Origin: Clostridia bacterium
GTDB lineage: Bacteria > Bacillota > Clostridia > Oscillospirales > Acutalibacteraceae
Assembly: GCA_017521925.1 (NCBI GenBank)
Contig: JAFXBG010000013.1
Location: 1 to 64,000, forward strand
Direction: 5' to 3'
DNA length: 64,000 nucleotides
Shown here: positions 1 through 64,000 of the stretch, one piece after another
How the letters are laid out: each line of letters begins with the position of its first letter
How positions within the stretch are numbered: position 1 is the first letter of the stretch
The notes under the pieces: model-generated
What the model was told of the DNA's origin: nothing
Seen by the model: the letters and a program-made list of their open reading frames with translations, nothing else
The model's database searches: none
Position numbers and translations under genes: made by a program

Positions 1-3000
1 GCCTGCTCTTGTGGGATCTGCGGGAGCTACAGCGGATTCGCCTTCAACTACTGTCTGAACGCTGAGGAGAGTGTTGTCATGATCTACGAACATTACAACG
101 TATGTCTTCTTAGCTTCTGTTGCAGGAACAGTTGTTGTGGGAGCATCTGTTGTTATCTCTGAAGGATCTGTTGCTACTGTTCCTTCTGTTTCGGGAGCAG
201 TTGTTGCTGTAGGCTCTATTTCGTCAGATGTCAAAGGATAAGTTTCGTCTGTTTCTGCGTAATATGAAAGAACCATTGTAGCGGGATCAAAACTCAGGGT
301 ATATACACCCTTAGGCACATAAAGCTTATCATTCATTTTACTGCCGTAATCACCCATCACAGCTGAGGTTGTATCAAAGCCCAGCCAACCGTTAGTACAA
401 TAACAGTTTAAATTACTATCCTTAACAATTACATAGCTTTCCTCTGTAAAGTTAACTGTAACCTTGCCGTTTACAAACTTATATTCACCAAGGTTTTCGA
501 AACCTAATCCTATTCCATAATCTGCTCCGTTGATATATCCTACCAGATAGAACTCTAAAATATCAGCAGAAGGCTCTGATGTTACGGGAGGTGTTTCAAC
601 AGGTGTATTATTAACCTGTATAACTGTCACATCAACCTGAGCTGATTTAGATACGTCAAAATCAGATTGTGCAATAACAGTAAGCTTATCTGATGTTTCG
701 TTTTCCGCAATTGACAAAACACCGTCTTCGCTTATTCTTGTATCAGAAGATTTATTGCCTGTTACGAACCAGATGACCGTCTGCGGAGGATTGTATAGGC
801 CGTAAACTACCGCATCAAAACTACACGTCTCACCACAAACACTGCTAACTACAGCAGGATTTATAACAACACCATTTACGATTGGTTCTACCTTAATAAT
901 ATTAATTATTACGCTTGCGGATTTTGTAGGGTCAGCTACCGATGTTGCAGTAACAGTAATTTCTTCAGCTTGTTCATTCGTTCCCACAGTTAAAATACCG
1001 CCAACGGAAATTTTGGTATTACTATCCGTATTTCCTGCTATAGTCCACTCAACTGATTGTGTCGGATTGTTTATACCATTGACACTCGCCGTAAGTAATA
1101 ACGATTTACCCTGTTGCAAAGAATTACTTATATTAATAATTGATACAGATTTCACATCAGTATCAAGATACAATTCGTGCCAACATTCATTTGGATTAAA
1201 AATGTATCCTGTTAATATATCTTTTGTAAGCTTCAGTTTATTAATATGTGAAGATACACTTTCAAAAGTAACACGCTGAACTTCTGTACCATTCAAAACA
1301 ACTGTATGTTCACCGTAGCAAATAAAATTACTTGAATGTGCACCATCGCTTGAGAGCTGCGATAAATCTCCGTTTATCATCATAGTACCATTGCTTAATT
1401 CATTATAAGAATCACTGTACGTACTTTGGGTATAAAAATCCCCTCCTATCTTTACCAGATCACGTTCATTAGTCATAATCAAATGACCTTCAGATGGTCC
1501 AAAAATCATCTCGCCATCATTTGTGGTTTCTTCATAGGTTTGTATCCTGTAATCCTCTGTTACTTCTAATGTTCCGCCATGAATATTCATCGTTCCGCCT
1601 GAATGATATAAATTGCCGTCTATTGTTAATTTTCCGTAATTTATATCCACCGATCCATCCATAGTTACATCGCCATTAATTACAACATTCTTTTTATTCA
1701 TATCCCATATGGAATTAATAATCAAATCATCCGCTGTAATATCAATATCCGAATCTATTTTATATATATTTAGATATCCGCTCCAAATAAGGCTACCGCC
1801 TTCAACAATCAAATTACTAAAACGCACGGTAGTTGAAGCAACATAAACATTGTGTGATCTGTCACCTGTGAAAATCACAGTATGATCGCTATCACCATAA
1901 AAATCACCGTAATTATAATTATCTTGATAAAAATCACCGCTAAGCTCAAATGTTCCCTTTGTCAATTCATTATGCCCTGTATTCTCAACGTAAAAATTCC
2001 CTCCTATCTTTACCAGATCACGTTCATTAGTCATAAACAAATGACCTTCTGACGGTCCAAAAATCATCTCGCCATCATTTGTGGTTTCTTCATAGGTTTG
2101 TATCCTGTAATCCTCTGTTACTTCTAATGTTCCGCCATGGATGTTCAGTGTTCCGCCTGAATGATATAAATTACCGTTAATCGTTAATTTTCCGTAATTT
2201 ATGTCTACCGATCCATCCATAGCTACATCGCCATTAATTACAACATTCTTTTTATTCATATCCCATATGGAATTAATAATCAAATCATCTGCTGTAATAT
2301 CAATATCCGAGTCTATTTTATATGTATTTAGATATCCGCTCCAAATAAGGCTACCGCTTTCAACAACCAAATTATTGAAATGCACGTTAGTTGAAGCAAT
2401 ATAAACATTATGTGATCTGTCACCTGCGAAAATCACAGTATGATCGTTGTTACTATAAAAATCACCGTAATCATCCTGATAAAAATCACCACTTAGCTCA
2501 AATGTTCCATTTGTCAGTTCATTGTAATTACTGTATGAACTTTGGATATAAAAATCTCCCCCTATCTTTACCATATCACGTTCATTATTCATAACCAAAT
2601 AACCTTGTGACGGTCCAAAAATCATCTCGCCATCATTTGTGGTTTCTTCATAGGTTTGTATCCTGTAATCCTTTGTTACCTTTAATGTTCCACCATGAAT
2701 GTTCAGTGTTCCGCCTGAATGATATAAATTACCGTTAATCGATAAATTACTGCCGTTTAAATCAAGCGTACCTCCTTTTAGATACAAGTCACCAAAAATA
2801 TTCAAATCATCTGATAATGTAAAACTGTCATCAATAGCACTATCACCTGAAACCATAAGATTATACGTAATATCATCACTATAAACTTCATCAACTGCTA
2901 TATTTGTAGGCGGATTTTCAAACATATGATCCTCGGTAATAGCATCACAATCATAGTCTAAAATCGCAAAATACCGATTATAATGTTTTTGAACTAATCC

Positions 3001-4290
3001 TTCCAGTTTACAGAAAATTGTCTTGTCAGTATCAATTAATCCCATAAAGTCGTTATATGTCTGTATGTTTTTGTCAGAGAAAGCATTTTTTATATTATTG
3101 AATATTCCATCAAACAACGCAGAAGAAATAAACCCTTTGACGCTCTCAGATGCATATGCCTGATACTTAAGATATCCTTTATACGCATTGATAAAAGCCT
3201 GAGCATTCTCTACTGTAGGATTAGATTCAAACGCACTTTTTTTAGTATAAACGGCTGATTTAGCGTAATTACCGATAGTGTATATCAATACTAACTTAAG
3301 ATTATTCTCAGAAATATCATCACTGTTAAATATCCAATTAAGGCCTTCTTTGTACACCTTTAATTCCTTAATAATTGTAGATGCATCTGTACACACAATT
3401 ATTTCCTCATATCTCTTTAAGGCTTCGTCGAAAAGAACTGTCATACCATGATTAAGCATAGTTCTTGTACCTTCACCAAGAGTCAGAGTTGCATAAGAGG
3501 ACTCGTACATGGCAATAACCTTATCTATTGCATTTACAAAATGAGTGTTGCTGCTACCGGTCTCTTTCAATTCCTTTAAAAAATCAATTCTTGCTTCGTC
3601 TGCTCTCTGAACTGATAAAGCTTTAGTTAAATTTTTATAGTACTGAGTCGCACTTTTTGATACTTTCTCAATATCACTGATCAAAGTTGAGTATTTCTTA
3701 AGTTCCTTTATAAAACCCCACTTCTCTGTTAACGCTTTAGACTCTTCCACTGTCATTGTTGCTAATATCTGATTGGTAGGACCTTTTACGTCAACATATT
3801 CGTTTGCAGCATAATCAATTACATCCTTGATTATCGCTTCTGTGAATTTTACGGTATTCTTTACATAATTACTTTCAAATTCTTCGGTCTGTCCATAATA
3901 GTTAAGAAAATCAATAACCAGAAGAACACATAGTTCTTCTTCCCAATTTGCCATACTAACAAAATCTGCACTTAAAGTCTTCTTTATATTCTGCCAATAC
4001 AAACTATTAAACATCATTAATTCATCGTCGACCAATTCTTCAGCTATCCGCTCATAGGCAAACTTATGTGTTAGTGCAATATTTATTTCTGGAAAACTAT
4101 GAGCAATACCCTCATTATCGATTATACCTTTAATAATATTGTCTGCAACATAAACATCTGAATCACTATATGGAAATATTGTTTCTGTTACCTCTTCTTC
4201 AGCATTGACTATAAACATACTAAAGTTCAAACCTGAAAAAACACTTAAGGTAATCAAAACCGATAAAAATAAACTCAATATCTTTTTCAT
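1..4290 (-). CDS. Giant secreted repeat protein with Ig-like and starch-binding-like modules (C-terminus beyond window)
   Basis: The frame stays open from an ATG at 4290 to the window edge, at least 1430 residues. The start follows a TTGGAGG ribosome site. Residues 1-31 are a signal peptide ending near VNA. About 450 helical residues follow, then repeats rich in GGT, HSGG and GDFY-type motifs (about 500-950). Two bacterial Ig-like domains follow at about 1000-1200, with typical VEWTIAGN and ADPTKSAS-like stretches. Next is a module beginning FYLVGYINGADYG, which resembles starch-binding modules of Ruminococcus amylases. A Thr/Pro linker precedes the start of an InlB-like strand repeat (VVMFVDHDNT). 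It is probably a surface or cellulosome-associated adhesin or scaffold; the missing end may hold a dockerin or cohesin. No catalytic domain was recognised. Confidence 0.75.
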   Translation of the reverse strand, partial: MKKILSLFLSVLITLSVFSGLNFSMFIVNAEEEVTETIFPYSDSDVYVADNIIKGIIDNEGIAHSFPEINIALTHKFAYERIAEELVDDELMMFNSLYWQNIKKTLSADFVSMANWEEELCVLLVIDFLNYYGQTEEFESNYVKNTVKFTEAIIKDVIDYAANEYVDVKGPTNQILATMTVEESKALTEKWGFIKELKKYSTLISDIEKVSKSATQYYKNLTKALSVQRADEARIDFLKELKETGSSNTHFVNAIDKVIAMYESSYATLTLGEGTRTMLNHGMTVLFDEALKRYEEIIVCTDASTIIKELKVYKEGLNWIFNSDDISENNLKLVLIYTIGNYAKSAVYTKKSAFESNPTVENAQAFINAYKGYLKYQAYASESVKGFISSALFDGIFNNIKNAFSDKNIQTYNDFMGLIDTDKTIFCKLEGLVQKHYNRYFAILDYDCDAITEDHMFENPPTNIAVDEVYSDDITYNLMVSGDSAIDDSFTLSDDLNIFGDLYLKGGTLDLNGSNLSINGNLYHSGGTLNIHGGTLKVTKDYRIQTYEETTNDGEMIFGPSQGYLVMNNERDMVKIGGDFYIQSSYSNYNELTNGTFELSGDFYQDDYGDFYSNNDHTVIFAGDRSHNVYIASTNVHFNNLVVESGSLIWSGYLNTYKIDSDIDITADDLIINSIWDMNKKNVVINGDVAMDGSVDINYGKLTINGNLYHSGGTLNIHGGTLEVTEDYRIQTYEETTNDGEMIFGPSEGHLFMTNERDLVKIGGNFYVENTGHNELTKGTFELSGDFYQDNYNYGDFYGDSDHTVIFTGDRSHNVYVASTTVRFSNLIVEGGSLIWSGYLNIYKIDSDIDITADDLIINSIWDMNKKNVVINGDVTMDGSVDINYGKLTIDGNLYHSGGTMNIHGGTLEVTEDYRIQTYEETTNDGEMIFGPSEGHLIMTNERDLVKIGGDFYTQSTYSDSYNELSNGTMMINGDLSQLSSDGAHSSNFICYGEHTVVLNGTEVQRVTFESVSSHINKLKLTKDILTGYIFNPNECWHELYLDTDVKSVSIINISNSLQQGKSLLLTASVNGINNPTQSVEWTIAGNTDSNTKISVGGILTVGTNEQAEEITVTATSVADPTKSASVIINIIKVEPIVNGVVINPAVVSSVCGETCSFDAVVYGLYNPPQTVIWFVTGNKSSDTRISEDGVLSIAENETSDKLTVIAQSDFDVSKSAQVDVTVIQVNNTPVETPPVTSEPSADILEFYLVGYINGADYGIGLGFENLGEYKFVNGKVTVNFTEESYVIVKDSNLNCYCTNGWLGFDTTSAVMGDYGSKMNDKLYVPKGVYTLSFDPATMVLSYYAETDETYPLTSDEIEPTATTAPETEGTVATDPSEITTDAPTTTVPATEAKKTYVVMFVDHDNTLLSVQTVVEGESAVAPADPTRAG
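1441..2745 (-). repeat. 558-bp tandem coding repeats (two full units plus a partial third)
   Basis: The same DNA string (cctatctttacca followed by tatcacg or gatcacg) recurs with its anchor at 1441, 1999 and about 2557, exactly 558 bp (186 codons) apart. Units 1 and 2 are nearly identical along their length. The third diverges after about 2745. Each unit encodes a motif series that includes IWDMNKKNVVINGDV and YHSGGT. Confidence 0.85.
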
Positions 4291-4337
4291 AATTTATAGC
4301 CTCCAAACAATAGAATCATTAAATTATTCACAATTCA

Positions 4338-4366
4338 AATATAGCACAATGCTTTTAAAACTTCAA
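4338..4366 (-). promoter_or_regulatory. Probable sigma-A promoter of the giant secreted protein gene
   Basis: On the minus strand TTGAAG (4361-4366) and TATATT (4338-4343) are 17 bp apart, with an extended -10 TGC directly before the hexamer. The start codon lies about 48 bp downstream. Confidence 0.6.
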
Positions 4367-4510
4367 GCAAATTGCATAAGAATAAGTTGATTTCTACAAA
4401 AACATTATTGCATTACTACAGATTTGTAGATCTTCCCTCATACTGGCACATCAGCAACTGAAAACAATGTATTCTCTTGATTCTGCACCGCTTTTATCAT
4501 TACAAAATGC

Positions 4511-4539
4511 TTGATATTTTAAATAAGCTGTGCTACAAT
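4511..4539 (+). promoter_or_regulatory. Strong sigma-A promoter of the 43-residue peptide gene
   Basis: TTGATA (4511-4516), a 17-bp spacer and TACAAT (4534-4539) with an extended -10 TGC. The inferred transcription start is near 4546, about 24 nt before the ATG. Confidence 0.7.
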
Positions 4540-4569
4540 ATTTATAATAATTTTTACGGAGATGAAAAT

Positions 4570-4701
4570 ATGAGCAATTATTCAAAACCTGAAATTGAAA
4601 TCATCACTTTCCTTACTCCCGATGTAATTGTTGCAAGCAACGGAAACGGCGGTTTCAACGGCGGAAACATTGAGCTCCCTGACCACGATTGGACAGATTA
4701 A
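4570..4701 (+). CDS. 43-residue peptide with IELPDHDW tail, possible modified-peptide precursor
   Basis: ATG at 4570 follows a GGAG site at 4558. An upstream in-frame ATG (4477) lies before the promoter and is not the start. The N-terminal half has the pattern KPEIEIITF..DVIVAS, then a Gly/Asn-rich stretch (NGNGGFNGG), then IELPDHDWTD. This leader-like half plus short Gly-rich tail is the shape of many small clostridial peptides of unknown or ribosomally-synthesised-peptide type, but no modification enzyme is adjacent. It has its own promoter and a strong terminator, so it is a monocistronic, probably well expressed gene. Its last residues match the tail of the next gene's product. Function unknown. 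Confidence 0.65.
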   Translation: MSNYSKPEIEIITFLTPDVIVASNGNGGFNGGNIELPDHDWTD

Positions 4702-4706
4702 CAACT

Positions 4707-4741
4707 ATGGGCACGCAATAGCCGTGCCCATTTGTTTTTTC
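4707..4741 (+). terminator. Intrinsic terminator after the peptide gene
   Basis: A perfect 9-bp stem, atgggcacg (4707-4715) with cgtgcccat (4723-4731), is followed by a T-rich tract. It ends the peptide transcript just before the dockerin gene, so that gene depends on read-through or an unseen promoter. Confidence 0.85.
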
Positions 4742-4767
4742 TAATTATCTTTCGGAGATGTAATTCT

Positions 4768-5520
4768 ATGAAACTTAATTCCAAAGTCTTTCTTATAACA
4801 GGTCTGACCCTGACTATTGTATTCTCTTCAATTGGATTTGCCACTCTTGCTACAAACAGCCGACTTGTGGGAGATGTTGATTCTGACGGAAGAGTAAGCA
4901 TAAAAGATGCCACCCGTATACAAAAGCACCTTGCTTTAATTGAAACTATAAATGATATTGATTCCGTGTATGCTGATGTTATCCGGGACGGAGAAATCAC
5001 CATAAAAGATGCTACTGCTATACAAAAGCATCTGGTTGGTCTGTTTAAGCTTCCTGATATTAACAACAAAGAAACCACCGCAGCAAATGACACATTACCT
5101 TCTGAAAGCACAAGCAGGATTCCCGCTTCAGACAAAAACGAACCAACCATTCAGCACTCAGTATTTACTACCGCGTCGTCCTGCACAGAAACTCAGACCA
5201 ATTCTTCTGAGCCTGCAGAAACAGTTTGTACAGATGCACTAGTTACTGACCCTGCTGAATCTTCAACCGGCGTTTTGCCTTCTTCCACTTCGGCAACAGG
5301 AACAGCTTGTACAGATGCACAAGTTACCGACCCTGCTGAATCTTCAACAAGCTTTTTGCCTTCTTCCACTTCGGCAACAGGAACCACTTGTACAGATGCA
5401 CAAGTTACCGACCCTGCTGAATCTTCAACCTGTAATACCACTGTACAGACAAATCCGACAGAAATCGTAAAACCCACCTTTAATAACGGAATCGAGCTTC
5501 CTGATCACGATTGGGAATAA
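4768..5520 (+). CDS. Secreted dockerin protein with Ser/Thr-rich repeats and IELPDHDW C-terminus
   Basis: The start is the ATG at 4768 behind CGGAG, not the earlier one at 4732, which lies inside the terminator. 250 residues. Residues 1-30 are a signal peptide. Residues 32-95 are a type I dockerin with two calcium-loop/helix halves (VGDVDSDGRVSIKDATRIQ; YADVIRDGEITIKDATAIQ). From about 110 to 230 the chain is Ser/Thr/Glu-rich with 27-residue repeats around CTDAQVTDPAESST. The last residues are NNGIELPDHDWE. Dockerins bind cohesins on scaffoldins, so the protein is probably docked outside the cell. There is no catalytic domain: it may be a linker, a decoy or a display protein for the C-terminal motif. 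Confidence 0.8.
   Translation: MKLNSKVFLITGLTLTIVFSSIGFATLATNSRLVGDVDSDGRVSIKDATRIQKHLALIETINDIDSVYADVIRDGEITIKDATAIQKHLVGLFKLPDINNKETTAANDTLPSESTSRIPASDKNEPTIQHSVFTTASSCTETQTNSSEPAETVCTDALVTDPAESSTGVLPSSTSATGTACTDAQVTDPAESSTSFLPSSTSATGTTCTDAQVTDPAESSTCNTTVQTNPTEIVKPTFNNGIELPDHDWE
5221..5430 (+). repeat. 81-bp tandem repeat in dockerin protein gene
   Basis: The string gaccctgctgaatcttcaac starts at 5248, 5329 and 5410, an exact 81-bp (27-codon) period. The repeats encode the Cys-containing Ser/Thr-rich spacer. Confidence 0.85.
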
Positions 5521-5574
5521 TTTAAAATAATGAATACCAAAGGCACCTTGCCGACATTTACAGATTCATAAATT

Positions 5575-5616
5575 AAAACGAGACATTAAACCTTTTTACT
5601 GCTTAATGTCTCGTTT
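5575..5616. terminator. Bidirectional terminator between dockerin gene and polysaccharide operon
   Basis: A 14-bp stem (5576-5589 with 5603-5616, core acgagacattaa) is flanked by A-rich and T-rich tracts. It can end both the plus dockerin transcript and the minus operon. Confidence 0.85.
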
Positions 5617-5621
5617 GTTTT

Positions 5622-6797
5622 TTATCTTTTTGAGCCTATTTTTTCTAAAAGTTCTTTTTCGTTTCTGGCTTTCTGCATATTGACAGAGGCTATGGTTCTG
5701 ATATTTTTAAGTCCTGAGCGTTTAAATGCCTTGAAAAAGTGCACCACCCAACCTGCCGGCAACAAATATGGCTTGCCATTAAAGAAAGGATACATCCGCT
5801 TTAACTCTCTGTATGACGGAAAAATATGACTTAAAATAACAAACAGTTTGCCAAGTTTTCCTTTGCTCCTGATTGCCTGACGCACCTCGTTTTGTGCGAC
5901 ATCGTCTTTATTCATCAAACCGAAAACTCCGCCTTTAAAGGTATATCGGCAAAACTCATGGTAAACCGCCCGACTCATACTGCGTATCGGTTTTACGTCT
6001 GTACCAAACCATTGCTGACAAAGATAAAGCACAGAATCCAAAAATTCTTCCAGTTCACATTCTTTTAGGAGCTCACGTATCCTATTAAGGTCAAGCTTGT
6101 CCTTGTAACGGTTTAAGAACAAAGCAATATCAAGGTACATTCTTACCCCTGCGCCTGTGCCGTAGACGTGCTTTTCAATATGGCTTATGAGGTAACACAA
6201 ATGAAACTCCTCAGTAAATTCAAAGGTTAAGCCGTCTTTCTGCCTTGTATAATTCCAGAAATCAGCCAGATTATCAGATAGTCTGATTTTTTCAGAATTA
6301 AGTGTAGTATGGAACTCATAGTGTTCAGCTCCTTTTATATAAGAACATACCTCACCGCCGTCCATAATCTGATATCTGAAGCCTAATCTGCACATCAGAT
6401 TATGGATTTTCTCTCTGTCTTCTTCCCTGATAATAATATCAACATCTCCAAAGGTTCTAAGTTCAGGAACAGGGTAACACTCTTTTACTACCAGACCTTT
6501 GAAAATAATATGCTTTATGCCCTCAGAGTTTAACAGCTTAAGAATTCTGTTTGCAGAAAACTCTATCCGCACCAGTTGGATTACAGTTTTATCAAATACG
6601 TCGGCAAGTCTTTTCTCTGCACTGAGAATCTCTTTTTGGTCGTACTTATTAAGGATATACCCTGTAATTCCCAATACAGACTGAGCTTTCGCCAGCTCAT
6701 AAAGCTCAGAAGCATCATATTCAGTTGTGATTGCGGGAGATTTCCCGTTAACAAACGCTGAAAGAATTTCAATCAGCAATTTTTCGGTATTATTCAA
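5622..6797 (-). CDS. NTP_transf_5-like nucleotidyltransferase family protein
   Basis: 391 residues. A KG..V.K..YP.PE.R.FGDVDIII stretch (about 98-122) matches the nucleotidyltransferase core of the uncharacterised NTP_transf_5 family (PF14907), where G-D-x-D binds metal. The rest is helical, ending with a basic tail. It is the last gene of the polysaccharide operon, 75 bp after the polymerase gene. Members of this family occur in polysaccharide loci and in peptide-modification loci. The substrate is unknown; transfer of a nucleotide or a phosphosugar is inference. Confidence 0.75.
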   Translation of the reverse strand: MNNTEKLLIEILSAFVNGKSPAITTEYDASELYELAKAQSVLGITGYILNKYDQKEILSAEKRLADVFDKTVIQLVRIEFSANRILKLLNSEGIKHIIFKGLVVKECYPVPELRTFGDVDIIIREEDREKIHNLMCRLGFRYQIMDGGEVCSYIKGAEHYEFHTTLNSEKIRLSDNLADFWNYTRQKDGLTFEFTEEFHLCYLISHIEKHVYGTGAGVRMYLDIALFLNRYKDKLDLNRIRELLKECELEEFLDSVLYLCQQWFGTDVKPIRSMSRAVYHEFCRYTFKGGVFGLMNKDDVAQNEVRQAIRSKGKLGKLFVILSHIFPSYRELKRMYPFFNGKPYLLPAGWVVHFFKAFKRSGLKNIRTIASVNMQKARNEKELLEKIGSKR

Positions 6798-6872
6798 AAC
6801 TATTTCTCCAATTAATCAAACTATTCCCAAAAACAGGTGTATATATAAATTTCAGAACAGGCTTTTTAATAA

Positions 6873-7940
6873 TTAATCCCAATAGAATCTGTAATTTCCA
6901 TACTGCTGAACAACCCTGTATGCAAATAAAAAAATACACAGAGAAATGCCTATTACAGTAATAATTCTACGTTCTGTCTTAAGCTTCTGATGTTCTACCG
7001 CAGCAGGAAGTAAAACAGCAATTACGGGAGTAAAATAAAAACTTATACGTTCAAAAACGGTGGTATTATATCTGAAAACATAAATACAAAGCCCCAGAGC
7101 CAGCAACTTTATTTCAAAAGAATAATCCTTGGTAAAGGAATTATCATTTTTCCAGGCTATAAAGCACAAGACAAAGGTACCCACATAAATAAGTATCGGA
7201 ACAATTCCGCCAAAAGCATTGCCCCTCTGCATACCTGCAGTATAGCCTCTTCCCAGAGTTTCATTGGCAATATCCACAAGATCATCTATAAACACTGAAA
7301 TCAGTAAGACAGAAAGAACACAAAAGGCTATAAATCCTTTTCTGAGTTTAAGCCCTCTGACAATAAATACAATCAAAAATACCCAGGCTGTTGTGTGTAT
7401 GGTGGTGGCCAGGATTATAAGCAACAACGCCCCAATATCACAAGACCTTTTTTCTTTCTTTATAAGCTCTAAAGCTATAAGACATATGCAGATTGCAATT
7501 GCCTGTCTGAATGTCGTAAGGAAAAACTGCCAGGCACCTATGCATATATATGTAATTACAGCGAAAAAAACATTATCAACATTGCGATACAGATACCAGA
7601 ACATTACCCCTGTGCAAAAAGCCGCCTGGAAATACATAATAAACCTGTCCCAGGGTACAAACCAGGACAACACGTCATTTAAAACCAGATAGCCTTTTTC
7701 CATTGCGGTGTATTCCAGAAGCTCATTAAGAGGCAACGCAATAGCCCGCCTGTACCATTTCAGGTATCCGTAAACATCACTGTTAGCCACACTGTACTCA
7801 TCTCTGCTGCCAAGAATAAAAACAAGTATAGCTAAGGCAAACCCTAAAAATATTAGTTTTTTCTTTTTTTCGCCCAAAGCATCAGGCATTACCAACCATA
7901 CCGCCATAATGCCGGCAAGCATTAAAAGCCAAACTAACAT
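6873..7940 (-). CDS. EpsG-like polysaccharide polymerase, membrane protein
   Basis: 355 residues with about ten hydrophobic segments starting at residue 1, and an EpsG-type TTFRQAIAICICL segment near the middle. EpsG/Wzy-type proteins polymerise repeat units of exopolysaccharide at the membrane. The position 20 bp after a glycosyltransferase gene and before the nucleotidyltransferase-like gene supports this role. No transporter or flippase gene is seen in this operon, so export genes probably lie elsewhere. Confidence 0.75.
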   Translation of the reverse strand: MLVWLLMLAGIMAVWLVMPDALGEKKKKLIFLGFALAILVFILGSRDEYSVANSDVYGYLKWYRRAIALPLNELLEYTAMEKGYLVLNDVLSWFVPWDRFIMYFQAAFCTGVMFWYLYRNVDNVFFAVITYICIGAWQFFLTTFRQAIAICICLIALELIKKEKRSCDIGALLLIILATTIHTTAWVFLIVFIVRGLKLRKGFIAFCVLSVLLISVFIDDLVDIANETLGRGYTAGMQRGNAFGGIVPILIYVGTFVLCFIAWKNDNSFTKDYSFEIKLLALGLCIYVFRYNTTVFERISFYFTPVIAVLLPAAVEHQKLKTERRIITVIGISLCIFLFAYRVVQQYGNYRFYWD

Positions 7941-7960
7941 ACAAACTCCTTAATAAAGGT

Positions 7961-9148
7961 TTACCTTAATCTTTCATATATATCAAAGTATTTTTCAAAA
8001 CAGTCATGTGCTTTAAAATTCAAAGCCTGTGCTCTGCATTGTTCACCGGGAATAGCTTTCTCCCTGAGCTTTTTTATAGCATCATAAAGCCCTTTTACGT
8101 CACCTTTTCTGACTACATAACCGCTGCCTTTACACTGAGATTCGCCCGAACCGCCTGAATTATAGGTAATAACAGGGGTTCCGCAGGCAAGCGACTCTAT
8201 ATTAACCGTAGGGAAATTATCCTGCAATGTAGGATTAACAAAAACATCTGCCATAGAGTAAATCTCAGCCAGCCTTTTATCATCATTGGTTCTTGCCAAA
8301 GGAATTATGTTAAAGGGAATTTTATCAGGCTTTTCTTCCAGACTAAGCAGAACAATAACTTCATCATCAGAAATCATTTCAGACAGCTCAAGAAAAGCCT
8401 TTCCGCCTTTATGACTTTCAAAATTGCTGATTATACCCAGAATCACAAACTTATTATCTATGCCTAATTTCCTTTTTATGTCAGAATCAGTCGGCAAAAA
8501 GACATCTGTATCAATGCCGTTGTGCAGGGTATGTACAGGATAAGACCCTAAAAAAGACTTTTCGCAAAGTCCCTTAAGCCAATAAGAAGGGGTAACAATA
8601 TGCATTTTCGATACATTTGTAAAAGCCCTTTTTTTATCTCTGAAATTACCCTTTGACCTGTCAAAAAACCAGGAAACAGGATATTTTCTCTTCAACGGGC
8701 AGCAACGGCATCCTGTTTTCCACTTTTCGCAATTTGCAATATCAAAATAAGCACAATGACCTGTAAAAGCCCAGCAGTCGTGAAGGGTCCACACCACAGG
8801 GATATTATGCTTTTTAATATATTCAAACAAAATTTTTATATTTAAATAATGACCGTGAATGTTATGCAGATGAATAATATCAGGCTTAACAACGTCAACC
8901 CATTCAAGAAACTTTCTTGTGGCAATTTTGTTATAAAATCCGTGCTTTCCAAAAAGTCTGGTCATAAGAATATTAAGCTTATTATATACTTTTGAGCCGA
9001 TAACATAAACGTTGTCTGCCTGCACTGTGCTTTCACCGCAGGCAATATAAGCCTCTATGCCGTTTTCTTTTTGTATGTCAGCCAGCTGCTTAACTATTCT
9101 TCCTGTACTTTTTATAGGAAATATACCATTAATCTGCAATACTTTCAT
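7961..9148 (-). CDS. GT4-family glycosyltransferase
   Basis: 395 residues with two Rossmann-like halves. The N-terminal half starts MKVLQINGIFP and includes IHLHNIHGH and a Cys-rich insert (about 178-200: GHCAYFDIANCEKW, CRCCPLKR) seen in WcaC-like transferases. The C-terminal half has the donor-binding FPTVNIESLACGTPVI motif and a Gly-rich SGGSGE. It should transfer a sugar from a nucleotide donor onto a lipid-linked glycan in the cytoplasm. It lies 16 bp downstream of the previous glycosyltransferase in the same operon. Sugar specificity cannot be read from the sequence. Confidence 0.85.
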   Translation of the reverse strand: MKVLQINGIFPIKSTGRIVKQLADIQKENGIEAYIACGESTVQADNVYVIGSKVYNKLNILMTRLFGKHGFYNKIATRKFLEWVDVVKPDIIHLHNIHGHYLNIKILFEYIKKHNIPVVWTLHDCWAFTGHCAYFDIANCEKWKTGCRCCPLKRKYPVSWFFDRSKGNFRDKKRAFTNVSKMHIVTPSYWLKGLCEKSFLGSYPVHTLHNGIDTDVFLPTDSDIKRKLGIDNKFVILGIISNFESHKGGKAFLELSEMISDDEVIVLLSLEEKPDKIPFNIIPLARTNDDKRLAEIYSMADVFVNPTLQDNFPTVNIESLACGTPVITYNSGGSGESQCKGSGYVVRKGDVKGLYDAIKKLREKAIPGEQCRAQALNFKAHDCFEKYFDIYERLR

Positions 9149-9164
9149 AGAAAGCTCCTAAAAA

Positions 9165-10481
9165 CTAAATCTCAGCCAGATTACATATTGTTTTCTTAAA
9201 ATTACCCAACACATTTTTAGCGTCGTGGTTTTTCTTACCGCACTCAAAAGCCTTTTTACCATACTCTGCCACAAGCTCTGGCTTTGAGCAAAGCTCTGTC
9301 AGTTTATCCTCAATATCGTTATAATCCGTAATTACTACAGCAGCATCTTCTTTTATAAGATAATCCACGGGAGCAATTTCTTTACTGCCCAGAGCCAAAA
9401 TACATCTTCCGTTTTTAAAATATTCTGTTATTTTGGTAGAAAAAGAAAGTCTTGCGGCATTGTAATGCCTTTTATCCAAAGACTCAGCAAATACAAGAAT
9501 ATCCGCATCCTGCTGTATTTTATCAAGAGCCTCTTTGTCTACACAACCCTTAAAACTACAACCTGTGCCCTTAAAGACGGTTAAGAATTTATCCGCAGGA
9601 CATCCCGCAGCATATACATCAAAGGTGATTTTTACGCCCATTGCATTTATCTTTGCAACTGCCTCGGCTATTTTCATAAGTGCTTTATCTCTGCCGATAA
9701 TCAGCTTGCCTGCATATACCATTTTAAGGGGAATATTTTCTTTATGAGGAGTATATGAAACCTCTGAAAAATCTATTGCCTTGGTTAATAACTCCGAGTC
9801 TTTTCCAAAAAGTACTTTGCACTCTTCCTGAGTTTTTGGTGCAATAACAAAAAGCTTGTCACAGGATTTGATAAGTTCTATACTGCCCTTTCTTAACCAA
9901 AAACGATGTAAATAAGCAAAAGGATTTTTGCCGCAAATCTTATAGGAAAAATTATCATCTGCCAGAAAACCTACCACAGGCTTTCGTGTACGGTTTATTA
10001 TATACTTCTGAAGCCGTGCCATATACACCACAGGATAAATTGGAACAAACAGAACATCGGGATTCACCTTGTCAATATATTCGTCCAGCTCTTTGGTTTT
10101 CCATTTTCCCAGTAACCACACAATATCTCTGCAAAGGGTCATAAACCAACTGTGATGCCTTGCGGCATATTTATATCTTTTCTGTTCTTCTTTCAGCTCT
10201 TTGCTTTCAGATTCAGACAAAGTATCTGTATTATACACACGGGTCGCTGTTTTTGTGCTGCGTTTAAAAATACTTTTAATAACAGCATTTTCGTTAATAC
10301 GTAAAAACTCATCACAAACCTTTGTAGAGGGCAGACCTGCCCTTGTATATATCTGGGCAAGACGCTTATTGTCCCAACAGGAAAATATCTCAGGCAATGT
10401 TCTGATTGCACTGTCGTCACGCCATACATTGATATTTATAGAAAGCACCTTTGGCAAAGGTTTGTGCTCTGCATTTGACAT
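9165..10481 (-). CDS. Glycosyltransferase family protein
   Basis: The chosen start is the ATG at 10481, preceded by GAGGAG and 10 bp after the stop of the upstream gene; a longer frame to 10541 would overlap that gene. 438 residues. The N-terminal half (FVPIYPVVYMARLQ, FLADDNFSYK) and the C-terminal MVYAGKLIIGRDKAL with later FSTKITEYFKNGRCILA give a GT-B fold resembling family 4 transferases. Its acceptor-side half is less standard than in its neighbours. Inferred role: adding a sugar during exopolysaccharide repeat-unit assembly. Confidence 0.75.
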   Translation of the reverse strand: MSNAEHKPLPKVLSININVWRDDSAIRTLPEIFSCWDNKRLAQIYTRAGLPSTKVCDEFLRINENAVIKSIFKRSTKTATRVYNTDTLSESESKELKEEQKRYKYAARHHSWFMTLCRDIVWLLGKWKTKELDEYIDKVNPDVLFVPIYPVVYMARLQKYIINRTRKPVVGFLADDNFSYKICGKNPFAYLHRFWLRKGSIELIKSCDKLFVIAPKTQEECKVLFGKDSELLTKAIDFSEVSYTPHKENIPLKMVYAGKLIIGRDKALMKIAEAVAKINAMGVKITFDVYAAGCPADKFLTVFKGTGCSFKGCVDKEALDKIQQDADILVFAESLDKRHYNAARLSFSTKITEYFKNGRCILALGSKEIAPVDYLIKEDAAVVITDYNDIEDKLTELCSKPELVAEYGKKAFECGKKNHDAKNVLGNFKKTICNLAEI

Positions 10482-10491
10482 CTTAATCTCC

Positions 10492-12606
10492 TCAGAAATT
10501 TTTACTGCCTGTTTTCTGAACAATCCGGTCAACACAATCACAGATTACCTTGTGATTTTCCTCAAACTGCTCTTTGCTCCATGAGTTTATCTCTTTTTCT
10601 CTTTCGCGTAAAAGAGAAATCTCACGGCTCATATTCTCAACGGGTCTGCTGCCGCTTACCTCGTTACGGAATGTTCTGGAAAGAATAGCACAGGTAGAGC
10701 CCAGTCTCTTATGCTCACCCAGTATGTAGTCGCTCTTAAGCTGACCCTCGCCGATTTTGGCAACACCGCCAAAACCGTATGGAAGTCCTTTTGCCTTGAA
10801 TTTTTCACACAACTTTTCGACCGTACCGTCACACAGAAGCTCAAACATAAATTTCATATTATAGCTTAAGTGCAAGTCATTAAGTCCTATGTACACTTCG
10901 GTTATTCCGTCAAGGCTGAGAATCTCATCTGCATTCTCAACGGCTTCTGCGGTTTCAAACAAAAGCACCGTAGGCACTCTGCCGCCTACACAATTAAGGA
11001 AAAATCTTACCTCGTCGGCAGTTTTGAAATACGGTAGCATAATAATGTCTGCACCGTCATTAATAATTCTGTCAATTTCAGGCTTAAGTCCTTTATGCAC
11101 AGGATTACACCTTACAAGAAGCTGTGCCTTCTTAATAACTGCTCTCAGCTTCTTGACATCATCAAGACCGGAGTGAGACACAACCGTATCCAGATGCCCC
11201 TGACGCTCATATTTTCCTAAAATCTCCAGGTCAAGGAAAATCCTGTCCACACCGGATGCTTCTGCAGTTTTTGCCTGTTCAGGGTCTGCAGTAAGGTACA
11301 TAAACTTCATTTTGCTGTCGTTTTTACCCAACAGCTTGCAATAGTATTCATATATGGTATTCATTCTCATAGTACGCGAAAAATATCTCTCTACTCTTAA
11401 TCTGCCGTTTTCGGCATATGTATTTCTTAATTTATAGTCCTTCATAAGCTCTGTCATTTTATCCAGCAAAGCTTTTTCATCCTTTGAAGGAACAAGTGCA
11501 CCGCTTATGCCTTCTTCAATTACCTCGCTGGGGCCCGGGACATCTGTTGTAATTACAGGTATCTTCATGGCCATAGCCTCCTGAAGCACCATTGAAAAAC
11601 CTTCTCTGTAAGTAGGATGCACCAGAACATCACAGGCAGACATATACTTTACTACCTCAGAAGGATTAACATAATCTGTAAAAATAACACTCTCGTTGCT
11701 TCTTGCCCATTTTATCAGGTCCTCGTCAGGTGAGTGGGTTTTATCTTCCATACCAATAAGCAAAAGCCTGGTGCCTTTTTGTGTATGAACAAGTGCACGA
11801 TAAGCGCCTAGAAGCTCATTAATACCTTTGTCCTTATTCAGTCGTCCGCAAAACCCAAATACAAACTCGTTTTCAGATATTCCGAGTTTTCCCCTTATTT
11901 CCTGATTATAACTTTCTTTTAGGTTGATATCAAAAATATTAAAGTCAACGCCTATTGTACCGCCTTTGCCTACTACTGAAATCTTACTCTCCTTACAAAG
12001 CTTTTCTTTCAGTGCAAACTCTCTGTTTTTACCGCTTACGGCAAAAATATCTGTGGCACCCTTACATATATATTTCTCAATGACTTTTAAAAATCTTCGC
12101 TCAATTCCTTTCACACTGACATAGCGGATACCCCACTGCCCATAAACCCTTACGGGGATTTTTCTGAAATTACGGGCAAGGGTACAGCACAATGCAGCAT
12201 TAGGTGTTGTGTAGTGGATAATATCAAATTCATTTTTTTTGAAAAATCTGTTTAAGGCAGCACCGCCCTTAATAACAGGAAAAACCTTGACACCTCTATC
12301 GATAGGCATCTGCACAACATTTGCAAACTTCTGATGTTTTTCTGCAAAACCTTCATCCATAACACCACAGATAACGGTAACTTCAAAACCATTTGCAGCC
12401 AGAAACTCTGCAAGGTCTGACATAAACCAATCAAAGGTTTTTGAAATAGTTGTAACCATACATATTCTGGTAGGACGCAGTCCTGCGGTGTCTTTGCAAA
12501 TATTTTCTGCAACTTCTGCTTTTGAACGCACTTCGGCTACAGGCTTTTGTATGCTGTTTTCATTATCCCTATTAATGTTTCGGGAATAAGATTCCTGTTT
12601 TGCCAT
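10492..12606 (-). CDS. Fusion: GT4 glycosyltransferase plus HpcH/HpaI aldolase-like domain
   Basis: 704 residues in one uninterrupted frame. Residues 46-428 form a GT4 transferase with the donor motif REGFSMVLQEA (E335 and E343 of EX7E). Residues 433-640 look like an HpcH/HpaI aldolase or citrate-lyase beta-like barrel: LLVRCNP (R499), LLFETAEAVENADEI (E551) and VYIGLNDLHL (D577), the last two matching the metal-binding Glu and Asp of the family. It is the first gene of the operon, with an AAGGCGG site before the ATG. HpcH enzymes make or split 2-oxo acids, so the fusion may couple glycan assembly to a keto-acid substituent or sugar acid; that link is inference. Confidence 0.8.
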   Translation of the reverse strand: MAKQESYSRNINRDNENSIQKPVAEVRSKAEVAENICKDTAGLRPTRICMVTTISKTFDWFMSDLAEFLAANGFEVTVICGVMDEGFAEKHQKFANVVQMPIDRGVKVFPVIKGGAALNRFFKKNEFDIIHYTTPNAALCCTLARNFRKIPVRVYGQWGIRYVSVKGIERRFLKVIEKYICKGATDIFAVSGKNREFALKEKLCKESKISVVGKGGTIGVDFNIFDINLKESYNQEIRGKLGISENEFVFGFCGRLNKDKGINELLGAYRALVHTQKGTRLLLIGMEDKTHSPDEDLIKWARSNESVIFTDYVNPSEVVKYMSACDVLVHPTYREGFSMVLQEAMAMKIPVITTDVPGPSEVIEEGISGALVPSKDEKALLDKMTELMKDYKLRNTYAENGRLRVERYFSRTMRMNTIYEYYCKLLGKNDSKMKFMYLTADPEQAKTAEASGVDRIFLDLEILGKYERQGHLDTVVSHSGLDDVKKLRAVIKKAQLLVRCNPVHKGLKPEIDRIINDGADIIMLPYFKTADEVRFFLNCVGGRVPTVLLFETAEAVENADEILSLDGITEVYIGLNDLHLSYNMKFMFELLCDGTVEKLCEKFKAKGLPYGFGGVAKIGEGQLKSDYILGEHKRLGSTCAILSRTFRNEVSGSRPVENMSREISLLREREKEINSWSKEQFEENHKVICDCVDRIVQKTGSKNF

Positions 12607-12735
12607 AATTGTGCCGCCTTTTTTGTAAATATAACACTTATATTAGATATAAAAATACATATTAATGTTAACATATATTGACATATTTGTAAACCTTTTT
12701 ACGTATATTTTTTGTACATTTTATTACAAAATATA

Positions 12736-12768
12736 AGAGCAGGAAGCTCTGCTCAAGCTTCCTGCTCT
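12736..12768 (-). terminator. Intrinsic terminator downstream of the secreted D-repeat protein gene
   Basis: A 13-bp perfect stem, agagcaggaagct (12736-12748) with its complement at 12756-12768, and a 7-nt loop. In the minus direction it runs into TATATTTTG. Confidence 0.8.
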
Positions 12769-12818
12769 AAAAACTAATTATGTTATTTTACAAAGAATAA
12801 AATTTTGTATCCAAGGTG

Positions 12819-13211
12819 TTATCTGCCTCGTCTGCAAACTCCGCCATTGTCACACAAACCATCGCCGTCTGCATCTGTAAAACCTGTACCTCTGCCTTGT
12901 TTATTACCGCAGCCCTTACCGCAACCTTTATTAAGTCCGCGGTTATCGCAGACTCCATCCTCATCAGCATCAATAAAACCGTTATTTTTATTCTGCACAG
13001 GTTTCTGAGATTCTTCTTTATTATCACAGATACCATCGTTGTCGTCATCAGAATAACCGGCACACTTTGTTTCAGAAATATTATCACAAATACCATTTCT
13101 GTCAGCATCAACGTAACCTGTACCTGCACCGTTTCTTGCGGCAAAAACTCCTACTGTACCTACCGCCAGAAGTAACATCAATGCCAGAATAATAACCAAT
13201 AGCTTTTTCAT
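12819..13211 (-). CDS. Small secreted protein with four D-x-D-x-D-G-x-CDN repeats
   Basis: 130 residues, AGGAGG site before the ATG. Residues 1-24 are a signal peptide ending VFAA. The mature chain carries four copies of a calcium-loop-like motif: YVDADRNGICDN, YSDDDNDGICDN, FIDADEDGVCDN and FTDADGDGLCDN. They are separated by basic or Gly/Cys-rich spacers (GCGKGCGNKQGRG) and the protein ends CRRGR. Acidic DxDxDG loops bind calcium in dockerins, EF hands and thrombospondin type 3 repeats, so extracellular calcium binding is likely. The regularly spaced Cys may form disulfides. No family name can be given; it is followed by its own terminator. Confidence 0.75.
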   Translation of the reverse strand: MKKLLVIILALMLLLAVGTVGVFAARNGAGTGYVDADRNGICDNISETKCAGYSDDDNDGICDNKEESQKPVQNKNNGFIDADEDGVCDNRGLNKGCGKGCGNKQGRGTGFTDADGDGLCDNGGVCRRGR

Positions 13212-13330
13212 AACAAAACCTCCTGAATAAACATATTTTTCTGTCTTAAAACAATATAAAAAAATTCCTCAGATAATCTTCCATCTCTATTATATTTTCA
13301 ACCTGTATTAATGTCAATATATTTATTAAT

Positions 13331-13360
13331 GTTATATAAAAAGCCTCTCTGACATATTAT
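13331..13360 (+). promoter_or_regulatory. Possible sigma-E-type promoter of spoIIID
   Basis: CATATTAT (13353-13360) fits the sigma-E -10 pattern CATAnnnT, and an ATA-containing -35 candidate lies about 16 bp upstream. In Bacillus spoIIID is sigma-E dependent. The match is weak but well placed, about 30 bp before the ATG. Confidence 0.35.
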
Positions 13361-13388
13361 TTACGGAATACTGATTGGAGGCTTCTTT

Positions 13389-13673
13389 ATGAAAGAAATC
13401 GTTGAAGAAAGAGCCGCCCGGCTTGGAGAATACATCGTAGAGCAAAATGCAACGGTACGAGCTGCCGCCGGCAAATTCGGCATAAGCAAATCCACGGTTC
13501 ACAAGGATGTCAGCAAAAGGCTTAAATACATAGATGTTGCTCTTTATCAAAAGGTTAACCTTGTACTGCAGAAAAACAAGTCTGAACGGCACATCAGAGG
13601 CGGAGAAGCCACAAAAAATAAGTATTTAAACCTAAGCTTTAAAGAGAATAAAGGCGATAATCAGCAAAATTAA
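13389..13673 (+). CDS. spoIIID: Sporulation transcriptional regulator SpoIIID
   Basis: 94 residues starting behind GGAGG. Residues 1-80 match SpoIIID: a helix-turn-helix with ATVRAAAGKFGISKSTVHKDVSKRL and the basic RHIRGGEATKNKY segment used for DNA contact. SpoIIID is a mother-cell regulator that tunes sigma-E genes and helps switch on sigma-K. Its presence says the lineage encodes endospore formation. It is monocistronic, between a divergent secreted-protein gene and an aminotransferase gene with its own promoter. Confidence 0.92.
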   Translation: MKEIVEERAARLGEYIVEQNATVRAAAGKFGISKSTVHKDVSKRLKYIDVALYQKVNLVLQKNKSERHIRGGEATKNKYLNLSFKENKGDNQQN

Positions 13674-13692
13674 CAAAGCAGAAAAAAATCTC

Positions 13693-13721
13693 TTTACACC
13701 CTAACTCCTTTGATGTATAAT
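13693..13721 (+). promoter_or_regulatory. Sigma-A promoter of the DegT aminotransferase gene
   Basis: TTTACA (13693-13698), a 17-bp spacer and a perfect TATAAT (13716-13721). The untranslated leader would be about 100 nt. Confidence 0.75.
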
Positions 13722-13830
13722 TACTGTGATATAGTAGGAAATTATACTTTTTTGATATAGAGTAACGCAGATACCGCGTCAGATTTCTTATTTCTGATAT
13801 GTCTGCAATCTCTTTAAAGGAGTTAATATT

Positions 13831-15036
13831 ATGCGAAATATTCCTTTTTCTCCTCCTGATATTACAAAGGCTGAAATAAACGCCGTTGTAGATGTACTTA
13901 AATCAGGTTGGATTACAACAGGTCCCAAAACCAAACTTTTTGAGTCAAAAATTGCTCAGTTCTGTAACACAGAAAAGGCTGTATGCCTTTCTTCTCAGAC
14001 AGCCTGTGCAGAAATGACCTTAAGAATTTTAGGTATCGGTCAGGGTGACGAGGTTATTGTCCCCGCCTATACCTACACAGCTTCTGCATCTATCCTTTAT
14101 CACATCGGTGCAACTCCCGTTATTATAGATTGTGCACCCGGCAGTTATGAAATGGATTATGACAAAATGGAAGCCGCCATCAATGAAAAAACCAAAGCCA
14201 TTATTCCTGTTGACCTTGCAGGTATTATGTGCGACTATGACCGAATTTTCAAAGCAGTTGAAAACAAACGTCACCTTTTCAAACCCGCCAATGAATATCA
14301 GGAAGCTATAGGCAGGGTTATGATTATCTGCGACGGTGCTCATGCTTTCGGTGCAAGCCGTAAGGGTCAGATGTGCGGTGAGGTTGCTGACTTTACAAAT
14401 TTCAGCTTCCATGCTGTTAAGAACCTTACAACAGGCGAAGGCGGTGCTGTAAGCTGGCACAATATAGACGGTGTTGACAATGACGAGCTTTACAAAAAAT
14501 ATATGCTCTTCTCTCTTCACGGCCAGACCAAGGACACCTATGCAAAAAACAAAGGCACAAGCTGGGAATATGACGTAGTTGACACCCAGTACAAATGCAA
14601 TATGCCCGATATTTTAGCGGCTATGGGTTTGGCACAGATGGAAAGATACAAAGGTATTATCGACAGACGCCATGAGCTTATAAAAATGTACAACAATGCC
14701 TTTGCAGATTTGCCTGTTGGCGTGCTTAACCATGCTGACGAAGAGCATCGCAGCAGCGGACACCTTTATATGGTACGTTTCCTGGGTCAGGATTCTGACT
14801 ATCGCAATGCTTTCTTCAAACGTATGGCTCAAAACGGCGTTATCTGTAATGTTCACTTCAAGCCCTTGCCCTTGCTTACTGCATACAAGAGCCGTGGCTT
14901 TGACATAAAGGATTTCCCCAACGCCTTTGATATGTATAAAAACGAACTTACTCTTCCCCTTAACACCACTATGTCTGACGAGGATGCAGAGTACGTTATA
15001 GATATGTTCAGACGCTGCATTGCCCAGCCCTACTAA
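13831..15036 (+). CDS. DegT/DnrJ/EryC1/StrS family PLP aminotransferase
   Basis: 401 residues behind AAAGGAG. It opens with IPFSPPDIT, typical of sugar aminotransferases. PLP-contacting residues are ICDGAHAFG (D168) and the Schiff-base Lys in FHAVKNLTTGEGG (K197). Family members convert a 4-keto (sometimes 3-keto) nucleotide sugar to the amino sugar using glutamate. It likely supplies an amino sugar for surface glycan and may serve the polysaccharide operon 1.2 kb away, though it is transcribed separately. Compared with typical ArnB-like members it has an insert (about 141-160) between the PVDLAG motif and the D168 strand. Confidence 0.88.
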   Translation: MRNIPFSPPDITKAEINAVVDVLKSGWITTGPKTKLFESKIAQFCNTEKAVCLSSQTACAEMTLRILGIGQGDEVIVPAYTYTASASILYHIGATPVIIDCAPGSYEMDYDKMEAAINEKTKAIIPVDLAGIMCDYDRIFKAVENKRHLFKPANEYQEAIGRVMIICDGAHAFGASRKGQMCGEVADFTNFSFHAVKNLTTGEGGAVSWHNIDGVDNDELYKKYMLFSLHGQTKDTYAKNKGTSWEYDVVDTQYKCNMPDILAAMGLAQMERYKGIIDRRHELIKMYNNAFADLPVGVLNHADEEHRSSGHLYMVRFLGQDSDYRNAFFKRMAQNGVICNVHFKPLPLLTAYKSRGFDIKDFPNAFDMYKNELTLPLNTTMSDEDAEYVIDMFRRCIAQPY

Positions 15037-15052
15037 GTTAGATGAACTCTAT

Positions 15053-15083
15053 CCGCCTGACGGGCTGCCGTCGGGCGGTTTTT
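15053..15083 (+). terminator. Intrinsic terminator after the aminotransferase gene
   Basis: Stem ccgcctgacgg (15053-15063) with ccgtcgggcgg (15068-15078), one wobble, then five Ts. Confidence 0.85.
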
Positions 15084-15130
15084 CTTTAAAACAAGTTTTC
15101 ACACAGACATCATATAGTTTTTAATAAATC

Positions 15131-15161
15131 TTAACTTTTATTCTGAAATATATGGTATAAT
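15131..15161 (+). promoter_or_regulatory. Putative promoter of the two-component/HtrA operon
   Basis: TATAAT (15156-15161) is clear. The best upstream hexamer is TTAACT (15131-15136), 19 bp away, and it forms a near-repeat with TTAATA at 15121. Such TTAAC-like direct repeats resemble PhoP-type sites, so autoregulation is possible. Weak -35. Confidence 0.45.
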
Positions 15162-15197
15162 CATATTGAGATGTAAAGGAAAGGAAGGTATAAATCT

Positions 15198-15884
15198 ATG
15201 GGACTTCATAAAATTCTCATTGTTGACGACGACACAAACATCTCTAACCTTTTAAGACTTTATCTTGAAAAAGAAAATTTCACCACAATTACAGCCGAAG
15301 ACGGCGAAAAAGCAATTGAGCTTTTTAAAACTGAAAACCCCGACCTGATTCTTCTGGACATTATGCTTCCAAAGCTTGACGGTTGGCAGGTTTGCCGTGA
15401 AATCCGCAAAAGCTCTGACTGCCCCATTATTATGCTTACAGCCAAAGGCGAAACCTTTGATAAGGTTTTGGGACTTGAGCTTGGTGCTGACGACTACATA
15501 GTAAAACCCTTTGAAACCAAAGAGGTTATTGCAAGGGTACGAGCTGTGCTCAGACGTACCGATTCAGGCGAAGCCAGCGTAGTTAAAGAAATCAAGTGGG
15601 AAAATCTTGATATTAACCTTACAAACTATGAGCTTAAGGTAAACGGAAAAGCGGTTGCCACTCCCCCCAAGGAGCTTGAGCTTTTGTATCACCTTGCGTC
15701 AAATCCCAATAAGATGTTCTCCAGGGACCAGCTTCTGGACGAAGTATGGGGCTTTGATTACTACGGCGACAGCCGTACAGTTGACGTACACATCAAACGT
15801 ATCCGTGAAAAAATCGACGGAGCCTCAGATAAATGGGAACTTTGCACCGTTTGGGGCAGAGGCTACAAGTTTGAAGTGAGATAA
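15198..15884 (+). CDS. OmpR/PhoB-family response regulator
   Basis: 228 residues. The receiver domain (1-120) has the acidic pocket DDD (10-12), phospho-acceptor D54 in LILLDIMLPK and the switch Lys in YIVKPF. The winged-helix DNA-binding domain (about 130-226) ends with VDVHIKRIREKI and TVWGRGYKF. It is followed after one base by its kinase and then by an HtrA protease gene, the layout of PhoPR- or envelope-stress-type systems. The regulon is not known; the protease gene is the obvious candidate target. Confidence 0.9.
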   Translation: MGLHKILIVDDDTNISNLLRLYLEKENFTTITAEDGEKAIELFKTENPDLILLDIMLPKLDGWQVCREIRKSSDCPIIMLTAKGETFDKVLGLELGADDYIVKPFETKEVIARVRAVLRRTDSGEASVVKEIKWENLDINLTNYELKVNGKAVATPPKELELLYHLASNPNKMFSRDQLLDEVWGFDYYGDSRTVDVHIKRIREKIDGASDKWELCTVWGRGYKFEVR

Positions 15885-15885
15885 T

Positions 15886-17364
15886 ATGGCAAACGTAAAG
15901 AACGCACTTAACAAAACCGTCTTCAGGCGGTTTTTGTTCTACAGCATAACAATAGTACTTCTGTGTCTGCTGATAATTACCGTTATTCTGGTTTATCCTG
16001 TAACAGACTACATTGAACGAACAAAAAAAGATACACTTATACAAAGTGCCACAGATGTTTCGTCCTATGTGTCAGAAATTTCAAAAGGAAACCTTCACCC
16101 TTCAAATGAATATGTACACCCCTATCTTGATGCATTAAGCGAATCTATGGGTGCAGATATTTTGCTCTCTGATAAGGACGGACGGATAGTTTTTGTAAGC
16201 TCTGCAGATACTACTCATAAAGAAGGCTCCTACCTGCCTAAGGTTGTAATAAGCGGCCTTAAGGAAAGCACTTTCTTTGCTTATGGCAACATCGGCGGAT
16301 TTTACGACAAAGCTTACTACGTAGCCGCTGCGCCTGTTTTCGACGGTTCGCAAAATATAGTAGGTTACTGTGTAGTTGCTCAGCAAACCGTATGGAGCGA
16401 CGACGCCGTACCATCAATCTTCTTTGTCTTTACTTTGGTTGTGCTATTGTCAGCACTTCTTATTTTCTCGCTGACATCGGTATATGCCTTTAACACCACA
16501 CGCCCCTTAAAACAGATGACAGCCGCCACAAAACGTTTTGCGGCAGGCGACTTTGAAAGCCGTGTGTATGTTAAAAACAAAGATGAAATCGGAGAGCTTG
16601 CCTCCGCTTTTAACGAGATGGCTGACTCCCTTGCATCTATGGAAGGAATAAGGCGAAACTTTGTTGCCAATGTAAGCCACGAGCTTAAAACCCCTATGAC
16701 CACCATTTCAGGTTATATCGACGGTATACTTGACGGTACAATTCCAAAAACCGAACAGGAATATTACCTTACTATTGTATCCGAAGAAACCAAACGTCTT
16801 TCCCGTCTTGTAACTTCAATGATTTCTCTGTCAAAAATCGACTCGGGCGAAATCAAGGTTAACAAAACCTCTTTTGATATTCTTGATGTTATTTTCAGCG
16901 TGCTTCAAAGCTTTGAAAGTAAACTCAGTGAAAAAGAGCTTACAGTAGAAGGACTGGACATTGAAGAAAATATTATGATTTTCGGTGACAGAGACCTTTT
17001 GCATCAGACAATTTACAACCTGGTGGAAAACGCTGTAAAATTCACTGAACAAAAAGGCGTTATCCGCTTTGAATTTGAAAAGAAAGACGGCTTTAGTATA
17101 GTAAGTATCGAAAACAGCGGCAAAGGAATTCTGCCGGAGGATATCCTTTATGTGTTCGATAAATTCTACAAGGCAGATAAATCCAGAAGTTCTGACAAAC
17201 GCAGTATGGGACTGGGGCTTTACATCTGCCGAACTGTTGTGGCACTGCACGGCGGACGAATAACTGCAGATTCAAAACCTGGCGAGTACTGCAGATTTAC
17301 CTTTACTCTCCCCGAACAAAAACGCAGAAAACTCTTAATGGCAGACAGTAAAACGGAGGAATAA
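15886..17364 (+). CDS. Membrane sensor histidine kinase
   Basis: 492 residues. Two transmembrane helices (about 16-38 and 176-200) flank an extracellular sensor domain of about 135 residues. They are followed by HAMP (about 203-255), the H box FVANVSHELKTPMTT (H265), the N box in HQTIYNLVENAVKF, and the G boxes GKGI and GLGLYI. It should autophosphorylate on H265 and pass phosphate to D54 of the upstream regulator. It lies 1 bp after that gene and 1 bp before the protease gene, indicating one transcript. The ligand is unknown. Confidence 0.92.
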   Translation: MANVKNALNKTVFRRFLFYSITIVLLCLLIITVILVYPVTDYIERTKKDTLIQSATDVSSYVSEISKGNLHPSNEYVHPYLDALSESMGADILLSDKDGRIVFVSSADTTHKEGSYLPKVVISGLKESTFFAYGNIGGFYDKAYYVAAAPVFDGSQNIVGYCVVAQQTVWSDDAVPSIFFVFTLVVLLSALLIFSLTSVYAFNTTRPLKQMTAATKRFAAGDFESRVYVKNKDEIGELASAFNEMADSLASMEGIRRNFVANVSHELKTPMTTISGYIDGILDGTIPKTEQEYYLTIVSEETKRLSRLVTSMISLSKIDSGEIKVNKTSFDILDVIFSVLQSFESKLSEKELTVEGLDIEENIMIFGDRDLLHQTIYNLVENAVKFTEQKGVIRFEFEKKDGFSIVSIENSGKGILPEDILYVFDKFYKADKSRSSDKRSMGLGLYICRTVVALHGGRITADSKPGEYCRFTFTLPEQKRRKLLMADSKTEE

Positions 17365-17365
17365 A

Positions 17366-18958
17366 ATGTTAGATAATAATACAAACACACCAGTTAATGA
17401 GGACCCTAAACCCGAGGTAACACCAACAAACACCCCTGAGTTAACCCCTGCTCCTCAGCCTCAGCTACCTGCTGAGAATAACCCTGAAATTATTCCTCAG
17501 GAAGTAAAGCCTGAGGTTATACCCAAAAACCCTCAGCCTGAGATGCCTGCAATAAACACTCCTCAGCAACCCATTCCCCCTCAGTATCAGGCACCAACCT
17601 ATCACACTCAGTCATATACACCGCCTTATGGGGCACCTCAGGTACAGGCTCAGCCTTATGCTCCACCCTATCAGGCTCCTAATACGCAGTATGCACCCTA
17701 CGGAACACAGCAGTACGTGGGTTACATACCGCAGCCAGTGCCTCCTCAGCCAAGAAAAAGGAGTGCAGGAGCAACTGTAATGCTTGTTTGCCTGTGGGTT
17801 CTTCTTGGTATTTTCAGCCTTGCCACAATAGGCAGCATAGGCTACTTTATGGGTCAGGCAGACCGCAACAGCAAATTGCCTCCCATTGACAATCCTTTTA
17901 TAGATTTCTTTGAACCTACAGAACCTGACGAAGAAGAAACTGTTCCTGAACCAACTGAGGCTATAGATAACTCCAACCTTTACGGCGAAGGCGAAATCAC
18001 CCTCAACAAATACCCCGCTGACAAAAATGATACTGCAAAATACAATAATCAGACTGCTTTTGAAAAGGTTTCTCCCTCAGCTGTAGGCATTATGTGCTAC
18101 TCTGATAAAGACAAAGATAAGCTGGCTGGTCAGGGTACGGGCATTATCATAAACACTGACGGCTACATCGCCACCAACAGCCACGTAATCGGTGACAGCA
18201 AAACCGCTTACATAGTTGATGTTGTGCTAAGCGACGGCAACACCTATGAAGCAAAGGTAGTAGGCTTTGACACCCGCACAGACCTTGCAGTTATTAAAAT
18301 AGATGCAAAAAATCTTATTCCTGCCGAATTTGCCGACTCAGACCTTGCTTCTATCGGTGAAGATGTTATTGCCGTAGGCAACCCCGGCGGTATGGAATTT
18401 CAGAACACCCTTACCCGAGGTGTTATTTCTGCCAAAGACAGAACTCTGGACCTTTCCACTCAGGTTAAGTACATCCAGACCGATGCCGCCATCAACCCCG
18501 GCAATTCCGGCGGTCCTCTTTGTAATCTTTACGGTCAGGTAATCGGCATTAATTCTGCAAAAATTGCTTCCGAAGAATACGAGGGTATGGGCTTTGCTAT
18601 TCCCAGCCGTACTGTTAAAGAAGTTGTAGATGACCTTATTAAGCAAGGCTATGTTTCGGGCAGAGTTAAAATCGGCATTATGGGCACAGCCATTACCGCA
18701 AATGAAGCTTTATACAACAATGTACCTCAGGGTATTTTAATTTCAGAGGTTATTGAGGGTGGTCCCTGTGATAACGGCAAAATCAACGCCGGAGATATCA
18801 TAGTTGCTCTTGATGAACACGAAATTAAATCATTCAACGACATTTTCACAGCCCTTACAAACTATAGCGAAGGCGACAAAGCCACACTTAAGGTATATCG
18901 TCCTGACACTGAGAAATATATTGAGATAAAGATAACCCTTCAGGCAGACGAAGGCTAA
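17366..18958 (+). CDS. htrA: HtrA/DegP-like membrane-anchored serine protease with PDZ domain
   Basis: 530 residues. The N-terminal 1-130 are Pro/Gln-rich and probably cytoplasmic, with PQ..PEV.P-type repeats. One transmembrane helix follows (about 136-162), then an acidic linker. The trypsin-like domain (about 230-420) has catalytic H273 (TNSHVIGD), D306 (RTDLAVIKI) and S381 (PGNSGGPL). A C-terminal PDZ domain spans about 430-525. HtrA proteases degrade or refold misfolded exported proteins outside the membrane. Location behind a two-component system suggests induction by envelope stress. The Pro-rich cytoplasmic tail is longer than in Bacillus HtrA. Confidence 0.93.
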   Translation: MLDNNTNTPVNEDPKPEVTPTNTPELTPAPQPQLPAENNPEIIPQEVKPEVIPKNPQPEMPAINTPQQPIPPQYQAPTYHTQSYTPPYGAPQVQAQPYAPPYQAPNTQYAPYGTQQYVGYIPQPVPPQPRKRSAGATVMLVCLWVLLGIFSLATIGSIGYFMGQADRNSKLPPIDNPFIDFFEPTEPDEEETVPEPTEAIDNSNLYGEGEITLNKYPADKNDTAKYNNQTAFEKVSPSAVGIMCYSDKDKDKLAGQGTGIIINTDGYIATNSHVIGDSKTAYIVDVVLSDGNTYEAKVVGFDTRTDLAVIKIDAKNLIPAEFADSDLASIGEDVIAVGNPGGMEFQNTLTRGVISAKDRTLDLSTQVKYIQTDAAINPGNSGGPLCNLYGQVIGINSAKIASEEYEGMGFAIPSRTVKEVVDDLIKQGYVSGRVKIGIMGTAITANEALYNNVPQGILISEVIEGGPCDNGKINAGDIIVALDEHEIKSFNDIFTALTNYSEGDKATLKVYRPDTEKYIEIKITLQADEG

Positions 18959-19023
18959 ACTGTTAGCCACAGTGGGCATTTTGCCTTTGAAAAGGCTCAT
19001 ATAGAGGTTAGCTTTATTAATGG
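18959..19023 (+). repeat. Stop-adjacent dispersed element, copy A
   Basis: It begins on the base after the htrA stop codon: gttagccac followed by gtgggcattttgccttt, then agaggttagctttattaatgg. The left part matches three other intergenic copies at 26857, 46411 and 58357. The inner hairpin ctgt-tagcc-acag has two bases altered relative to the other copies (ccgt/acgg), and these keep pairing. Confidence 0.7.
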
Positions 19024-19163
19024 CAGATGAAAAATTATTAACAGTCACTCTTGACAATAATGTATAAATTTATTACTCTATTATAAGAGCTTTACTTTCT
19101 ACTCACAGTAGGAATGTTGATAAAATCTTGCTTTTTAAGGCTTTTTCGGAGGTATTTTCTTAA

Positions 19164-19772
19164 ATGGATGAAAAAAAGCTTAAATCCCTTATTGCTAATA
19201 ATATTACATATTTCCGCAAGCGTTCAGGCCTTACTCAGGGTAAACTTGCCGAGATGATTAACTACTCAGATAAATCCGTTTCCAAATGGGAACGCGGCGA
19301 CGGTATGCCTGACGTAACGGTTCTTGTAAAGCTTGCAGAAATTTTTGATGTTACGATAAACGACCTGGTATCACAGGACAAACCTGAGGAAAAAGTACTC
19401 CCCACCCGCCAACGCAAACACATTATGATAGATATAATGTCTATCATTCTTGTGTGGCTTGTGGCAACGGTTGTGTTTGTGGGACTGAGGGTATTTATAC
19501 CTGACTTTTCCACCGCCTGGATAAGCTACATTCTGGCTATTCCCGTTTCTGCGATTGTTAACCTGGTTTTTGCCTGCATATGGTGGAATCATACCGTGCA
19601 GTTCTTCTCCATAAGTATTTTGGTGTGGACCTGTGCCTTAGGTATACAGATGACCTTTTACAATTATGTTACGGCTTTTGACAACATCAGCCTTATTTAC
19701 ATCTGTGCCGCGGTTTTACAGGTGCTTGCCATTGCGTGGACCCTTTACCGCAACTTTAAAAAGAAAAAGTAG
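19164..19772 (+). CDS. XRE-family regulator with C-terminal membrane domain
   Basis: 202 residues. Residues 1-68 are an XRE helix-turn-helix (LTQGKLAEMINYSDKSVSKWERG). Residues 85-195 contain four hydrophobic helices and the chain ends in KNFKKKK-like basic residues. Such membrane-tethered XRE proteins are common in clostridia and probably sense envelope state, but no ligand is known. The gene stands alone and ends in a strong terminator. Confidence 0.8.
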   Translation: MDEKKLKSLIANNITYFRKRSGLTQGKLAEMINYSDKSVSKWERGDGMPDVTVLVKLAEIFDVTINDLVSQDKPEEKVLPTRQRKHIMIDIMSIILVWLVATVVFVGLRVFIPDFSTAWISYILAIPVSAIVNLVFACIWWNHTVQFFSISILVWTCALGIQMTFYNYVTAFDNISLIYICAAVLQVLAIAWTLYRNFKKKK

Positions 19773-19781
19773 ATTTTATTT

Positions 19782-19811
19782 AAAAAGCCTCTTTTACGAG
19801 GCTTTTTCCTT
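19782..19811 (+). terminator. Intrinsic terminator after XRE/membrane gene
   Basis: Stem aaaaagcctc (19782-19791) with gaggcttttt (19798-19807), then a T-rich tract. Confidence 0.85.
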
Positions 19812-19909
19812 TTATATTTGGTTTTTATGACAAAGGCTTTTTCCTTTATATACTTGATTTTTACAGGCTTTGGTGTTATAATAACAGTAAAGTTAATATC
19901 CTTAAGGTT

Positions 19910-19944
19910 AAGGAGTGAGCCGAAAGGCTCGCTCCTAAGTTTTT
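19910..19944 (+). promoter_or_regulatory. Leader hairpin upstream of rimP, possible attenuator
   Basis: An 11-bp stem (aggagtgagcc 19911-19921 with its partner 19926-19936) is closed by a GAAA tetraloop and followed by a run of five Ts (19940-19944). It sits just before the AGGAGG site of rimP (19948). The shape fits an intrinsic terminator in the operon leader that could be bypassed under regulation. No competing antiterminator was found by eye. Confidence 0.5.
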
Positions 19945-19960
19945 ATCAGGAGGTTTTTTA

Positions 19961-20443
19961 ATGGCTCAGAGCAAAGGTACAAACATCGCTGAAAGCGTAA
20001 AGTCTATTGCAGAACCTATTGCCGAAAATTTCGGCGTAAGAGTCTGGGACGTTCGCTTTCTTAAAGAAGGTGCCGAGTGGTACTTGAGAATTTTCATCGA
20101 CAAAGACGGCGGCGTTAATATCAACGATTGTGAGAATGTTTCCCGTGCTATTGACCCCTTGCTTGATGAAAAGGACTTCATCAGCCAGAACTATATTCTG
20201 GAGGTAAGCTCTCCAGGTCTTGAGCGTGAGCTCACAAGGGATGAACACTTCGAAGAATACGTAGGCAAAGACATCAAAGTCCGCCTTATCCGCCCTATGG
20301 AAGGTTTAGGCAAAGAGTTCTGCGGTGTTCTTAAAAGCTTTGACGGCAGTGACCTTACAATTGAGGACTACAGTGGCGAAAATCAGGTTACCATAAATAA
20401 AAAGGACGCCGCCTGGGTAAAGGCTGACGACCTTGACATATAA
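19961..20443 (+). CDS. rimP: Ribosome maturation factor RimP
   Basis: 160 residues, AGGAGG site 8 bp before the ATG. The N-terminal alpha/beta domain holds GAEWYLRIFIDKDGGVNINDCE and ILEVSSPGLERELT, both family hallmarks. The C-terminal SH3-like barrel follows at about 90-155. RimP helps late assembly of the 30S head. It is first in the rimP-nusA-infB operon, as in most Firmicutes. Confidence 0.95.
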   Translation: MAQSKGTNIAESVKSIAEPIAENFGVRVWDVRFLKEGAEWYLRIFIDKDGGVNINDCENVSRAIDPLLDEKDFISQNYILEVSSPGLERELTRDEHFEEYVGKDIKVRLIRPMEGLGKEFCGVLKSFDGSDLTIEDYSGENQVTINKKDAAWVKADDLDI

Positions 20444-20477
20444 AGTACAAACTTTCAGAAAGGAATGGTTATAAAAA

Positions 20478-21566
20478 ATGAACAACAAGGAATTATTTGA
20501 GGCTTTAATGCTCCTTGAAAAAGAAAAAGGCATACCTGTAGACTATATGATTGAACAGATTAAGCGTGCAATCGTTGTTGCCTGCAAAAACCTTTACGGC
20601 AACGAAAATATCGACATCACAATGGATGCCGAAAAGAACACATTCAACGTTAAGATGATTAAAACTGTTGTTGAGGAAATTGAGGACGAAGCAAACGAAA
20701 TTCTCCTTGAGGATGCAAAGCAGATTTCTAAACGCGCTGCTGTTGGCAAAGAAATCGGTATTCCCCTTGACCCCAAGAAGTTTGGCAGAATTGCAGTTTC
20801 GGCTTCCAAAAACGTTATCCACGGCGGTATCCGTGACGGCGAAAAAGGTCAGGTGCTCAGAGAGTTCCAGTCCAAACTTAAGGAAATTGTTACTGCAACA
20901 GTTGAAAGAATCGACCCCAAAACAGGCAACGCAACAATCCGCTTCGGCAAGGCTGAGGCTGTGCTTCCTGTAAGCGAGCAGGTTGGCGAGGAAAACCTTA
21001 AGGAAGGCGACAGTGTTAAAATTTACATTGTTGACGTAAGAGTGGGAGACCGTGGTCCCAAGGCTATTATCAGCCGTACACACCCCGACTTTGTAAGAAA
21101 AATGTTTGAAAAAGAAGTACCTGAGATTTTCGACGGTATTGTAGAAATCAAGTCTATCTCCCGTGAGGCTGGCAGCAGAACAAAGATGGCAGTTATTTCT
21201 AACGACCCTGCTGTTGATGCAGTTGGTGCTTGTATCGGTAACCGCGGTGCCCGTGTAGGTACAATCGTTGAAGAACTTGGCGGCGAGAAAATTGACATCA
21301 TCGTTTACGATGAGGATCCCCAGAAGTTTATTGCAGCTTCTCTTGCTCCTGCAAGCGTTGTTTCTGTAGTTGTTGCTGAAGACGGTACAAAGAGCTGTAA
21401 GGTAACAGTTCCCGATTCTCAGCTTTCCCTTGCAATCGGTAACAAGGGTCAGAACGCACGCCTTGCCGCAAAGCTTACAGGCTGGAAAATCGATATCCGT
21501 CCCGAAAGCGGCTTCTACGGCGAAGATGAGGACGACGAGCCTGCTGCAGAAGAAGCTGAAGCTTAA
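20478..21566 (+). CDS. nusA: Transcription termination/antitermination factor NusA
   Basis: 362 residues, usual for Firmicutes. The N-terminal RNA-polymerase-binding domain (1-130) is followed by S1 (about 135-200) and two KH domains (about 230-345). The first KH has VGACIGNRGARVGTI, and the second has SLAIGNKGQNARLAAKLTGWKIDI. The acidic tail lacks the extra repeats found in E. coli. It binds RNA polymerase and nascent RNA to control pausing and termination. It is 34 bp after rimP. Confidence 0.97.
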   Translation: MNNKELFEALMLLEKEKGIPVDYMIEQIKRAIVVACKNLYGNENIDITMDAEKNTFNVKMIKTVVEEIEDEANEILLEDAKQISKRAAVGKEIGIPLDPKKFGRIAVSASKNVIHGGIRDGEKGQVLREFQSKLKEIVTATVERIDPKTGNATIRFGKAEAVLPVSEQVGEENLKEGDSVKIYIVDVRVGDRGPKAIISRTHPDFVRKMFEKEVPEIFDGIVEIKSISREAGSRTKMAVISNDPAVDAVGACIGNRGARVGTIVEELGGEKIDIIVYDEDPQKFIAASLAPASVVSVVVAEDGTKSCKVTVPDSQLSLAIGNKGQNARLAAKLTGWKIDIRPESGFYGEDEDDEPAAEEAEA

Positions 21567-21584
21567 TTTTTAGGAGGGAAACTT

Positions 21585-21887
21585 TTGAAGCAGAAAAAGA
21601 TACCCCTTCGAAAATGCACAGGCTGCAACGAAATGAAACCAAAAAAAGAACTTATCAGAATTGTTAAGCTTCCCGATGCTGTTGACGAAAACGGAGAAAT
21701 AACCGCTAAAGGCAATATTGAGCTTGACTTTACCGGCAAAAAGCCGGGCAGAGGTGCTTATATCTGCAACTGTGAGGAATGACTTAACAAAGCAATAAAG
21801 GGAAAACGTCTTGAAAAAGCTTTCTCGTCAGCTATTCCCTCTGAGGTTTACGAAAATCTTAAAGAGGAGCTGGCTAAGGGTGAATGA
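21585..21887 (+). pseudogene. ylxR: YlxR-family RNA-binding protein gene interrupted by an in-frame TGA
   Basis: TTG start at 21585 behind TAGGAGGG. The frame encodes a typical YlxR opening (RKCTGCNEMKPKKELIRI) and KKPGRGAYICNCEE, then TGA at 21780-21782. It then continues in the same frame with LNKAIKGKRLEKAF and ends at the expected place (TGA 21885-21887). In YlxR the last conserved Cys lies five residues after the Cys of GRGAYxC, which is exactly the TGA position (codon 66). So the reading is a one-base TGC/TGT-to-TGA change. It could be a true nonsense mutation, an assembly error or, less likely, recoding. The truncated product would be 65 residues. Confidence 0.8.
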
Positions 21888-22197
21888 CAAGTTTCTTAAT
21901 TTTCTGGGACTCTGCCGCAGAGCAGGCAAAATGAAAATCGGCTGCGACACGGTTATTGAGTCTGTTGAACTAAAAAACGCAAAGCTTGTGCTTATGGCAT
22001 CAGATATTTCTGAAAATACAAAGAAAAAAGTAATCTCAGCCTTAAACGGCATTAATTGCGAGATTTTAAATTACAACAAGGATGAGCTGAGCTTTGCTCT
22101 CGGCAAAACCTGTGCAGTGCTCTCTGTTGAAGATGAGGGCTTTGCAAAGAAGCTTTCTGAGCTTATCAGTAATAAGGGAGGAAAAATGAATGATTAA
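21880..22197 (+). CDS. ylxQ: L7Ae/YlxQ-family RNA-binding protein
   Basis: The start is GTG at 21880, overlapping the ylxR end by 8 bp, with GAGGAG about 10 bp upstream; a longer frame from 21811 would start inside ylxR. 105 residues. It opens [21 protein letters not shown] and has [15 protein letters not shown], both typical of the ribosomal L7Ae/L30e/S12e/Gadd45 fold that binds kink-turn RNA. It lies between nusA and infB as in most Firmicutes. Its start and ribosome site lie inside the interrupted ylxR reading frame, so early ylxR termination might lower its translation by weakening coupling. Confidence 0.9.
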
Positions 22198-24586
22198 ATA
22201 CAAAATCCACGAGGTCGCCAAGGACCTTAACGTTTCCAGTAAAGAAGTTATCGAGGTTGTTGCTAAGTATTGCGGTACGACAAAAAAATCCATGACAACT
22301 CTTGAAGAAAATGAACTTGATATAGTTTTTGACTATTTCACACAGAAAAACAATATGGAGAACCTCAACTCCTATTTTGCAGTACGCGACAAGGCTATTG
22401 AGGCTAAGGAAGAAGAAGCCGAGAAACGCAAGGAAGAAGAGCGTGAAAAGAAAGCTCAGGCTAAAAAAGAGCTTGAAGCAAACCTTAAGGGCGAAAAAGC
22501 TCCTGCTAAAAACGACGCAAAACCTGCAGAGAAGCATCAGGAGAAAAAGGTTAAAAATCCCAAGAACTACGATGATGTTGACACTACATCCGAAATCAAG
22601 TCAAAGCGTGCTCAGGGTAAAATTGTTAACACACGTACAGTTGATGTAAATGTTGAACGTTACAACGAAAAATACGATAATCTCGCTTACGATAAGGTTA
22701 AGTCTGACAGCAATATGTCCAAGGCAAAGCAGAAGATTAACCAGCGTTCACAGCAGAGAAACAAGCCCAAGAATTCCAGGAAAGAAACCGAGGCAGAGCG
22801 TCTTAAGAGAATCGCTCAGGAGCGTAAGGCTAAACCCATCACAATTAAGATTCCTGACGAAATCACAATTTCTGAACTTGCTTTAAGACTTAAAGCTACC
22901 GCCGCTGAGGTTATCAAGAAGGCTTTCCTTATGGGTACAATGGTTACTCAGAATGATACAGTTGACTTTGACACAGCTTCTCTTATTGCAATGGAGTTCC
23001 ACGCAAAGGTTGAGAAGGAAATTGTTGTTACTATTGAAGAGAGAATTATTGATGACACAGTTGACGATGAGGCAAACCTCAAGGACCGTGCTCCTGTTGT
23101 TGTAGTTATGGGTCACGTTGACCACGGTAAGACTTCTCTTCTGGACTATATCCGCCACGCAAATGTTACAGCAGGCGAGGCAGGCGGTATTACTCAGCAC
23201 ATCGGTGCTTACAGAGTAAACGCACACGACCGCGACATTACATTCCTTGATACACCCGGTCACGAAGCTTTCACAACTATGAGAGCAAGAGGTGCACAAT
23301 GTACAGATATCGCTATTCTTGTTGTTGCTGCTGACGACGGTATTATGCCCCAGACTGTTGAGGCTATTAACCACGCAAAGGCTGCAGGCGTTTCTGTAAT
23401 TGTTGCTATCAATAAAATGGATAAGATTACTGCTAACCCCGACAGAGTTATGCAGCAGCTTACAGAGCACGAGATTATCCCCGAAGCTTGGGGCGGTGAC
23501 ACTCCCTGTATGCCTATTTCTGCTAAAACAGGTATGGGTATTGATGACCTTCTTGAAATGGTTATCCTCATTGCAGATATGAAAGAGCTTAAGGCTAACC
23601 CCGACCGTGCCGCCAAGGGTACAGTTATTGAGGCTCGTCTTGACAAGGGCAGAGGCCCCATTGCAACTATCCTTGTTCAGAACGGTACTCTCCACCAGGG
23701 CGACATCGTTGTTGCAGGTACAGCTGTAGGCAGAGTTCGTGCTATGACAAACGAACGCGGTGAAAAGGTTAAGGTTGCAGGTCCTTCTGTTCCTGTTGAG
23801 ATTACTGGTCTTGCAGAAGTTCCCACAGGCGGTGACATCTTCGACGCAGTTAGTGACGAGCGTCTTGCACGTGAGCTTGTTGAGCAGAGAAAGGCAGCTA
23901 AGAAGGAAGAACTCTTTAAATCTCAGACAAAGGTAAGCCTTGATAACCTCTTCGACCAGATGAAGCTTGGCGAGGTTAAGGAGCTTAAAATTGTTGTTAA
24001 GGCTGACGTTCAGGGTTCTGTAGAGGCTGTAAGACAGTCTTTGGAAAAGCTTTCAAACGACGAGGTTCGCGTACACGTTATCCACCAGGGTGTTGGTGCA
24101 GTTAACGAAAGTGACGTTATGCTTGCAAATGCATCCAACGCAATTATCGTAGGCTTTAACGTTCGTCCCGATGCAGTTGCCGCAACAAATGCAGAGCGTG
24201 ACGGTGTAGATATGCGTATGTACACAATCATCTACGATTGTATCGAAGAGATTGAGTCCGCTATGAAGGGTATGCTTGCTCCCAAAACAAGAGAAGTTAT
24301 CCTGGGTACTGCCGAGTGCCGTAACGTTATCAAGATTAAGTCCGTTGGTACAATTGCAGGTTGCTATGTTAAGAACGGTAAGCTTGCAAGAAACGCAAAA
24401 ATCAGAGTTGTACGTGACGGTATTATTATTGCTGAGGACGAAGTTTCTTCTCTCCAGAGATTCAAGGACGCAGTTAAGGAAGTAGCAGAAGGCTACGAGT
24501 GCGGTCTTGGTCTTGAGAGATTCAACGATATTAAAGAAGGCGACATCTTCGAGGCATTCATTATTGAGGAATACCGCGAGGACTAA
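22190..24586 (+). CDS. infB: Translation initiation factor IF-2
   Basis: 798 residues; the ATG overlaps the ylxQ end by 8 bp. The N-terminal IF2-N helices and a long Lys/Glu-rich linker (about 60-215) precede the core. The GTPase has P-loop [12 protein letters not shown] (about 307), DTPGHEAF and NKMD. Domains II-IV follow with the conserved [12 protein letters not shown] and [12 protein letters not shown]-2 brings initiator tRNA to the 30S subunit and promotes subunit joining. Length and order are normal. Confidence 0.98.
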
Positions 24587-24601
24587 GCCGGAGGTAAATT
24601 T

Positions 24602-24973
24602 ATGGCAAGTCATAAAATTTCAAGAACCACAGAAGATATCAAGCGAGAGCTTACTGCTATTTTAAGGGACGTTAAAGACCCCAGGGTTCAGGGCTCATTT
24701 GTTTCTATCATTCGTGTTGAGGTTACAAATGATTTAAGCTACTGTACAGTTTATATCAGTGCTCTTGAGGGCATGGCAAAGGCAAATGAAGCTGTTAAGG
24801 GTCTTAAATCTGCCGCAGGCTTTATCCGCCGCGAGTTAGGACTCCGCCTTTCTATCCGCCACGTGCCTACCCTTATCTTCAAAGCTACTGACTCTATAGA
24901 GTACAGTGCAAATATCTCTAAAATTCTCCACGACCTTGATATAAAACGAGAGGACGACGAGGAAAATGAATAA
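24602..24973 (+). CDS. rbfA: Ribosome-binding factor A
   Basis: 123 residues, GGAGG site before the ATG. It has the RbfA pattern I.R....I..EL..IL..VKDPR, VTNDLSYCTVYIS and LRLSIRHVPTLIF. RbfA is a cold-shock factor that binds the 16S helix 1 region during 30S maturation. Its stop overlaps the start of the next gene by 8 bp. Confidence 0.96.
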   Translation: MASHKISRTTEDIKRELTAILRDVKDPRVQGSFVSIIRVEVTNDLSYCTVYISALEGMAKANEAVKGLKSAAGFIRRELGLRLSIRHVPTLIFKATDSIEYSANISKILHDLDIKREDDEENE

Positions 24974-25910
24974 ACTTAAGGCTGTTGCCCAAAAGCTTAT
25001 GACAATGGATAATGTGCATATCCTTACCCACCGCTATCCCGACGGCGATACTTTAGGCTCTGCCTATGCATTGTGCGGTGCTTTACAGCAGTTAGGCAAA
25101 AAGGCAAAGGTAATTACCTCAGGCGAACCTGCAAAAAAATACGCCTTTCTGAAAAAAGGCATAAGAGAGCAGAATTTTGAGCGTAAATACGTTGTAAGCG
25201 TAGACGTTGCCGCCTCTTCGCTTTTAGGAGAAAACGAGGAAGAATATAAAGATATCATAGATATCTGCATAGACCACCACGGCACAAACTCAATTGAAGC
25301 TAAAATGAAATATATAGACGCAACCTCAGCCTCAGCGGCTGAGATTGTGTTTGAGCTTTTAGGCCTTATGACAGGTGTTATCCTTAATGAGCATATTGCC
25401 ACCTGCATTTACACAGGTCTTTCTACCGATACAGGCTGTTTCCGCTATACAAACACAACTCCCAAAACCCACCTTATTGCCGCAAAAACCATGGCAGCAG
25501 GTGCTCCTTGGGAGAAGATAAATGCCGAAATGTTCGAGATTATGTCCCCTGCAAGAATTGAACTTCAGAAGCTTGTGTACAATACTCTTGAGCTAAAGCT
25601 TAACGGCAAACTCGCCTTTATCGTTGTTACACTTGATATGCTTAAAAAAGCAGGTGTAGGCGACGACGAGGTTGAGGGCTTAGCCTCTATTCCCCGCCGA
25701 GTTGAAGGCGTCTTAATGGGTATTACAATCCGCGAAAAAGAAGACGGAGTTTTCAAAATTTCCGTACGCACCAACGAAGGTGTTGATGCATCTGCTTACT
25801 GCTCTGTTTTTGGCGGCGGCGGTCACGTTGCGGCTTCAGGCTGTACCATTGAGGGTACGTTAGATTTTGTTAAAGAAGCTCTTATAAACGAGGCTGAGAA
25901 GATATTATGA
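24966..25910 (+). CDS. nrnA: DHH-family oligoribonuclease/pAp phosphatase NrnA
   Basis: 314 residues. The DHH domain has HRYPDGDTLGSA, CIDHHGTNS and later acidic residues that bind two Mn ions. The C-terminal DHHA1 domain has the nucleotide-binding GGGGHVAASGC. NrnA degrades very short RNAs and pGpG-like dinucleotides and removes the 3'-phosphate of pAp. It is standard between rbfA and truB, overlapping both. Confidence 0.93.
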   Translation: MNKLKAVAQKLMTMDNVHILTHRYPDGDTLGSAYALCGALQQLGKKAKVITSGEPAKKYAFLKKGIREQNFERKYVVSVDVAASSLLGENEEEYKDIIDICIDHHGTNSIEAKMKYIDATSASAAEIVFELLGLMTGVILNEHIATCIYTGLSTDTGCFRYTNTTPKTHLIAAKTMAAGAPWEKINAEMFEIMSPARIELQKLVYNTLELKLNGKLAFIVVTLDMLKKAGVGDDEVEGLASIPRRVEGVLMGITIREKEDGVFKISVRTNEGVDASAYCSVFGGGGHVAASGCTIEGTLDFVKEALINEAEKIL

Positions 25911-26800
25911 ACGGAGTTCTCATAATAAACAAGCCTATGGATTTTACATCCTTTGATGCAGTTGCTGTTACGAGAAAAGTATCAGGACAGCGAAAACTGG
26001 GCCACTGCGGAACCCTTGACCCTAACGCCACAGGAGTTTTACCTGTGCTTTTAGGTGCGGCTACAAAGGCTCAGGATATTCTGCCCAATCACGATAAAGA
26101 GTATGTTGCAGAGCTTAGGTTCGGACTTTCTACCGACACTCTTGATATATGGGGCGAAGTTTTAAGGGAAGAAAAATCAGAGGTTTCAGCTAAAGCTTTT
26201 GAAAGTATCCTTAATAATTTCCGTGGCGATATTATGCAGGTGCCGCCTATGTACTCGGCACTTAAATTAAATGGACAAAGGCTTTACGATTTGGCTCGTC
26301 AGGGTATTGAGGTCAAGCGGGAAGCCCGACCTGTTACTATATACAGCCTTAAAGCTGAAGCGTTTAACGAAAAAGAGCAGACTGCTAAAATCAGAGTAAG
26401 TTGTTCAAAGGGTACATATATCCGCTCACTTATTGACGATATAGGCAAGGCTCTGGGAACCTGTGCGGTGATGACTGCTCTTTGCAGAACACAGGCCTGC
26501 GGATTTTCCTTAAGTGAAAGCATTTCTATGGATGAGCTTAAAAGCTCATCCCCTGATGAAATCAAAGCAAAGCTTTTACCTATTGAAAGGCTTTTTGTAA
26601 ACTACCGAGAGGTAACTGTTTCAGAGGCTCAGGGCATCCGCTTTAAAAACGGCGGAGCTTTAGGAGTAGAGCGGCTTCGTTCATTGCCTAAAGATGTAAC
26701 TCAGAGCGAAATTTTCAGAGTAAAATTCGGTGAAAAGTTCTTAGGCTTAGGTATAATAAAAGATACAGAACTTAAAATATATAAAATTTTTAATGTATAA
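25907..26800 (+). CDS. truB: tRNA pseudouridine(55) synthase
   Basis: 297 residues. The N-terminal catalytic domain has GHCGTLDPNATGVLPV with the catalytic Asp at D38. KGTYIRSLIDDIG and the PPMYSALKLNG motif are also present. A PUA-like C-terminal segment completes the protein. TruB makes pseudouridine 55 in the T loop of most tRNAs. It is the last gene of the operon, overlapping nrnA by 4 bp and followed by a terminator. Confidence 0.97.
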   Translation: MNGVLIINKPMDFTSFDAVAVTRKVSGQRKLGHCGTLDPNATGVLPVLLGAATKAQDILPNHDKEYVAELRFGLSTDTLDIWGEVLREEKSEVSAKAFESILNNFRGDIMQVPPMYSALKLNGQRLYDLARQGIEVKREARPVTIYSLKAEAFNEKEQTAKIRVSCSKGTYIRSLIDDIGKALGTCAVMTALCRTQACGFSLSESISMDELKSSSPDEIKAKLLPIERLFVNYREVTVSEAQGIRFKNGGALGVERLRSLPKDVTQSEIFRVKFGEKFLGLGIIKDTELKIYKIFNV

Positions 26801-26802
26801 CA

Positions 26803-26834
26803 AAAGGTGCTGAGATTAACCTCAGCACCTTTAT
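26803..26834. terminator. Terminator between truB and pnp, probably bidirectional
   Basis: Stem aaaggtgctgag (26803-26814) with ctcagcacctt (26821-26831), flanked by T-rich sequence on the plus side and by a stretch reading CTTTTGTTA on the minus side. Confidence 0.8.
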
Positions 26835-26856
26835 TTATTGTAAATTTTAAACCCCG

Positions 26857-26925
26857 CCGTTAATTAAACGACGGGGTTTGATGAACTTTATAATAGGCGG
26901 AATTGCCCACCGTGGCTAACGGTGA
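26857..26925 (-). repeat. Stop-adjacent dispersed element, copy B
   Basis: Read on the minus strand it starts directly after the pnp stop codon with tcaccgttagccac, then gtgggcaattccgcc, and ends near ttaacggcgggg. Its far end forms a 13-bp hairpin (26849-26879, one mismatch) without a T run, so it is not a clear terminator. Confidence 0.75.
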
Positions 26926-29139
26926 TTAATGATTTCTTCTTCCTCTAAAGTTGCCGCCGTTTCTGCCGCCTTCACGACGGGGTCTGTCAGCTGCGGGGTC
27001 GTTCTCGGGAGTTAAGCCGTCAACCTCAATTAAAACAGCACGGCGGGAAAGGTTAAGTCTGCCCTTATCGTCAATCTCAAGAACCTTAACGCGGATAACG
27101 TCACCAACGTTAACAACGTCACTTACCTTCTCAGTACGCTTAACATCAAGCTGAGAAACGTGAACAAGGCCTTCTTTGCCGGGAGCAATCTCAACAAATG
27201 CACCGAACTCCATAAGTCTTGTAACCTTACCAAGGAACATTGCACCGGGCTCGGGGTCAACTGCGATAGTTTCAACAATGCTAAGTGCACGCTTACAGTT
27301 TTCAGCATCAACACCGCTTACGAATACGTGACCAAAGTCGCCGTCTTCCTCGATGTCAATCTTAACCTGGCACTCTGCCTGAATCTCCTTGATTACCTTA
27401 CCGCCCTTACCGATAACTTCTGAAATCTTATCAGCAGGAATTGTTGTGGTAAGCATCTTGGGAGCATATTTACTAAGCTCTGCTCTGGGCTCAGGAATAG
27501 CCTTAAGCATAATCTCGTCAAGAATATAGATACGAGCCTCGTGAGTTTTCTCAAGAGCCTCTTTGATGATTTCGGGAGTAAGACCTGAAATCTTAAGGTC
27601 CATCTGGATAGCTGTGATACCGTCTCTTGTACCTGCTACCTTAAAGTCCATATCGCCGAAGAAGTCCTCAACACCCTGGATGTCAACCATTGTCATCCAA
27701 CGCTCGCCCTCAGTAATAAGACCGCAGGAAATACCTGCAACAGGCTCCTTGATGGGAACACCTGCATCCATAAGAGCAAGTGTACTACCGCAAACGGAAC
27801 CCTGAGAAGTAGAACCGTTAGAAGAAAGAATCTCGGAAACGAGACGGATAGCATAGGGGAACTCCTCAACAGAGGGAATTACGGGAGCAAGAGCTCTTTC
27901 TGCAAGAGCACCGTGACCGATTTCACGTCTGCCGGGGCCGCGGCTGGGCTTTGTTTCGCCAACGGAGTAGCTGGGGAAGTTGTAATGGTGCATATAACGC
28001 TTGTACTCTTCCTCGTCAATACCGTCTAAAAGCTGCTGGTCAGAAACAGGGCCTAAAGTTGCAACAGTAAGAACCTGTGTCTGGCCACGTGTGAAAAGAC
28101 CTGAACCGTGAACTCTGGGAAGAACGCCTACTTCTGATGCAAGAGGACGGATATCATTCATACCTCTGCCGTCAACACGCTTCTGCTCGTCTAAAAGCCA
28201 GCGGCGAACAATAAACTTCTGTGTCTTATAAAGGCACTCGTCAATCTTTGCTTCACTTTCGGGATAAATCTCGTCGAACTTCTCGTGAACAGCCTCGTAA
28301 ATGGGCTTGAGTCTTTCGTCACGAACTGTCTTGTCGTCTGTATCAAGAGCAAACTTGATATCTTCCTCAGAGAAAGCTTTGATAGCCTCGAACATATCGT
28401 GGTCAGGCTCGTTTGAGGGATAGCTGAACTTCTCTTTACCAATCTCAGCCTGAATACCCTTAATAAACTCGATAATAGGCTGGTTAGCCTCGTGACCTGC
28501 CATAATAGCATTGTACATAACTTCGTCACTTACGCAGTCAGCACCTGCTTCAATCATAGCAACGCGGCTGTCGGTAGAAGCAACAGTAGTAGCCATACGG
28601 CTTCTTTCTCTCTGCTCTGCAGTGGGGTTGATAACGATTTCTCCGTCAACGTAGCCTACAGAAACACTGGAGATAGGACCATTCCAGGGAATGTCAGAAA
28701 TAGAAAGAGCTAAAGAAACACCAACCATAGCTGCAATTTCGGGAGCACAATCGGGGTCAACGCTCATTACAGTACAAACGATGGAAACATCGTTTCTCAT
28801 ATCCTTGGGGAAAAGAGGACGGATGGGTCTGTCGATAACACGGCTTGTAAGGATAGCCTTCTCACTGGGTCTTCCTTCTCTCTTTAAAAAGCTGCCGGGA
28901 ATCTTACCAACGGAATAGAGCTTTTCCTCAAAATCTACTGAAAGAGGGAAAAAGTCAATGCCGTCTCTGGGCTTTGCAGCAGCAGTTACAGCAACGTGAA
29001 CTACTGTTTCGCCGTAGCGAACAAAGCAAGCGCCGTTTGCAAGCTGAGTTGTCTTACCTGTTTCGATAACTAAGGGTCTGCCTGCAAATTCGGTTTCAAA
29101 AGTTCTGTACTTGTCAAAAGTCATCATAGAATTTGCCAT
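26926..29139 (-). CDS. pnp: Polyribonucleotide nucleotidyltransferase (PNPase)
   Basis: 737 residues, AGGAGG site before the ATG. Two RNase PH domains (about 10-145 and 315-540) flank a helical domain. A KH domain (about 555-615, MLTTTIPADKISEVIGKGGK) and an S1 domain (about 625-700, KVTRLMEFGAFVEIAPGKEGLVHV) follow, then a basic Gly/Arg tail. The enzyme degrades RNA 3'-5' by phosphorolysis. It lies downstream of rpsO, as in many bacteria. Two leader hairpins suggest regulation of both read-through and translation. Confidence 0.98.
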   Translation of the reverse strand: MANSMMTFDKYRTFETEFAGRPLVIETGKTTQLANGACFVRYGETVVHVAVTAAAKPRDGIDFFPLSVDFEEKLYSVGKIPGSFLKREGRPSEKAILTSRVIDRPIRPLFPKDMRNDVSIVCTVMSVDPDCAPEIAAMVGVSLALSISDIPWNGPISSVSVGYVDGEIVINPTAEQRERSRMATTVASTDSRVAMIEAGADCVSDEVMYNAIMAGHEANQPIIEFIKGIQAEIGKEKFSYPSNEPDHDMFEAIKAFSEEDIKFALDTDDKTVRDERLKPIYEAVHEKFDEIYPESEAKIDECLYKTQKFIVRRWLLDEQKRVDGRGMNDIRPLASEVGVLPRVHGSGLFTRGQTQVLTVATLGPVSDQQLLDGIDEEEYKRYMHHYNFPSYSVGETKPSRGPGRREIGHGALAERALAPVIPSVEEFPYAIRLVSEILSSNGSTSQGSVCGSTLALMDAGVPIKEPVAGISCGLITEGERWMTMVDIQGVEDFFGDMDFKVAGTRDGITAIQMDLKISGLTPEIIKEALEKTHEARIYILDEIMLKAIPEPRAELSKYAPKMLTTTIPADKISEVIGKGGKVIKEIQAECQVKIDIEEDGDFGHVFVSGVDAENCKRALSIVETIAVDPEPGAMFLGKVTRLMEFGAFVEIAPGKEGLVHVSQLDVKRTEKVSDVVNVGDVIRVKVLEIDDKGRLNLSRRAVLIEVDGLTPENDPAADRPRREGGRNGGNFRGRRNH

Positions 29140-29151
29140 AATAAAAATCCT

Positions 29152-29176
29152 CCTGTAAAAATATATATTTCACAGG
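29152..29176 (-). promoter_or_regulatory. Hairpin overlapping the pnp ribosome-binding site
   Basis: On the minus strand CCTGTGAAA pairs with TTTTACAGG across a 7-nt loop, and the right arm runs into the AGGAGG site of pnp. Pairing would hide part of that site. In E. coli pnp is autoregulated through a leader hairpin; a parallel here is inference. Confidence 0.5.
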
Positions 29177-29260
29177 GTTTCTGCTGTATTTAGCAATAAA
29201 ACCAAGCTTTGAATTAAAGGTCAAAGCCTCGTTTTACCGCTAATCTACAACAAATAAAAA

Positions 29261-29307
29261 CCCTGTAATAAACGAAGTACAGGGCAAACGGTGAAAACCG
29301 TCTGCCC
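29261..29307 (-). terminator. rpsO terminator/attenuator with two overlapping hairpins
   Basis: On the minus strand hairpin 1 (29282-29307, gggcagacgg with ccgtttgccc) shares its last bases with hairpin 2 (29261-29284, CCCTGTA with TACAGGG). Hairpin 2 is followed by TTTTTATTTG. Hairpin 2 is an intrinsic terminator; hairpin 1 would compete with it, the layout of an attenuator between rpsO and pnp. Confidence 0.6.
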
Positions 29308-29320
29308 TTTAAAAGCGTAA

Positions 29321-29584
29321 TTATTTACGGATACCGAGACGAGCGATAATAGAACGATATCTCTCGATGTCAACCTTGATGAGGTAGTTGAGAAGAGCTC
29401 TTCTCTGACCTACTAACATAAGGAGACCGCGACGGCTGTGGTGGTCCTTCTTGTGAACCTTGAGGTGCTCAGTAAGGTCAGAAATTCTCTTGGATAAGAG
29501 AGCAATCTGAACCTCAGGAGAACCTGTGTCGCCTTCGTGTGTTGCGTACTCGGCAATAATTGCCTGCTTTTCTTCTTTAAGCAT
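29321..29584 (-). CDS. rpsO: Small ribosomal subunit protein S15 (uS15)
   Basis: 87 residues, the usual length is 88-89. It has the typical [44 protein letters not shown] and the C-terminal IARLGIRK. S15 binds the central domain of 16S RNA early in assembly. It has a strong promoter and a leader of about 100 nt, and is followed by pnp. Confidence 0.98.
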
Positions 29585-29689
29585 TTTTATTCCACCTTTT
29601 TAAAATATTACCCACAATCATAGGTACGGGACGGTGAAGCGCCTCAATGAAGCATACCCCGTATCTGCGGTTGGGGCTTAAGCCTTGAT

Positions 29690-29718
29690 ATTATATCACA
29701 CTAAAACTCAAAAGTAAA
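29690..29718 (-). promoter_or_regulatory. Sigma-A promoter of rpsO
   Basis: TTTACT (29713-29718) and a perfect TATAAT (29690-29695) are 17 bp apart on the minus strand. The leader from about 29683 to 29585 contains a possible cccc/gggg stem (ccccaaccgcagatacgggg). In other bacteria S15 represses its own mRNA through the leader; that role here is inference. Confidence 0.75.
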
Positions 29719-29742
29719 GGGATATTTTAAATTTATACCAAA

Positions 29743-30102
29743 TTATTTTTCGTCTACAATCAGGAATTCTCCCATAAAATCAAAGCATGCCTTTTTCTGC
29801 TCGCTGTTTAAGAGCCTGTATCTGATTAAAAAAGTTTTTTCGTCCTTGGCAAGATTGTAGCTGGGCTCCCCTGCCTTGTCTGCCACCCTGCTGAAGTCCT
29901 CATTGTCTGACAATAATGTGTTAACATCCACACGGAAAATGTCAGCAAGCTTTTTAAGTGTTTTAAGGTCAGGCTCAGTTATTGCTCTTTCGTAGTTGCT
30001 ATAAGTACTTCTGTCAACGTTAATTTCGTCTGCAATCTGTTGCTGAGTAAAGCCTGCAGCACTTCTGAGCTGATATATTTTGTGACCAAATTCCTTTGAC
30101 AT
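29743..30102 (-). CDS. XRE-family transcriptional regulator
   Basis: 119 residues, GGAGG site before the ATG. Residues 5-65 are an XRE helix-turn-helix (FTQQQIADEINVDRSTYSNYERA). The C-terminal half is polar, with a short conserved-looking DEKTFLIRYRLLNSEQKKA segment but no ligand domain. It resembles the small standalone phage- or element-type repressors and stress regulators of clostridia. GTGAA/TTCAC half-sites in its own upstream region suggest autoregulation. Confidence 0.85.
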   Translation of the reverse strand: MSKEFGHKIYQLRSAAGFTQQQIADEINVDRSTYSNYERAITEPDLKTLKKLADIFRVDVNTLLSDNEDFSRVADKAGEPSYNLAKDEKTFLIRYRLLNSEQKKACFDFMGEFLIVDEK

Positions 30103-30157
30103 AACACTGCCTCCTTATCTGATTCGGACCCTTGTTTCTATTCTATAGTGGGAATTT

Positions 30158-30179
30158 TTCACTTTCACTAAAACGTGAA
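30158..30179 (-). promoter_or_regulatory. Candidate operator of the XRE regulator
   Basis: TTCAC half-sites at 30158-30162 and 30164-30168 and an inverted GTGAA at 30175-30179 lie where the minus-strand -35 of the regulator gene would be (a -10 like TATAGA is at 30142-30147). Inverted half-sites over a promoter are typical of XRE self-repression. Confidence 0.4.
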
Positions 30180-30225
30180 TTATCCTCACAAAGAAATTTA
30201 AAAACAAGACTTTCCAAATTAAATA

Positions 30226-30254
30226 TTGAAAACAGCCTGCAAATATAGTATAAT
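30226..30254 (+). promoter_or_regulatory. Sigma-A promoter of tRNA-Thr
   Basis: TTGAAA (30226-30231), a 17-bp spacer and TATAAT (30249-30254), about 24 bp before the tRNA. Confidence 0.85.
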
Positions 30255-30278
30255 TATTAAGTTATAAATTATTCATTT

Positions 30279-30354
30279 GCTGATGTAGCTCAGTCGGTAG
30301 AGCAGCTGATTCGTAATCAGCAGGTCGCGTGTTCAAGTCACGTCATCAGCTCCA
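30279..30354 (+). tRNA. tRNA-Thr (anticodon CGT)
   Basis: A full cloverleaf: acceptor GCTGATG pairs with CATCAGC, D arm GCTC/GAGC, anticodon arm GCTGA-TTCGTAA-TCAGC with CGT at its centre, and T arm with TTCAAGT. Discriminator T and an encoded CCA end at 30354. Single-gene transcription unit with its own promoter and terminator. Confidence 0.95.
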
Positions 30355-30355
30355 T

Positions 30356-30393
30356 AAAACTCTTTCTGTTTTTCGGAAAGGGTTTTTATTTTT
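30356..30393 (+). terminator. Terminator after tRNA-Thr
   Basis: Stem aactctttc with gaaagggtt (one wobble), followed by TTTTATTTTT. Confidence 0.75.
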
Positions 30394-30497
30394 GCAATAT
30401 ATAAATCAATGCTTATTATATACACTGTTTCGCTTTTTTCTTGCATTGGAATATATATAATGATACAATAGCACTATAAATTATTGGAGGTAAGGTT

Positions 30498-30839
30498 ATG
30501 CCATTTATCAATACTAAAGTTACAACAGAAATCCCTAAGGAAAAAGAAGAAATTTTAAAAGCTGAGCTTGGTAAGGCAATTACTCTTATCGGCAAGGGTG
30601 AGGCTTATCTTATGTTAGGTTTTGAGGACAACTGCCGCCTGTGGTTTCAGGGAAACCAGCAGGGAGACACCGCCTATGTCGAGGTTGCTCTTTTAGGTAA
30701 GGTTACAAAAGAAAATGCCGCAAAGCTTACATCAGCTATCTGCGACATTATGAATAAAGAACTCTCAATTTCTCCTGACAGGGTGTACGTTAAGTTCTCC
30801 GAAACAGATATATGGGGATTTAATAACATTGTTTTTTAA
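30498..30839 (+). CDS. Tautomerase/MIF family protein
   Basis: 113 residues, GGAGG site before the ATG. It opens MPFINTKV, so Met removal exposes the N-terminal Pro used as catalytic base by tautomerases. The length and the final SPDRVYVKFSETDIWGFN segment match macrophage-migration-inhibitory-factor-like (phenylpyruvate tautomerase related) bacterial proteins. The physiological substrate in bacteria is unknown. It is 9 bp before the next gene, so likely co-transcribed with yjbQ and murF. Confidence 0.88.
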   Translation: MPFINTKVTTEIPKEKEEILKAELGKAITLIGKGEAYLMLGFEDNCRLWFQGNQQGDTAYVEVALLGKVTKENAAKLTSAICDIMNKELSISPDRVYVKFSETDIWGFNNIVF

Positions 30840-30848
30840 GGTGAGAAT

Positions 30849-31265
30849 ATGAAAAGTTTCAGAAAAGAACTATGGTTCAATATTCCTCAAAGACGAGGTC
30901 TTGTGAATATTACAAGAGACGTTCAAAACGCAATTAACGAAAGCGGTATTAAAGAAGGCCTCGTGCTTGTTAATGCTATGAACATCACCGCTTCGGTTTT
31001 CATAAACGATGACGAGTCAGGACTTCACAGGGATTACGAAAGATGGCTTGAAAAGCTTGCTCCCGAAAAGCCTTACAGCCAGTATGACCACAACGGATTT
31101 GAGGACAATGCCGATGCCCATTTAAAACGTACAATTATGGGCAGAGAGGTAGTATGTGCCATTACAAACGGCAAGCTGGATTTTGGCACCTGGGAGCAAA
31201 TTTTTTACTATGAGCTTGACGGCAAACGCAATAAACACGCACTCATTAAGATCATAGGAGAGTAA
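30849..31265 (+). CDS. YjbQ family protein (UPF0047)
   Basis: 138 residues, near the family length. Typical features are [45 protein letters not shown] and the central [15 protein letters not shown] with conserved His. UPF0047 proteins have been given a secondary thiamine-phosphate synthase activity, but their main role is uncertain. Translationally packed between the MIF-like gene and murF (1 bp). Confidence 0.88.
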
Positions 31266-31266
31266 T

Positions 31267-32625
31267 ATGAAAAACTTTACCATAAGCGAAATTATTGATG
31301 CCTCCGGCGGCAAGTTTTTCGGTGACCTGGATTTACTTTCAAAGGAAGTTTCATTTATCACTACTGATAGCCGAAAAGCAGGCAAAGGCGGTGTTTTTGC
31401 CGCTATTGTGGGAGAAAGAGTAGACGGTCACAGCTTTATCCCCCAATGTGTGGAAATCGGAATAATCTGCTCTATTGCAGAACGTGCACCCTCTGACGGC
31501 TCTGCTCATATTCTGGTAGAAAATACTCCCGAAGCTCTTCGTAAAATCGCCAAAGCTTACCGCGAAAAGTTCGATATTCCTTTCATAGGCATTTCAGGCT
31601 CTGTTGGCAAAACCAGCACCAAAGAGATTATTTCAGCTACTCTTTCAGAGCATTTTCATACCCACAAAACCCAGGGTAATTTCAACAACGCCTTAGGTGT
31701 TCCCATTACACTTTTTGCTCTTGAAGAAACCCACACCGCCGCCGTTATTGAAATGGGTATTTCTGATTTTGGCGAAATGAGCATACTTGCCGAAATGGCT
31801 CAGCCCGATATTGCCGTGCTTACAAATGTAGGTAAATGCCACCTTGAAAACCTTAAAGATTTAGATGGCGTTTTAAAAGCAAAAACCGAAATGCTTAATT
31901 ACCTGAAAAAAGGCGGAACTGTAGTACTTAACGGTGACGACGTAAACCTCAGAAAAGCAGAAATTCCCGAGGGGTCCAAAGTTATTTACTATGGACTGGG
32001 TGAAAACAATGATGTTTTCGCTACCGATATCAAAAGCGATAACGAAAGCTTTACCGACTTTACTGTGCATACCAAAGACGGTCAGTTCAAGGCTCGTATA
32101 AACTCTTTGGGCAATCATATGGTACAGAATGCTTTGGCGGCAGTATCAGTTGCAAAAGTCCTGGGACTTACTGAAAAAGAGATTATTGACGGACTTAACA
32201 ATTACCGTACAATAAGCGGCAGAGCAAATATTATAAAGACAGAAAAGCTTACCGTTATCGACGATTGCTACAATGCAAACCCTGAGTCTATGAAGGCTTC
32301 CCTTAAGACCCTCTCTAACTTTGACGGCAGACGTGTAGCACTTTTAGGCGATATGAAGGAGCTTGGCGAAAAGGAAAGAGAACTCCATTTCGAAATTGGC
32401 AAGCTTGCGGCTGAGCTTAATCTTGACCTGCTTATTACTGTAGGCGACCTGGCTTTGGAAATGTACAAAGCTGCCCGCCCTCATATAGATGCAGAGTGGT
32501 ATCAGAGCATCGAAGAAGCAAAGCTATATATGTACGAAATGCTGACTATCGGCGATACCGTTCTGGTCAAAGCCAGCCACAGTATGAAGTTTGATGAACT
32601 TGTTGAATTAATAAAAGAACTGTAA
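31267..32625 (+). CDS. murF: UDP-N-acetylmuramoyl-tripeptide--D-alanyl-D-alanine ligase
   Basis: 452 residues. ATP loop GISGSVGKTSTKE, then TQGNFNNALGVP, EMGISDFGEM and the C-terminal DDCYNANPESM and LGDMKELG. MurF adds D-Ala-D-Ala to the UDP-muramyl tripeptide, the last cytoplasmic ligation of peptidoglycan precursor synthesis. It is placed with tautomerase and YjbQ genes rather than in a mur/dcw cluster, and is followed by a palindromic terminator. Confidence 0.96.
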   Translation: MKNFTISEIIDASGGKFFGDLDLLSKEVSFITTDSRKAGKGGVFAAIVGERVDGHSFIPQCVEIGIICSIAERAPSDGSAHILVENTPEALRKIAKAYREKFDIPFIGISGSVGKTSTKEIISATLSEHFHTHKTQGNFNNALGVPITLFALEETHTAAVIEMGISDFGEMSILAEMAQPDIAVLTNVGKCHLENLKDLDGVLKAKTEMLNYLKKGGTVVLNGDDVNLRKAEIPEGSKVIYYGLGENNDVFATDIKSDNESFTDFTVHTKDGQFKARINSLGNHMVQNALAAVSVAKVLGLTEKEIIDGLNNYRTISGRANIIKTEKLTVIDDCYNANPESMKASLKTLSNFDGRRVALLGDMKELGEKERELHFEIGKLAAELNLDLLITVGDLALEMYKAARPHIDAEWYQSIEEAKLYMYEMLTIGDTVLVKASHSMKFDELVELIKEL

Positions 32626-32640
32626 AACATATCACATAGA

Positions 32641-32668
32641 AAAAAGCTCCCGAATTCGGGAGCTTTTT
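32641..32668. terminator. Bidirectional terminator between murF and the amylase gene
   Basis: A perfect 28-bp palindrome centred on gaattc (aaaaagctcccg arms), with A and T runs at the ends; it serves both converging genes. Confidence 0.9.
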
Positions 32669-32674
32669 GTTGTT

Positions 32675-34732
32675 TCATATTAAGCCTGCGATTACTTTCT
32701 GAATCTGTGTTGCGTCCTTAACGTTAACCTTGCCGTCTTCGTTAAAGTCTGCAAGTAAGGTCTGGATATCGTCAAACTCTAACATCTTTGCTGTATTTTT
32801 CTGGATTGCTGTTGCATCCTTGATATTAAGCTTACCGTCCATATTTACGTCGCCAAGCTCAAAGTCGCCTGTGTCGGGTCTTACTGCACCGCCAACCTGC
32901 TCAATGAGGATTGTGCCGTTCTTACCGCTATTAAATGTAACCTTACCGCCCTCAACAGTAGCTTTTTCGCCTGTGTATACATTCTCAACTTCTGTACCGT
33001 TTGAGAAAGCACCGCTCATTGTAATTGCAACATCTGTATTTGCATCAGCATCAATTACGCAAACAACCTTGTCATAAACATCGTTCTTGTCGTAAATTCT
33101 TGCGAATGCAGTGCCGTTTGTAGCCTCAAGCATTTTGTGAGAACCTGCGCCAACTGCAACGTGGCTGTTTCTGAACTTACCGACTGTCTGCCAATGTACA
33201 AGGTAATCAGCACTTTCGTTTGCATTTGTGTCCACGTCTGCCCAGTTCATAAAGCTTCTGTTTTCGTGGTCGTGGATTGTACACTCAACGTACTGACGGT
33301 TGCTCTCATCACCGTAGAAAATCTGAACACCGCCGGGAAGTAAAAGAAGTGCAGAAGCCTGATAATAAAGGTCTTTTCTGCAAAGGCCTGTATCATGAGA
33401 GGAAATGTATGTAAGAGCGTTGAAATCCTCGTCCTTGTTGATTGTATCAGCATAGGTCTGGTATGTTTTGTTGATGTTTGATGCCTTAAGCATACCGTTA
33501 TCTGCACCGCCGGATGCATTGGGAGAGAATGCAAAGTTAATCATAGAATCGAAGCCTGAGTCATAATAGTCATTCATAATAAGATTCTGACCAAAATGCT
33601 CACCTGTCATCCAGAACTCTTCGTCCCAATCTGCACCGATTGCATCGGGGTTGGCTGTTCTCCAGTTCTCCAGAGCCTTTGTGCAAGCCTCATCAAGAGC
33701 CTTCCATGAATCAAGGTCAACGTGCTTTGCAGTGTCGCATCTGAAACCGTCAATACCATATTCTTCAACCCACTGTGCATACCAAGCAACAATGTGGTTT
33801 CTTACAGTCTTTTCGCCAAGGCTGTACTTTTCAAAGGTTGCATCAAGCTCAGCTGTCTTTTCTTCCAGTGTACCTTCGCGTGTCCATTTTGTTACAAGAA
33901 TCTGAGGAAGCTCAACAGCACCCTCTGCCTCTGTCTTAAAGTCGGGCAGATATGTAACAGACTCCTGAAGAGGGCCTACGCCGTTGTTGTCATAACCTGC
34001 AATACCTGCACGCATCCAATCCTTGCCCCACCAGTTAAGCCACTGGTCAGCACCTGTATTGTAGTCGATTTTGCCGTGATAGTTGGTCTGGTTTACAGCA
34101 CTATAGTTATAGTAAACATCTTCCCAACCCTCTTTAAGTACGCCGTAGCCGTACTCGTTCATATCATATATGTTATTGTAACCGGGATGGTTCATAACAA
34201 CGTCCATAACTACTCTGATGCCTTTTGCGTGAGCGGCATCAATCATAGCCTTGAACTCTTCCTCGGTACCAAAGTTCTGGTCAAGCTCTGTAAAATCAAG
34301 AGCATAGTAGCCGTGGTATGCATAATGAGGGAATGAGTTTTTACCGTCACCGCCAACGGAGTAGCCGTGCTGCTGCTCATACCAGCCTGAAACCCAGATT
34401 GCGTTAACACCAAGGTCATTAAAGTAGCCTTCGTTGATTTTTTCGGTAAGGCCCTTGAAGTCACCGCCCTGGAAAGAAGCAACTGTGTTATAGTCTGCAA
34501 CGTTGCCGTTCTGGTCAAGACCTCTGTTGTAGCTGTGGTCGTTAGCTTCATTGCCATTTGCAAAACGGTCAGTTAAAAGAAAGTAAACAGTTGCGTTGTC
34601 CCATGTAAAGTCAGATGCACTTGTGGGAAGCGCATTGTTGCTTTCTGCGTTTGCTGTAAATGCTACTGCACCCATACTCATTACCATAATAAAGGTAATC
34701 ACAAGGCACAGAGCTCTTCTTAATTTGCTCAT
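32675..34732 (-). CDS. Secreted GH13 alpha-amylase with C-terminal type I dockerin
   Basis: The start is the ATG at 34732 behind AAAGGACG; an upstream in-frame ATG lacks a ribosome site. 685 residues. Signal peptide 1-29 (ends TANA). The GH13 catalytic domain spans about 45-500 with DVVMNH (about 177), nucleophile D333 (GIDGFRCDTAKHVD), acid/base E378 (MTGEHFG) and D447 (YISSHDTG). A beta domain follows. A dockerin (about 625-685) has two DxNxDGKxNxKDAT loops. It should hydrolyse starch outside the cell while docked to a cohesin scaffold. No cohesin gene is in the window. Confidence 0.93.
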   Translation of the reverse strand: MSKLRRALCLVITFIMVMSMGAVAFTANAESNNALPTSASDFTWDNATVYFLLTDRFANGNEANDHSYNRGLDQNGNVADYNTVASFQGGDFKGLTEKINEGYFNDLGVNAIWVSGWYEQQHGYSVGGDGKNSFPHYAYHGYYALDFTELDQNFGTEEEFKAMIDAAHAKGIRVVMDVVMNHPGYNNIYDMNEYGYGVLKEGWEDVYYNYSAVNQTNYHGKIDYNTGADQWLNWWGKDWMRAGIAGYDNNGVGPLQESVTYLPDFKTEAEGAVELPQILVTKWTREGTLEEKTAELDATFEKYSLGEKTVRNHIVAWYAQWVEEYGIDGFRCDTAKHVDLDSWKALDEACTKALENWRTANPDAIGADWDEEFWMTGEHFGQNLIMNDYYDSGFDSMINFAFSPNASGGADNGMLKASNINKTYQTYADTINKDEDFNALTYISSHDTGLCRKDLYYQASALLLLPGGVQIFYGDESNRQYVECTIHDHENRSFMNWADVDTNANESADYLVHWQTVGKFRNSHVAVGAGSHKMLEATNGTAFARIYDKNDVYDKVVCVIDADANTDVAITMSGAFSNGTEVENVYTGEKATVEGGKVTFNSGKNGTILIEQVGGAVRPDTGDFELGDVNMDGKLNIKDATAIQKNTAKMLEFDDIQTLLADFNEDGKVNVKDATQIQKVIAGLI

Positions 34733-34817
34733 AATATACGTCCTTTCATAATTTGATAATATAAATATATCACAAACAATTACAGGTTGCAACAACGAGC
34801 TTTATCATTATTTTATA

Positions 34818-35132
34818 TTAACTGCAGAATTCGTTCAGGGCTTTTTGCATATCTTCTTCGCTCTGATACGAAATACCTCGATTAAGCTTTTTCTGTATAT
34901 CTGATGGTAAAGAGCTTACAGCACGGGTTGTTTCGATAAAAGGTGAAGTCATATTTTCCTTATACACCACAATCCTGTCACCTTTAGCCTTTATAATATA
35001 CTCTGTACGGGGAATTTCTGCGTTAATCCTGGCAGGAGCAGAGTTTGTTTCGCTGGTAACGGGGATAATAAAACCCGACGCCAGCACGCAAGCCAGCACT
35101 ATAACTGATGTAATGTAAAAAAGTTTTTTCAT
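34818..35132 (-). CDS. Small exported protein resembling the BofC C-terminal domain
   Basis: 104 residues. Residues 1-28 form a signal or anchor helix. The remainder (EYIIKAKGDRIVVYKE, LPSDIQKKLNRGISYQ, EDMQKALNEFCS) follows the pattern of the C-terminal domain of BofC: a YIIK..G.I.VY strand, an LP...Q..L..GI segment and a helical end with ..CS. BofC is a forespore protein controlling SpoIVB signalling. The similarity is short, so function is uncertain. It sits between divergent amylase and penicillin-binding protein genes. Confidence 0.5.
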   Translation of the reverse strand: MKKLFYITSVIVLACVLASGFIIPVTSETNSAPARINAEIPRTEYIIKAKGDRIVVYKENMTSPFIETTRAVSSLPSDIQKKLNRGISYQSEEDMQKALNEFCS

Positions 35133-35231
35133 AATATATCACCGCCACAGTTATTTTTTCACAAAAAATTCCTGTTATTCACTAGTCTTACTGTAAGGTT
35201 ATTAAAAAATACACAAATATCAAAAAATCCT

Positions 35232-35260
35232 TTGTTTTTTAAAGGCGTTAGTGGTATACT
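35232..35260 (+). promoter_or_regulatory. Putative promoter of the class A PBP gene
   Basis: TTGTTT (35232-35237), 17-bp spacer and TATACT (35255-35260). Confidence 0.5.
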
Positions 35261-35334
35261 GTAGGATGTATAGATATTTGCGTATTACAAATTTTAAGTT
35301 AAAATCAAAACAGCGTTTTAACGGAGGCTCAAAT

Positions 35335-37620
35335 ATGCGTACAACTGACATAAGTAAATATAAAGAAAAAGAAGCCAAGAAAAAGGATGCCAAAAACGCA
35401 GGTCCTGTAAAAACTGTGCTTAACTGCGGGATAAAAGTTCTGCTTACAGTTTTGCTTGTTTGCTTTATAGCAGGTGTTATTGTTTGCTTCAATGTGCTTA
35501 TCTACCTTGTAGGGCTTTATTCCCAGCCCTCAGGTATTGACCTTGACGCCAGAAGCCTTAACCTGTCAAGCTTCGTGTATGTTCAGAATCCCGAAACCGA
35601 GGAATTTGAAGAATATCAGATTCTTTACGGCTCTGAAAACCGCGAATGGGTTGAATATGACCAGATGCCTCCTCACCTTTTTGATGCTATTATCGCTATT
35701 GAGGACAGACGTTTTCTCCAGCATAATGGTGTAGACTGGATAAGAACAGGCAGTGCGGTAATCAACCTCGCTACCAAGGGTGATGACTCATACGGCGGTT
35801 CAACGATCACCCAGCAGCTTATCAAAAACCTTACCCAGGACGACGAAGCCAGCATCAACCGTAAGGTACGTGAAATTATTAAAGCCTTAAAGGTTGAGCA
35901 GGAGTACTCTAAGGATGAAATCATTGAGGCTTACCTTAATGTTGTTAACTTCGGCGGCAGCTGTCAGGGTGTTCAGGCAGCAGCTAACAGATATTTTGAT
36001 AAAGACATTTCAGAATGCTCTGTTGCAGAATGTGCTGCTATTGTAGGCATTACTCAGAACCCCTCAGCCTGGGATCCCTTTATTTATCCCGATAACAACC
36101 AATACCGACGTGAGCTTATTCTTGACACAATGTACGATCAGGAAAAGCTTACCAAAGCAGAGTACGATGCCGCTATGGAGGAATCCGCAAATATGCAGTT
36201 TGCAGATCCCTCTGAGGGTAATGTTGATATAAACGTAGGCGACGTTCAGAACTGGTATCAGGATGAGCTGGTGTATGACCTTGCAGCAGACCTTGCCGAG
36301 TACTATAACATTACCGAAGATGCTGCTATCGACAAGCTTTACACTGAGGGTTACAAAATCTACTCTGCAATGGATATAGAGGCTCAGGAGATTATCGAAG
36401 AGGAAGCACTTAATATCGACAAATCCTCAGACCCTGACCTTCAGATTGGTATGTCCCTTATAGGTCCTGACGGCAGAGTTATTGCTACGGCAGGTTCTTC
36501 CCTCAAAAAGGAAGCCAACCTTATTCACAACCGTGCTACCATGTCTTTCTTACAGCCCGGCTCTTCAATCAAGCCCGTGGTGGCTTATCCCTACGCTTTG
36601 GAGCGTAACCTTATTCACTATTCGTCCTATATTCCTGACAAGCCTCTGGAAAGCTGGGTATATGACGATGGTTCTCACGGACCTTACAACTGGTATGATG
36701 ACAATCACAAAAACGGTCTTATGACCTTTGATGCTATAGAATGGTCTTCTAACTGCTGTGCCGCACAGTGTATTGAAATGATTGGCGGCCCTGAGATAGC
36801 TTATGACCACGCAACCACCTGTCTGGGTCTTAATCATCTTAACGAAGATGACCGATTCGCTACTGCCAGCTTATCTCTTGGCGGTATGAACGGCGGTGTA
36901 TCCGTAAGAGAAATGGCTAATGCTTACACCTATCTTATTAACGGCGGTATGCATTACGAGCCCTACACCTACTACTATGTAACCGACAGCCGCGACAATA
37001 TTATTCTTGATAACCGCAACAGAGTTGGCGTTCAGGCTTATTCCAAGGACACCGCAACCATTATGAACCGTCTTCTTAACTATAATATCGAAAACTGCAG
37101 TCACACCACCGCCAGCTATGCATCCGTATACGGATGGGAAATCTGCGGTAAAACAGGTACTACCAACGACGATAAAGACAGCTGGTTCTGCGGTGTTTCT
37201 CCTTATGCTTCTTTAGCAGTATGGACAGGCTTTGATGACCCTGCCGAAATTTGGGGAACCTCAAATGCTGCAGATGCATTCTCAAGAGTAATGGGCAGAT
37301 ACCTTGAAGATAAGGAATACAAAGACTATGACCTTTCAGAAGGTGTTGTAGAGGCTGAGTACTGCACAATTACAGGCAAGCTTGCGGATAAAACCTGTAA
37401 ATCAAAAGCGACCGGCTATTACACTGAGGACAATATGCCCTCTAAATGTAAGAGCCATGCAGGCTTTATTGAAAAGGAAACCAAACCTTCAGGCGATACC
37501 GAATTTGACAAGCCTACAGAAACAACAGAAGCAACTATAGGCATTGAGATTGAAATCGAAACAAATGCACCTACGGTTCCCACAACTACAGAACCTGTAG
37601 AAACAACCGTAACCAACTAA
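35335..37620 (+). CDS. Class A penicillin-binding protein (glycosyltransferase/transpeptidase)
   Basis: The start is ATG 35335 behind ACGGAGG; an earlier ATG at 35251 falls in the promoter. 761 residues. Short basic cytoplasmic tail and one transmembrane helix (about 33-58). GT51 domain (about 100-270) with EDRRFLQHNGVDW and GGSTITQQLIKNL. Transpeptidase domain (about 400-680) with SxxK in PGSSIKP, SxN in WSSNCC and KTG in CGKTGTTND. The tail is Thr/Glu-rich (TTEPVETTVTN). It polymerises and cross-links peptidoglycan outside the membrane; likely PBP1-type. Confidence 0.93.
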   Translation: MRTTDISKYKEKEAKKKDAKNAGPVKTVLNCGIKVLLTVLLVCFIAGVIVCFNVLIYLVGLYSQPSGIDLDARSLNLSSFVYVQNPETEEFEEYQILYGSENREWVEYDQMPPHLFDAIIAIEDRRFLQHNGVDWIRTGSAVINLATKGDDSYGGSTITQQLIKNLTQDDEASINRKVREIIKALKVEQEYSKDEIIEAYLNVVNFGGSCQGVQAAANRYFDKDISECSVAECAAIVGITQNPSAWDPFIYPDNNQYRRELILDTMYDQEKLTKAEYDAAMEESANMQFADPSEGNVDINVGDVQNWYQDELVYDLAADLAEYYNITEDAAIDKLYTEGYKIYSAMDIEAQEIIEEEALNIDKSSDPDLQIGMSLIGPDGRVIATAGSSLKKEANLIHNRATMSFLQPGSSIKPVVAYPYALERNLIHYSSYIPDKPLESWVYDDGSHGPYNWYDDNHKNGLMTFDAIEWSSNCCAAQCIEMIGGPEIAYDHATTCLGLNHLNEDDRFATASLSLGGMNGGVSVREMANAYTYLINGGMHYEPYTYYYVTDSRDNIILDNRNRVGVQAYSKDTATIMNRLLNYNIENCSHTTASYASVYGWEICGKTGTTNDDKDSWFCGVSPYASLAVWTGFDDPAEIWGTSNAADAFSRVMGRYLEDKEYKDYDLSEGVVEAEYCTITGKLADKTCKSKATGYYTEDNMPSKCKSHAGFIEKETKPSGDTEFDKPTETTEATIGIEIEIETNAPTVPTTTEPVETTVTN

Positions 37621-37651
37621 TTTTGAAAACCAAAGGTAGGAGTGAACATAA

Positions 37652-38893
37652 ATGATATCAGTGGCAATTATGGGACACGGAGTTGTCGGCTCAGGCGTTG
37701 ACGAAATCATCCGTACCCATAAAGAAAGACTCTTCTCAGCTATAGGTGAAGAGCTTGATGTAAAATATATCCTTGATTTAAGAGAATTCCCTTCAAGCCC
37801 CCACGCTGACAGATTCACAAAGAATTTTGAGGATATTATCTCTGACGTTGAGGTAAGAATTGTTGTAGAGGCTATGGGCGGTCTTAACCCTGCTTATGAC
37901 TTTACAAAAAGATGTCTCAAGGCAGGCAAAAGCGTAGTTACCTCTAATAAAGAGCTTGTTGCACAGCATGGTGCAGAGCTTCTGCAGATTGCTAAGGATA
38001 ACAACGCAAACTATCTTTTCGAAGCAAGTGTAGGCGGCGGTATTCCTATTATCCGTCCCTTAAGCAAATGCCTTGCAGCCAACGAGGTTGATGAAATCGC
38101 AGGTATCTTAAACGGTACCACCAACTTTATTCTTACAAAAATGATTTCCGAGGGAATGGGTTTTGACGATGCATTAAAGCTTGCTCAGGAACTCGGCTAC
38201 GCTGAGAAAGACCCAACAGCTGACGTTGAAGGTCATGATGCATGCAGAAAAATCTGTATACTGGCATCGTTAGCTTACGGCAAACACATTTACCCCGACA
38301 ACGTACATACAGAGGGCATCTCCAAAATTACCCTTGAAGATGTTAAGTATGCTGAAAACTGGGGCGGCGTAATCAAGCTTATCGGCCGTTGCAAGGTAGA
38401 AGATGACGGCAGAATGGATATTGGTGTTGCACCTATGTTTGTTCCTTCAAAGAGCCAGCTCGCAAACATCAACGATGTATTCAACGGTATTATGGTTCGC
38501 GGCGACTGCACAGGCGACGTAGTATTCTACGGTAAAGGTGCAGGTAAGCTTCCCACAGCTTCTGCTGTTGTGGCTGACGTTATCGACTGTGCTCTGCACT
38601 TGAAACGCAGAAAGCTTATTTTCTGGGCAGATTGCAAAGAGAATAACCTTCTCCCCAAGAATGAAAGCAAATCCGCACTCTACATCCGCGTAAATACAGC
38701 GGACAAAGAGGATGCATATAATAAAGTAACTGCAGCTTTAGGCGAGGTTTCTGTGCTTACCCGTGAAAACGAGCCTGCAGATGAAACTGCTTTTGCTACA
38801 AAGTCTGAGGTTAAATACGGCGAAGCTATTGATGCTATAAACGCTATCGAAGGCATCTCTGTTCTCTCCGTTATAAGAATCGGAAACTTATAA
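37652..38893 (+). CDS. hom: Homoserine dehydrogenase
   Basis: 413 residues. NAD(P)-binding MGHGVVGSGV at the N-terminus, then VTSNKELVAQHG, FEASVGGGIPIIRPL and ILNGTTNFILTKM, the catalytic signatures, with DPTADVEGHDACRK following. A C-terminal ACT-like region (about 335-413) may bind a feedback amino acid. The enzyme reduces aspartate semialdehyde to homoserine for threonine and methionine synthesis. It lies 22 bp before aspartokinase, an operon for the first and third steps of the pathway. Confidence 0.96.
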   Translation: MISVAIMGHGVVGSGVDEIIRTHKERLFSAIGEELDVKYILDLREFPSSPHADRFTKNFEDIISDVEVRIVVEAMGGLNPAYDFTKRCLKAGKSVVTSNKELVAQHGAELLQIAKDNNANYLFEASVGGGIPIIRPLSKCLAANEVDEIAGILNGTTNFILTKMISEGMGFDDALKLAQELGYAEKDPTADVEGHDACRKICILASLAYGKHIYPDNVHTEGISKITLEDVKYAENWGGVIKLIGRCKVEDDGRMDIGVAPMFVPSKSQLANINDVFNGIMVRGDCTGDVVFYGKGAGKLPTASAVVADVIDCALHLKRRKLIFWADCKENNLLPKNESKSALYIRVNTADKEDAYNKVTAALGEVSVLTRENEPADETAFATKSEVKYGEAIDAINAIEGISVLSVIRIGNL

Positions 38894-38915
38894 TACTGAA
38901 AGGGTTATATATACT

Positions 38916-40130
38916 ATGAGTTTAATTGTTCAGAAGTTCGGCGGCTCTTCCGTTGCCGACAAAGACAGAGTAATGAATGTTGCCTCCATTGTGGCAGACA
39001 CCTACAAAAAAGGCAACGACGTTGTAGTTGTTGTTTCTGCTCAGGGCGACACTACAGACGACCTTATTGCTAAGTATAAGGAAATCGACGAAAATGCAAG
39101 CAACCGTGAAAAAGATATGCTTTTGGCAGCAGGCGAGCAGATTTCTATATCTCTTCTTGCAATGGCACTTCACAAGTTAGGTTGTCCCGCAATTTCACTT
39201 TTAGGCTGGCAGGCAGGCTTTGCTACCTCTTCTTCTCACACAACCGCAAGAATCAAGAAGGTAGACACAACCCGTCTTAAGGCTGAAATTGCAAAGAAGC
39301 AGATTGTTGTTGTAGCAGGCTTCCAGGGCCTTAACAAATACGACGACATCACAACACTCGGCCGCGGCGGTTCTGACACAAGTGCAGTTGCTATTGCTGC
39401 TGCAATGCACGCTGACCTCTGCCAGATTTACACCGACGTTGAAGGCGTTTACACAGCAGACCCCAGAAAGATTCCCGAAGCAATTAAGCTTAACGAAATC
39501 TCTTACGACGAGATGCTTGAGCTTGCATCCTTAGGTGCACAGGTTCTTAACAACCGCAGCGTAGAGCTTGCAAAGAAATTCGGAATTGAGCTTGAAGTAC
39601 TTTCAAGCTTAACACATAAACCCGGTACAATAGTAAAGGAGAAACCTAAAATGGAAAAAATTCTTATCAGCGGTGTAGCTAAAGACACCGATATAGCACG
39701 TATTTCTGTTACAAACATTCCCAACGAGCCCGGCTTTGCTTTCAAGATGTTCTCACTTCTTTCTGCAAAGAACATCAATGTTGACATTATTCTCCAGTCC
39801 ATCGGCAGAAACAACACAAAGGACATCACTTTCACTGTTGCTAAGGACAACGGCGCTAAGGCTGTTGAAATCTTAGAGAATAACTACATCAACAAATACG
39901 ATGGTGCTCAGGTTCTTCTTGATGACTCTGTTGCTAAGGTTTCTATCGTTGGCTCCGGTATGGAAAGCCACCCCGGCGTTGCTTCCGATATGTTCGAGGC
40001 TCTTGCTGACGCACAGATTAACATTTCTATGATTTCTACTTCTGAAATCAAGATTTCTGTTCTTATTGATGCTGACTATGCAGATAAGGCTGTACGTGTT
40101 CTTCACGACAAATTCTTCTCAGAGGTTTAA
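38916..40130 (+). CDS. lysC: Aspartokinase
   Basis: 404 residues. N-terminal KFGGSSVAD, FATSSSHTTARIK and TLGRGGSDTSA mark the kinase domain (1-250). Two ACT domains follow (about 260-400: GFAFKMFSLLSAKNINVDIIL and a second copy with INISMISTSEIKISVL) for feedback control. It phosphorylates aspartate at the head of the Lys/Thr/Met pathway. Co-transcribed with hom and ended by a strong terminator. The single-subunit form resembles the lysine- or threonine-sensitive Firmicute enzymes; which effector cannot be told. Confidence 0.96.
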   Translation: MSLIVQKFGGSSVADKDRVMNVASIVADTYKKGNDVVVVVSAQGDTTDDLIAKYKEIDENASNREKDMLLAAGEQISISLLAMALHKLGCPAISLLGWQAGFATSSSHTTARIKKVDTTRLKAEIAKKQIVVVAGFQGLNKYDDITTLGRGGSDTSAVAIAAAMHADLCQIYTDVEGVYTADPRKIPEAIKLNEISYDEMLELASLGAQVLNNRSVELAKKFGIELEVLSSLTHKPGTIVKEKPKMEKILISGVAKDTDIARISVTNIPNEPGFAFKMFSLLSAKNINVDIILQSIGRNNTKDITFTVAKDNGAKAVEILENNYINKYDGAQVLLDDSVAKVSIVGSGMESHPGVASDMFEALADAQINISMISTSEIKISVLIDADYADKAVRVLHDKFFSEV

Positions 40131-40156
40131 TCAATAAAACTTAAAAGTTTTCCTAT

Positions 40157-40185
40157 CCCCTGCGGAGTTACCGCAGGGGGTTTTA
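40157..40185 (+). terminator. Terminator after lysC
   Basis: Stem cccctgcgg (40157-40165) with ccgcagggg (40171-40179), then GGTTTTAGTTTTTT. Confidence 0.85.
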
Positions 40186-40209
40186 GTTTTTTATATATTT
40201 TTTATAAAT

Positions 40210-40238
40210 TTGACTAAAATGCAAATAAATGGTAAAAT
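40210..40238 (+). promoter_or_regulatory. Sigma-A promoter of the LytTR/GHKL operon
   Basis: TTGACT (40210-40215), 17-bp spacer and TAAAAT (40233-40238), about 32 bp before the start codon. Confidence 0.7.
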
Positions 40239-40269
40239 ATCATAAATATTTATTCGCGAGGTACCTGAA

Positions 40270-40980
40270 TTGAATTTTGCAATTATTGACGATGATAAGG
40301 TTTTTTCCGAAAAACTTTCTGACCATATATCAGAATTCTGTAACAGCGAAACCATCAGCTGTTCTGTTACCCTTATGGATCCTCAACAGATTTTTACAAG
40401 TGACACAGAACTTCTTGCCTACGACGTTATTTTTCTGGATATAGAAATGCCTCAGATAGGCGGAATTGAACTTGCACATAAAATCAATCAACTCAAGGGC
40501 TCAAAAGAAACACCGTACATTGTTTTTGTCACTGCACGTGACAATCTTGTATTTGATGCTTTGCAGGCTTTCCCCTATTCATTCATCAGAAAATCCCATA
40601 TTACAGAAATCAACGCCTGTGTACATAACCTTTACACAAAGCTCTGCTCTACCCCCACCTATAAAATCAAATCAGGCAGAGACATTAAAACACTGGAAAT
40701 CAAAAATATACTGTACCTTGAAAAGCAAGGAAATTACACTGCTTTTATTACTTCTACAGGAATATTTCTTGAAAGATCTGTAATTGATGACAAACATAAA
40801 GATTTGCAAGAACACGGATTTTTAAGACCTCATATAGGCTATCTGGTAAATGCCACCCATATTACAGGTTTTACAGGTGCAAACATTACCCTTTCCTGCG
40901 GAAAAGAAATCAACGTAAGTCGTAATTATAAGCAGAGTTTTAAGGCAGATTTCAATGAATGGCTGGTGAAAATCAAATGA
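40270..40980 (+). CDS. LytTR-family response regulator (AgrA-like)
   Basis: 236 residues with a TTG start at 40270 and GAGGT about 8 bp upstream. Receiver domain 1-125 has acidic residues DDD (7-9) and phospho-acceptor D57 (VIFLDIEMP). A LytTR DNA-binding domain (about 135-235) has YKIKSGRDIKTLEI, ILYLEKQGNYTAF and FLRPHIGYLVN. AgrA-type regulators usually control peptide quorum sensing, bacteriocin or surface genes. No agrB/agrD genes are nearby, so this is an orphan system. It overlaps its kinase gene by ATGA. Confidence 0.88.
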   Translation: MNFAIIDDDKVFSEKLSDHISEFCNSETISCSVTLMDPQQIFTSDTELLAYDVIFLDIEMPQIGGIELAHKINQLKGSKETPYIVFVTARDNLVFDALQAFPYSFIRKSHITEINACVHNLYTKLCSTPTYKIKSGRDIKTLEIKNILYLEKQGNYTAFITSTGIFLERSVIDDKHKDLQEHGFLRPHIGYLVNATHITGFTGANITLSCGKEINVSRNYKQSFKADFNEWLVKIK

Positions 40981-42302
40981 TAGGTATAGCAGTTGAGCTT
41001 CTTACAAACCTTTTTCAGGCATTTATGTTTTCAACCTTCTTATATCTTTATTTTGACAAACCGCAAAACAAACTGAAACGCAGGCTTTCATACTGGGGCT
41101 ATGTAACCATACTCTTTGTTGCATGCTCATTGTTCACTTTTACCGGTGACCACATCAATCTCAGCACCTTCTATCTGGACTCTTTGCTTTGTATTTCGAT
41201 ACTTGTATCCTACTGTGTAATTTTCCTGAAAGGTAAGCTGTATATGAGAATTATTATTCCGATTTTCAGCTTTGGAATAAACGCTTTTGTATCATATACT
41301 ACAAGCTATCTTATGGTTTTCTTTACAGGCTATTCGGCAGAAGAATTCTTTACTGTGTCCACCTATTCCCGCTACACAATTCTTGTTACGGTTAATGTTG
41401 TTACTGCTTTGCTTTTGTGGCTGGTTCTTAAGCTCAAACCCGCCAAAATTCAGCTTTTGGGCTTGTTTGAGGTTTTCGCTTTTGCCTCAATTCCTATATT
41501 GTGTACGGTAATACTTTACTGCTGTATGTTTATTTATCAGTCATCAGATTTCAAAGGCAATATACTTATTTACCTTATGATTTGCTGCCTCTGTATGCTG
41601 ATAATCGGCGTACTTATTTATTTTCTGCTTATACGCCTTAGCAAAGCAAATGCTGCAAAAACCAAGCTTCTTCTTATATCACAGCGTTCAAAGCTTTACG
41701 AAGAAAGTATACTTGCCACCAACAGACAGATTGAAAAAGTTTCTAACGAAAAGCACGACATAAAAAACAAAATCAGCACTCTGCAAAAACTTATTGAAAA
41801 CAGAAGTTACGATGATGCCGTTAAGCTATGCCGCGAAACCACAACCGCATTGACATCTGCATATACCCCAATATGTACAGATAATCCCACACTTAACGCA
41901 ATTGTAAATGTTGAGCTTGAAAAAGCGGCAACAAATCATATTGATCTCACGATAGATATATCCAATACCCTTCATTTTCTTAATTCTGCTGATACCGTAT
42001 CTGTAATCGGCAATCTCTGCGATAATGCTATAGAGTACCTTTCACAAATACCTGTTGCTGACAGGCGGATGGTACTCAAAATCAAAACTCACCTCAATTT
42101 TTGCATTATATCCTGTCAGAACAAAACCAATGGACAGGTGCTTAAATCTAACCCTTACCTGCTTACCAGCAAAAGTGAGCCTGACGAACATGGCAAGGGG
42201 CTTTCTATACTGAGAAAAATCACAACAGAGCACGACGGAGACCTGATTATTAAAGAAAATGATAACCATATTTCAGTAAGTGTAATACTAAGAATTAAAT
42301 AA
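40977..42302 (+). CDS. GHKL-domain sensor kinase (AgrC-like)
   Basis: The start is the ATG in the ATGA overlap with the regulator gene (40977). 441 residues. Six or seven transmembrane helices fill residues 1-225. Then comes a dimerisation helix with the AgrC-type phospho-site NEKHDIKNKI (His about 260) and a GHKL ATPase with an N box (VIGNLCDNAIEYL) and a G box (DEHGKGLSIL). This layout is that of peptide-sensing kinases such as AgrC. The inducing signal is not encoded next to it. Confidence 0.87.
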   Translation: MIGIAVELLTNLFQAFMFSTFLYLYFDKPQNKLKRRLSYWGYVTILFVACSLFTFTGDHINLSTFYLDSLLCISILVSYCVIFLKGKLYMRIIIPIFSFGINAFVSYTTSYLMVFFTGYSAEEFFTVSTYSRYTILVTVNVVTALLLWLVLKLKPAKIQLLGLFEVFAFASIPILCTVILYCCMFIYQSSDFKGNILIYLMICCLCMLIIGVLIYFLLIRLSKANAAKTKLLLISQRSKLYEESILATNRQIEKVSNEKHDIKNKISTLQKLIENRSYDDAVKLCRETTTALTSAYTPICTDNPTLNAIVNVELEKAATNHIDLTIDISNTLHFLNSADTVSVIGNLCDNAIEYLSQIPVADRRMVLKIKTHLNFCIISCQNKTNGQVLKSNPYLLTSKSEPDEHGKGLSILRKITTEHDGDLIIKENDNHISVSVILRIK

Positions 42303-42307
42303 TTCTG

Positions 42308-42341
42308 CAAACCGACCCGAAATTAGGGTCGGTTTGTTTTT
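42308..42341 (+). terminator. Terminator after the sensor kinase gene
   Basis: An 11-bp perfect stem (caaaccgaccc with gggtcggtttg), 7-nt loop, then TTTTTAT. Confidence 0.9.
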
Positions 42342-42422
42342 ATCCTTCGATACATATTGACATTACCGCCCGAAAAAAGCTAAAATAAACCTGAAAACAA
42401 AAACACTGCTAAGAGGTGTGAA

Positions 42423-42764
42423 ATGAAAGATATAGGAAAAGCAAGGTTTATTATTTTTCTGTTGGGACTTTTTCTTACAGTTTCTGTATTTTTTATTGCT
42501 CTTCTCCCTGTAAACTCCCACGAATTGCTCAAAGCACAACCGAAAACCACCCTGCCTGAAGGTGTTCATATTCCAATTAATATCAATACCGCCCACAAGG
42601 AAACTCTGTGCCTTTTAGACGGCATATGGAACACCACCGCAGACAATATAATTACCTACCGCGAAGAACACGGAGGATTTAAAACCATAGAGGAAATCAA
42701 GAATGTCCGCAGAATAGGCGAAAATACTTTTGAAAAAATCAAAAACTATATCTGCGTAGACTAG
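42423..42764 (+). CDS. ComEA-like helix-hairpin-helix membrane protein
   Basis: 113 residues, AGAGGTG site before the ATG. A single N-terminal transmembrane helix (8-28) is followed by an outside domain with ININTAHKETLCLLDGIWNT and IEEIKNVRRIGENTFEKI, the double helix-hairpin-helix of ComEA. ComEA binds incoming DNA at the surface during transformation. The usual LPGIG of the first hairpin is replaced by LDGIW, so DNA binding may be altered. It is not next to comEC or other competence genes and is monocistronic. Confidence 0.78.
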   Translation: MKDIGKARFIIFLLGLFLTVSVFFIALLPVNSHELLKAQPKTTLPEGVHIPININTAHKETLCLLDGIWNTTADNIITYREEHGGFKTIEEIKNVRRIGENTFEKIKNYICVD

Positions 42765-42783
42765 CAATGAATCATATAAAAAT

Positions 42784-42818
42784 AGAGATGTATCCGTAAA
42801 TAGGACACATCTCTTTTT
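42784..42818. terminator. Bidirectional terminator between comEA-like gene and LysR gene
   Basis: Stem agagatgtatcc (42784-42795) with ggacacatctct (42803-42814), one mismatch, with T runs on both outward sides. Confidence 0.8.
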
Positions 42819-42849
42819 ACTTTTATCAACTGCTTTCGAATCAATGACC

Positions 42850-43731
42850 TTACACGGCATACTTATGGTTTATCATATCCACAAGTTCTCTGGCAGGCAA
42901 AGGCAAAGAGTGACCTGCTTTTTGGGCAAGGATAATTTCTCTTGCGGGAAGGGGTTCTGTTAATGAAATTGTGCGGATATCGCTTTCTGATTCAAGAAAT
43001 TGTTCAGGTACAAAACCTACCCCAAGACCATACTTTACAAGGGGCAGAATCTGGTCAGCAGTAGCAGCTTCAATATCAGGAGAAAAGTGACAATTGTGCT
43101 TTAAAAATTCTTTTGAATAGAAATCAAAAGTAGAGCTGCCTGCCCCTAAAGAAATTATAGGACAATCCGCCAGCTCTGCCACAGTCATTTCATCCTTTAT
43201 ATTAAAGGTTTTACTGCAAACAGGAACTTCACGAATGGGTGCAAGCTTTGTAACACGCATCTTGTTGGTAAAATCCGCGGGGGTAGTGACAATTGCAATA
43301 TCTACCAGTTTATTTTCAGTCATTTTTAAAGCCTGAGGTGTTGATACATTCAGTATCTTAATTCTCACTCCGGGAAACATTTGATGATAACGGCTGAGAA
43401 CAGGCAGCAAGCAACACCTTAGTGCGATTTCTGTAGCACCAATAGAAACCACCCCCTGGTCCATACTGTGTTTTGCACTGACTGCTTTCTCACCTGCCTG
43501 AATATGCTCAAAAGCAACTGAAATATGCTCATACAGTTCTTTACCATCATCAGTCAACCGCACACCTTTGTTGGTGCGTTCAAACAAAGTGCATCCCAGC
43601 TGTTTTTCAAGCATCTTAATTGCCCTGGTAAGGTTGGGCTGGTTGCTGTACATAACCTCTGCCGCACGGGTAAAGCTTTTGTATTTAGCTACATTGTAAA
43701 AGATTTTATAATAGTCATAACTTATATTCAT
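42850..43731 (-). CDS. LysR-family transcriptional regulator
   Basis: The start chosen is ATG 43731, with GGAG 6 bp upstream; ATG 43743 is possible but has no site. 293 residues. Residues 1-60 are the winged helix-turn-helix (YYKIFYNVAKYKSFTRAAEVMYSNQPNLTRAIKMLE). The rest is a two-lobed effector domain of periplasmic-binding type. The inducer is unknown. It is transcribed away from a small membrane-protein gene across a shared region with a 7-bp inverted repeat, the classic LysR arrangement. Confidence 0.9.
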   Translation of the reverse strand: MNISYDYYKIFYNVAKYKSFTRAAEVMYSNQPNLTRAIKMLEKQLGCTLFERTNKGVRLTDDGKELYEHISVAFEHIQAGEKAVSAKHSMDQGVVSIGATEIALRCCLLPVLSRYHQMFPGVRIKILNVSTPQALKMTENKLVDIAIVTTPADFTNKMRVTKLAPIREVPVCSKTFNIKDEMTVAELADCPIISLGAGSSTFDFYSKEFLKHNCHFSPDIEAATADQILPLVKYGLGVGFVPEQFLESESDIRTISLTEPLPAREIILAQKAGHSLPLPARELVDMINHKYAV

Positions 43732-43752
43732 AGAAATCTCCATATCATTTCG

Positions 43753-43776
43753 GTATATCTTATATGGCGGATATAC
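43753..43776. promoter_or_regulatory. Candidate LysR operator between divergent genes
   Basis: gtatatc (43753-43759) and gatatac (43770-43776) form a perfect 7-bp inverted repeat with a 10-bp spacer, containing the T-N11-A type core expected for LysR proteins. Confidence 0.55.
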
Positions 43777-43847
43777 ATTTTACACATATTACATTTTGCA
43801 TTATAATACTGTTAAAACAAGATGTCAACACAGAAAGGGCTATACAA

Positions 43848-44171
43848 ATGGAGATTTCGCTTATTTTAGAGTTAATGGAAGCATTCACAATACTTTGCTT
43901 TGGTTTATCTTGGCCGATTTCTATAAGAAAATCATATGTATCAAGAACCGCCAAAGGCAAAAGCTTGTTCTTTGAGGTATTTCTGCTTATCGGATATGCT
44001 ATAGGAATTTTTCGTAAAATAATTCAGCTTACGGTTCTGGACTGTTCAGGCGGACTTTTCTACCTCGGCTTTTTCTTCTATATCCTCAATTTTATAGAGA
44101 TATCAATAGACGTTGCACTTTATTTCCGCAATTGCAAATACGACAAATTAGCCGCTGCTACAGCTAAGTAA
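43848..44171 (+). CDS. Small membrane protein divergent from the LysR gene
   Basis: The likely start is ATG 43848 behind AAAGGG; an ATG at 43764 lies inside the putative operator. 107 residues with three hydrophobic segments (about 3-22, 38-60 and 65-90), one containing WPISIRKSYVS and a basic RTAKGKS loop. The sequence resembles small uncharacterised clostridial membrane proteins of about this size; no function is known. The likely regulator is the divergent LysR protein. Confidence 0.65.
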   Translation: MEISLILELMEAFTILCFGLSWPISIRKSYVSRTAKGKSLFFEVFLLIGYAIGIFRKIIQLTVLDCSGGLFYLGFFFYILNFIEISIDVALYFRNCKYDKLAAATAK

Positions 44172-44196
44172 AAACCAAATAAAGTTTCTCCTAACC

Positions 44197-44232
44197 AAAA
44201 CCTTCGCTATAATTCTTAGCGAAGGTTTTTTA
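44197..44232 (+). terminator. Terminator after the small membrane protein gene
   Basis: Stem aaaaccttcgct (44197-44208) with agcgaaggtttt (44218-44229), then T run. Confidence 0.85.
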
Positions 44233-44393
44233 TGGTCCGGGTGACAGGAGCACGACGGTTGCAACTTTAGCTGCAACCTTATGGCTCGGCTACCCAATGC
44301 TACGCATTCGGTACCAGCCTCACCGCTCTGTGCTAAAAACAGTCCACAGGACTGTTTTCTTAACGCCCAGACCTTCTCAGGTTCGACTCCTGT
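44233..44393. repeat. tRNA-Pro-derived multi-hairpin element
   Basis: The left edge (tggtccgggtgacaggag, 44233-44250) is the 3' end of tRNA-Pro including CCA, with one difference from the intact gene at 44444. The right edge (caggttcgactcctgt, 44378-44393) is the T-arm sequence in inverted orientation. Between them lie hairpins ggttgca/tgcaacc (44257-44279), aatgc-tac-gcatt (44296-44308) and aaaacagtcc/ggactgtttt (44336-44358). It has the look of a small repeated element that captured or targets tRNA ends. A spurious minus frame of 83 codons crosses it. Confidence 0.6.
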
Positions 44394-44408
44394 ATTCATA
44401 GAAAATAA

Positions 44409-44440
44409 AAACGACCCAATCTATTGATTGAGTCGTTTTT
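44409..44440 (-). terminator. Terminator of tRNA-Pro
   Basis: Stem acgacccaatc with gattgagtcgt (one wobble) around a 4-nt loop; minus-strand T run follows. Confidence 0.8.
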
Positions 44441-44443
44441 GTT

Positions 44444-44520
44444 TGGTCCGAGTGACAGGAGTCGAACCTGCGGCCTCTTGAACCCCATTCAAGCGCGCTA
44501 CCAAACTGCGCTACACCCGG
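44444..44520 (-). tRNA. tRNA-Pro (anticodon GGG)
   Basis: 77 nt with CCA. Acceptor CCGGGTG pairs with CACTCGG (one G-U), D arm GCGC/GCGC, anticodon arm CTTGA-ATGGGGT-TCAAG with GGG, T arm GCAGG-TTCGACT-CCTGT, then A and encoded CCA. Confidence 0.95.
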
Positions 44521-44537
44521 ATTGGACAACGGTAGTT

Positions 44538-44566
44538 ATTATACCACTAAGTTTGTGAAAATGCAA
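44538..44566 (-). promoter_or_regulatory. Sigma-A promoter of tRNA-Pro
   Basis: TTGCAT (44561-44566) and TATAAT (44538-44543) with a 17-bp spacer on the minus strand. Confidence 0.8.
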
Positions 44567-44617
44567 GTGTTTTTTTGAAAAAAACTGAACTTTTTATCAT
44601 TTTATAAATAATAAGGA

Positions 44618-46378
44618 TTATCGTTGTTCTATTTCTCTAAGTTTCGGCGTTACATAAACCGTTTTCTGCTCGGTATAAATTACTTTGCCGGGCTTAGCTC
44701 CCTGGGGTTTATTTACCCGCCTTATTAAAGTATAGTCTACAGGCACCTGTGAAGAGTCCTTGGCTTTGCTGAAATAGGCGGCAATTTGTGCAGCCTCTAA
44801 AATAGCCTGGTCACTTACCTCTCTGCCGTCAGTAACTATAACCGCATGGCTTCCGGGAATATCTTTGGTATGAAACCAAAGGTCGTTTTTGTTTGCGGTT
44901 TTCAGGGTAAGCAAATCGTTCTGGCGGTTATTCCTGCCTACCAGAATTTTAAAACCGTCACTTGTTTCAAATTCTCTGAAATCAGGCTTTAAAGCTTTCG
45001 CTTTGCGGTTATTTTTTTCGCTTTTATTCTCTTTAAGATATCCCTCTGAAATAAGCTCCTGACGGATACTGCTTAAGTCCTGCTCGCTTTCTGCCCTGTG
45101 GATTTCGTCAGCAACGGTTTCAAGGTAACTAAGCTCTTCGGCAGAGTTTTCAATCTGCACCCTAAGCATTTTATCTGCAGTTTTTGCTTTGGCATAGTCC
45201 TTATAATATTTCTGGGCATTCTGCTGGGGAGTTTTGGTTACATCAAGGGCAATGCGGATTGTAGCAGCATTTTCGTCATAAAAATTAATTACGTCTGCGT
45301 AAGGCACTCCCTTTTTGATAAGGTGCATATTAGCACCTATCAGGTCGCCTGTTATACGCAGAATTTCTCTGTCCTGACATTTCTCAAGCTCTACCTTCTG
45401 CACAGAGATTTTACGTGCCAGACGCTCAATATTATTAGACACAAGTCTGGACAAAGAGTGAGACTTAACCCTCATTCGCTCCTGGCTTTCACGGGTATGA
45501 TAAAAAGCATCCAGAGCTTTGCAGAAGCTTTCAAACTCAAACTTCTGTACGCTGTCGCCATACTGAGAAATGGGCATAAATGCAAAATCGAAAAGCTTGC
45601 CCTGATTGTTTTTCAGTGTTACAGCGTAAGACTCAGGGTTTAACACCTTCTCTTTAATCAGTGTTAAAGCTTCTTTTAAACTTTGCCATTCGCTGTTGTT
45701 CATCAAGTCTTTATCTGTATCGGGTGCACCTGTAGAAATATAGGCAAGCTCTCTGCAAATCACAGGAGAAATACCGGTAAGTGTATTTAAAATTGCCTTA
45801 TCCAGACGGCTGTCCTCAGAATTTTCTATGGCATTGATAATACTCTCGGTATCCTCGGTTTCAATACTAAGTTTATCCTGTGAAGGGGGCATTTCGTAAA
45901 CAAGAGAAGGCAGTACAAGTCGCTTTGAAGAAAGGGTAACATCCACCCTTTTTAAAGCATCTATAATCACACCTTCGCCGTCAATAAGCACAATATTGCT
46001 GTGTTTACCCATAATTTCAACCGCAAGAGTAAGTTTTACTTTGTCACCAAGTTCGTTAACTGAGTCAAAGTCAAACATAAGCATTCGCTCTAATCCGGGC
46101 TGACGAATCGCAGTAAGCTTTGCAGAGGTAAGACGCTTGCGAAGAAGCATACAGAACATAGGCGGTTTATCGGGATTTTCTACGGAATATTCGGTAATGC
46201 CTACTCTGGGAGAATCCGCACGGGTAGAAATAAGAAGACGTTTGTTGCCGTCAAAAGTTCTTAAATTTATGATAAGCTCATCGCGGTTAGGCTCGTAAAC
46301 CTGACTTACTCTGGAGTCAACAAGCATACTTTCAAGTTCTGTTTTTATATGTCGCAAAAATATTCCGTCAAGTGCCAC
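44618..46378 (-). CDS. rqcH: NFACT-family ribosome quality control protein RqcH
   Basis: 586 residues. The NFACT-N domain (about 1-210) opens MALDGIFLRHIKTELE and is followed by a coiled-coil region (about 270-440). The NFACT-R domain (about 460-560) has LLVGRNN-type strands and NDLWFHTKDIPGSHAVIV. RqcH (earlier called fibronectin-binding protein A) recruits tRNA-Ala to stalled 50S subunits to add C-terminal alanine tails for degradation. The last segment is KPGKVIYTEQKTVYVTP, as in homologues. Confidence 0.92.
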   Translation of the reverse strand: MALDGIFLRHIKTELESMLVDSRVSQVYEPNRDELIINLRTFDGNKRLLISTRADSPRVGITEYSVENPDKPPMFCMLLRKRLTSAKLTAIRQPGLERMLMFDFDSVNELGDKVKLTLAVEIMGKHSNIVLIDGEGVIIDALKRVDVTLSSKRLVLPSLVYEMPPSQDKLSIETEDTESIINAIENSEDSRLDKAILNTLTGISPVICRELAYISTGAPDTDKDLMNNSEWQSLKEALTLIKEKVLNPESYAVTLKNNQGKLFDFAFMPISQYGDSVQKFEFESFCKALDAFYHTRESQERMRVKSHSLSRLVSNNIERLARKISVQKVELEKCQDREILRITGDLIGANMHLIKKGVPYADVINFYDENAATIRIALDVTKTPQQNAQKYYKDYAKAKTADKMLRVQIENSAEELSYLETVADEIHRAESEQDLSSIRQELISEGYLKENKSEKNNRKAKALKPDFREFETSDGFKILVGRNNRQNDLLTLKTANKNDLWFHTKDIPGSHAVIVTDGREVSDQAILEAAQIAAYFSKAKDSSQVPVDYTLIRRVNKPQGAKPGKVIYTEQKTVYVTPKLREIEQR

Positions 46379-46410
46379 ATTAATCTCTCCCTTCTAAATA
46401 ATTTTAACCC

Positions 46411-46480
46411 ACCGTTAATGTAAGTTAACCTCTTAACTAAAACTGTCCAAAGGCGGAATTGCCCTCCCGTGGCTAACGGG
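46411..46480 (-). repeat. Stop-adjacent dispersed element, copy C
   Basis: On the minus strand it begins on the base after the rlmH stop: cccgttagccacggg, agggcaattccgccttt, then agaggttaacttacattaacgg. The inner hairpin is extended by a matched pair change (cccgt/acggg). Confidence 0.75.
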
Positions 46481-46963
46481 TTATTTATGATATTTTCCGC
46501 CTGTGCTTATCTGAAAAGCACGATATACTTGCTCTAAAATCATTACTCTGAAAAGCTGATGCGGGAAGGTCATAGGGCTTACGGAAAGCCTTAAATCTGC
46601 TCTGCGTTTAACATCGTCAGAAAGTCCGAAAGAACTGCCGATAATAATATCTACACGGCTCTTACCCTCAACACTTATTCTGTCAAAAAGTTTGGAAAGT
46701 TCTTCGCTCGGCATCATTTTGCCCTCAATGCACATAGCAATTACAAAAGAATCCTTACCTATCTTTGCAAGGATTTTTTCGCTCTCGCTTTTAAGGGCAT
46801 TGGTTATTTCAGAGTCGCTGACTTTATCAGGAATCTTGGTTTCGTCCAGCTCAGTAATATTTAATTTGCAAAAAGCAGAGAGTCTTTTTGAATACTCTTT
46901 TATAGCATCGGTAAGAAATTTTTCCTTAAGCTTACCTACACAGATAATATTTACATTTAACAT
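46481..46963 (-). CDS. rlmH: 23S rRNA pseudouridine(1915) N3-methyltransferase RlmH
   Basis: 160 residues, the usual length. The SPOUT fold shows IIIGSSFGLSDDVKRRADLR and the C-terminal MTFPHQLFRVMILEQVYRAF with final GGKYHK. It methylates pseudouridine 1915 in helix 69 of 23S rRNA using SAM. The WalJ-like gene lies 7 bp upstream, so they share a transcript. Confidence 0.96.
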   Translation of the reverse strand: MLNVNIICVGKLKEKFLTDAIKEYSKRLSAFCKLNITELDETKIPDKVSDSEITNALKSESEKILAKIGKDSFVIAMCIEGKMMPSEELSKLFDRISVEGKSRVDIIIGSSFGLSDDVKRRADLRLSVSPMTFPHQLFRVMILEQVYRAFQISTGGKYHK

Positions 46964-46970
46964 AACTGCC

Positions 46971-47759
46971 TCAGAAAATTATAGATTTGCCGTTTGTCTC
47001 TACGGGTGCAACTTCAAGGGTAAAATCAAGCCCCAGTGCCAACCCCTCTTTTGTCAGGCTTTCAAGGGATGTATTGTAAGCAAGGAGCGGAGTATTATTC
47101 TCTTTGCTTAAATGACCTAAGATAATGCGGTTAACACCGCTCTTTACAAGCTCAGGCAATTCCTCAGCACAGGCTTTGTTTGAAAGGTGGCCCTTGTCAG
47201 AAAGAATGCGTTTTTTAAGTACATAGGGATACGGCCCGCATCTGAGCATATCAATATCATGGTTTGACTCAATAACCGCAAGGCTTGATTTTTTAATAGC
47301 TTCCCTGACATCGGGGAGCATAATACCCATATCCGTTGCAATTGTTGCACGTCTGCCGTCGGGAGTTGTTACGGAATAGGCACAGCTCTCAGCACTGTCG
47401 TGAGGTGTATTGTGACGTTCAATAAGCATATCGCCGATAGATACCTTTGTTTCTATAACATCTGCAGTAAAACGCGAGCTGAGCTTGTCGCTACGTTCCA
47501 GTGCATTTAAAGTACCTTCACTGCCGTACACCGTAAAGCCGTAACGTGAAGCCAGTACCTTTAAACCTTGACAATGGTCGCTATGTTCGTGAGTAATAAA
47601 CACCGCGCGAACATTTCTTAAGTCAAGGTTATTGCTTTGCATAGCCATTTCAATCTGCTTACAGCTTCTGCCTGCATCAATAAGTACCCCCTGACCCGAA
47701 GACCCTATGTAATAACTGTTGCCTGAGCTTGAGCTGAATAATGTAACGAATTTTGCCAC
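46971..47759 (-). CDS. MBL-fold metallohydrolase of the YycJ/WalJ type
   Basis: 262 residues. It opens VTLFSSSSGNSYYIGS, and the metal-binding HxHxDH appears as ITHEHSDHCQGL (about 55). Later His/Asp residues are in RHNTPHDSAES and ATDMGIM. WalJ-type proteins are 5'-3' exonucleases linked to mismatch repair or cell-wall control. In many Firmicutes the gene neighbours rlmH, as here. Confidence 0.9.
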   Translation of the reverse strand: MAKFVTLFSSSSGNSYYIGSSGQGVLIDAGRSCKQIEMAMQSNNLDLRNVRAVFITHEHSDHCQGLKVLASRYGFTVYGSEGTLNALERSDKLSSRFTADVIETKVSIGDMLIERHNTPHDSAESCAYSVTTPDGRRATIATDMGIMLPDVREAIKKSSLAVIESNHDIDMLRCGPYPYVLKKRILSDKGHLSNKACAEELPELVKSGVNRIILGHLSKENNTPLLAYNTSLESLTKEGLALGLDFTLEVAPVETNGKSIIF

Positions 47760-47821
47760 CGTGATTACCTCTTTAATACAAAAACGGGGAGTACAGATGT
47801 ACTCCCTGAGTTTTTACTTTA

Positions 47822-49114
47822 TTAAGCTGTTGTTGCGACTTCATCGTCGGGAACATACTGCTTTTTAATATCTGCACCAATTGCTCTGAACTTGTCGATA
47901 ATTTCCTCATAGCCTCTTTCAATATAATTGATAGAACCTACTTCGGTTTCGCCTGATGCAACCAAGCCTGCAATAATAAGTGCGGCACCTGCTCTTAAGT
48001 CTGTAGCCTTAACAGGAGCACCGTGAAGCTCTTTTACACCCTCGACAACCGCAACTCTGCCTTCAACAGAAATCTTAGCACCCATAAGCAAAAGCTCACG
48101 TACATACTGGAATCGGTTATCCCATACATTCTCTGTAACTATACTTGTTCCCTCAAGGGTTGAGAGCATAGCCACGAACTGAGGCTGACAATCGGTAGGG
48201 AAACCGGGATGAGGCATGGTTTTGATGTTACAGCTCTTTAAAGGTCTTTTGGAAGCATCAATTCTGACAGCCTCGTCATACTCTTCAACCTCAACACCAA
48301 TATCGGAAAGCTTTGCGGTAATAGAGTCAAGGTGCTTGGGAGTAACATTTTTAACAAGCAAACTACCGCGGGTAGCAACGGCTGCCGCCATATATGTGCC
48401 TGCTTCTATCTGGTCGGGGATAATGGAGTAAGTGATACCGTGAAGGTAGTCAACACCCCTGATTTTAATTACATCTGTACCTGCACCGCGGATGTTGGCA
48501 CCCATAGAGTTCAGGAAGTTGGCAAGGTCAACAATATGAGGCTCTTTAGCCGCATTTTCGATAATTGTCTGACCCTCTGCCTTAACAGCTGCGAGCATAA
48601 TATTCATAGTAGAACCAACGGAAACAGTGTCAAAATACACGTTGGCACCGTGAAGTCTTGTGTCACACTTTGCCTCAACAATACCGCCATTTACAAGCTC
48701 ACAGTTTGCACCAAGTGCGGCAAAGCCCTTAAGGTGCTGGTCAATGGGACGAACACCGAAATTACAACCGCCGGGAAGGGCAACTTTCGCATTATGAAAT
48801 CTGCCTAAAAGTGCACCGATAAGATAGTAAGAAGCACGCATACCTCTTACGGAATCATCAGTAGCACTGAAGGTATTTATAGGACGGGAGTCAATCTCAA
48901 GGGTGTGTTTATTTACCCTCTTAACGATTGCACCTAAGTTTTTAAGGATATTTGCAATAAGAGTAACATCACTGATGTTAGGTATATTTTCAATACGACA
49001 AGGCTCATCACAAAGGATAGCCGCAGGTATAACTGCTACAGCTGCATTTTTTGCACCGCTGATTGTAACCTCACCATGTAAGGGCTTGCCGCCGTTAATT
49101 ATATATTTATCCAA
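47822..49114 (-). CDS. murA: UDP-N-acetylglucosamine 1-carboxyvinyltransferase
   Basis: 430 residues with a TTG start at 49114 behind CGGAG. It shows GAKNAAVAVIPAAIL, LPGGCNFGVRPIDQH with the catalytic Cys117 (target of fosfomycin), and FPTDCQPQF. It transfers enolpyruvate to UDP-GlcNAc, the first committed step of peptidoglycan synthesis. Gram-positives usually carry two murA copies; only this one is in the window. Confidence 0.96.
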   Translation of the reverse strand: MDKYIINGGKPLHGEVTISGAKNAAVAVIPAAILCDEPCRIENIPNISDVTLIANILKNLGAIVKRVNKHTLEIDSRPINTFSATDDSVRGMRASYYLIGALLGRFHNAKVALPGGCNFGVRPIDQHLKGFAALGANCELVNGGIVEAKCDTRLHGANVYFDTVSVGSTMNIMLAAVKAEGQTIIENAAKEPHIVDLANFLNSMGANIRGAGTDVIKIRGVDYLHGITYSIIPDQIEAGTYMAAAVATRGSLLVKNVTPKHLDSITAKLSDIGVEVEEYDEAVRIDASKRPLKSCNIKTMPHPGFPTDCQPQFVAMLSTLEGTSIVTENVWDNRFQYVRELLLMGAKISVEGRVAVVEGVKELHGAPVKATDLRAGAALIIAGLVASGETEVGSINYIERGYEEIIDKFRAIGADIKKQYVPDDEVATTA

Positions 49115-49462
49115 ATCTGCACACTCCGATAACTTTAAAGTATTATGGTTTATGCTTATTGTGTTAAAAACAAGCTGAAAGTAATTTTGAAAAGCCTCGA
49201 CGAAACAAAAGAAGCTGAATTTTAGTAAAATAACGGCTTTTCTTCTTTGTAGGAATTATACAAATGATATAGACGCTAATTGGTCAGTCTAACCATTTTA
49301 CCTATACCAAAATAATAATATATCTTAGGGTTAATGTCAACCGATATTTTGAATTGTAATACTTTTTGGTAATATTGCTTTTAATTGTTTTTTTATAGCT
49401 TATTTTTAATATAAAAACACCAAGGAGCTGTAATCATTTTGACATAATCTTCCTTAAAAAAT
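49115..49462. other. 348-bp gene-free region upstream of murA
   Basis: No convincing gene. It holds the murA leader (about 115-200 bp, with a TATAAT at minus-strand sequence tttgtataattcc near 49256) and an AT-rich stretch downstream of the YifB gene stop. No clear terminator or RNA element was recognised. Confidence 0.5.
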
Positions 49463-51001
49463 TCATTCTGCATCCCAGTATTTTTTATCAAGTGCACGGT
49501 ACTGCACAGCCTCCAATATATGTGCAGACTCAATAATCTCGCTTTCATCAAGGTCGGCAATGGTTCGTGCAACTTTAAGCACTCTGTCAAAGGCACGTGC
49601 AGACAGATTAAGCTTTTCAAAAGCTTTCTTAAGCACCGCTTCAGCATCATCACTCATAACACAGATTTTATGCAAAAGTGAAGAAGTTATTCGTGCGTTG
49701 CAGGTAATACCTGTACCCTCAAAACGCTTGTGCTGAATAGCTCTGGCTTTATTTACCCGCTCCTTGATTTTTGATGACGGCTCTCCGCCCTGAGCCTTTC
49801 CGCTTAGCTCATCGTAATCCACAGGAGGCACCTCAATATGAATATCAATTCGGTCTAAAAGAGGTCCCGACACCCTGCCTAAATATCTGTTTATAGCTTT
49901 GGGGTTACAGGTACATTTTCTTTTAGGATGTCCGTAAAAACCGCAAGGGCACGGGTTCATCGCGGCAATAAGCATTACCGAGCAAGGGTAGCTTACCGTT
50001 GCATGAACACGTGATACCGTAACAATGCTGTCCTCAATAGGCTGACGCAGTACTTCAAGTGCCTGACGTGAAAATTCAGGAAGCTCATCCAAAAACAAAA
50101 CTCCGCCGTGTGCCAGCGATACCTCACCGGGCTTCGGAATTGTTCCTCCACCTGAAAGTCCTACAGGAGAAACCGTATGATGAGGGCTTCTGAAGGGTCT
50201 TACCCTAACCAGAGACTCTCCCTCAGGAAGTATGCCTGCCACAGAATGAATTTTTGATGTTTCTATCATTTCGTCAAAGGTCATATCGGGAAGAATTGAC
50301 GGCATACGTTTTGCGAGCATACTTTTACCTGCGCCGGGCGGACCGATTAAAAGAACATTATGTCCGCCTGCGGCAGCAATTTCAAGGGCACGCTTTGCTT
50401 CAAACTGACCCCTGACCTCTGAAAAATCAGGCATAGGTGCATTAATAATGCTCAAATTATTTGCTATGGCTTTTTCTATATAGCTTCTGTCTTTAAGATG
50501 ATTCAGAAGCTCTGTAACATCCCTGACGGGATACACGTCTATTCCCTCAACAACTGCACCTTCAGCACCATTTTTAAAAGGAACAAAAACCGATTTGAAA
50601 CCTGCATCCCTTGCCTTGATAACCATTGGCAAAACACCGTTTGTAGGTCTTACCTCACCCGAAAGGGAAAGCTCGCCGATAAAAGCAAAGTCGGCAATAT
50701 CTGTGCTTAGCTGGTCGGTAGCCTTTAAAAGTGCAATAAGTATAGGCAAATCATATAAGGGACCTTCTTTACGGATATCTGCAGGTGCAAGGTTTACGGT
50801 TATGTGCCTTTCAGGAAAAGCAAAACCGCAGTGAATCATAGCTGTACGAACACGCTCGCGGCTTTCTTTTATGGCTGTATCAGGCAAACCAACAATTTCA
50901 AAGGCAACCTGACCCCCTGAAACATCAGCCTCAACCTCAACAACGTAACTGTCCATACCGAAAAGTCCCATACTGTTACACTTTACAACCATAACTTGCA
51001 C
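49463..51001 (-). CDS. YifB/ComM family Mg-chelatase-like AAA+ ATPase
   Basis: 512 residues. The N-terminal Lon-like fold (MVVKCNSMGLFGMDSYVVEVEADV) is followed by an AAA+ domain with Walker A LLIGPPGAGKSML, Walker B GVLFLDELPEF and the Cys-rich MNPCPCGFYGHPKRKCTC. ComM homologues are helicases that help branch migration during natural transformation. Other gene content that would support competence is only the ComEA-like protein at 42.4 kb. Confidence 0.93.
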   Translation of the reverse strand: MQVMVVKCNSMGLFGMDSYVVEVEADVSGGQVAFEIVGLPDTAIKESRERVRTAMIHCGFAFPERHITVNLAPADIRKEGPLYDLPILIALLKATDQLSTDIADFAFIGELSLSGEVRPTNGVLPMVIKARDAGFKSVFVPFKNGAEGAVVEGIDVYPVRDVTELLNHLKDRSYIEKAIANNLSIINAPMPDFSEVRGQFEAKRALEIAAAGGHNVLLIGPPGAGKSMLAKRMPSILPDMTFDEMIETSKIHSVAGILPEGESLVRVRPFRSPHHTVSPVGLSGGGTIPKPGEVSLAHGGVLFLDELPEFSRQALEVLRQPIEDSIVTVSRVHATVSYPCSVMLIAAMNPCPCGFYGHPKRKCTCNPKAINRYLGRVSGPLLDRIDIHIEVPPVDYDELSGKAQGGEPSSKIKERVNKARAIQHKRFEGTGITCNARITSSLLHKICVMSDDAEAVLKKAFEKLNLSARAFDRVLKVARTIADLDESEIIESAHILEAVQYRALDKKYWDAE

Positions 51002-51126
51002 CCCAAAATCTCTTAATGTTTAAATTATAACACCAAATATTGGTGAACACAAATGCAAATTTTGCTTTTTTTGTCAAAAAACGATAATTTTTTTTACAAA
51101 ATCTTATATATTTTATAAAATTTTCA

Positions 51127-51155
51127 TTGACTTATCGTACATTTTGCGTTATTAT
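51127..51155 (+). promoter_or_regulatory. Sigma-A promoter of the sigma-H-like gene
   Basis: TTGACT (51127-51132), 17-bp spacer and TATTAT (51150-51155). Its start point near 51162 rules out the ATG at 51144 and supports GTG 51192. Confidence 0.6.
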
Positions 51156-51191
51156 AGTAGAGGTATAAAGTGTATAAGAGGTGACTTTGCA

Positions 51192-51764
51192 GTGCTCCCG
51201 CATATTAATGAGCAATTAACTGAGCTTGATGACACTGCACTGTGTGCTCTGGTGTGCGGTGGAAATGAGCCTGCATTTGAAGAAATCAGTCACAGATATA
51301 AAGGTCTTATCCGCCTTATTTCAAAAGAATACTCTTATCCCGGGTTTGATTCGGGGGACTTTATGCAGTTAGGTCTTATGGGGCTTTACAGTGCCTGTAA
51401 AACCTATCAAAGCGACAAATCTATAAGCTTTAAGAATTTTGCCGCCGTTTGCATAAGGCGTCGCTTTATTTCTCTTGTACGCTCACTTTTAAACCAGAAG
51501 TCTGTTCCTGCCGATGCTTTGGTTTCCATTGACGAGGTGGAAAGTTCAGGCTCTGCATCTGACCCTGAGGATTTACTCCTTGACAAAGAGAACGACAAGC
51601 TTTTTTACGAGCTTATAAAGGGTCGGCTGTCATATATGGAGATGTGTGCCTTAAAAGGCTATGTCAGCGGTCTTTCCTACAGCGAAATCGCACAGAGCAC
51701 AGGGCTTGACGTTAAAGCTGTTGACAATGCCCTGCAAAGGGTACGCAAAAAACTGCTTAAGTAA
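51192..51764 (+). CDS. RNA polymerase sigma factor of the sigma-H type
   Basis: 190 residues from GTG 51192, 9 bp after AGAGGTGA. Region 2 (DDTALCALVCGGNEPAFEEISHRY..GLIRLISKEY, FMQLGLMGLYSACKTYQ) and region 4 (LSYSEIAQSTGLDVKAVDNALQRVRKKL) fit the sigma-70 group that includes SigH/Spo0H. Together with SpoIIID it points to sporulation capacity. Assignment to sigma-H rather than a close relative is by pattern only. A zinc-ribbon gene follows. Confidence 0.82.
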   Translation: MLPHINEQLTELDDTALCALVCGGNEPAFEEISHRYKGLIRLISKEYSYPGFDSGDFMQLGLMGLYSACKTYQSDKSISFKNFAAVCIRRRFISLVRSLLNQKSVPADALVSIDEVESSGSASDPEDLLLDKENDKLFYELIKGRLSYMEMCALKGYVSGLSYSEIAQSTGLDVKAVDNALQRVRKKLLK

Positions 51765-51768
51765 TATG

Positions 51769-51805
51769 TCCCGATAAGGATTGGCGGTGCAACTCCGCCA
51801 CGGGA
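51769..51805 (+). promoter_or_regulatory. Nested hairpin between the sigma factor and the zinc-ribbon gene
   Basis: Outer pair tcccg (51769-51773) with cggga (51801-51805) encloses tggcgg (51782-51787) with ccgcca (51795-51800). It begins 4 bases after the sigma gene stop and lies about 30 bp before the next ribosome site. No T run follows. It may be an mRNA processing or stability element. Confidence 0.45.
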
Positions 51806-51843
51806 TAAAATATTTTATTATTTCCAAAGCGAGGTAAAATCAA

Positions 51844-52137
51844 ATGTACGAAGACAAGACACTCACTTGCAAAGAATGCGGTAACGAATTTATTTTCTCC
51901 GCCGGTGAACAGGAGTTCTACGCAGAGAAAGGCTTTGTAAATGAGCCCCAGCGTTGCAAGGAATGCAGAATCGCACGCAAGAACGCAGCAAGACCTGCAA
52001 GAGAGATGTTCACTACCGTTTGTGCTGAATGCGGTGGCGAGGCAACTATCCCCTTCAGACCTATGGAGGGTAAGGACTACTATTGCAGCGAGTGCTTTGC
52101 CAAGAAGAAAGAGGCAGAGGCTGCAGACGCAGAATAA
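51844..52137 (+). CDS. Zinc-ribbon domain protein
   Basis: 97 residues. Two CxxC pairs in the N-terminal half (LTCKECGNEF and QRCKECR) and two more at the C-terminal half (TVCAECGGEA and YYCSECFAKK) suggest two zinc ribbons, as in the probable-zinc-ribbon (zf-trcl) family. A nucleic-acid or protein-binding role is likely but unproven. The start follows GCGAGGT. The gene probably shares a transcript with the sigma factor. Confidence 0.85.
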   Translation: MYEDKTLTCKECGNEFIFSAGEQEFYAEKGFVNEPQRCKECRIARKNAARPAREMFTTVCAECGGEATIPFRPMEGKDYYCSECFAKKKEAEAADAE

Positions 52138-52179
52138 TTTTTTCGGACTTTGATTCGAACATATATTATTTGTGAACAG

Positions 52180-52210
52180 GCACCTTGAGTTTTCCTCAGG
52201 GTGCTTTCTG
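52180..52210 (+). terminator. Probable terminator after the zinc-ribbon gene
   Basis: Stem gcaccttgag (52180-52189) with ctcagggtgc (52195-52204), a 5-nt loop and only a short T tract. Confidence 0.6.
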
Positions 52211-52296
52211 CTTATCAAGCGATTTCCTGTAAAAAACAGTAGCAATTTTTCTTAACCTGTGGTATAATGTTGTAAATTAATTTTGGAGGTAATATT

Positions 52297-52497
52297 ATGG
52301 CAAAGGTAACTAAAGATTCCATTATCGGTGATGTTCTTGATATGTACCCCGATACTGCTGAATATTTTTTTGAGATTGGTATGCATTGCTTAGGATGTCC
52401 CTCAGCAAGAGGCGAGTCTATCGAGATGGCATGTGCTGTTCACGGCACAGACCCTGAGGCTTTAATCGCAAAAATTAATGCACACATCGGCGAGTAA
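52297..52497 (+). CDS. DUF1858 redox-disulfide domain protein
   Basis: 66 residues. It has VTKDSIIGDVLDMYPDTAEYFFEIGMHCLGCPSA, the pattern of the DUF1858 domain associated with hybrid cluster proteins; the CLGC pair is the likely redox or metal site. The promoter has a TATAAT at 52263-52268 with an extended TGG. The stop TAA overlaps the ATG of trmK by one base. Confidence 0.9.
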   Translation: MAKVTKDSIIGDVLDMYPDTAEYFFEIGMHCLGCPSARGESIEMACAVHGTDPEALIAKINAHIGE

Positions 52498-53156
52498 TGC
52501 GTCCGCTTTTTACTCTTAACAACCGCCTTTCTCTTTGTGCAGAAATGGTGCGTAAAGGTGCAAAAATTGCCGACATAGGCACAGACCACGCTTATCTGCC
52601 CGTATGGCTTGTCCGTGCGGGCTTTGCGTCATTTGCCCTTGCTTGCGACATTAAAGCTGAACCTTTAATGCAAGGCGAGCTTACCATAAAAAAATACCAC
52701 GCCGAGGATTTAGTCGAAACCCGACTTTGCGACGGACTTAACGCAGTAAACCCTGAGGAAGCTGACGACATAATCATTGCAGGTATGGGCGGAGAAACCA
52801 TTGTGCACATTTTAAGCGATGCTAATTGGCTTAAAGATAAAAGCAAAAATCTTATCTTACAGCCAATGTCAAAGCACGAGCTTGTTATCAATTATCTTTA
52901 CAAAAACGGCTTTGAGCTTAAAGAGCACAAATGCACCACCTGCGACGGCAAAATATACACCGCTTTCCTGGCAAGCTACACAGGAAACACAAAGACCCCC
53001 GATGAGGTTTTCACCTACACAGGGCTTCTTAAAAATGACGATGAAAACGACCTGAGATTTCTTAACTCTACAGTAAACCACCTTGAGAAAAAATCAAATG
53101 CCAATCCACATTTCGGCGAAATAGCCGATAAAATAAAAGCGAGGTTTTTGTTATGA
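52497..53156 (+). CDS. trmK: tRNA (adenine(22)-N1)-methyltransferase
   Basis: 219 residues. SAM-binding IADIGTDHAYLPVWLV, ACDIKAEP, and DDIIIAGMGGETIVHIL, then LQPMSKHELVINYLYKNGF. TrmK methylates adenine 22 in the D-loop of some tRNAs. In Firmicutes it is regularly followed by the Nif3-like gene, as here with a 4-bp overlap. Confidence 0.94.
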   Translation: MRPLFTLNNRLSLCAEMVRKGAKIADIGTDHAYLPVWLVRAGFASFALACDIKAEPLMQGELTIKKYHAEDLVETRLCDGLNAVNPEEADDIIIAGMGGETIVHILSDANWLKDKSKNLILQPMSKHELVINYLYKNGFELKEHKCTTCDGKIYTAFLASYTGNTKTPDEVFTYTGLLKNDDENDLRFLNSTVNHLEKKSNANPHFGEIADKIKARFLL

Positions 53157-53908
53157 CCTTAATTAAAGATATAGTTGAATTTTGCGAGGAGTTTGCCCCC
53201 TTTGACACTGCCGCAAGCTTTGACAATGTCGGACTTCTTATAGGCAGTGAAAACACAGAAGTCACAAAGGTACTTCTTGCCCTTGATATTACAAAAGAAG
53301 TTATAGCTGAGGCTAAAGAAACAGGTGCCCAGCTTATCATAAGCCACCACCCTGTTATTTTTAATCCCCTTAAAAGTATGGATAGTAAAAGTGTGCCTTA
53401 CCTTTTAGCTGCAAACTGTCTTTCCGCACTTTGTCTGCACACAAACCTTGACATAGCATGGGACACAGGTGTAAATTTATGCCTTGCAAATGCTCTTAAG
53501 CTTGAAGGAATTACTTTTTACGAGGGCGAGTTTGTGGTGTCAGGTACTCTCAAGGAAGAAACAACTGCTGAAAACTTTGCAAAATTTGTAAAGGAAAAAC
53601 TGAATGCACAGGCAGTTACCTGCACAGTTAAGGATAAACTTATAAAAAACATTTTTATGTGCAGTGGTGCCGGCGGAAGCGAATTTATGAAAGCTGTAGA
53701 ATTAGGTGCTGATGCATTTATTACAGGCGAAGCACACCACCATAATTATCTGGAGAGCATCCACAAAAATGTTCCCCTTATTGTGGCAGGTCATTTTGAA
53801 ACCGAGGATATTGTTATAAATCCCCTTAAAGAAAAACTGCAGAAAGAATTCAATGAGGTTGAGTTTGTAAAATCCGAGAAACTTACCTCTCCCCTTTATT
53901 TTGTTTGA
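53153..53908 (+). CDS. Nif3-like dinuclear metal-centre protein
   Basis: 251 residues. Metal ligands in LIISHHPVIFNPLK, LCLHTNLDIAWDTG and TGEAHHHNYLE match the Nif3/YqfO family, which forms hexamers with two metal ions. Proposed activity is GTP cyclohydrolase-like or hydrolase; the real role is unknown. The protein is shorter than YqfO because it lacks the inserted PII-like domain. Confidence 0.92.
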   Translation: MTLIKDIVEFCEEFAPFDTAASFDNVGLLIGSENTEVTKVLLALDITKEVIAEAKETGAQLIISHHPVIFNPLKSMDSKSVPYLLAANCLSALCLHTNLDIAWDTGVNLCLANALKLEGITFYEGEFVVSGTLKEETTAENFAKFVKEKLNAQAVTCTVKDKLIKNIFMCSGAGGSEFMKAVELGADAFITGEAHHHNYLESIHKNVPLIVAGHFETEDIVINPLKEKLQKEFNEVEFVKSEKLTSPLYFV

Positions 53909-53916
53909 CAAAAATC

Positions 53917-53953
53917 AGGCTCCCAAGTTCAAATAAACTTGGGAGCCTTTTTG
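53917..53953. terminator. Bidirectional terminator after the Nif3-like gene
   Basis: A 13-bp perfect stem (aggctcccaagtt with aacttgggagcct), 6-nt loop and T run; it also ends the minus-strand secreted-protein gene. Confidence 0.9.
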
Positions 53954-53968
53954 TATCCGATATGAATT

Positions 53969-54433
53969 TTAAGATAAAATGCCGTAAGGGCTGCAGTAAA
54001 GATTTACTGATGCAGTATAGTCTGTTGAACCGATTAAGTTTTTCTGGGTAGCTATAGCAGTAGCCGTTGCACAGTTACCGCTTCTGCTGCAGGAAGTGCT
54101 CTTTATAGACCATGTGCTGGCATAAGCATCAGCACTGCGGGAAACGCTGACGCAGGAAGATGTGGTTCCATTATAGGTAAATGTACCGTTAACTGTTACA
54201 GACCACATAACTTCGTCACTGCTGTTAAGATATTCCCTTGTCTTATAACCAGATTTGCTTGCAGCTCTGGTGTTATCTTCGTAATATGTAATATATGTTC
54301 TTATTTTGTCGCCGTTTTCAAGTACCTCTACAAAAGTTTCAGTTATTTCTGTATTTGTCGCACTAACAGGCAGACAGAAAATCATACCGAAAACCATTAC
54401 GCATAATAATACTAATGCTAAAACTTTCTTCAT
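53969..54433 (-). CDS. Secreted protein of unknown function
   Basis: 154 residues, preceded by AAGGAG. Signal peptide 1-25 (ends VSA). The mature part is rich in Ser, Thr and Tyr with TETFVEVLENGDKIRTYITYYEDN, VNGTFTYNGT and a Cys-rich TSSCVSVSRSADAYAS/STSCSRSGNCATA region. Small exported beta-rich proteins of this type occur in clostridia without known function. It is the last gene of a three-gene minus unit with a PadR regulator, so it is likely under that control. Confidence 0.7.
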   Translation of the reverse strand: MKKVLALVLLCVMVFGMIFCLPVSATNTEITETFVEVLENGDKIRTYITYYEDNTRAASKSGYKTREYLNSSDEVMWSVTVNGTFTYNGTTSSCVSVSRSADAYASTWSIKSTSCSRSGNCATATAIATQKNLIGSTDYTASVNLYCSPYGILS

Positions 54434-54449
54434 TAATCATAACTCCTTA

Positions 54450-54833
54450 TTAATTGTATTCTCCTACTATATCATTACTAACAACTACTTCCTGCTTTTT
54501 ACGCGAATAATATTCTGAATATAAATACACACAAAAAGCAGACGTCGCGATAGTAGCAAGAACAAGCAAAACCGATAATACAGTTTTAACAATCCTGGTT
54601 GTTCTAATTTGCTTTGATATATACTCTATATCAACACAACGCAAATAACTGTTTACAACGTCACTGGGATTGCCGTATTTCTCATAAAGCTCTTCCTTGT
54701 TGGTGACTTTTGCATCTTCGCAAAAGCCCTCAATGTCAGAAGCAATCTTTCTGATATACTCCCGCTCGGGTTTTCGCTTTATGGGGAACAATGCTTTTAC
54801 TTCAATCATATATTCCTTGCAGATTCTATTCAT
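54450..54833 (-). CDS. DUF6120-like membrane protein
   Basis: The start is ATG 54833, overlapping the padR stop by 8 bp (ATGAATAG), with GGGAGG upstream. 127 residues. The cytoplasmic N-terminal part (about 1-80) holds LFPIKRKPEREYIRKIASDIEGF, resembling DUF1700/DUF6120-like partners of PadR regulators. One transmembrane helix spans about 85-107. PadR-membrane-protein pairs usually form a regulated membrane stress unit; exact function unknown. Confidence 0.65.
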   Translation of the reverse strand: MNRICKEYMIEVKALFPIKRKPEREYIRKIASDIEGFCEDAKVTNKEELYEKYGNPSDVVNSYLRCVDIEYISKQIRTTRIVKTVLSVLLVLATIATSAFCVYLYSEYYSRKKQEVVVSNDIVGEYN

Positions 54834-55176
54834 CCTTATCGTCCTCCCTGTCAAGTATAGTCAGAATATTCTGCACGCCGTTTGTTGTATTGCGGTAACT
54901 ATCCCTAAGCTCTGCAAGGTAAGCACGACCGTCTTCTTCAAGGCGGTAGTAAACCCTTGTACGTCTTTTGCCCACAAGCTTTGAATACTCAGAAATTCTG
55001 CCGTCATTTCCAAGCTTATAGGCGGCGGCATAAATAGTGTTCTGAGAAATCCTCAGCAAGCCTCCGGAATAATCTTCAATACATTTTACAATTTCATACA
55101 TGTACCTGTCTTTACCTTCAAGAAGCGATAGAATCAGCATATCGGTAATGCCGTTCATAAAATAATTTTTACTCAT
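54826..55176 (-). CDS. PadR-family transcriptional regulator
   Basis: The start is ATG 55176 with GGGGTG 7 bp upstream; a longer frame begins at 55227 upstream of the promoter -10. 116 residues. PadR winged helix: ITDMLILSLLEGKDRYMYEIVKCI, ISQNTIYAAAYKLGNDGRISEY and RTRVYYRLEEDGRAYLAEL. PadR proteins repress their own operon and neighbours in response to small molecules or membrane stress. The mRNA probably starts at or near the ribosome site itself, giving an unusually short leader. Confidence 0.88.
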   Translation of the reverse strand: MSKNYFMNGITDMLILSLLEGKDRYMYEIVKCIEDYSGGLLRISQNTIYAAAYKLGNDGRISEYSKLVGKRRTRVYYRLEEDGRAYLAELRDSYRNTTNGVQNILTILDREDDKDE

Positions 55177-55195
55177 ATTTTCACACCCCACAGAT

Positions 55196-55224
55196 ATTAT
55201 ACAACAAAAAACGTGAAATTTCAA
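55196..55224 (-). promoter_or_regulatory. Sigma-A promoter of padR
   Basis: TTGAAA (55219-55224) and TATAAT (55196-55201) are 17 bp apart on the minus strand; the predicted start is near 55189, only about 13 nt before the ATG. A palindrome tgaaatttca (55214-55223) overlaps the -35 and could be an operator. Confidence 0.75.
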
Positions 55225-55266
55225 CACATATTTTTAAAATTAAATATTATAATTAATAAAATATTG

Positions 55267-55295
55267 TTGACAAAACTACAATTTAATGATATATT
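55267..55295 (+). promoter_or_regulatory. Sigma-A promoter of the candidate C-rich RNA
   Basis: Consensus TTGACA (55267-55272), 17-bp spacer, TATATT (55290-55295). It faces away from padR and no open frame of note follows before the terminator. Confidence 0.75.
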
Positions 55296-55301
55296 ATTTT
55301 T

Positions 55302-55470
55302 GGACGTTGTGTTAAGTTTCTTCACACCCCGCGAACTACACATCGTTCAAAACTCAATTTTCCCACCCCAAATTAGCTTCTGCAGTTTTAGTTATCTAAA
55401 CAACAGAGGCTTATCTATTTTTACCCCACACCCCTTTCGGCACAGCTTTTACGCTGTGCCGATTATTTTT
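55302..55470 (+). ncRNA. Candidate C-rich small regulatory RNA
   Basis: A predicted 170-nt transcript runs from the promoter at 55267 to a terminator with a perfect 9-bp stem (cggcacagc 55438-55446 with gctgtgccg 55453-55461) and an ATTATTTTT tail. It contains unpaired-looking C-rich motifs: TTCACACCCC (55321-55330), TCCCACCCC (55371-55379) and ACCCCACACCCC (55423-55434). Such C-rich loops are used by sRNAs like FsrA, RsaE and RoxS to block G-rich ribosome sites. The first is perfectly complementary over 10 nt to the padR ribosome site. No Rfam family was recognised. Confidence 0.6.
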
Positions 55471-55555
55471 GTGTACAAAATTTAATGATTTATTTACTAA
55501 ATATCAAATTTCTTAAAAAACTCTGAAATAAGTGTAACAAAATGTGTAAAAAAGA

Positions 55556-55584
55556 TTGCAAAGACCACTACATTTTGATATAAT
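55556..55584 (+). promoter_or_regulatory. Sigma-A promoter of trmB
   Basis: TTGCAA (55556-55561), 17-bp spacer, TATAAT (55579-55584), about 52 bp before the GTG start of trmB. Confidence 0.75.
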
Positions 55585-55636
55585 TACTTTGTATTAGTGT
55601 AACTATATCTCAAAATATTGTGTTTAAGGTGATTTT

Positions 55637-56296
55637 GTGCGAATCCGTAAAAAGAAATGGGCTCAGCCTGAGCTTGACGCCTGCAGCTTCTTTGTAAATA
55701 ACCCTGAGGAACACAGGGGCAAATGGGCAGATTTTTTCTGTGATGCTCAGCCTCTGGAGCTTGAAGTTGGCTGCGGCAAAGGTACTTTTGTTGCAGAAAA
55801 AGCCCTGAGAAACCCTGACGTAAACTTTATTGCAATGGACATTAAAAGCAATATGCTGGGTGTTGGCAGACGTAACATTGTAAGACGTTTTGAAGAAGCC
55901 GGCAGAGAGGTTAAAAACATTGCACTGGTAGCTTTCAATGTTGACCAGATTTTTAGAGTTATAGGGGAAGATGACAAAATTGACAGAATTTACATAAATT
56001 TCTGTAACCCCTGGCCAAGAGGCAAGCACAACAAACGCCGTCTTACCCACCCTACCAAACTTAACCTTTACAAAAACTTTCTGAAAAAAGGCGGAGAAAT
56101 CCACTTTAAAACCGACAACGACGAACTTTTTGAAGACAGCCTTGAATATTTCAAGGAATCAGGCTACGAGCTTTTGAGGGTTGTCCGTGATTTGCATAAC
56201 AGCGACATTGAGGGCAACATTGTTACCGAGCACGAAAAGATGTTTTCTGATGAAGGTATTCTTATCAAATACCTTGTAGCAAAGCTTCCTGAATAA
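55637..56296 (+). CDS. trmB: tRNA (guanine-N7-)-methyltransferase
   Basis: GTG start at 55637 behind AAGGTGA. 219 residues. SAM motif LELEVGCGKGTFV, DIKSNMLGVGRRN and the signature NFCNPWPRGKHNKRRLTH. TrmB makes m7G46 in tRNA variable loops. First gene of a unit that continues with a lipoprotein and a two-component system. Confidence 0.95.
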   Translation: MRIRKKKWAQPELDACSFFVNNPEEHRGKWADFFCDAQPLELEVGCGKGTFVAEKALRNPDVNFIAMDIKSNMLGVGRRNIVRRFEEAGREVKNIALVAFNVDQIFRVIGEDDKIDRIYINFCNPWPRGKHNKRRLTHPTKLNLYKNFLKKGGEIHFKTDNDELFEDSLEYFKESGYELLRVVRDLHNSDIEGNIVTEHEKMFSDEGILIKYLVAKLPE

Positions 56297-56308
56297 AGGA
56301 GTTTTATC

Positions 56309-57619
56309 GTGAATAAGAAATTACTGAGCCTGGTGCTTGCATCTGCTATGGGTATTTCTATGGCAGGTTGCAGTTCTGTAGGGCTTTCTGTAGATAATTT
56401 AATGCATCCGCCAAAAGCGGTAGGCGATAAGGCTGAAATTCAGTCTTTAATCGACTCTGTTGCAGGCGAGGGCTATACACTCAAATATCCCCAAAGCGGT
56501 AACTACCGCTCGGCAATTACCATGAAAGACATTGACTCTGACAGTATAGAGGAGGCAATCGCCTTTTACCTGCCTGTAGGCGACATCGCCAAGGTTCATA
56601 TGCTTGTTATGGACAGTATAGACAGCAAATGGCAACCTGTAGGCGACTTTAAAAGCCAGAGTACTTCTGTTGACAGTCTTAACTTCTGCGACCTTGACGG
56701 TAACGGAATTCTCGAAATTGCAACCAGCTGGAAAACCTATGACGCAAGCGTTAATCAGCTTTCTCTTTATCTTTATGAAGACAACAGCGTCAGGGAGGTT
56801 TCATCAGAATACAGTACCTCAAGTGTGCTTTCGGGTGATTTTACCGATGCTGACGGCGAAGAGCTTTTGCTGCTTTCCCTTTTTTCTACCGACAAAGAGG
56901 CAAATGCAACCTTGCTTGACATTAACGAAAACAAAAGCGACCTCGAAGTTTTAGGTACTGCTCCTCTTAATCCTGATGTTGTTTCTTACGCTCAGCTTAC
57001 CGTTGGCAATATTTTTGAAAACCAGGTAGGTGCAGTTATTGACGGCTGTACTCAGAGCGGTGAGTATAACACTCAGATTCTATACTTCAACTCTTACTTT
57101 GACTCCTTGGAACGCATAAGCTTTACTGAAAACGTGCCATATAACCAGGCACTTCGTTCTTACCCTGTTATGTCTGAGGATATAAACGATGACGGCATTA
57201 TTGAAGTACCTGCCGCATTCAGGCTAAGCATTGAAAATGACCGTACCGATGTAGATGCCGCGGCTGACCTTTACTGGTGTCAGCAAACTCCTTCAGGCAC
57301 AGTACTGCTTATCTCTCATAAGGCGGCAAGCTTTGCTTACGGCTTCACATTTGATGTTCCCGAAAAATGGGAAAGCCAGTTTACCGCCCTTACAAGCTAC
57401 CAAAACAACGAAGTAACATTTTATAAGTGGAACAAAGATAAAACCGAAGATACTCTGCTTGTAATTAAAATTTTTGATAAAGAAACTGACGAGGATACGG
57501 CAGGATATACAACACTTGCCGAAACCGACAACCGAATTTACGCTTTTAGAATTCCTGAAGGTGAAAATCCGCTGTTTTTATCCCAGTCGGAAATCAAAGC
57601 TTCTTTTGAACTAATGTGA
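56309..57619 (+). CDS. Lipoprotein of unknown function with VCBS-like acidic repeats
   Basis: 436 residues, AAAGGAG site before the start. Lipoprotein signal with lipobox SMAGC (Cys20). Acidic IT-MKDIDSDSIEEA, FCDLDGNGILEIA, DFTDADGEELL and SEDINDDGIIEV segments recur about every 60-100 residues. This pattern is like VCBS/FG-GAP-type beta-propeller repeats with calcium loops. It is encoded just before an OmpR response regulator and a kinase, so it may be a sensing accessory lipoprotein, but that is inference. No enzymatic motif seen. Confidence 0.75.
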   Translation: MNKKLLSLVLASAMGISMAGCSSVGLSVDNLMHPPKAVGDKAEIQSLIDSVAGEGYTLKYPQSGNYRSAITMKDIDSDSIEEAIAFYLPVGDIAKVHMLVMDSIDSKWQPVGDFKSQSTSVDSLNFCDLDGNGILEIATSWKTYDASVNQLSLYLYEDNSVREVSSEYSTSSVLSGDFTDADGEELLLLSLFSTDKEANATLLDINENKSDLEVLGTAPLNPDVVSYAQLTVGNIFENQVGAVIDGCTQSGEYNTQILYFNSYFDSLERISFTENVPYNQALRSYPVMSEDINDDGIIEVPAAFRLSIENDRTDVDAAADLYWCQQTPSGTVLLISHKAASFAYGFTFDVPEKWESQFTALTSYQNNEVTFYKWNKDKTEDTLLVIKIFDKETDEDTAGYTTLAETDNRIYAFRIPEGENPLFLSQSEIKASFELM

Positions 57620-57654
57620 TTTTAATATAGATTATGTGAAAGGTGGTAAACCCT

Positions 57655-58356
57655 ATGAAAAAAATTCTTGTTTGTGAAGACGAAGCCGCTATCCGCGATT
57701 TTGTTGTAATCAACTTACGCCGTGCAGGCTATGATGTTGTAGAGGCTGACTGCGGCGAGGTTGCTTTGCAGAAATATGAAGAACACGGCGGCGACTTTGA
57801 TGTTGCTATCCTTGATATTATGATGCCCGGCATTGACGGCTTGCAGGTTTGCAAAGAGCTGAGAAACAAAAACGGCTCTATCGGTATTATTATGCTTTCT
57901 GCCAGAACTCAGGAAATGGACAAGGTTACGGGTCTTATGCTTGGTGCTGACGACTATGTTACAAAGCCTTTCTCTCCTTCTGAGCTTACAGCCAGAGTTG
58001 ATTCCTTATACCGCCGTGTAGCTCTTGCTGAACAGAAGGCAGAAAACAACTTTAAGGAAGAGCTAAAGTCAGGTATCTTTACCCTTAACCTGAGAAACCG
58101 CACTCTTACCAAGAGCGGTACCGTTATTGAGCTTACACAGGTTGAATTCCAGATTATGGAGTACTTTTTCTCTAATCCCCAGACAGCTCTGGACAGAACC
58201 GACATCCTTAACCACGTATGGGGCGAGGCTTATGTTGGTGAGGAAAAGATTGTTGACGTTAACATAAGAAGACTGAGAATGAAGGTTGAGGACGAACCCT
58301 CTAACCCCAAGTACATTGTTACTGTATGGGGCTTAGGCTACAAATGGGATGCATAA
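57655..58356 (+). CDS. OmpR-family response regulator
   Basis: The start is ATG 57655, 8 bp after AAAGGTGG; an in-frame GTG at 57643 overlaps the ribosome site. 233 residues. Receiver domain with acidic CEDE (7-10) and phospho-acceptor D54 (ILDIMMPG), switch Lys in YVTKPF. Winged-helix domain (about 140-232) ending TVWGLGYKW. The kinase gene follows after an unusually long gap of 156 bp that holds the dispersed element. Confidence 0.93.
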   Translation: MKKILVCEDEAAIRDFVVINLRRAGYDVVEADCGEVALQKYEEHGGDFDVAILDIMMPGIDGLQVCKELRNKNGSIGIIMLSARTQEMDKVTGLMLGADDYVTKPFSPSELTARVDSLYRRVALAEQKAENNFKEELKSGIFTLNLRNRTLTKSGTVIELTQVEFQIMEYFFSNPQTALDRTDILNHVWGEAYVGEEKIVDVNIRRLRMKVEDEPSNPKYIVTVWGLGYKWDA

Positions 58357-58424
58357 CCGTTAGCCACGGTGGGCAATTCGCCTTTGGATAGGTTTATTCA
58401 GATGCAACGTTTCATTAACAGCGG
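58357..58424 (+). repeat. Stop-adjacent dispersed element, copy D
   Basis: It begins on the base after the response-regulator stop: ccgttagccacgg, then tgggcaattcgcctttgga, ending near cattaacagcggg. It separates regulator and kinase genes that are normally adjacent. Confidence 0.75.
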
Positions 58425-58464
58425 GTCGTATTATTAGTCGAACACGTAGTGTGACGCTACACCT

Positions 58465-58490
58465 CTTACCTATTCAATCTTACCTATTCA
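58465..58490 (+). repeat. 14-bp direct repeat before the kinase gene
   Basis: cttacctattca occurs at 58465-58476 and 58479-58490, period 14, upstream of the CGGAGGA ribosome site. It may be a binding site or an artefact of a short duplication. Confidence 0.6.
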
Positions 58491-58512
58491 CTAAATTATC
58501 GGAGGACGGCAA

Positions 58513-59916
58513 ATGTTTAAAGGCATTACCAAGCGTTGGGTGCTTAATACCCTGCTTGTCGTTATTGTTGTTGTTTTGTTTGTTGTGTTCTGCCTTTCTT
58601 ATGCCGTCAGGATTTACTACTACCACTCGGTAAGTCAGACCTTAAGTGGTGAAAGTGCTGAGTTTGTAACTGTTCTTAACAATTCAACCTCGGCCTCTTC
58701 AACCTTTGCTTCTACAGCAAGAGGTTACGTGGAAAATTTCGATGGCAAAGAGAAAATGGAGATTACAGCCATTGATGCATCAGGCAAGGTTATTATTACT
58801 TCTACCGGCTTTACGCCTGATTCTACCGAGCAGATGCCTGACTATCAGAAAGCAACATCAGAAAATCTTAACTTTTATGAATGGACAGGAAAGCTGTCCT
58901 CAGGCGAAAACGTTAAAGCTGTAACACGTCTTGTCAGAAATTCTGAGGGCGAATGTGTGGGTGCTGTAAGATGCATTATTTCTCTTACAGATATTGACCG
59001 CACTGTAGGCACTGCTATTGCAGTCTTTTGCGGCGTAGGTCTGCTTATTGTGTCACTGGTACTTTTTTCGGGTATTTATTTTATCCGCTCCATTGTTACA
59101 CCTGTAAGAGAACTTTCCGAAACCGCAAAGAAAATTGCCCAGGGTGACTTTGGCACAAGAATCGAGAAAACACACGATGATGAAATCGGTGATTTGTGCG
59201 ATTCTATCAACAATATGGCTACAGAGCTCGGAGCCGCTGACAGACTTAAGAACGACTTTATCTCCAGTGTTTCTCACGAACTGAGAACTCCTCTTACCGC
59301 TATCAAGGGTTGGGCTGAAACTATGCAGTACTGCGGCACTGTTGACAAAGAAACCTTTGACAAGGGTATGGACATTATTGTTAAAGAATCTTCTCGTCTT
59401 ACCTCTATTGTTGAGGAGCTTCTGGACTTCTCCCGTCTTCAGAGCGGCAGAATGATGATTATGAAAGAAAAGCTGGATATTTTAGCCGAGCTTGACGACG
59501 TTCTTTATATGATGAAAGAACGTGCCATAAGTGAAGAAAAACATCTGCTTTATGATAAACCCGAGTCTATGCCTCCTGTATTCGGCGATAAAAACAAGCT
59601 CAGGCAGGTGTTCATAAACATCATCGACAATGCTCTTAAATACACCCAGAGCGAAGGTGTTGTAGGTATTCAGGTGCTGGAACAAGGCAAGTTCCTTCAC
59701 ATTGTGGTTACCGATACAGGCTGCGGAATTGCTCCTGACGATTTACCAAGAATCAAAGACAAGTTCTACAAAGCAAACCAGAATGTCCGCGGTTCGGGCA
59801 TTGGTCTTGCTATTGCTGATGAAATTATTACTCTGCACGACGGCAGTCTTGATATCCAGAGCGGTATCGGCGTGGGTACAACAGTTACTATCTCAATTCC
59901 CGTTGCAGAAGATTAA
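58513..59916 (+). CDS. Sensor histidine kinase
   Basis: 467 residues, GGAGGA site before the ATG. Transmembrane helices at about 10-35 and 165-190 flank an extracytoplasmic domain of about 130 residues. HAMP (about 193-245), H box NDFISSVSHELRTPLTA (H255), N box VFINIIDNALKYT and G boxes DTGCGI and GSGIGLAI follow. It pairs with the regulator upstream. Ligand unknown; the neighbouring lipoprotein may take part in sensing. Confidence 0.93.
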   Translation: MFKGITKRWVLNTLLVVIVVVLFVVFCLSYAVRIYYYHSVSQTLSGESAEFVTVLNNSTSASSTFASTARGYVENFDGKEKMEITAIDASGKVIITSTGFTPDSTEQMPDYQKATSENLNFYEWTGKLSSGENVKAVTRLVRNSEGECVGAVRCIISLTDIDRTVGTAIAVFCGVGLLIVSLVLFSGIYFIRSIVTPVRELSETAKKIAQGDFGTRIEKTHDDEIGDLCDSINNMATELGAADRLKNDFISSVSHELRTPLTAIKGWAETMQYCGTVDKETFDKGMDIIVKESSRLTSIVEELLDFSRLQSGRMMIMKEKLDILAELDDVLYMMKERAISEEKHLLYDKPESMPPVFGDKNKLRQVFINIIDNALKYTQSEGVVGIQVLEQGKFLHIVVTDTGCGIAPDDLPRIKDKFYKANQNVRGSGIGLAIADEIITLHDGSLDIQSGIGVGTTVTISIPVAED

Positions 59917-59944
59917 CGTACATATAGAAAGGAAGGTATGTGTT

Positions 59945-60937
59945 ATGTCACAGGAAAATACTAAAAAAATAACATCAATAGGTGGCAGTGCCCTTATCGA
60001 AGGCATTATGATGCGAGGTCCCAAGAAAACCGTGGTAGCGGTACGCACTGCTCCGGACAAAATAGAAACCGAGGAGCTTGAGGTTAAAACCTTAAGCAGT
60101 AAATCTAAATTCTTCAGAGTGCCTTTTATCCGCGGAATTGCAGGTATGATTGACTCTTTGAAGCTGAGCTACAAATCCCTTATGCTTTCAGCTAACAAGG
60201 CTATCGACTCTATTGAAGTAGAAGAAGAAAAAATGAGCAGGTTCGAAAAGTGGCTTAACGACAAATTAGGCGAAAAGCTTATGAATGTCATTATGACCAT
60301 TGCTTCTGTTTTAGGTGTTGCTCTTGCAATAGTGCTTTTTATCTGGGTTCCCTCTCTTCTTTACGGTTTACTTCAGCCTTTACACCCTGTATTTGATAAT
60401 CAGCTTTTACGTTCAACCTTTGAGGGCGTTTTAAGAATTGCACTTTTCTTAGGCTACATAATCATTGTTTCTCAGATGGAAGATATGAAACGTGTATTTA
60501 TGTATCATGGTGCTGAGCATAAGACTATCTTCTGCTACGAAGCTGATGAAGAGCTTACTGTAGAAAATGTCAGAAAGCACAAACGTTTCCATCCCCGTTG
60601 CGGTACAAGCTTTATGATTATTATGCTTCTTTTAGGCATTATAATCGGACTTTTTGTTCCTTCTTTTGCATATCTCGGCATCTGGGGCACCGTGCTGAGA
60701 GCTGCAATTAAAATTCTCCTTTTACCCCTTACTGTTGGCATCGGATACGAGCTTATCAAGCTTTGTGGCAAATACGACAACCTCTTTACCCGTATAATTG
60801 CCGCTCCCGGTATGTGGGCACAGCGTATTACTACCCGCGAGCCTGACGACTCTATGATTGAGATTGCAATTGCCGCTATTACTCCCGTAATTCCCGACGA
60901 CGGTTCTGACATTGTAAACAAGGGTTGCTGTAAATAA
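59945..60937 (+). CDS. DUF1385 membrane protein
   Basis: The start is ATG 59945 behind AAAGGAAGG; a longer frame begins inside the kinase gene. 330 residues. It opens with SIGGSALIEGIMMRGPKKTVVAVR, typical of DUF1385. Four or so transmembrane helices lie between about 105 and 270. A conserved FMYHGAEHKTIFCYE with HxxEHK is the family hallmark. In Firmicutes it sits before prmC, as here (2-bp gap), perhaps linked to translation termination or ribosome-associated functions. Activity unknown. Confidence 0.9.
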   Translation: MSQENTKKITSIGGSALIEGIMMRGPKKTVVAVRTAPDKIETEELEVKTLSSKSKFFRVPFIRGIAGMIDSLKLSYKSLMLSANKAIDSIEVEEEKMSRFEKWLNDKLGEKLMNVIMTIASVLGVALAIVLFIWVPSLLYGLLQPLHPVFDNQLLRSTFEGVLRIALFLGYIIIVSQMEDMKRVFMYHGAEHKTIFCYEADEELTVENVRKHKRFHPRCGTSFMIIMLLLGIIIGLFVPSFAYLGIWGTVLRAAIKILLLPLTVGIGYELIKLCGKYDNLFTRIIAAPGMWAQRITTREPDDSMIEIAIAAITPVIPDDGSDIVNKGCCK

Positions 60938-60939
60938 AA

Positions 60940-61788
60940 ATGAAAATTATCGACGGCTTTAAATTAATCAAAAAAAAGCTCACCGAGGCAGGAGCAGAGT
61001 CTCCTGCCTTTGATGCATCAGAGCTTATTTCATATGTACTGGGTACACCTTACTCACCCAGGCTTGATAAAGAAAAAGAGCTTACAGAAGTAGAGTTTGA
61101 TACCTTACTTTCTCTTGCAGAAAGGCGTGCAAAGGGCGAGCCTTTGCAGTATATTTTAGGTCAGTGGGAATTCTACGGTTTTCCTTTTAAAGTGGGAAAA
61201 GGTGTGCTTATTCCCAGAGATGATACTGAAGTAGCTTTAAGGGCATCTTTCCCTCATCTTGACAAGATAGAAAACCCGAAAATTCTTGATTTATGCGCAG
61301 GAAGCGGTACTATCTGTGTAACCCTGAAAAAGCTTTATCCCAAAGCTGAGGTTACTGCTGTTGAGATTTCAGAGGATGCTTTTTACTATTTAAAGGAAAA
61401 CGCAAGGCTCAACAATGCCGACATAAACCTGATAAATGACGATATATTTAATGTATACAAGAATTTTGAGGACAATTACTTTGACCTGATAATTTCAAAT
61501 CCGCCTTATCTAACCACCGAGGAGCTTGGCTCTATGCAAAAAGAGCTTTACTTCGAGCCTGCCCTGGCTCTTGACGGGGGTGAGGATGGATGCGACTTTT
61601 ACAGACGGATAATTCCCCTCTATTCGCCCAAACTAAAGGCAGGCGGTCAGCTTATTTTTGAGCTTGACGGCAAAGAAGCAGAGTACACAAAAGCCATGAT
61701 GGAAACAGCAAATTACAAAGATATTGAGATTTTTGACGATTTAGGCGGCATCCACAGGGCGATAAAAGGGACTTTGTTCGAGTTTTAG
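60940..61788 (+). CDS. prmC: Peptide chain release factor N5-glutamine methyltransferase
   Basis: 282 residues. N-terminal helical domain ([30 protein letters not shown]), then SAM domain with [28 protein letters not shown] and the catalytic [12 protein letters not shown]. It methylates the Gln of the GGQ motif in release factors 1 and 2. The prfA gene often next to it is not present here; recA follows with its own promoter. Confidence 0.96.
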
Positions 61789-61800
61789 AAAATTTGTTCG
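61787..61800 (-). promoter_or_regulatory. Candidate LexA/DinR box upstream of recA
   Basis: On the minus strand CGAACAAATTTTCT fits the Bacillus DinR consensus CGAACRNRYGTTYC at 12 of 14 positions, and lies 20 bp upstream of the recA -35. It overlaps the end of prmC. A direct repeat tttgttcgag recurs exactly 20 bp apart (61773 and 61793). Binding is not shown. Confidence 0.45.
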
Positions 61801-61820
61801 AGATTTTTGCCCTGTTTTTA

Positions 61821-61849
61821 TTGATTTTAAGAAAAGTTTATTTTATAAT
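61821..61849 (+). promoter_or_regulatory. Sigma-A promoter of recA
   Basis: TTGATT (61821-61826), 17-bp spacer and TATAAT (61844-61849), 44 bp before the recA ATG. Confidence 0.8.
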
Positions 61850-61892
61850 ATTGTTGTATCAAAAAACACATTCCCGTAAAGGAGAAATAAAT

Positions 61893-62999
61893 ATGGCACT
61901 TGATAAAAACAAAGCATTAGAGACCGCTTTAGGTCAGATTGAAAAGCAGTTCGGCAAGGGTGCAGTTATGCGTCTTGGCCAGAACTCCACACTTAATGTT
62001 GAGCACGTTTCCACAGGCTCACTTTCTCTTGACATTGCTCTTGGCATCGGCGGTCTTCCCAGGGGCCGAATTATTGAAATTTACGGACCTGAATCCTCAG
62101 GTAAAACCACACTTTCTCTTCACTGTATTGCAGAGGGTCAAAAAGACGGAGGTAACGTTGCTTTTATCGATGTTGAGCATGCACTTGACCCTGTTTATGC
62201 CGCCGCTTTAGGTGTTGACGTTGACTCTCTTTTAGTTTCTCAGCCCGACACAGGTGAGGACGCTTTGGAAATTGCCGAGGCACTTATCCGCTCAGGTGCT
62301 ATTGACGTTATTGTTATCGACTCTGTTGCAGCTCTTGTTCCCAAGGCTGAAATCGAGGGTGAAATGGGCGACAGCCACGTAGGACTTCAGGCACGTCTTA
62401 TGTCTCAGGCTCTCAGAAAGCTTGCAGGTGCAATTTCCAAATCCAACTGCGTTGCAATTTTCATCAACCAGCTCAGAGAAAAGGTTGGCGTAGTTTACGG
62501 CAACCCTGAAGTTACCCCCGGTGGCAGAGCACTTAAGTTCTACAGCTCTGTTCGCCTTGAAGTAAGGCGCGGTGAAATCCTTAAGCAGAACGGTGAGATG
62601 CTGGGTTCACGCACACGCGTTAAGGTTGTTAAGAACAAGATTGCGCCTCCCTTTAAAGAGGCAGAGTTTGACATTATGTACGGTGAAGGTATTTCCCGCG
62701 TTGGCGAGCTTGTAGACCTTGCAGTAAAGGCAGATGTTATCCAGAAGGCAGGTGCCTGGTTCAGCTTTGGCGAACGCAGACTCGGTCAGGGCAGAGATAA
62801 TGTTAAGATTCTGTTCCAGCAGGAGCCTGAGCTTGCCGCAGAGATTGAAAAGAAACTCTGGGAAAACATCGACAAGCTTACTGCTAAACCCGGTAAAACT
62901 GCAAAGGCTGCCGTTGCCGTAAAGCCTGTAGAGGTAGCTCCTGCTGAAGCTCCCAAGGCTGCAAAGGGTGCAAAAATTGATATTTTAGTTGAAGACTAA
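61893..62999 (+). CDS. recA: DNA recombination protein RecA
   Basis: The start is ATG 61893 behind AAAGGAG; a longer frame reaches 61794 but lies before the promoter. 368 residues. It opens [20 protein letters not shown], has P-loop [32 protein letters not shown], and the C-terminal Lys/Ala-rich tail. RecA polymerises on single-stranded DNA for strand exchange and activates the SOS response. It overlaps recX by one base. Confidence 0.98.
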
Positions 63000-63610
63000 T
63001 GATTATTACTGCAATTGAACCCCGTCGCAAATCCCTTTCGGCGATTTATATCGACGGGGAATTTGCCGTTAAACTTGACACAGAAACTGTGCTTTCTGAG
63101 CGTCTTAAAATAGGCGAGGAAATAGATGACGACAGGCTTTATGAGCTTATTAAAACCTCTGATGCAAGACGTGCAAAAGAAAAAGCCTTGTGGCTTATTT
63201 CTTACCGCGACCATTCAGAAGGAGAGCTCAGGCAAAAACTTTCCAAAGATTATGGCGAAGAAGCCGTAGACAAGGCTATTGAAAAGCTTATGGAATTAGG
63301 CTTTATTAATGACGAAAACTTTGCAAAAAACTATGCTGAAAGTTTAAGTCGCAAGCACTTATCACAAAGGCAGATTCAGCAGAAGTTAAGGCTTAAAGGC
63401 ATTGATAAAGAGCTCAGTACTGAAACTGTTGAGGATTTAGACCTTGATGAAAAACAGGAAATAAGAGCTCTTATTGAGAAAAAATATATACGCAAACTCT
63501 CTGACGAAGGTGACTTAAGACGTACAATCGCCGCACTTCAAAGGCGGGGATTCGGCTACTCTGACATTAAGTCAGTAATTAATGAGTTCAGAGAATTTGA
63601 TGAATACTGA
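62999..63610 (+). CDS. recX: RecA-regulatory protein RecX
   Basis: 203 residues; the ATG overlaps the recA stop (TAATG). It shows ALWLISYRDHSEGELRQKL, LGFINDENFAKNYAESLSRKHLSQRQIQQKLRLKG and a third helical repeat (RTIAALQRRGFGYSDIKSVI), the three-helix-bundle repeats of RecX. It modulates RecA filaments. Gene order recA-recX is standard. Confidence 0.95.
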   Translation: MIITAIEPRRKSLSAIYIDGEFAVKLDTETVLSERLKIGEEIDDDRLYELIKTSDARRAKEKALWLISYRDHSEGELRQKLSKDYGEEAVDKAIEKLMELGFINDENFAKNYAESLSRKHLSQRQIQQKLRLKGIDKELSTETVEDLDLDEKQEIRALIEKKYIRKLSDEGDLRRTIAALQRRGFGYSDIKSVINEFREFDEY

Positions 63611-63627
63611 TACTCCGAGGGAAAATT

Positions 63628-64000
63628 ATGGGTGAAAATATCAAGGTGTCTATTGTGTCCTTAGGCTGTGCCAAGAACCGTGTAGACGCAGAAATGATGC
63701 TTTATAAATTAAAGGAGGCAGGCTTTATCTTAAAAGATGACCCTGCTGACGGTGATGCTGTAATTATTAACACCTGTGGCTTTATTGAAAGTGCCAAGCA
63801 GGAAAGCATCGAAGAAATCTTAGAGCTTGCAAAGCTTAAGGAAGAGGGCAAGATCAAGGCTCTTATAGTAAGCGGTTGCCTTGCTGAAAGATACAAAACA
63901 GACATCAAAAAAGAAATGCCCGAGGTAGACGCCGTTATCGGTCTTGGTGCCAATGGTGATATTGTTGAGGTTGTAAGGAAAGCTCTTAATAAGGAAAATT
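63628..64000 (+). CDS. rimO: Ribosomal protein S12 methylthiotransferase RimO (partial at window end)
   Basis: The start ATG 63628 follows CCGAGGG; 124 residues to the window edge. It shows SIVSLGCAKNRVDAEMMLY, IINTCGFIESAKQESIEEIL and VSGCLAERY, the UPF0004 domain with the first Fe-S cluster Cys triplet. The SLGCAKNxVDxE pattern favours RimO over MiaB. RimO is a radical-SAM enzyme that adds SCH3 to Asp88 of S12; the radical-SAM domain lies beyond the window. Confidence 0.93.
   Translation, partial: MGENIKVSIVSLGCAKNRVDAEMMLYKLKEAGFILKDDPADGDAVIINTCGFIESAKQESIEEILELAKLKEEGKIKALIVSGCLAERYKTDIKKEMPEVDAVIGLGANGDIVEVVRKALNKEN

Follow-up and report, generated by a model that had tools for sequence, protein, structure and literature searches.

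A C-terminal octapeptide common to adjacent peptide and dockerin genes points to an undescribed shared-tag system in Ruminococcus-related gut and rumen bacteria

A peptide gene and a dockerin gene with the same ending

Why should a small peptide and the dockerin protein encoded next to it end in the same eight amino acids? This question is raised by a stretch of 64,000 nucleotides from a Clostridia bacterium (contig JAFXBG010000013.1, positions 1 to 64,000; the whole stretch is called the window). The first-pass annotation of this DNA had claimed that two adjacent genes end in IELPDHDW, and this was borne out, the octapeptide being followed by TD in the peptide and by E in the dockerin protein. 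The features of the region are listed with their window positions.

4511..4539, + strand: promoter-like site TTGATA-17-TACAAT with TG before the second hexamer, upstream of the peptide gene
4570..4701, + strand: ORF of the 43-aa leader peptide, product MSNYSKPEIEIITFLTPDVIVASNGNGGFNGGNIELPDHDWTD, consisting of a leader-like part YSKPEIEIITFLTPDVIVAS, a Gly-rich linker and the C-terminal tail IELPDHDWTD
4669..4692, + strand: octapeptide codons, peptide copy, DNA ATTGAGCTCCCTGACCACGATTGG
4707..4731, + strand: terminator-like hairpin between the peptide and dockerin genes (consensus match only)
4768..5520, + strand: ORF of the 250-aa dockerin protein, C-terminal end ...TEIVKPTFNNGIELPDHDWE, with a hydrophobic signal-like N-terminus, a type I dockerin, Ser/Thr-rich repeats and the tail IELPDHDWE
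5491..5514, + strand: octapeptide codons, dockerin copy, DNA ATCGAGCTTCCTGATCACGATTGG
5622..6797, - strand: NTP_transf_5 (PF14907) nucleotidyltransferase (Pfam match), in a polysaccharide locus

The earlier assignment of the 250-aa protein to the dockerins was confirmed by Pfam (PF00404, E 5e-10, residues 35-89), and the domain qualifies as a type I dockerin. No orthologue of this protein came to light. Direct comparison of the two octapeptide-coding sequences showed, as annotated, three differences in 24 bases, all at third codon positions and all synonymous, which supports the view that the tail is kept as protein while the DNA differs. The statement that no other part of the two proteins is alike holds for the most part, except for a short resemblance upstream of the octapeptide that is visible by eye (GGFNGGN-IELPDHDW versus PTFNNG-IELPDHDW).

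Within the 1.41 Mb assembly LPDHDW is encoded twice, both times in the window pair, although a further copy could be missing from an assembly that is 72.6% complete. The degenerate pattern ELP[D/E]xxW found the same two copies alone in the assembly, and the reversed-pattern control gave 0. Among 161 genus genomes IELPDx[D/E]W was found in the window's own genome and in none of the other 160. The octapeptide is not scattered over many unrelated places or genomes, which the first-pass annotation had named as speaking against a tag; it is confined to a single genome of the 161.

The window locus is atypical in that a large secreted gene lies upstream on the opposite strand and the terminator-like hairpin parts the peptide gene from the dockerin gene. 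Because the promoter-like site and the hairpin flank it, the peptide gene may be a transcription unit of its own; promoter-like sites, with 4 on both strands of the region against 3.9 expected, are no commoner than in shuffled sequences and are a weak signal. The upstream gene (1-4290, - strand) runs divergently from the peptide gene and is truncated by the end of the contig; its secreted-like product is 1430 aa long or longer and contains internal repeats that closely resemble one another. Further downstream, a 704-aa ORF (10492-12606, - strand) combines a glycosyltransferase of GT4 type and an aldolase domain of the HpcH/HpaI kind.

The leader peptide belongs to a large family

With the 43-aa peptide as query, matches at E<=1, many of them weak, came from 54 of 300 family genomes. 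An alignment of 14 members of the short-peptide family has invariant P7, D18 and S23, and the HMM built from it finds members (E<=0.1) in 131 of the 161 genus genomes, with up to 14 hits per genome. The common part reads about [YF]xx[PT]x[IL]ExxxFxxxDVIxxS, and the remainder is variable and often acidic. Within the first 16 aa, [YF]xx[PT]x[ILVMFA] is present in 87 of 114 peptides, in 65 of them with P. Pfam and NCBIfam returned no family worth naming for the members scanned; the peptide family is large and unnamed in these two libraries.

In the fetched loci a same-strand gene of more than 250 aa precedes 76 of 119 peptide genes within 250 bases, with a gap of at most 25 bases in 60 of the 76. 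Many of these large upstream proteins end in a common domain (...YSALDY..LVKALYxYNQAANAYF), and some contain starch-binding or amylase domains. The common domain lies just upstream of leader peptides, for example at L125:5386-5730 (+), at L230:6988-7332 (-) and in relatives (numbers with L and G are our labels for loci and genomes). It is unannotated: six examples gave 0 Pfam families at E<=0.1, and one example gave no NCBIfam family.

Matching tails recur in loci of relatives

ELP-type tails were first noticed on dockerin and lipoprotein-like proteins in a screen of ORF ends around peptide loci. The tail survey comprises 148 loci, with 59 PqqD loci among those fetched; the loci are the top-ranked peptide and PqqD hits and no random draw, and fractions derived from them are not genus-wide. 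Mini-dockerins are proteins of at most 270 aa with a dockerin hit, and the Ser-rich class comprises signal-like proteins of 110-270 aa with at least 13% Ser. Tail residues play no part in these ORF classes, but the classes were defined with the first examples already known, and tagged loci supplied both the dockerin and the PqqD seeds. The survey excludes L201, L259 and sequence duplicates; a few mis-called ORFs (e.g., in L252 and L222) were kept in the classes.

The motif E[LMI]P was found in the last 14 residues of 29 of 40 mini-dockerins, 16 of 25 Ser-rich secreted proteins and 22 of 114 leader peptides, compared with 9 of 1286 pooled controls (other secreted ORFs 4/304, large dockerin proteins 1/34, enzymes 0/163, other ORFs 4/785). 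Fisher p-values against the pooled controls are 1e-42, 1e-24 and 2e-18, respectively, and are too small, as related genomes are not independent. In shuffled peptide tails the motif occurred 2.5 times on average and at most 8 times in 2000 rounds, versus the 22 peptides observed.

The tails also match within loci. Permuting the loci retains the overall motif and breaks the local pairing; by this comparison the mean similarity of dockerin and Ser-rich tails is 35.1 within the locus versus 27.3 after permutation (14 loci, p=1e-4, which is the smallest value this test can give), that of peptide and dockerin tails 22.4 versus 17.6 (27 loci, the window included, p=1e-4) and that of peptide and Ser-rich tails 19.1 versus 16.3 (14 loci, p=0.027). 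A tagged dockerin or Ser-rich protein is also present in 10 of the 22 loci with a motif-bearing peptide. An early, looser test of every peptide against all secreted neighbours, with loose gene calls and classes, was near chance (7 of 86 at p<0.05).

Three-way matches were found as well. In L155 the peptide DDPIELPFVPAK, the dockerin protein NKPIELPFVPAK and the lipoprotein-like protein GKPIELPFVPAQ have matching tails, and no PqqD, S24/S26 or NTP_transf_5 gene was found within 13 kb. The three tails also match in L211 and, more loosely, in L230. Clearest of all is L241 (G452 contig 4), where the three carriers each read DELPFVPA[NRD]. Its genes, all on the - strand, are arranged as follows.

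L241, - strand, start: 542-aa secreted-like protein, peptide, lipoprotein-like protein, dockerin protein
L241, - strand, after the dockerin protein: PqqD (PF05402), S24/S26 (PF00717, just under the cut-off), NTP_transf_5 (PF14907)
L241, - strand, carrier tails: peptide ..TSDPDELPFVPAN; lipoprotein-like protein ..TTDEDELPFVPAD; dockerin protein ..TRDPDELPFVPAR

The L241 dockerin is a partial match to PF00404 (E 5e-6); type I dockerins (PF00404) are also present in L125, L155, L170, L211 and L230.

The earlier idea of a tag common to the peptide and surface proteins holds in so far as tails are shared in other loci; only 22 of the 114 peptides carry the motif. Likewise, C-terminal sharing recurs, but the conserved part is xE[L/M/I]P and not the octapeptide. 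The IELPDHDW pair is a local form of a recurrent pattern.

Further tails were seen beside this motif. Some loci (the second set of L170, and L238 and L261) have other tails, which differ from each other. They form a third kind of tail set, in which lipoprotein-like proteins end in [AV]EVN[FI]NDL and mini-dockerins in [DE]GWG..[IV]F[KQ]P; two peptides of L154, a locus from another genome, end in NDVNDLINNKP and DPDGWEEQINKP. An internal motif, E-x-E-[IV]-[ILM], was considered and found too rare to judge. A membrane-protein-like gene of the tag clusters has an acidic end [IV]DLV[MI] (L216:6363-7043 (+), L230:5651-6331 (-), L236:3899-4603 (+)), and none of these three gave a Pfam match over the cut-off.

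A nine-residue tail is always C-terminal

The selection of loci by peptide or PqqD was avoided by searching the DNA of 84,980 species genomes for stretches that code for DEYELPFIP. This yielded 34 copies in 32 stretches. Each copy lies in frame within an ORF, and in all 34 the motif is C-terminal, with no more than 1-3 residues behind it. The copies are encoded by 33 different DNA versions, so that the tail persists at the protein level as its DNA diverges. The carriers are 14 dockerin proteins, one leader peptide (L271, at the stretch end) and 19 other ORFs; 17 of the latter contain at least 13% Ser, 14 show a loose lipobox pattern (L263 doubtful) and two are cut at the stretch end. Of the 32 stretches, 18 contain a hit to a leader, PqqD, NTP_transf_5 or S24/S26, the one in L271 being the tagged peptide itself; the other 14 stretches, each at most 8 kb long, gave no hit to any of the four.

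Enzyme genes near the tagged carriers

The first-pass annotation had suggested looking for co-occurrence with one enzyme family. PqqD, S24/S26 and NTP_transf_5 genes are indeed often near, but the window's own assembly (72.6% complete) contains no PqqD over the threshold. PqqD is present in six of six genus genomes queried, including the four with the closest NTP_transf_5 homologue. A tagged dockerin or a tagged Ser-rich protein is present in 35 loci, most of them selected by PqqD; of the 35, 27 contain PqqD, 14 S24/S26, 13 NTP_transf_5 and 24 a leader peptide. The linkage is weaker among the 12 tagged loci chosen by peptide and not by PqqD, 5 of which have a called PqqD and 3 a called NTP_transf_5; some PqqD misses are technical, as L142 and L262 are one contig with PqqD called in L262 alone.

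The NTP_transf_5 gene of the window itself was considered as partner of the tag and is an unlikely one. Its homologues sit in polysaccharide loci without a peptide-dockerin pair: neither a peptide nor a dockerin adjoins those of G325, G371 and G367, and that of G383 has other secreted genes alongside, one ending dockerin-like. The window gene is probably outside the tag system.

A second cluster type (L304, L306, L308, L309, L246-L251) combines a repeat protein with dockerin, an HprK-like protein, PqqD, an ABC exporter and NTP_transf_5, with a leader peptide in 8 of the 10 loci. It occurs in genomes that are near the window's by NTP_transf_5. Its 10 dockerin proteins, 8 with their peptide, show tail sharing in 0 of 8 pairs.

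Comparison with known systems

Leader, PqqD and nucleotidyltransferase resemble the tailoring part of lasso-peptide biosynthesis. According to PMC10368454, lasso leaders need Tyr-17, Pro-14 and Leu-12 for B1. In tailored lasso peptides the kinase K phosphorylates the C-terminal Ser and the nucleotidyltransferase N, which in some cases forms a fusion with the B2 protein, adds hexose(s) (PMC8498205). The clusters described here are like the lasso sets with K and N (paeninodin, pseudomycoidin) in the YxxPxL-like leader, the separate PqqD-family protein (PF05402, in L125, L241 and L211), the nucleotidyltransferase fused in some loci to a peptidase-like part and, in the second cluster type, the HPr-kinase-like protein. 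The best NCBIfam model for PqqD is lasso_PqqD_Strm (E 6.7e-9, below the cut-off). S24/S26 and NTP_transf_5 form a single ORF in eight loci (L212, L217, L222, L223, L225, L229, L231, L236). Because the S24/S26 protein replaces B2 in this fusion, it may be the leader peptidase.

There are also differences. Pfam detected no lasso cyclase and no B2 transglutaminase-like peptidase in L125 (five proteins and part of the large one) or L241 (10 ORFs); an S24/S26 protein is present instead. The invariant Ser of the window peptide lies 19 residues after Tyr, versus 15 for the lasso Thr-2, and if the core starts GNGGFNGGNIE (an assumed cleavage site) it has no Asp/Glu at positions 7-9. Unlike in lasso sets, the tags are repeated on exported dockerin and lipoprotein-like proteins. 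RiPPs in the wide sense combine a ribosomal precursor that has a recognition leader with an RRE protein and a modifying enzyme; candidate genes for all of these co-occur in several loci.

With SynChlorMet ScmC and HprK-related kinase A (TIGR04249, TIGR04352) there is a likeness in that an HprK-like protein lies downstream of a peptide of the family in L058, L059, L062 and L064 (scores below the cut-off), whereas HprK was called in merely 1 of the 35 tag loci. The tagged mini-dockerins match the type I dockerin (PF00404) of cellulosome and amylosome dockerin-cohesin pairs, but are mostly 107-135 aa long, too short for a further catalytic module, and have a short conserved tail after the dockerin. 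Sortase substrates have an LPXTG motif, a hydrophobic segment and a positive tail. The tagged proteins share with them a C-terminal Leu-Pro motif, but are not sortase substrates by these features, as the tags lack TG, the hydrophobic span and the positive end; in the window 6 (peptide) and 5 (dockerin) residues follow ELP, and 1-3 residues follow DEYELPFIP, with no hydrophobic segment in either case.

What could read the tail?

A shared functional C-terminal tag is well supported; its reader we infer. Our favoured reading, a tentative one that falls somewhat short of probable, is that the tail is the C-terminal recognition tag of a peptide/surface-display system read by the lasso-like enzyme set. 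One partner would read all three carriers, the small leader peptide, the mini-dockerin and the Ser-rich lipoprotein. The mini-dockerin could plug the tag into cohesin scaffolds, and the Ser-rich lipoprotein would hold it at the membrane. The likeliest partner would be the often co-encoded lasso-like set, within which recognition would fall to PqqD, leader cleavage to the S24/S26 protein and alteration of the C-terminal region to NTP_transf_5. The YxxPxL-like leader of the peptide would recruit PqqD. The common tail of the exported carriers, YELPF[I/V], repeats the leader's Y-x-x-P-x-[I/L/V] spacing and might recruit PqqD directly, as a mimic of RRE binding; [YFW]E[LMI]Px[ILV] ends 21 of 40 mini-dockerins, is found in 0 of 114 peptide tails, and IELPDHDW does not fit YxxPx[ILV] either. 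With a peptide that is presumably exported too, the outcome would be a single C-terminal epitope, probably modified, presented in free form as well as on scaffold and membrane. Against an enzyme as reader it has to be said that the dockerin and lipoprotein-like proteins appear to take the Sec route and lack such a leader, which may put them out of reach of cytoplasmic enzymes. Also counting against the favoured reading are the small share of motif-bearing peptides, the near-chance early test, the weaker enzyme linkage in loci chosen by peptide (none of the enzymes in L155), the 14 stretches that gave no hit, the loci with other tails and the lack of a PqqD over the threshold in the window's assembly. 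The fuller version, a locus-matched C-terminal motif read and perhaps altered by a cyclase-free lasso-like set, with a RiPP-type product both displayed and released, is possible but on the doubtful side.

A serious rival to the enzyme reader is an extracellular receptor of which the tail is a plain ligand, the mini-dockerin and the lipoprotein being adaptors that bring the receptor-bearing protein to scaffold or membrane. The peptide would compete for or prime the site, and a candidate for the receptor would be the unannotated domain at the C-terminus of many large upstream proteins. We regard both the adaptor role and this candidate as doubtful, if still realistic. That one tail sits on carriers with two different anchors agrees with a receptor, as does the large same-strand gene in front of 76 of 119 peptides, many of its products with the common C-terminal domain and some with starch-binding or amylase domains. 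The nearby cytoplasmic PqqD and NTP_transf_5 genes are left unexplained, however, and the window pair has no large same-strand gene upstream.

Unlikely is a third explanation, by which small exported proteins use these C-terminal tails as signals for sorting or processing (e.g., for a carboxy-terminal protease or a quality-control factor), unlinked to the peptide system. The 1-3 residues after the motif in 34 of 34 DEYELPFIP copies and the fact that 33 of the 34 carriers are not peptides would suit such a signal, but the motif is rare in the other secreted ORFs (4/304) and the large dockerin proteins (1/34) of the same loci, and the tails vary between loci yet match within them. Quite improbable is a local copy, in which the window's tail was copied between peptide and dockerin gene without function: the octapeptide does occur in this one genome alone, but 3 of 3 differences are synonymous and tails of other sequence are shared in the same way elsewhere. 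Chance resemblance of the two C-termini, in favour of which nothing was found, is hardly conceivable when two neighbouring C-termini agree in all eight residues and the assembly has the octapeptide at no other place.

Meaning of the shared tail

Returning to the favoured reading of a tag recognized by the lasso-like set, the parts are of known kinds; what is undescribed, as far as our searches go, is that they occur together with a C-terminus that exported anchors share and that is matched locus by locus: in the open-licence papers searched, none was found with both PqqD and dockerin or with the tail strings, and matches for dockerin plus RiPP look unrelated. Peptide-modification pathways have so far been known to make free natural products, and cellulosomes to assemble enzymes. 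In Ruminococcus-related gut and rumen bacteria the tails of peptide, docking protein and lipoprotein point to an undescribed shared-tag system. A testable prediction is at hand in the nine-residue C-terminus that marks carriers across many genomes, and a possible role is suggested for NTP_transf_5 (PF14907), which Pfam terms uncharacterised. If the tag links peptide modification and docking, it would be a new way for fibre and starch degraders of gut and rumen to label or organise their surface.
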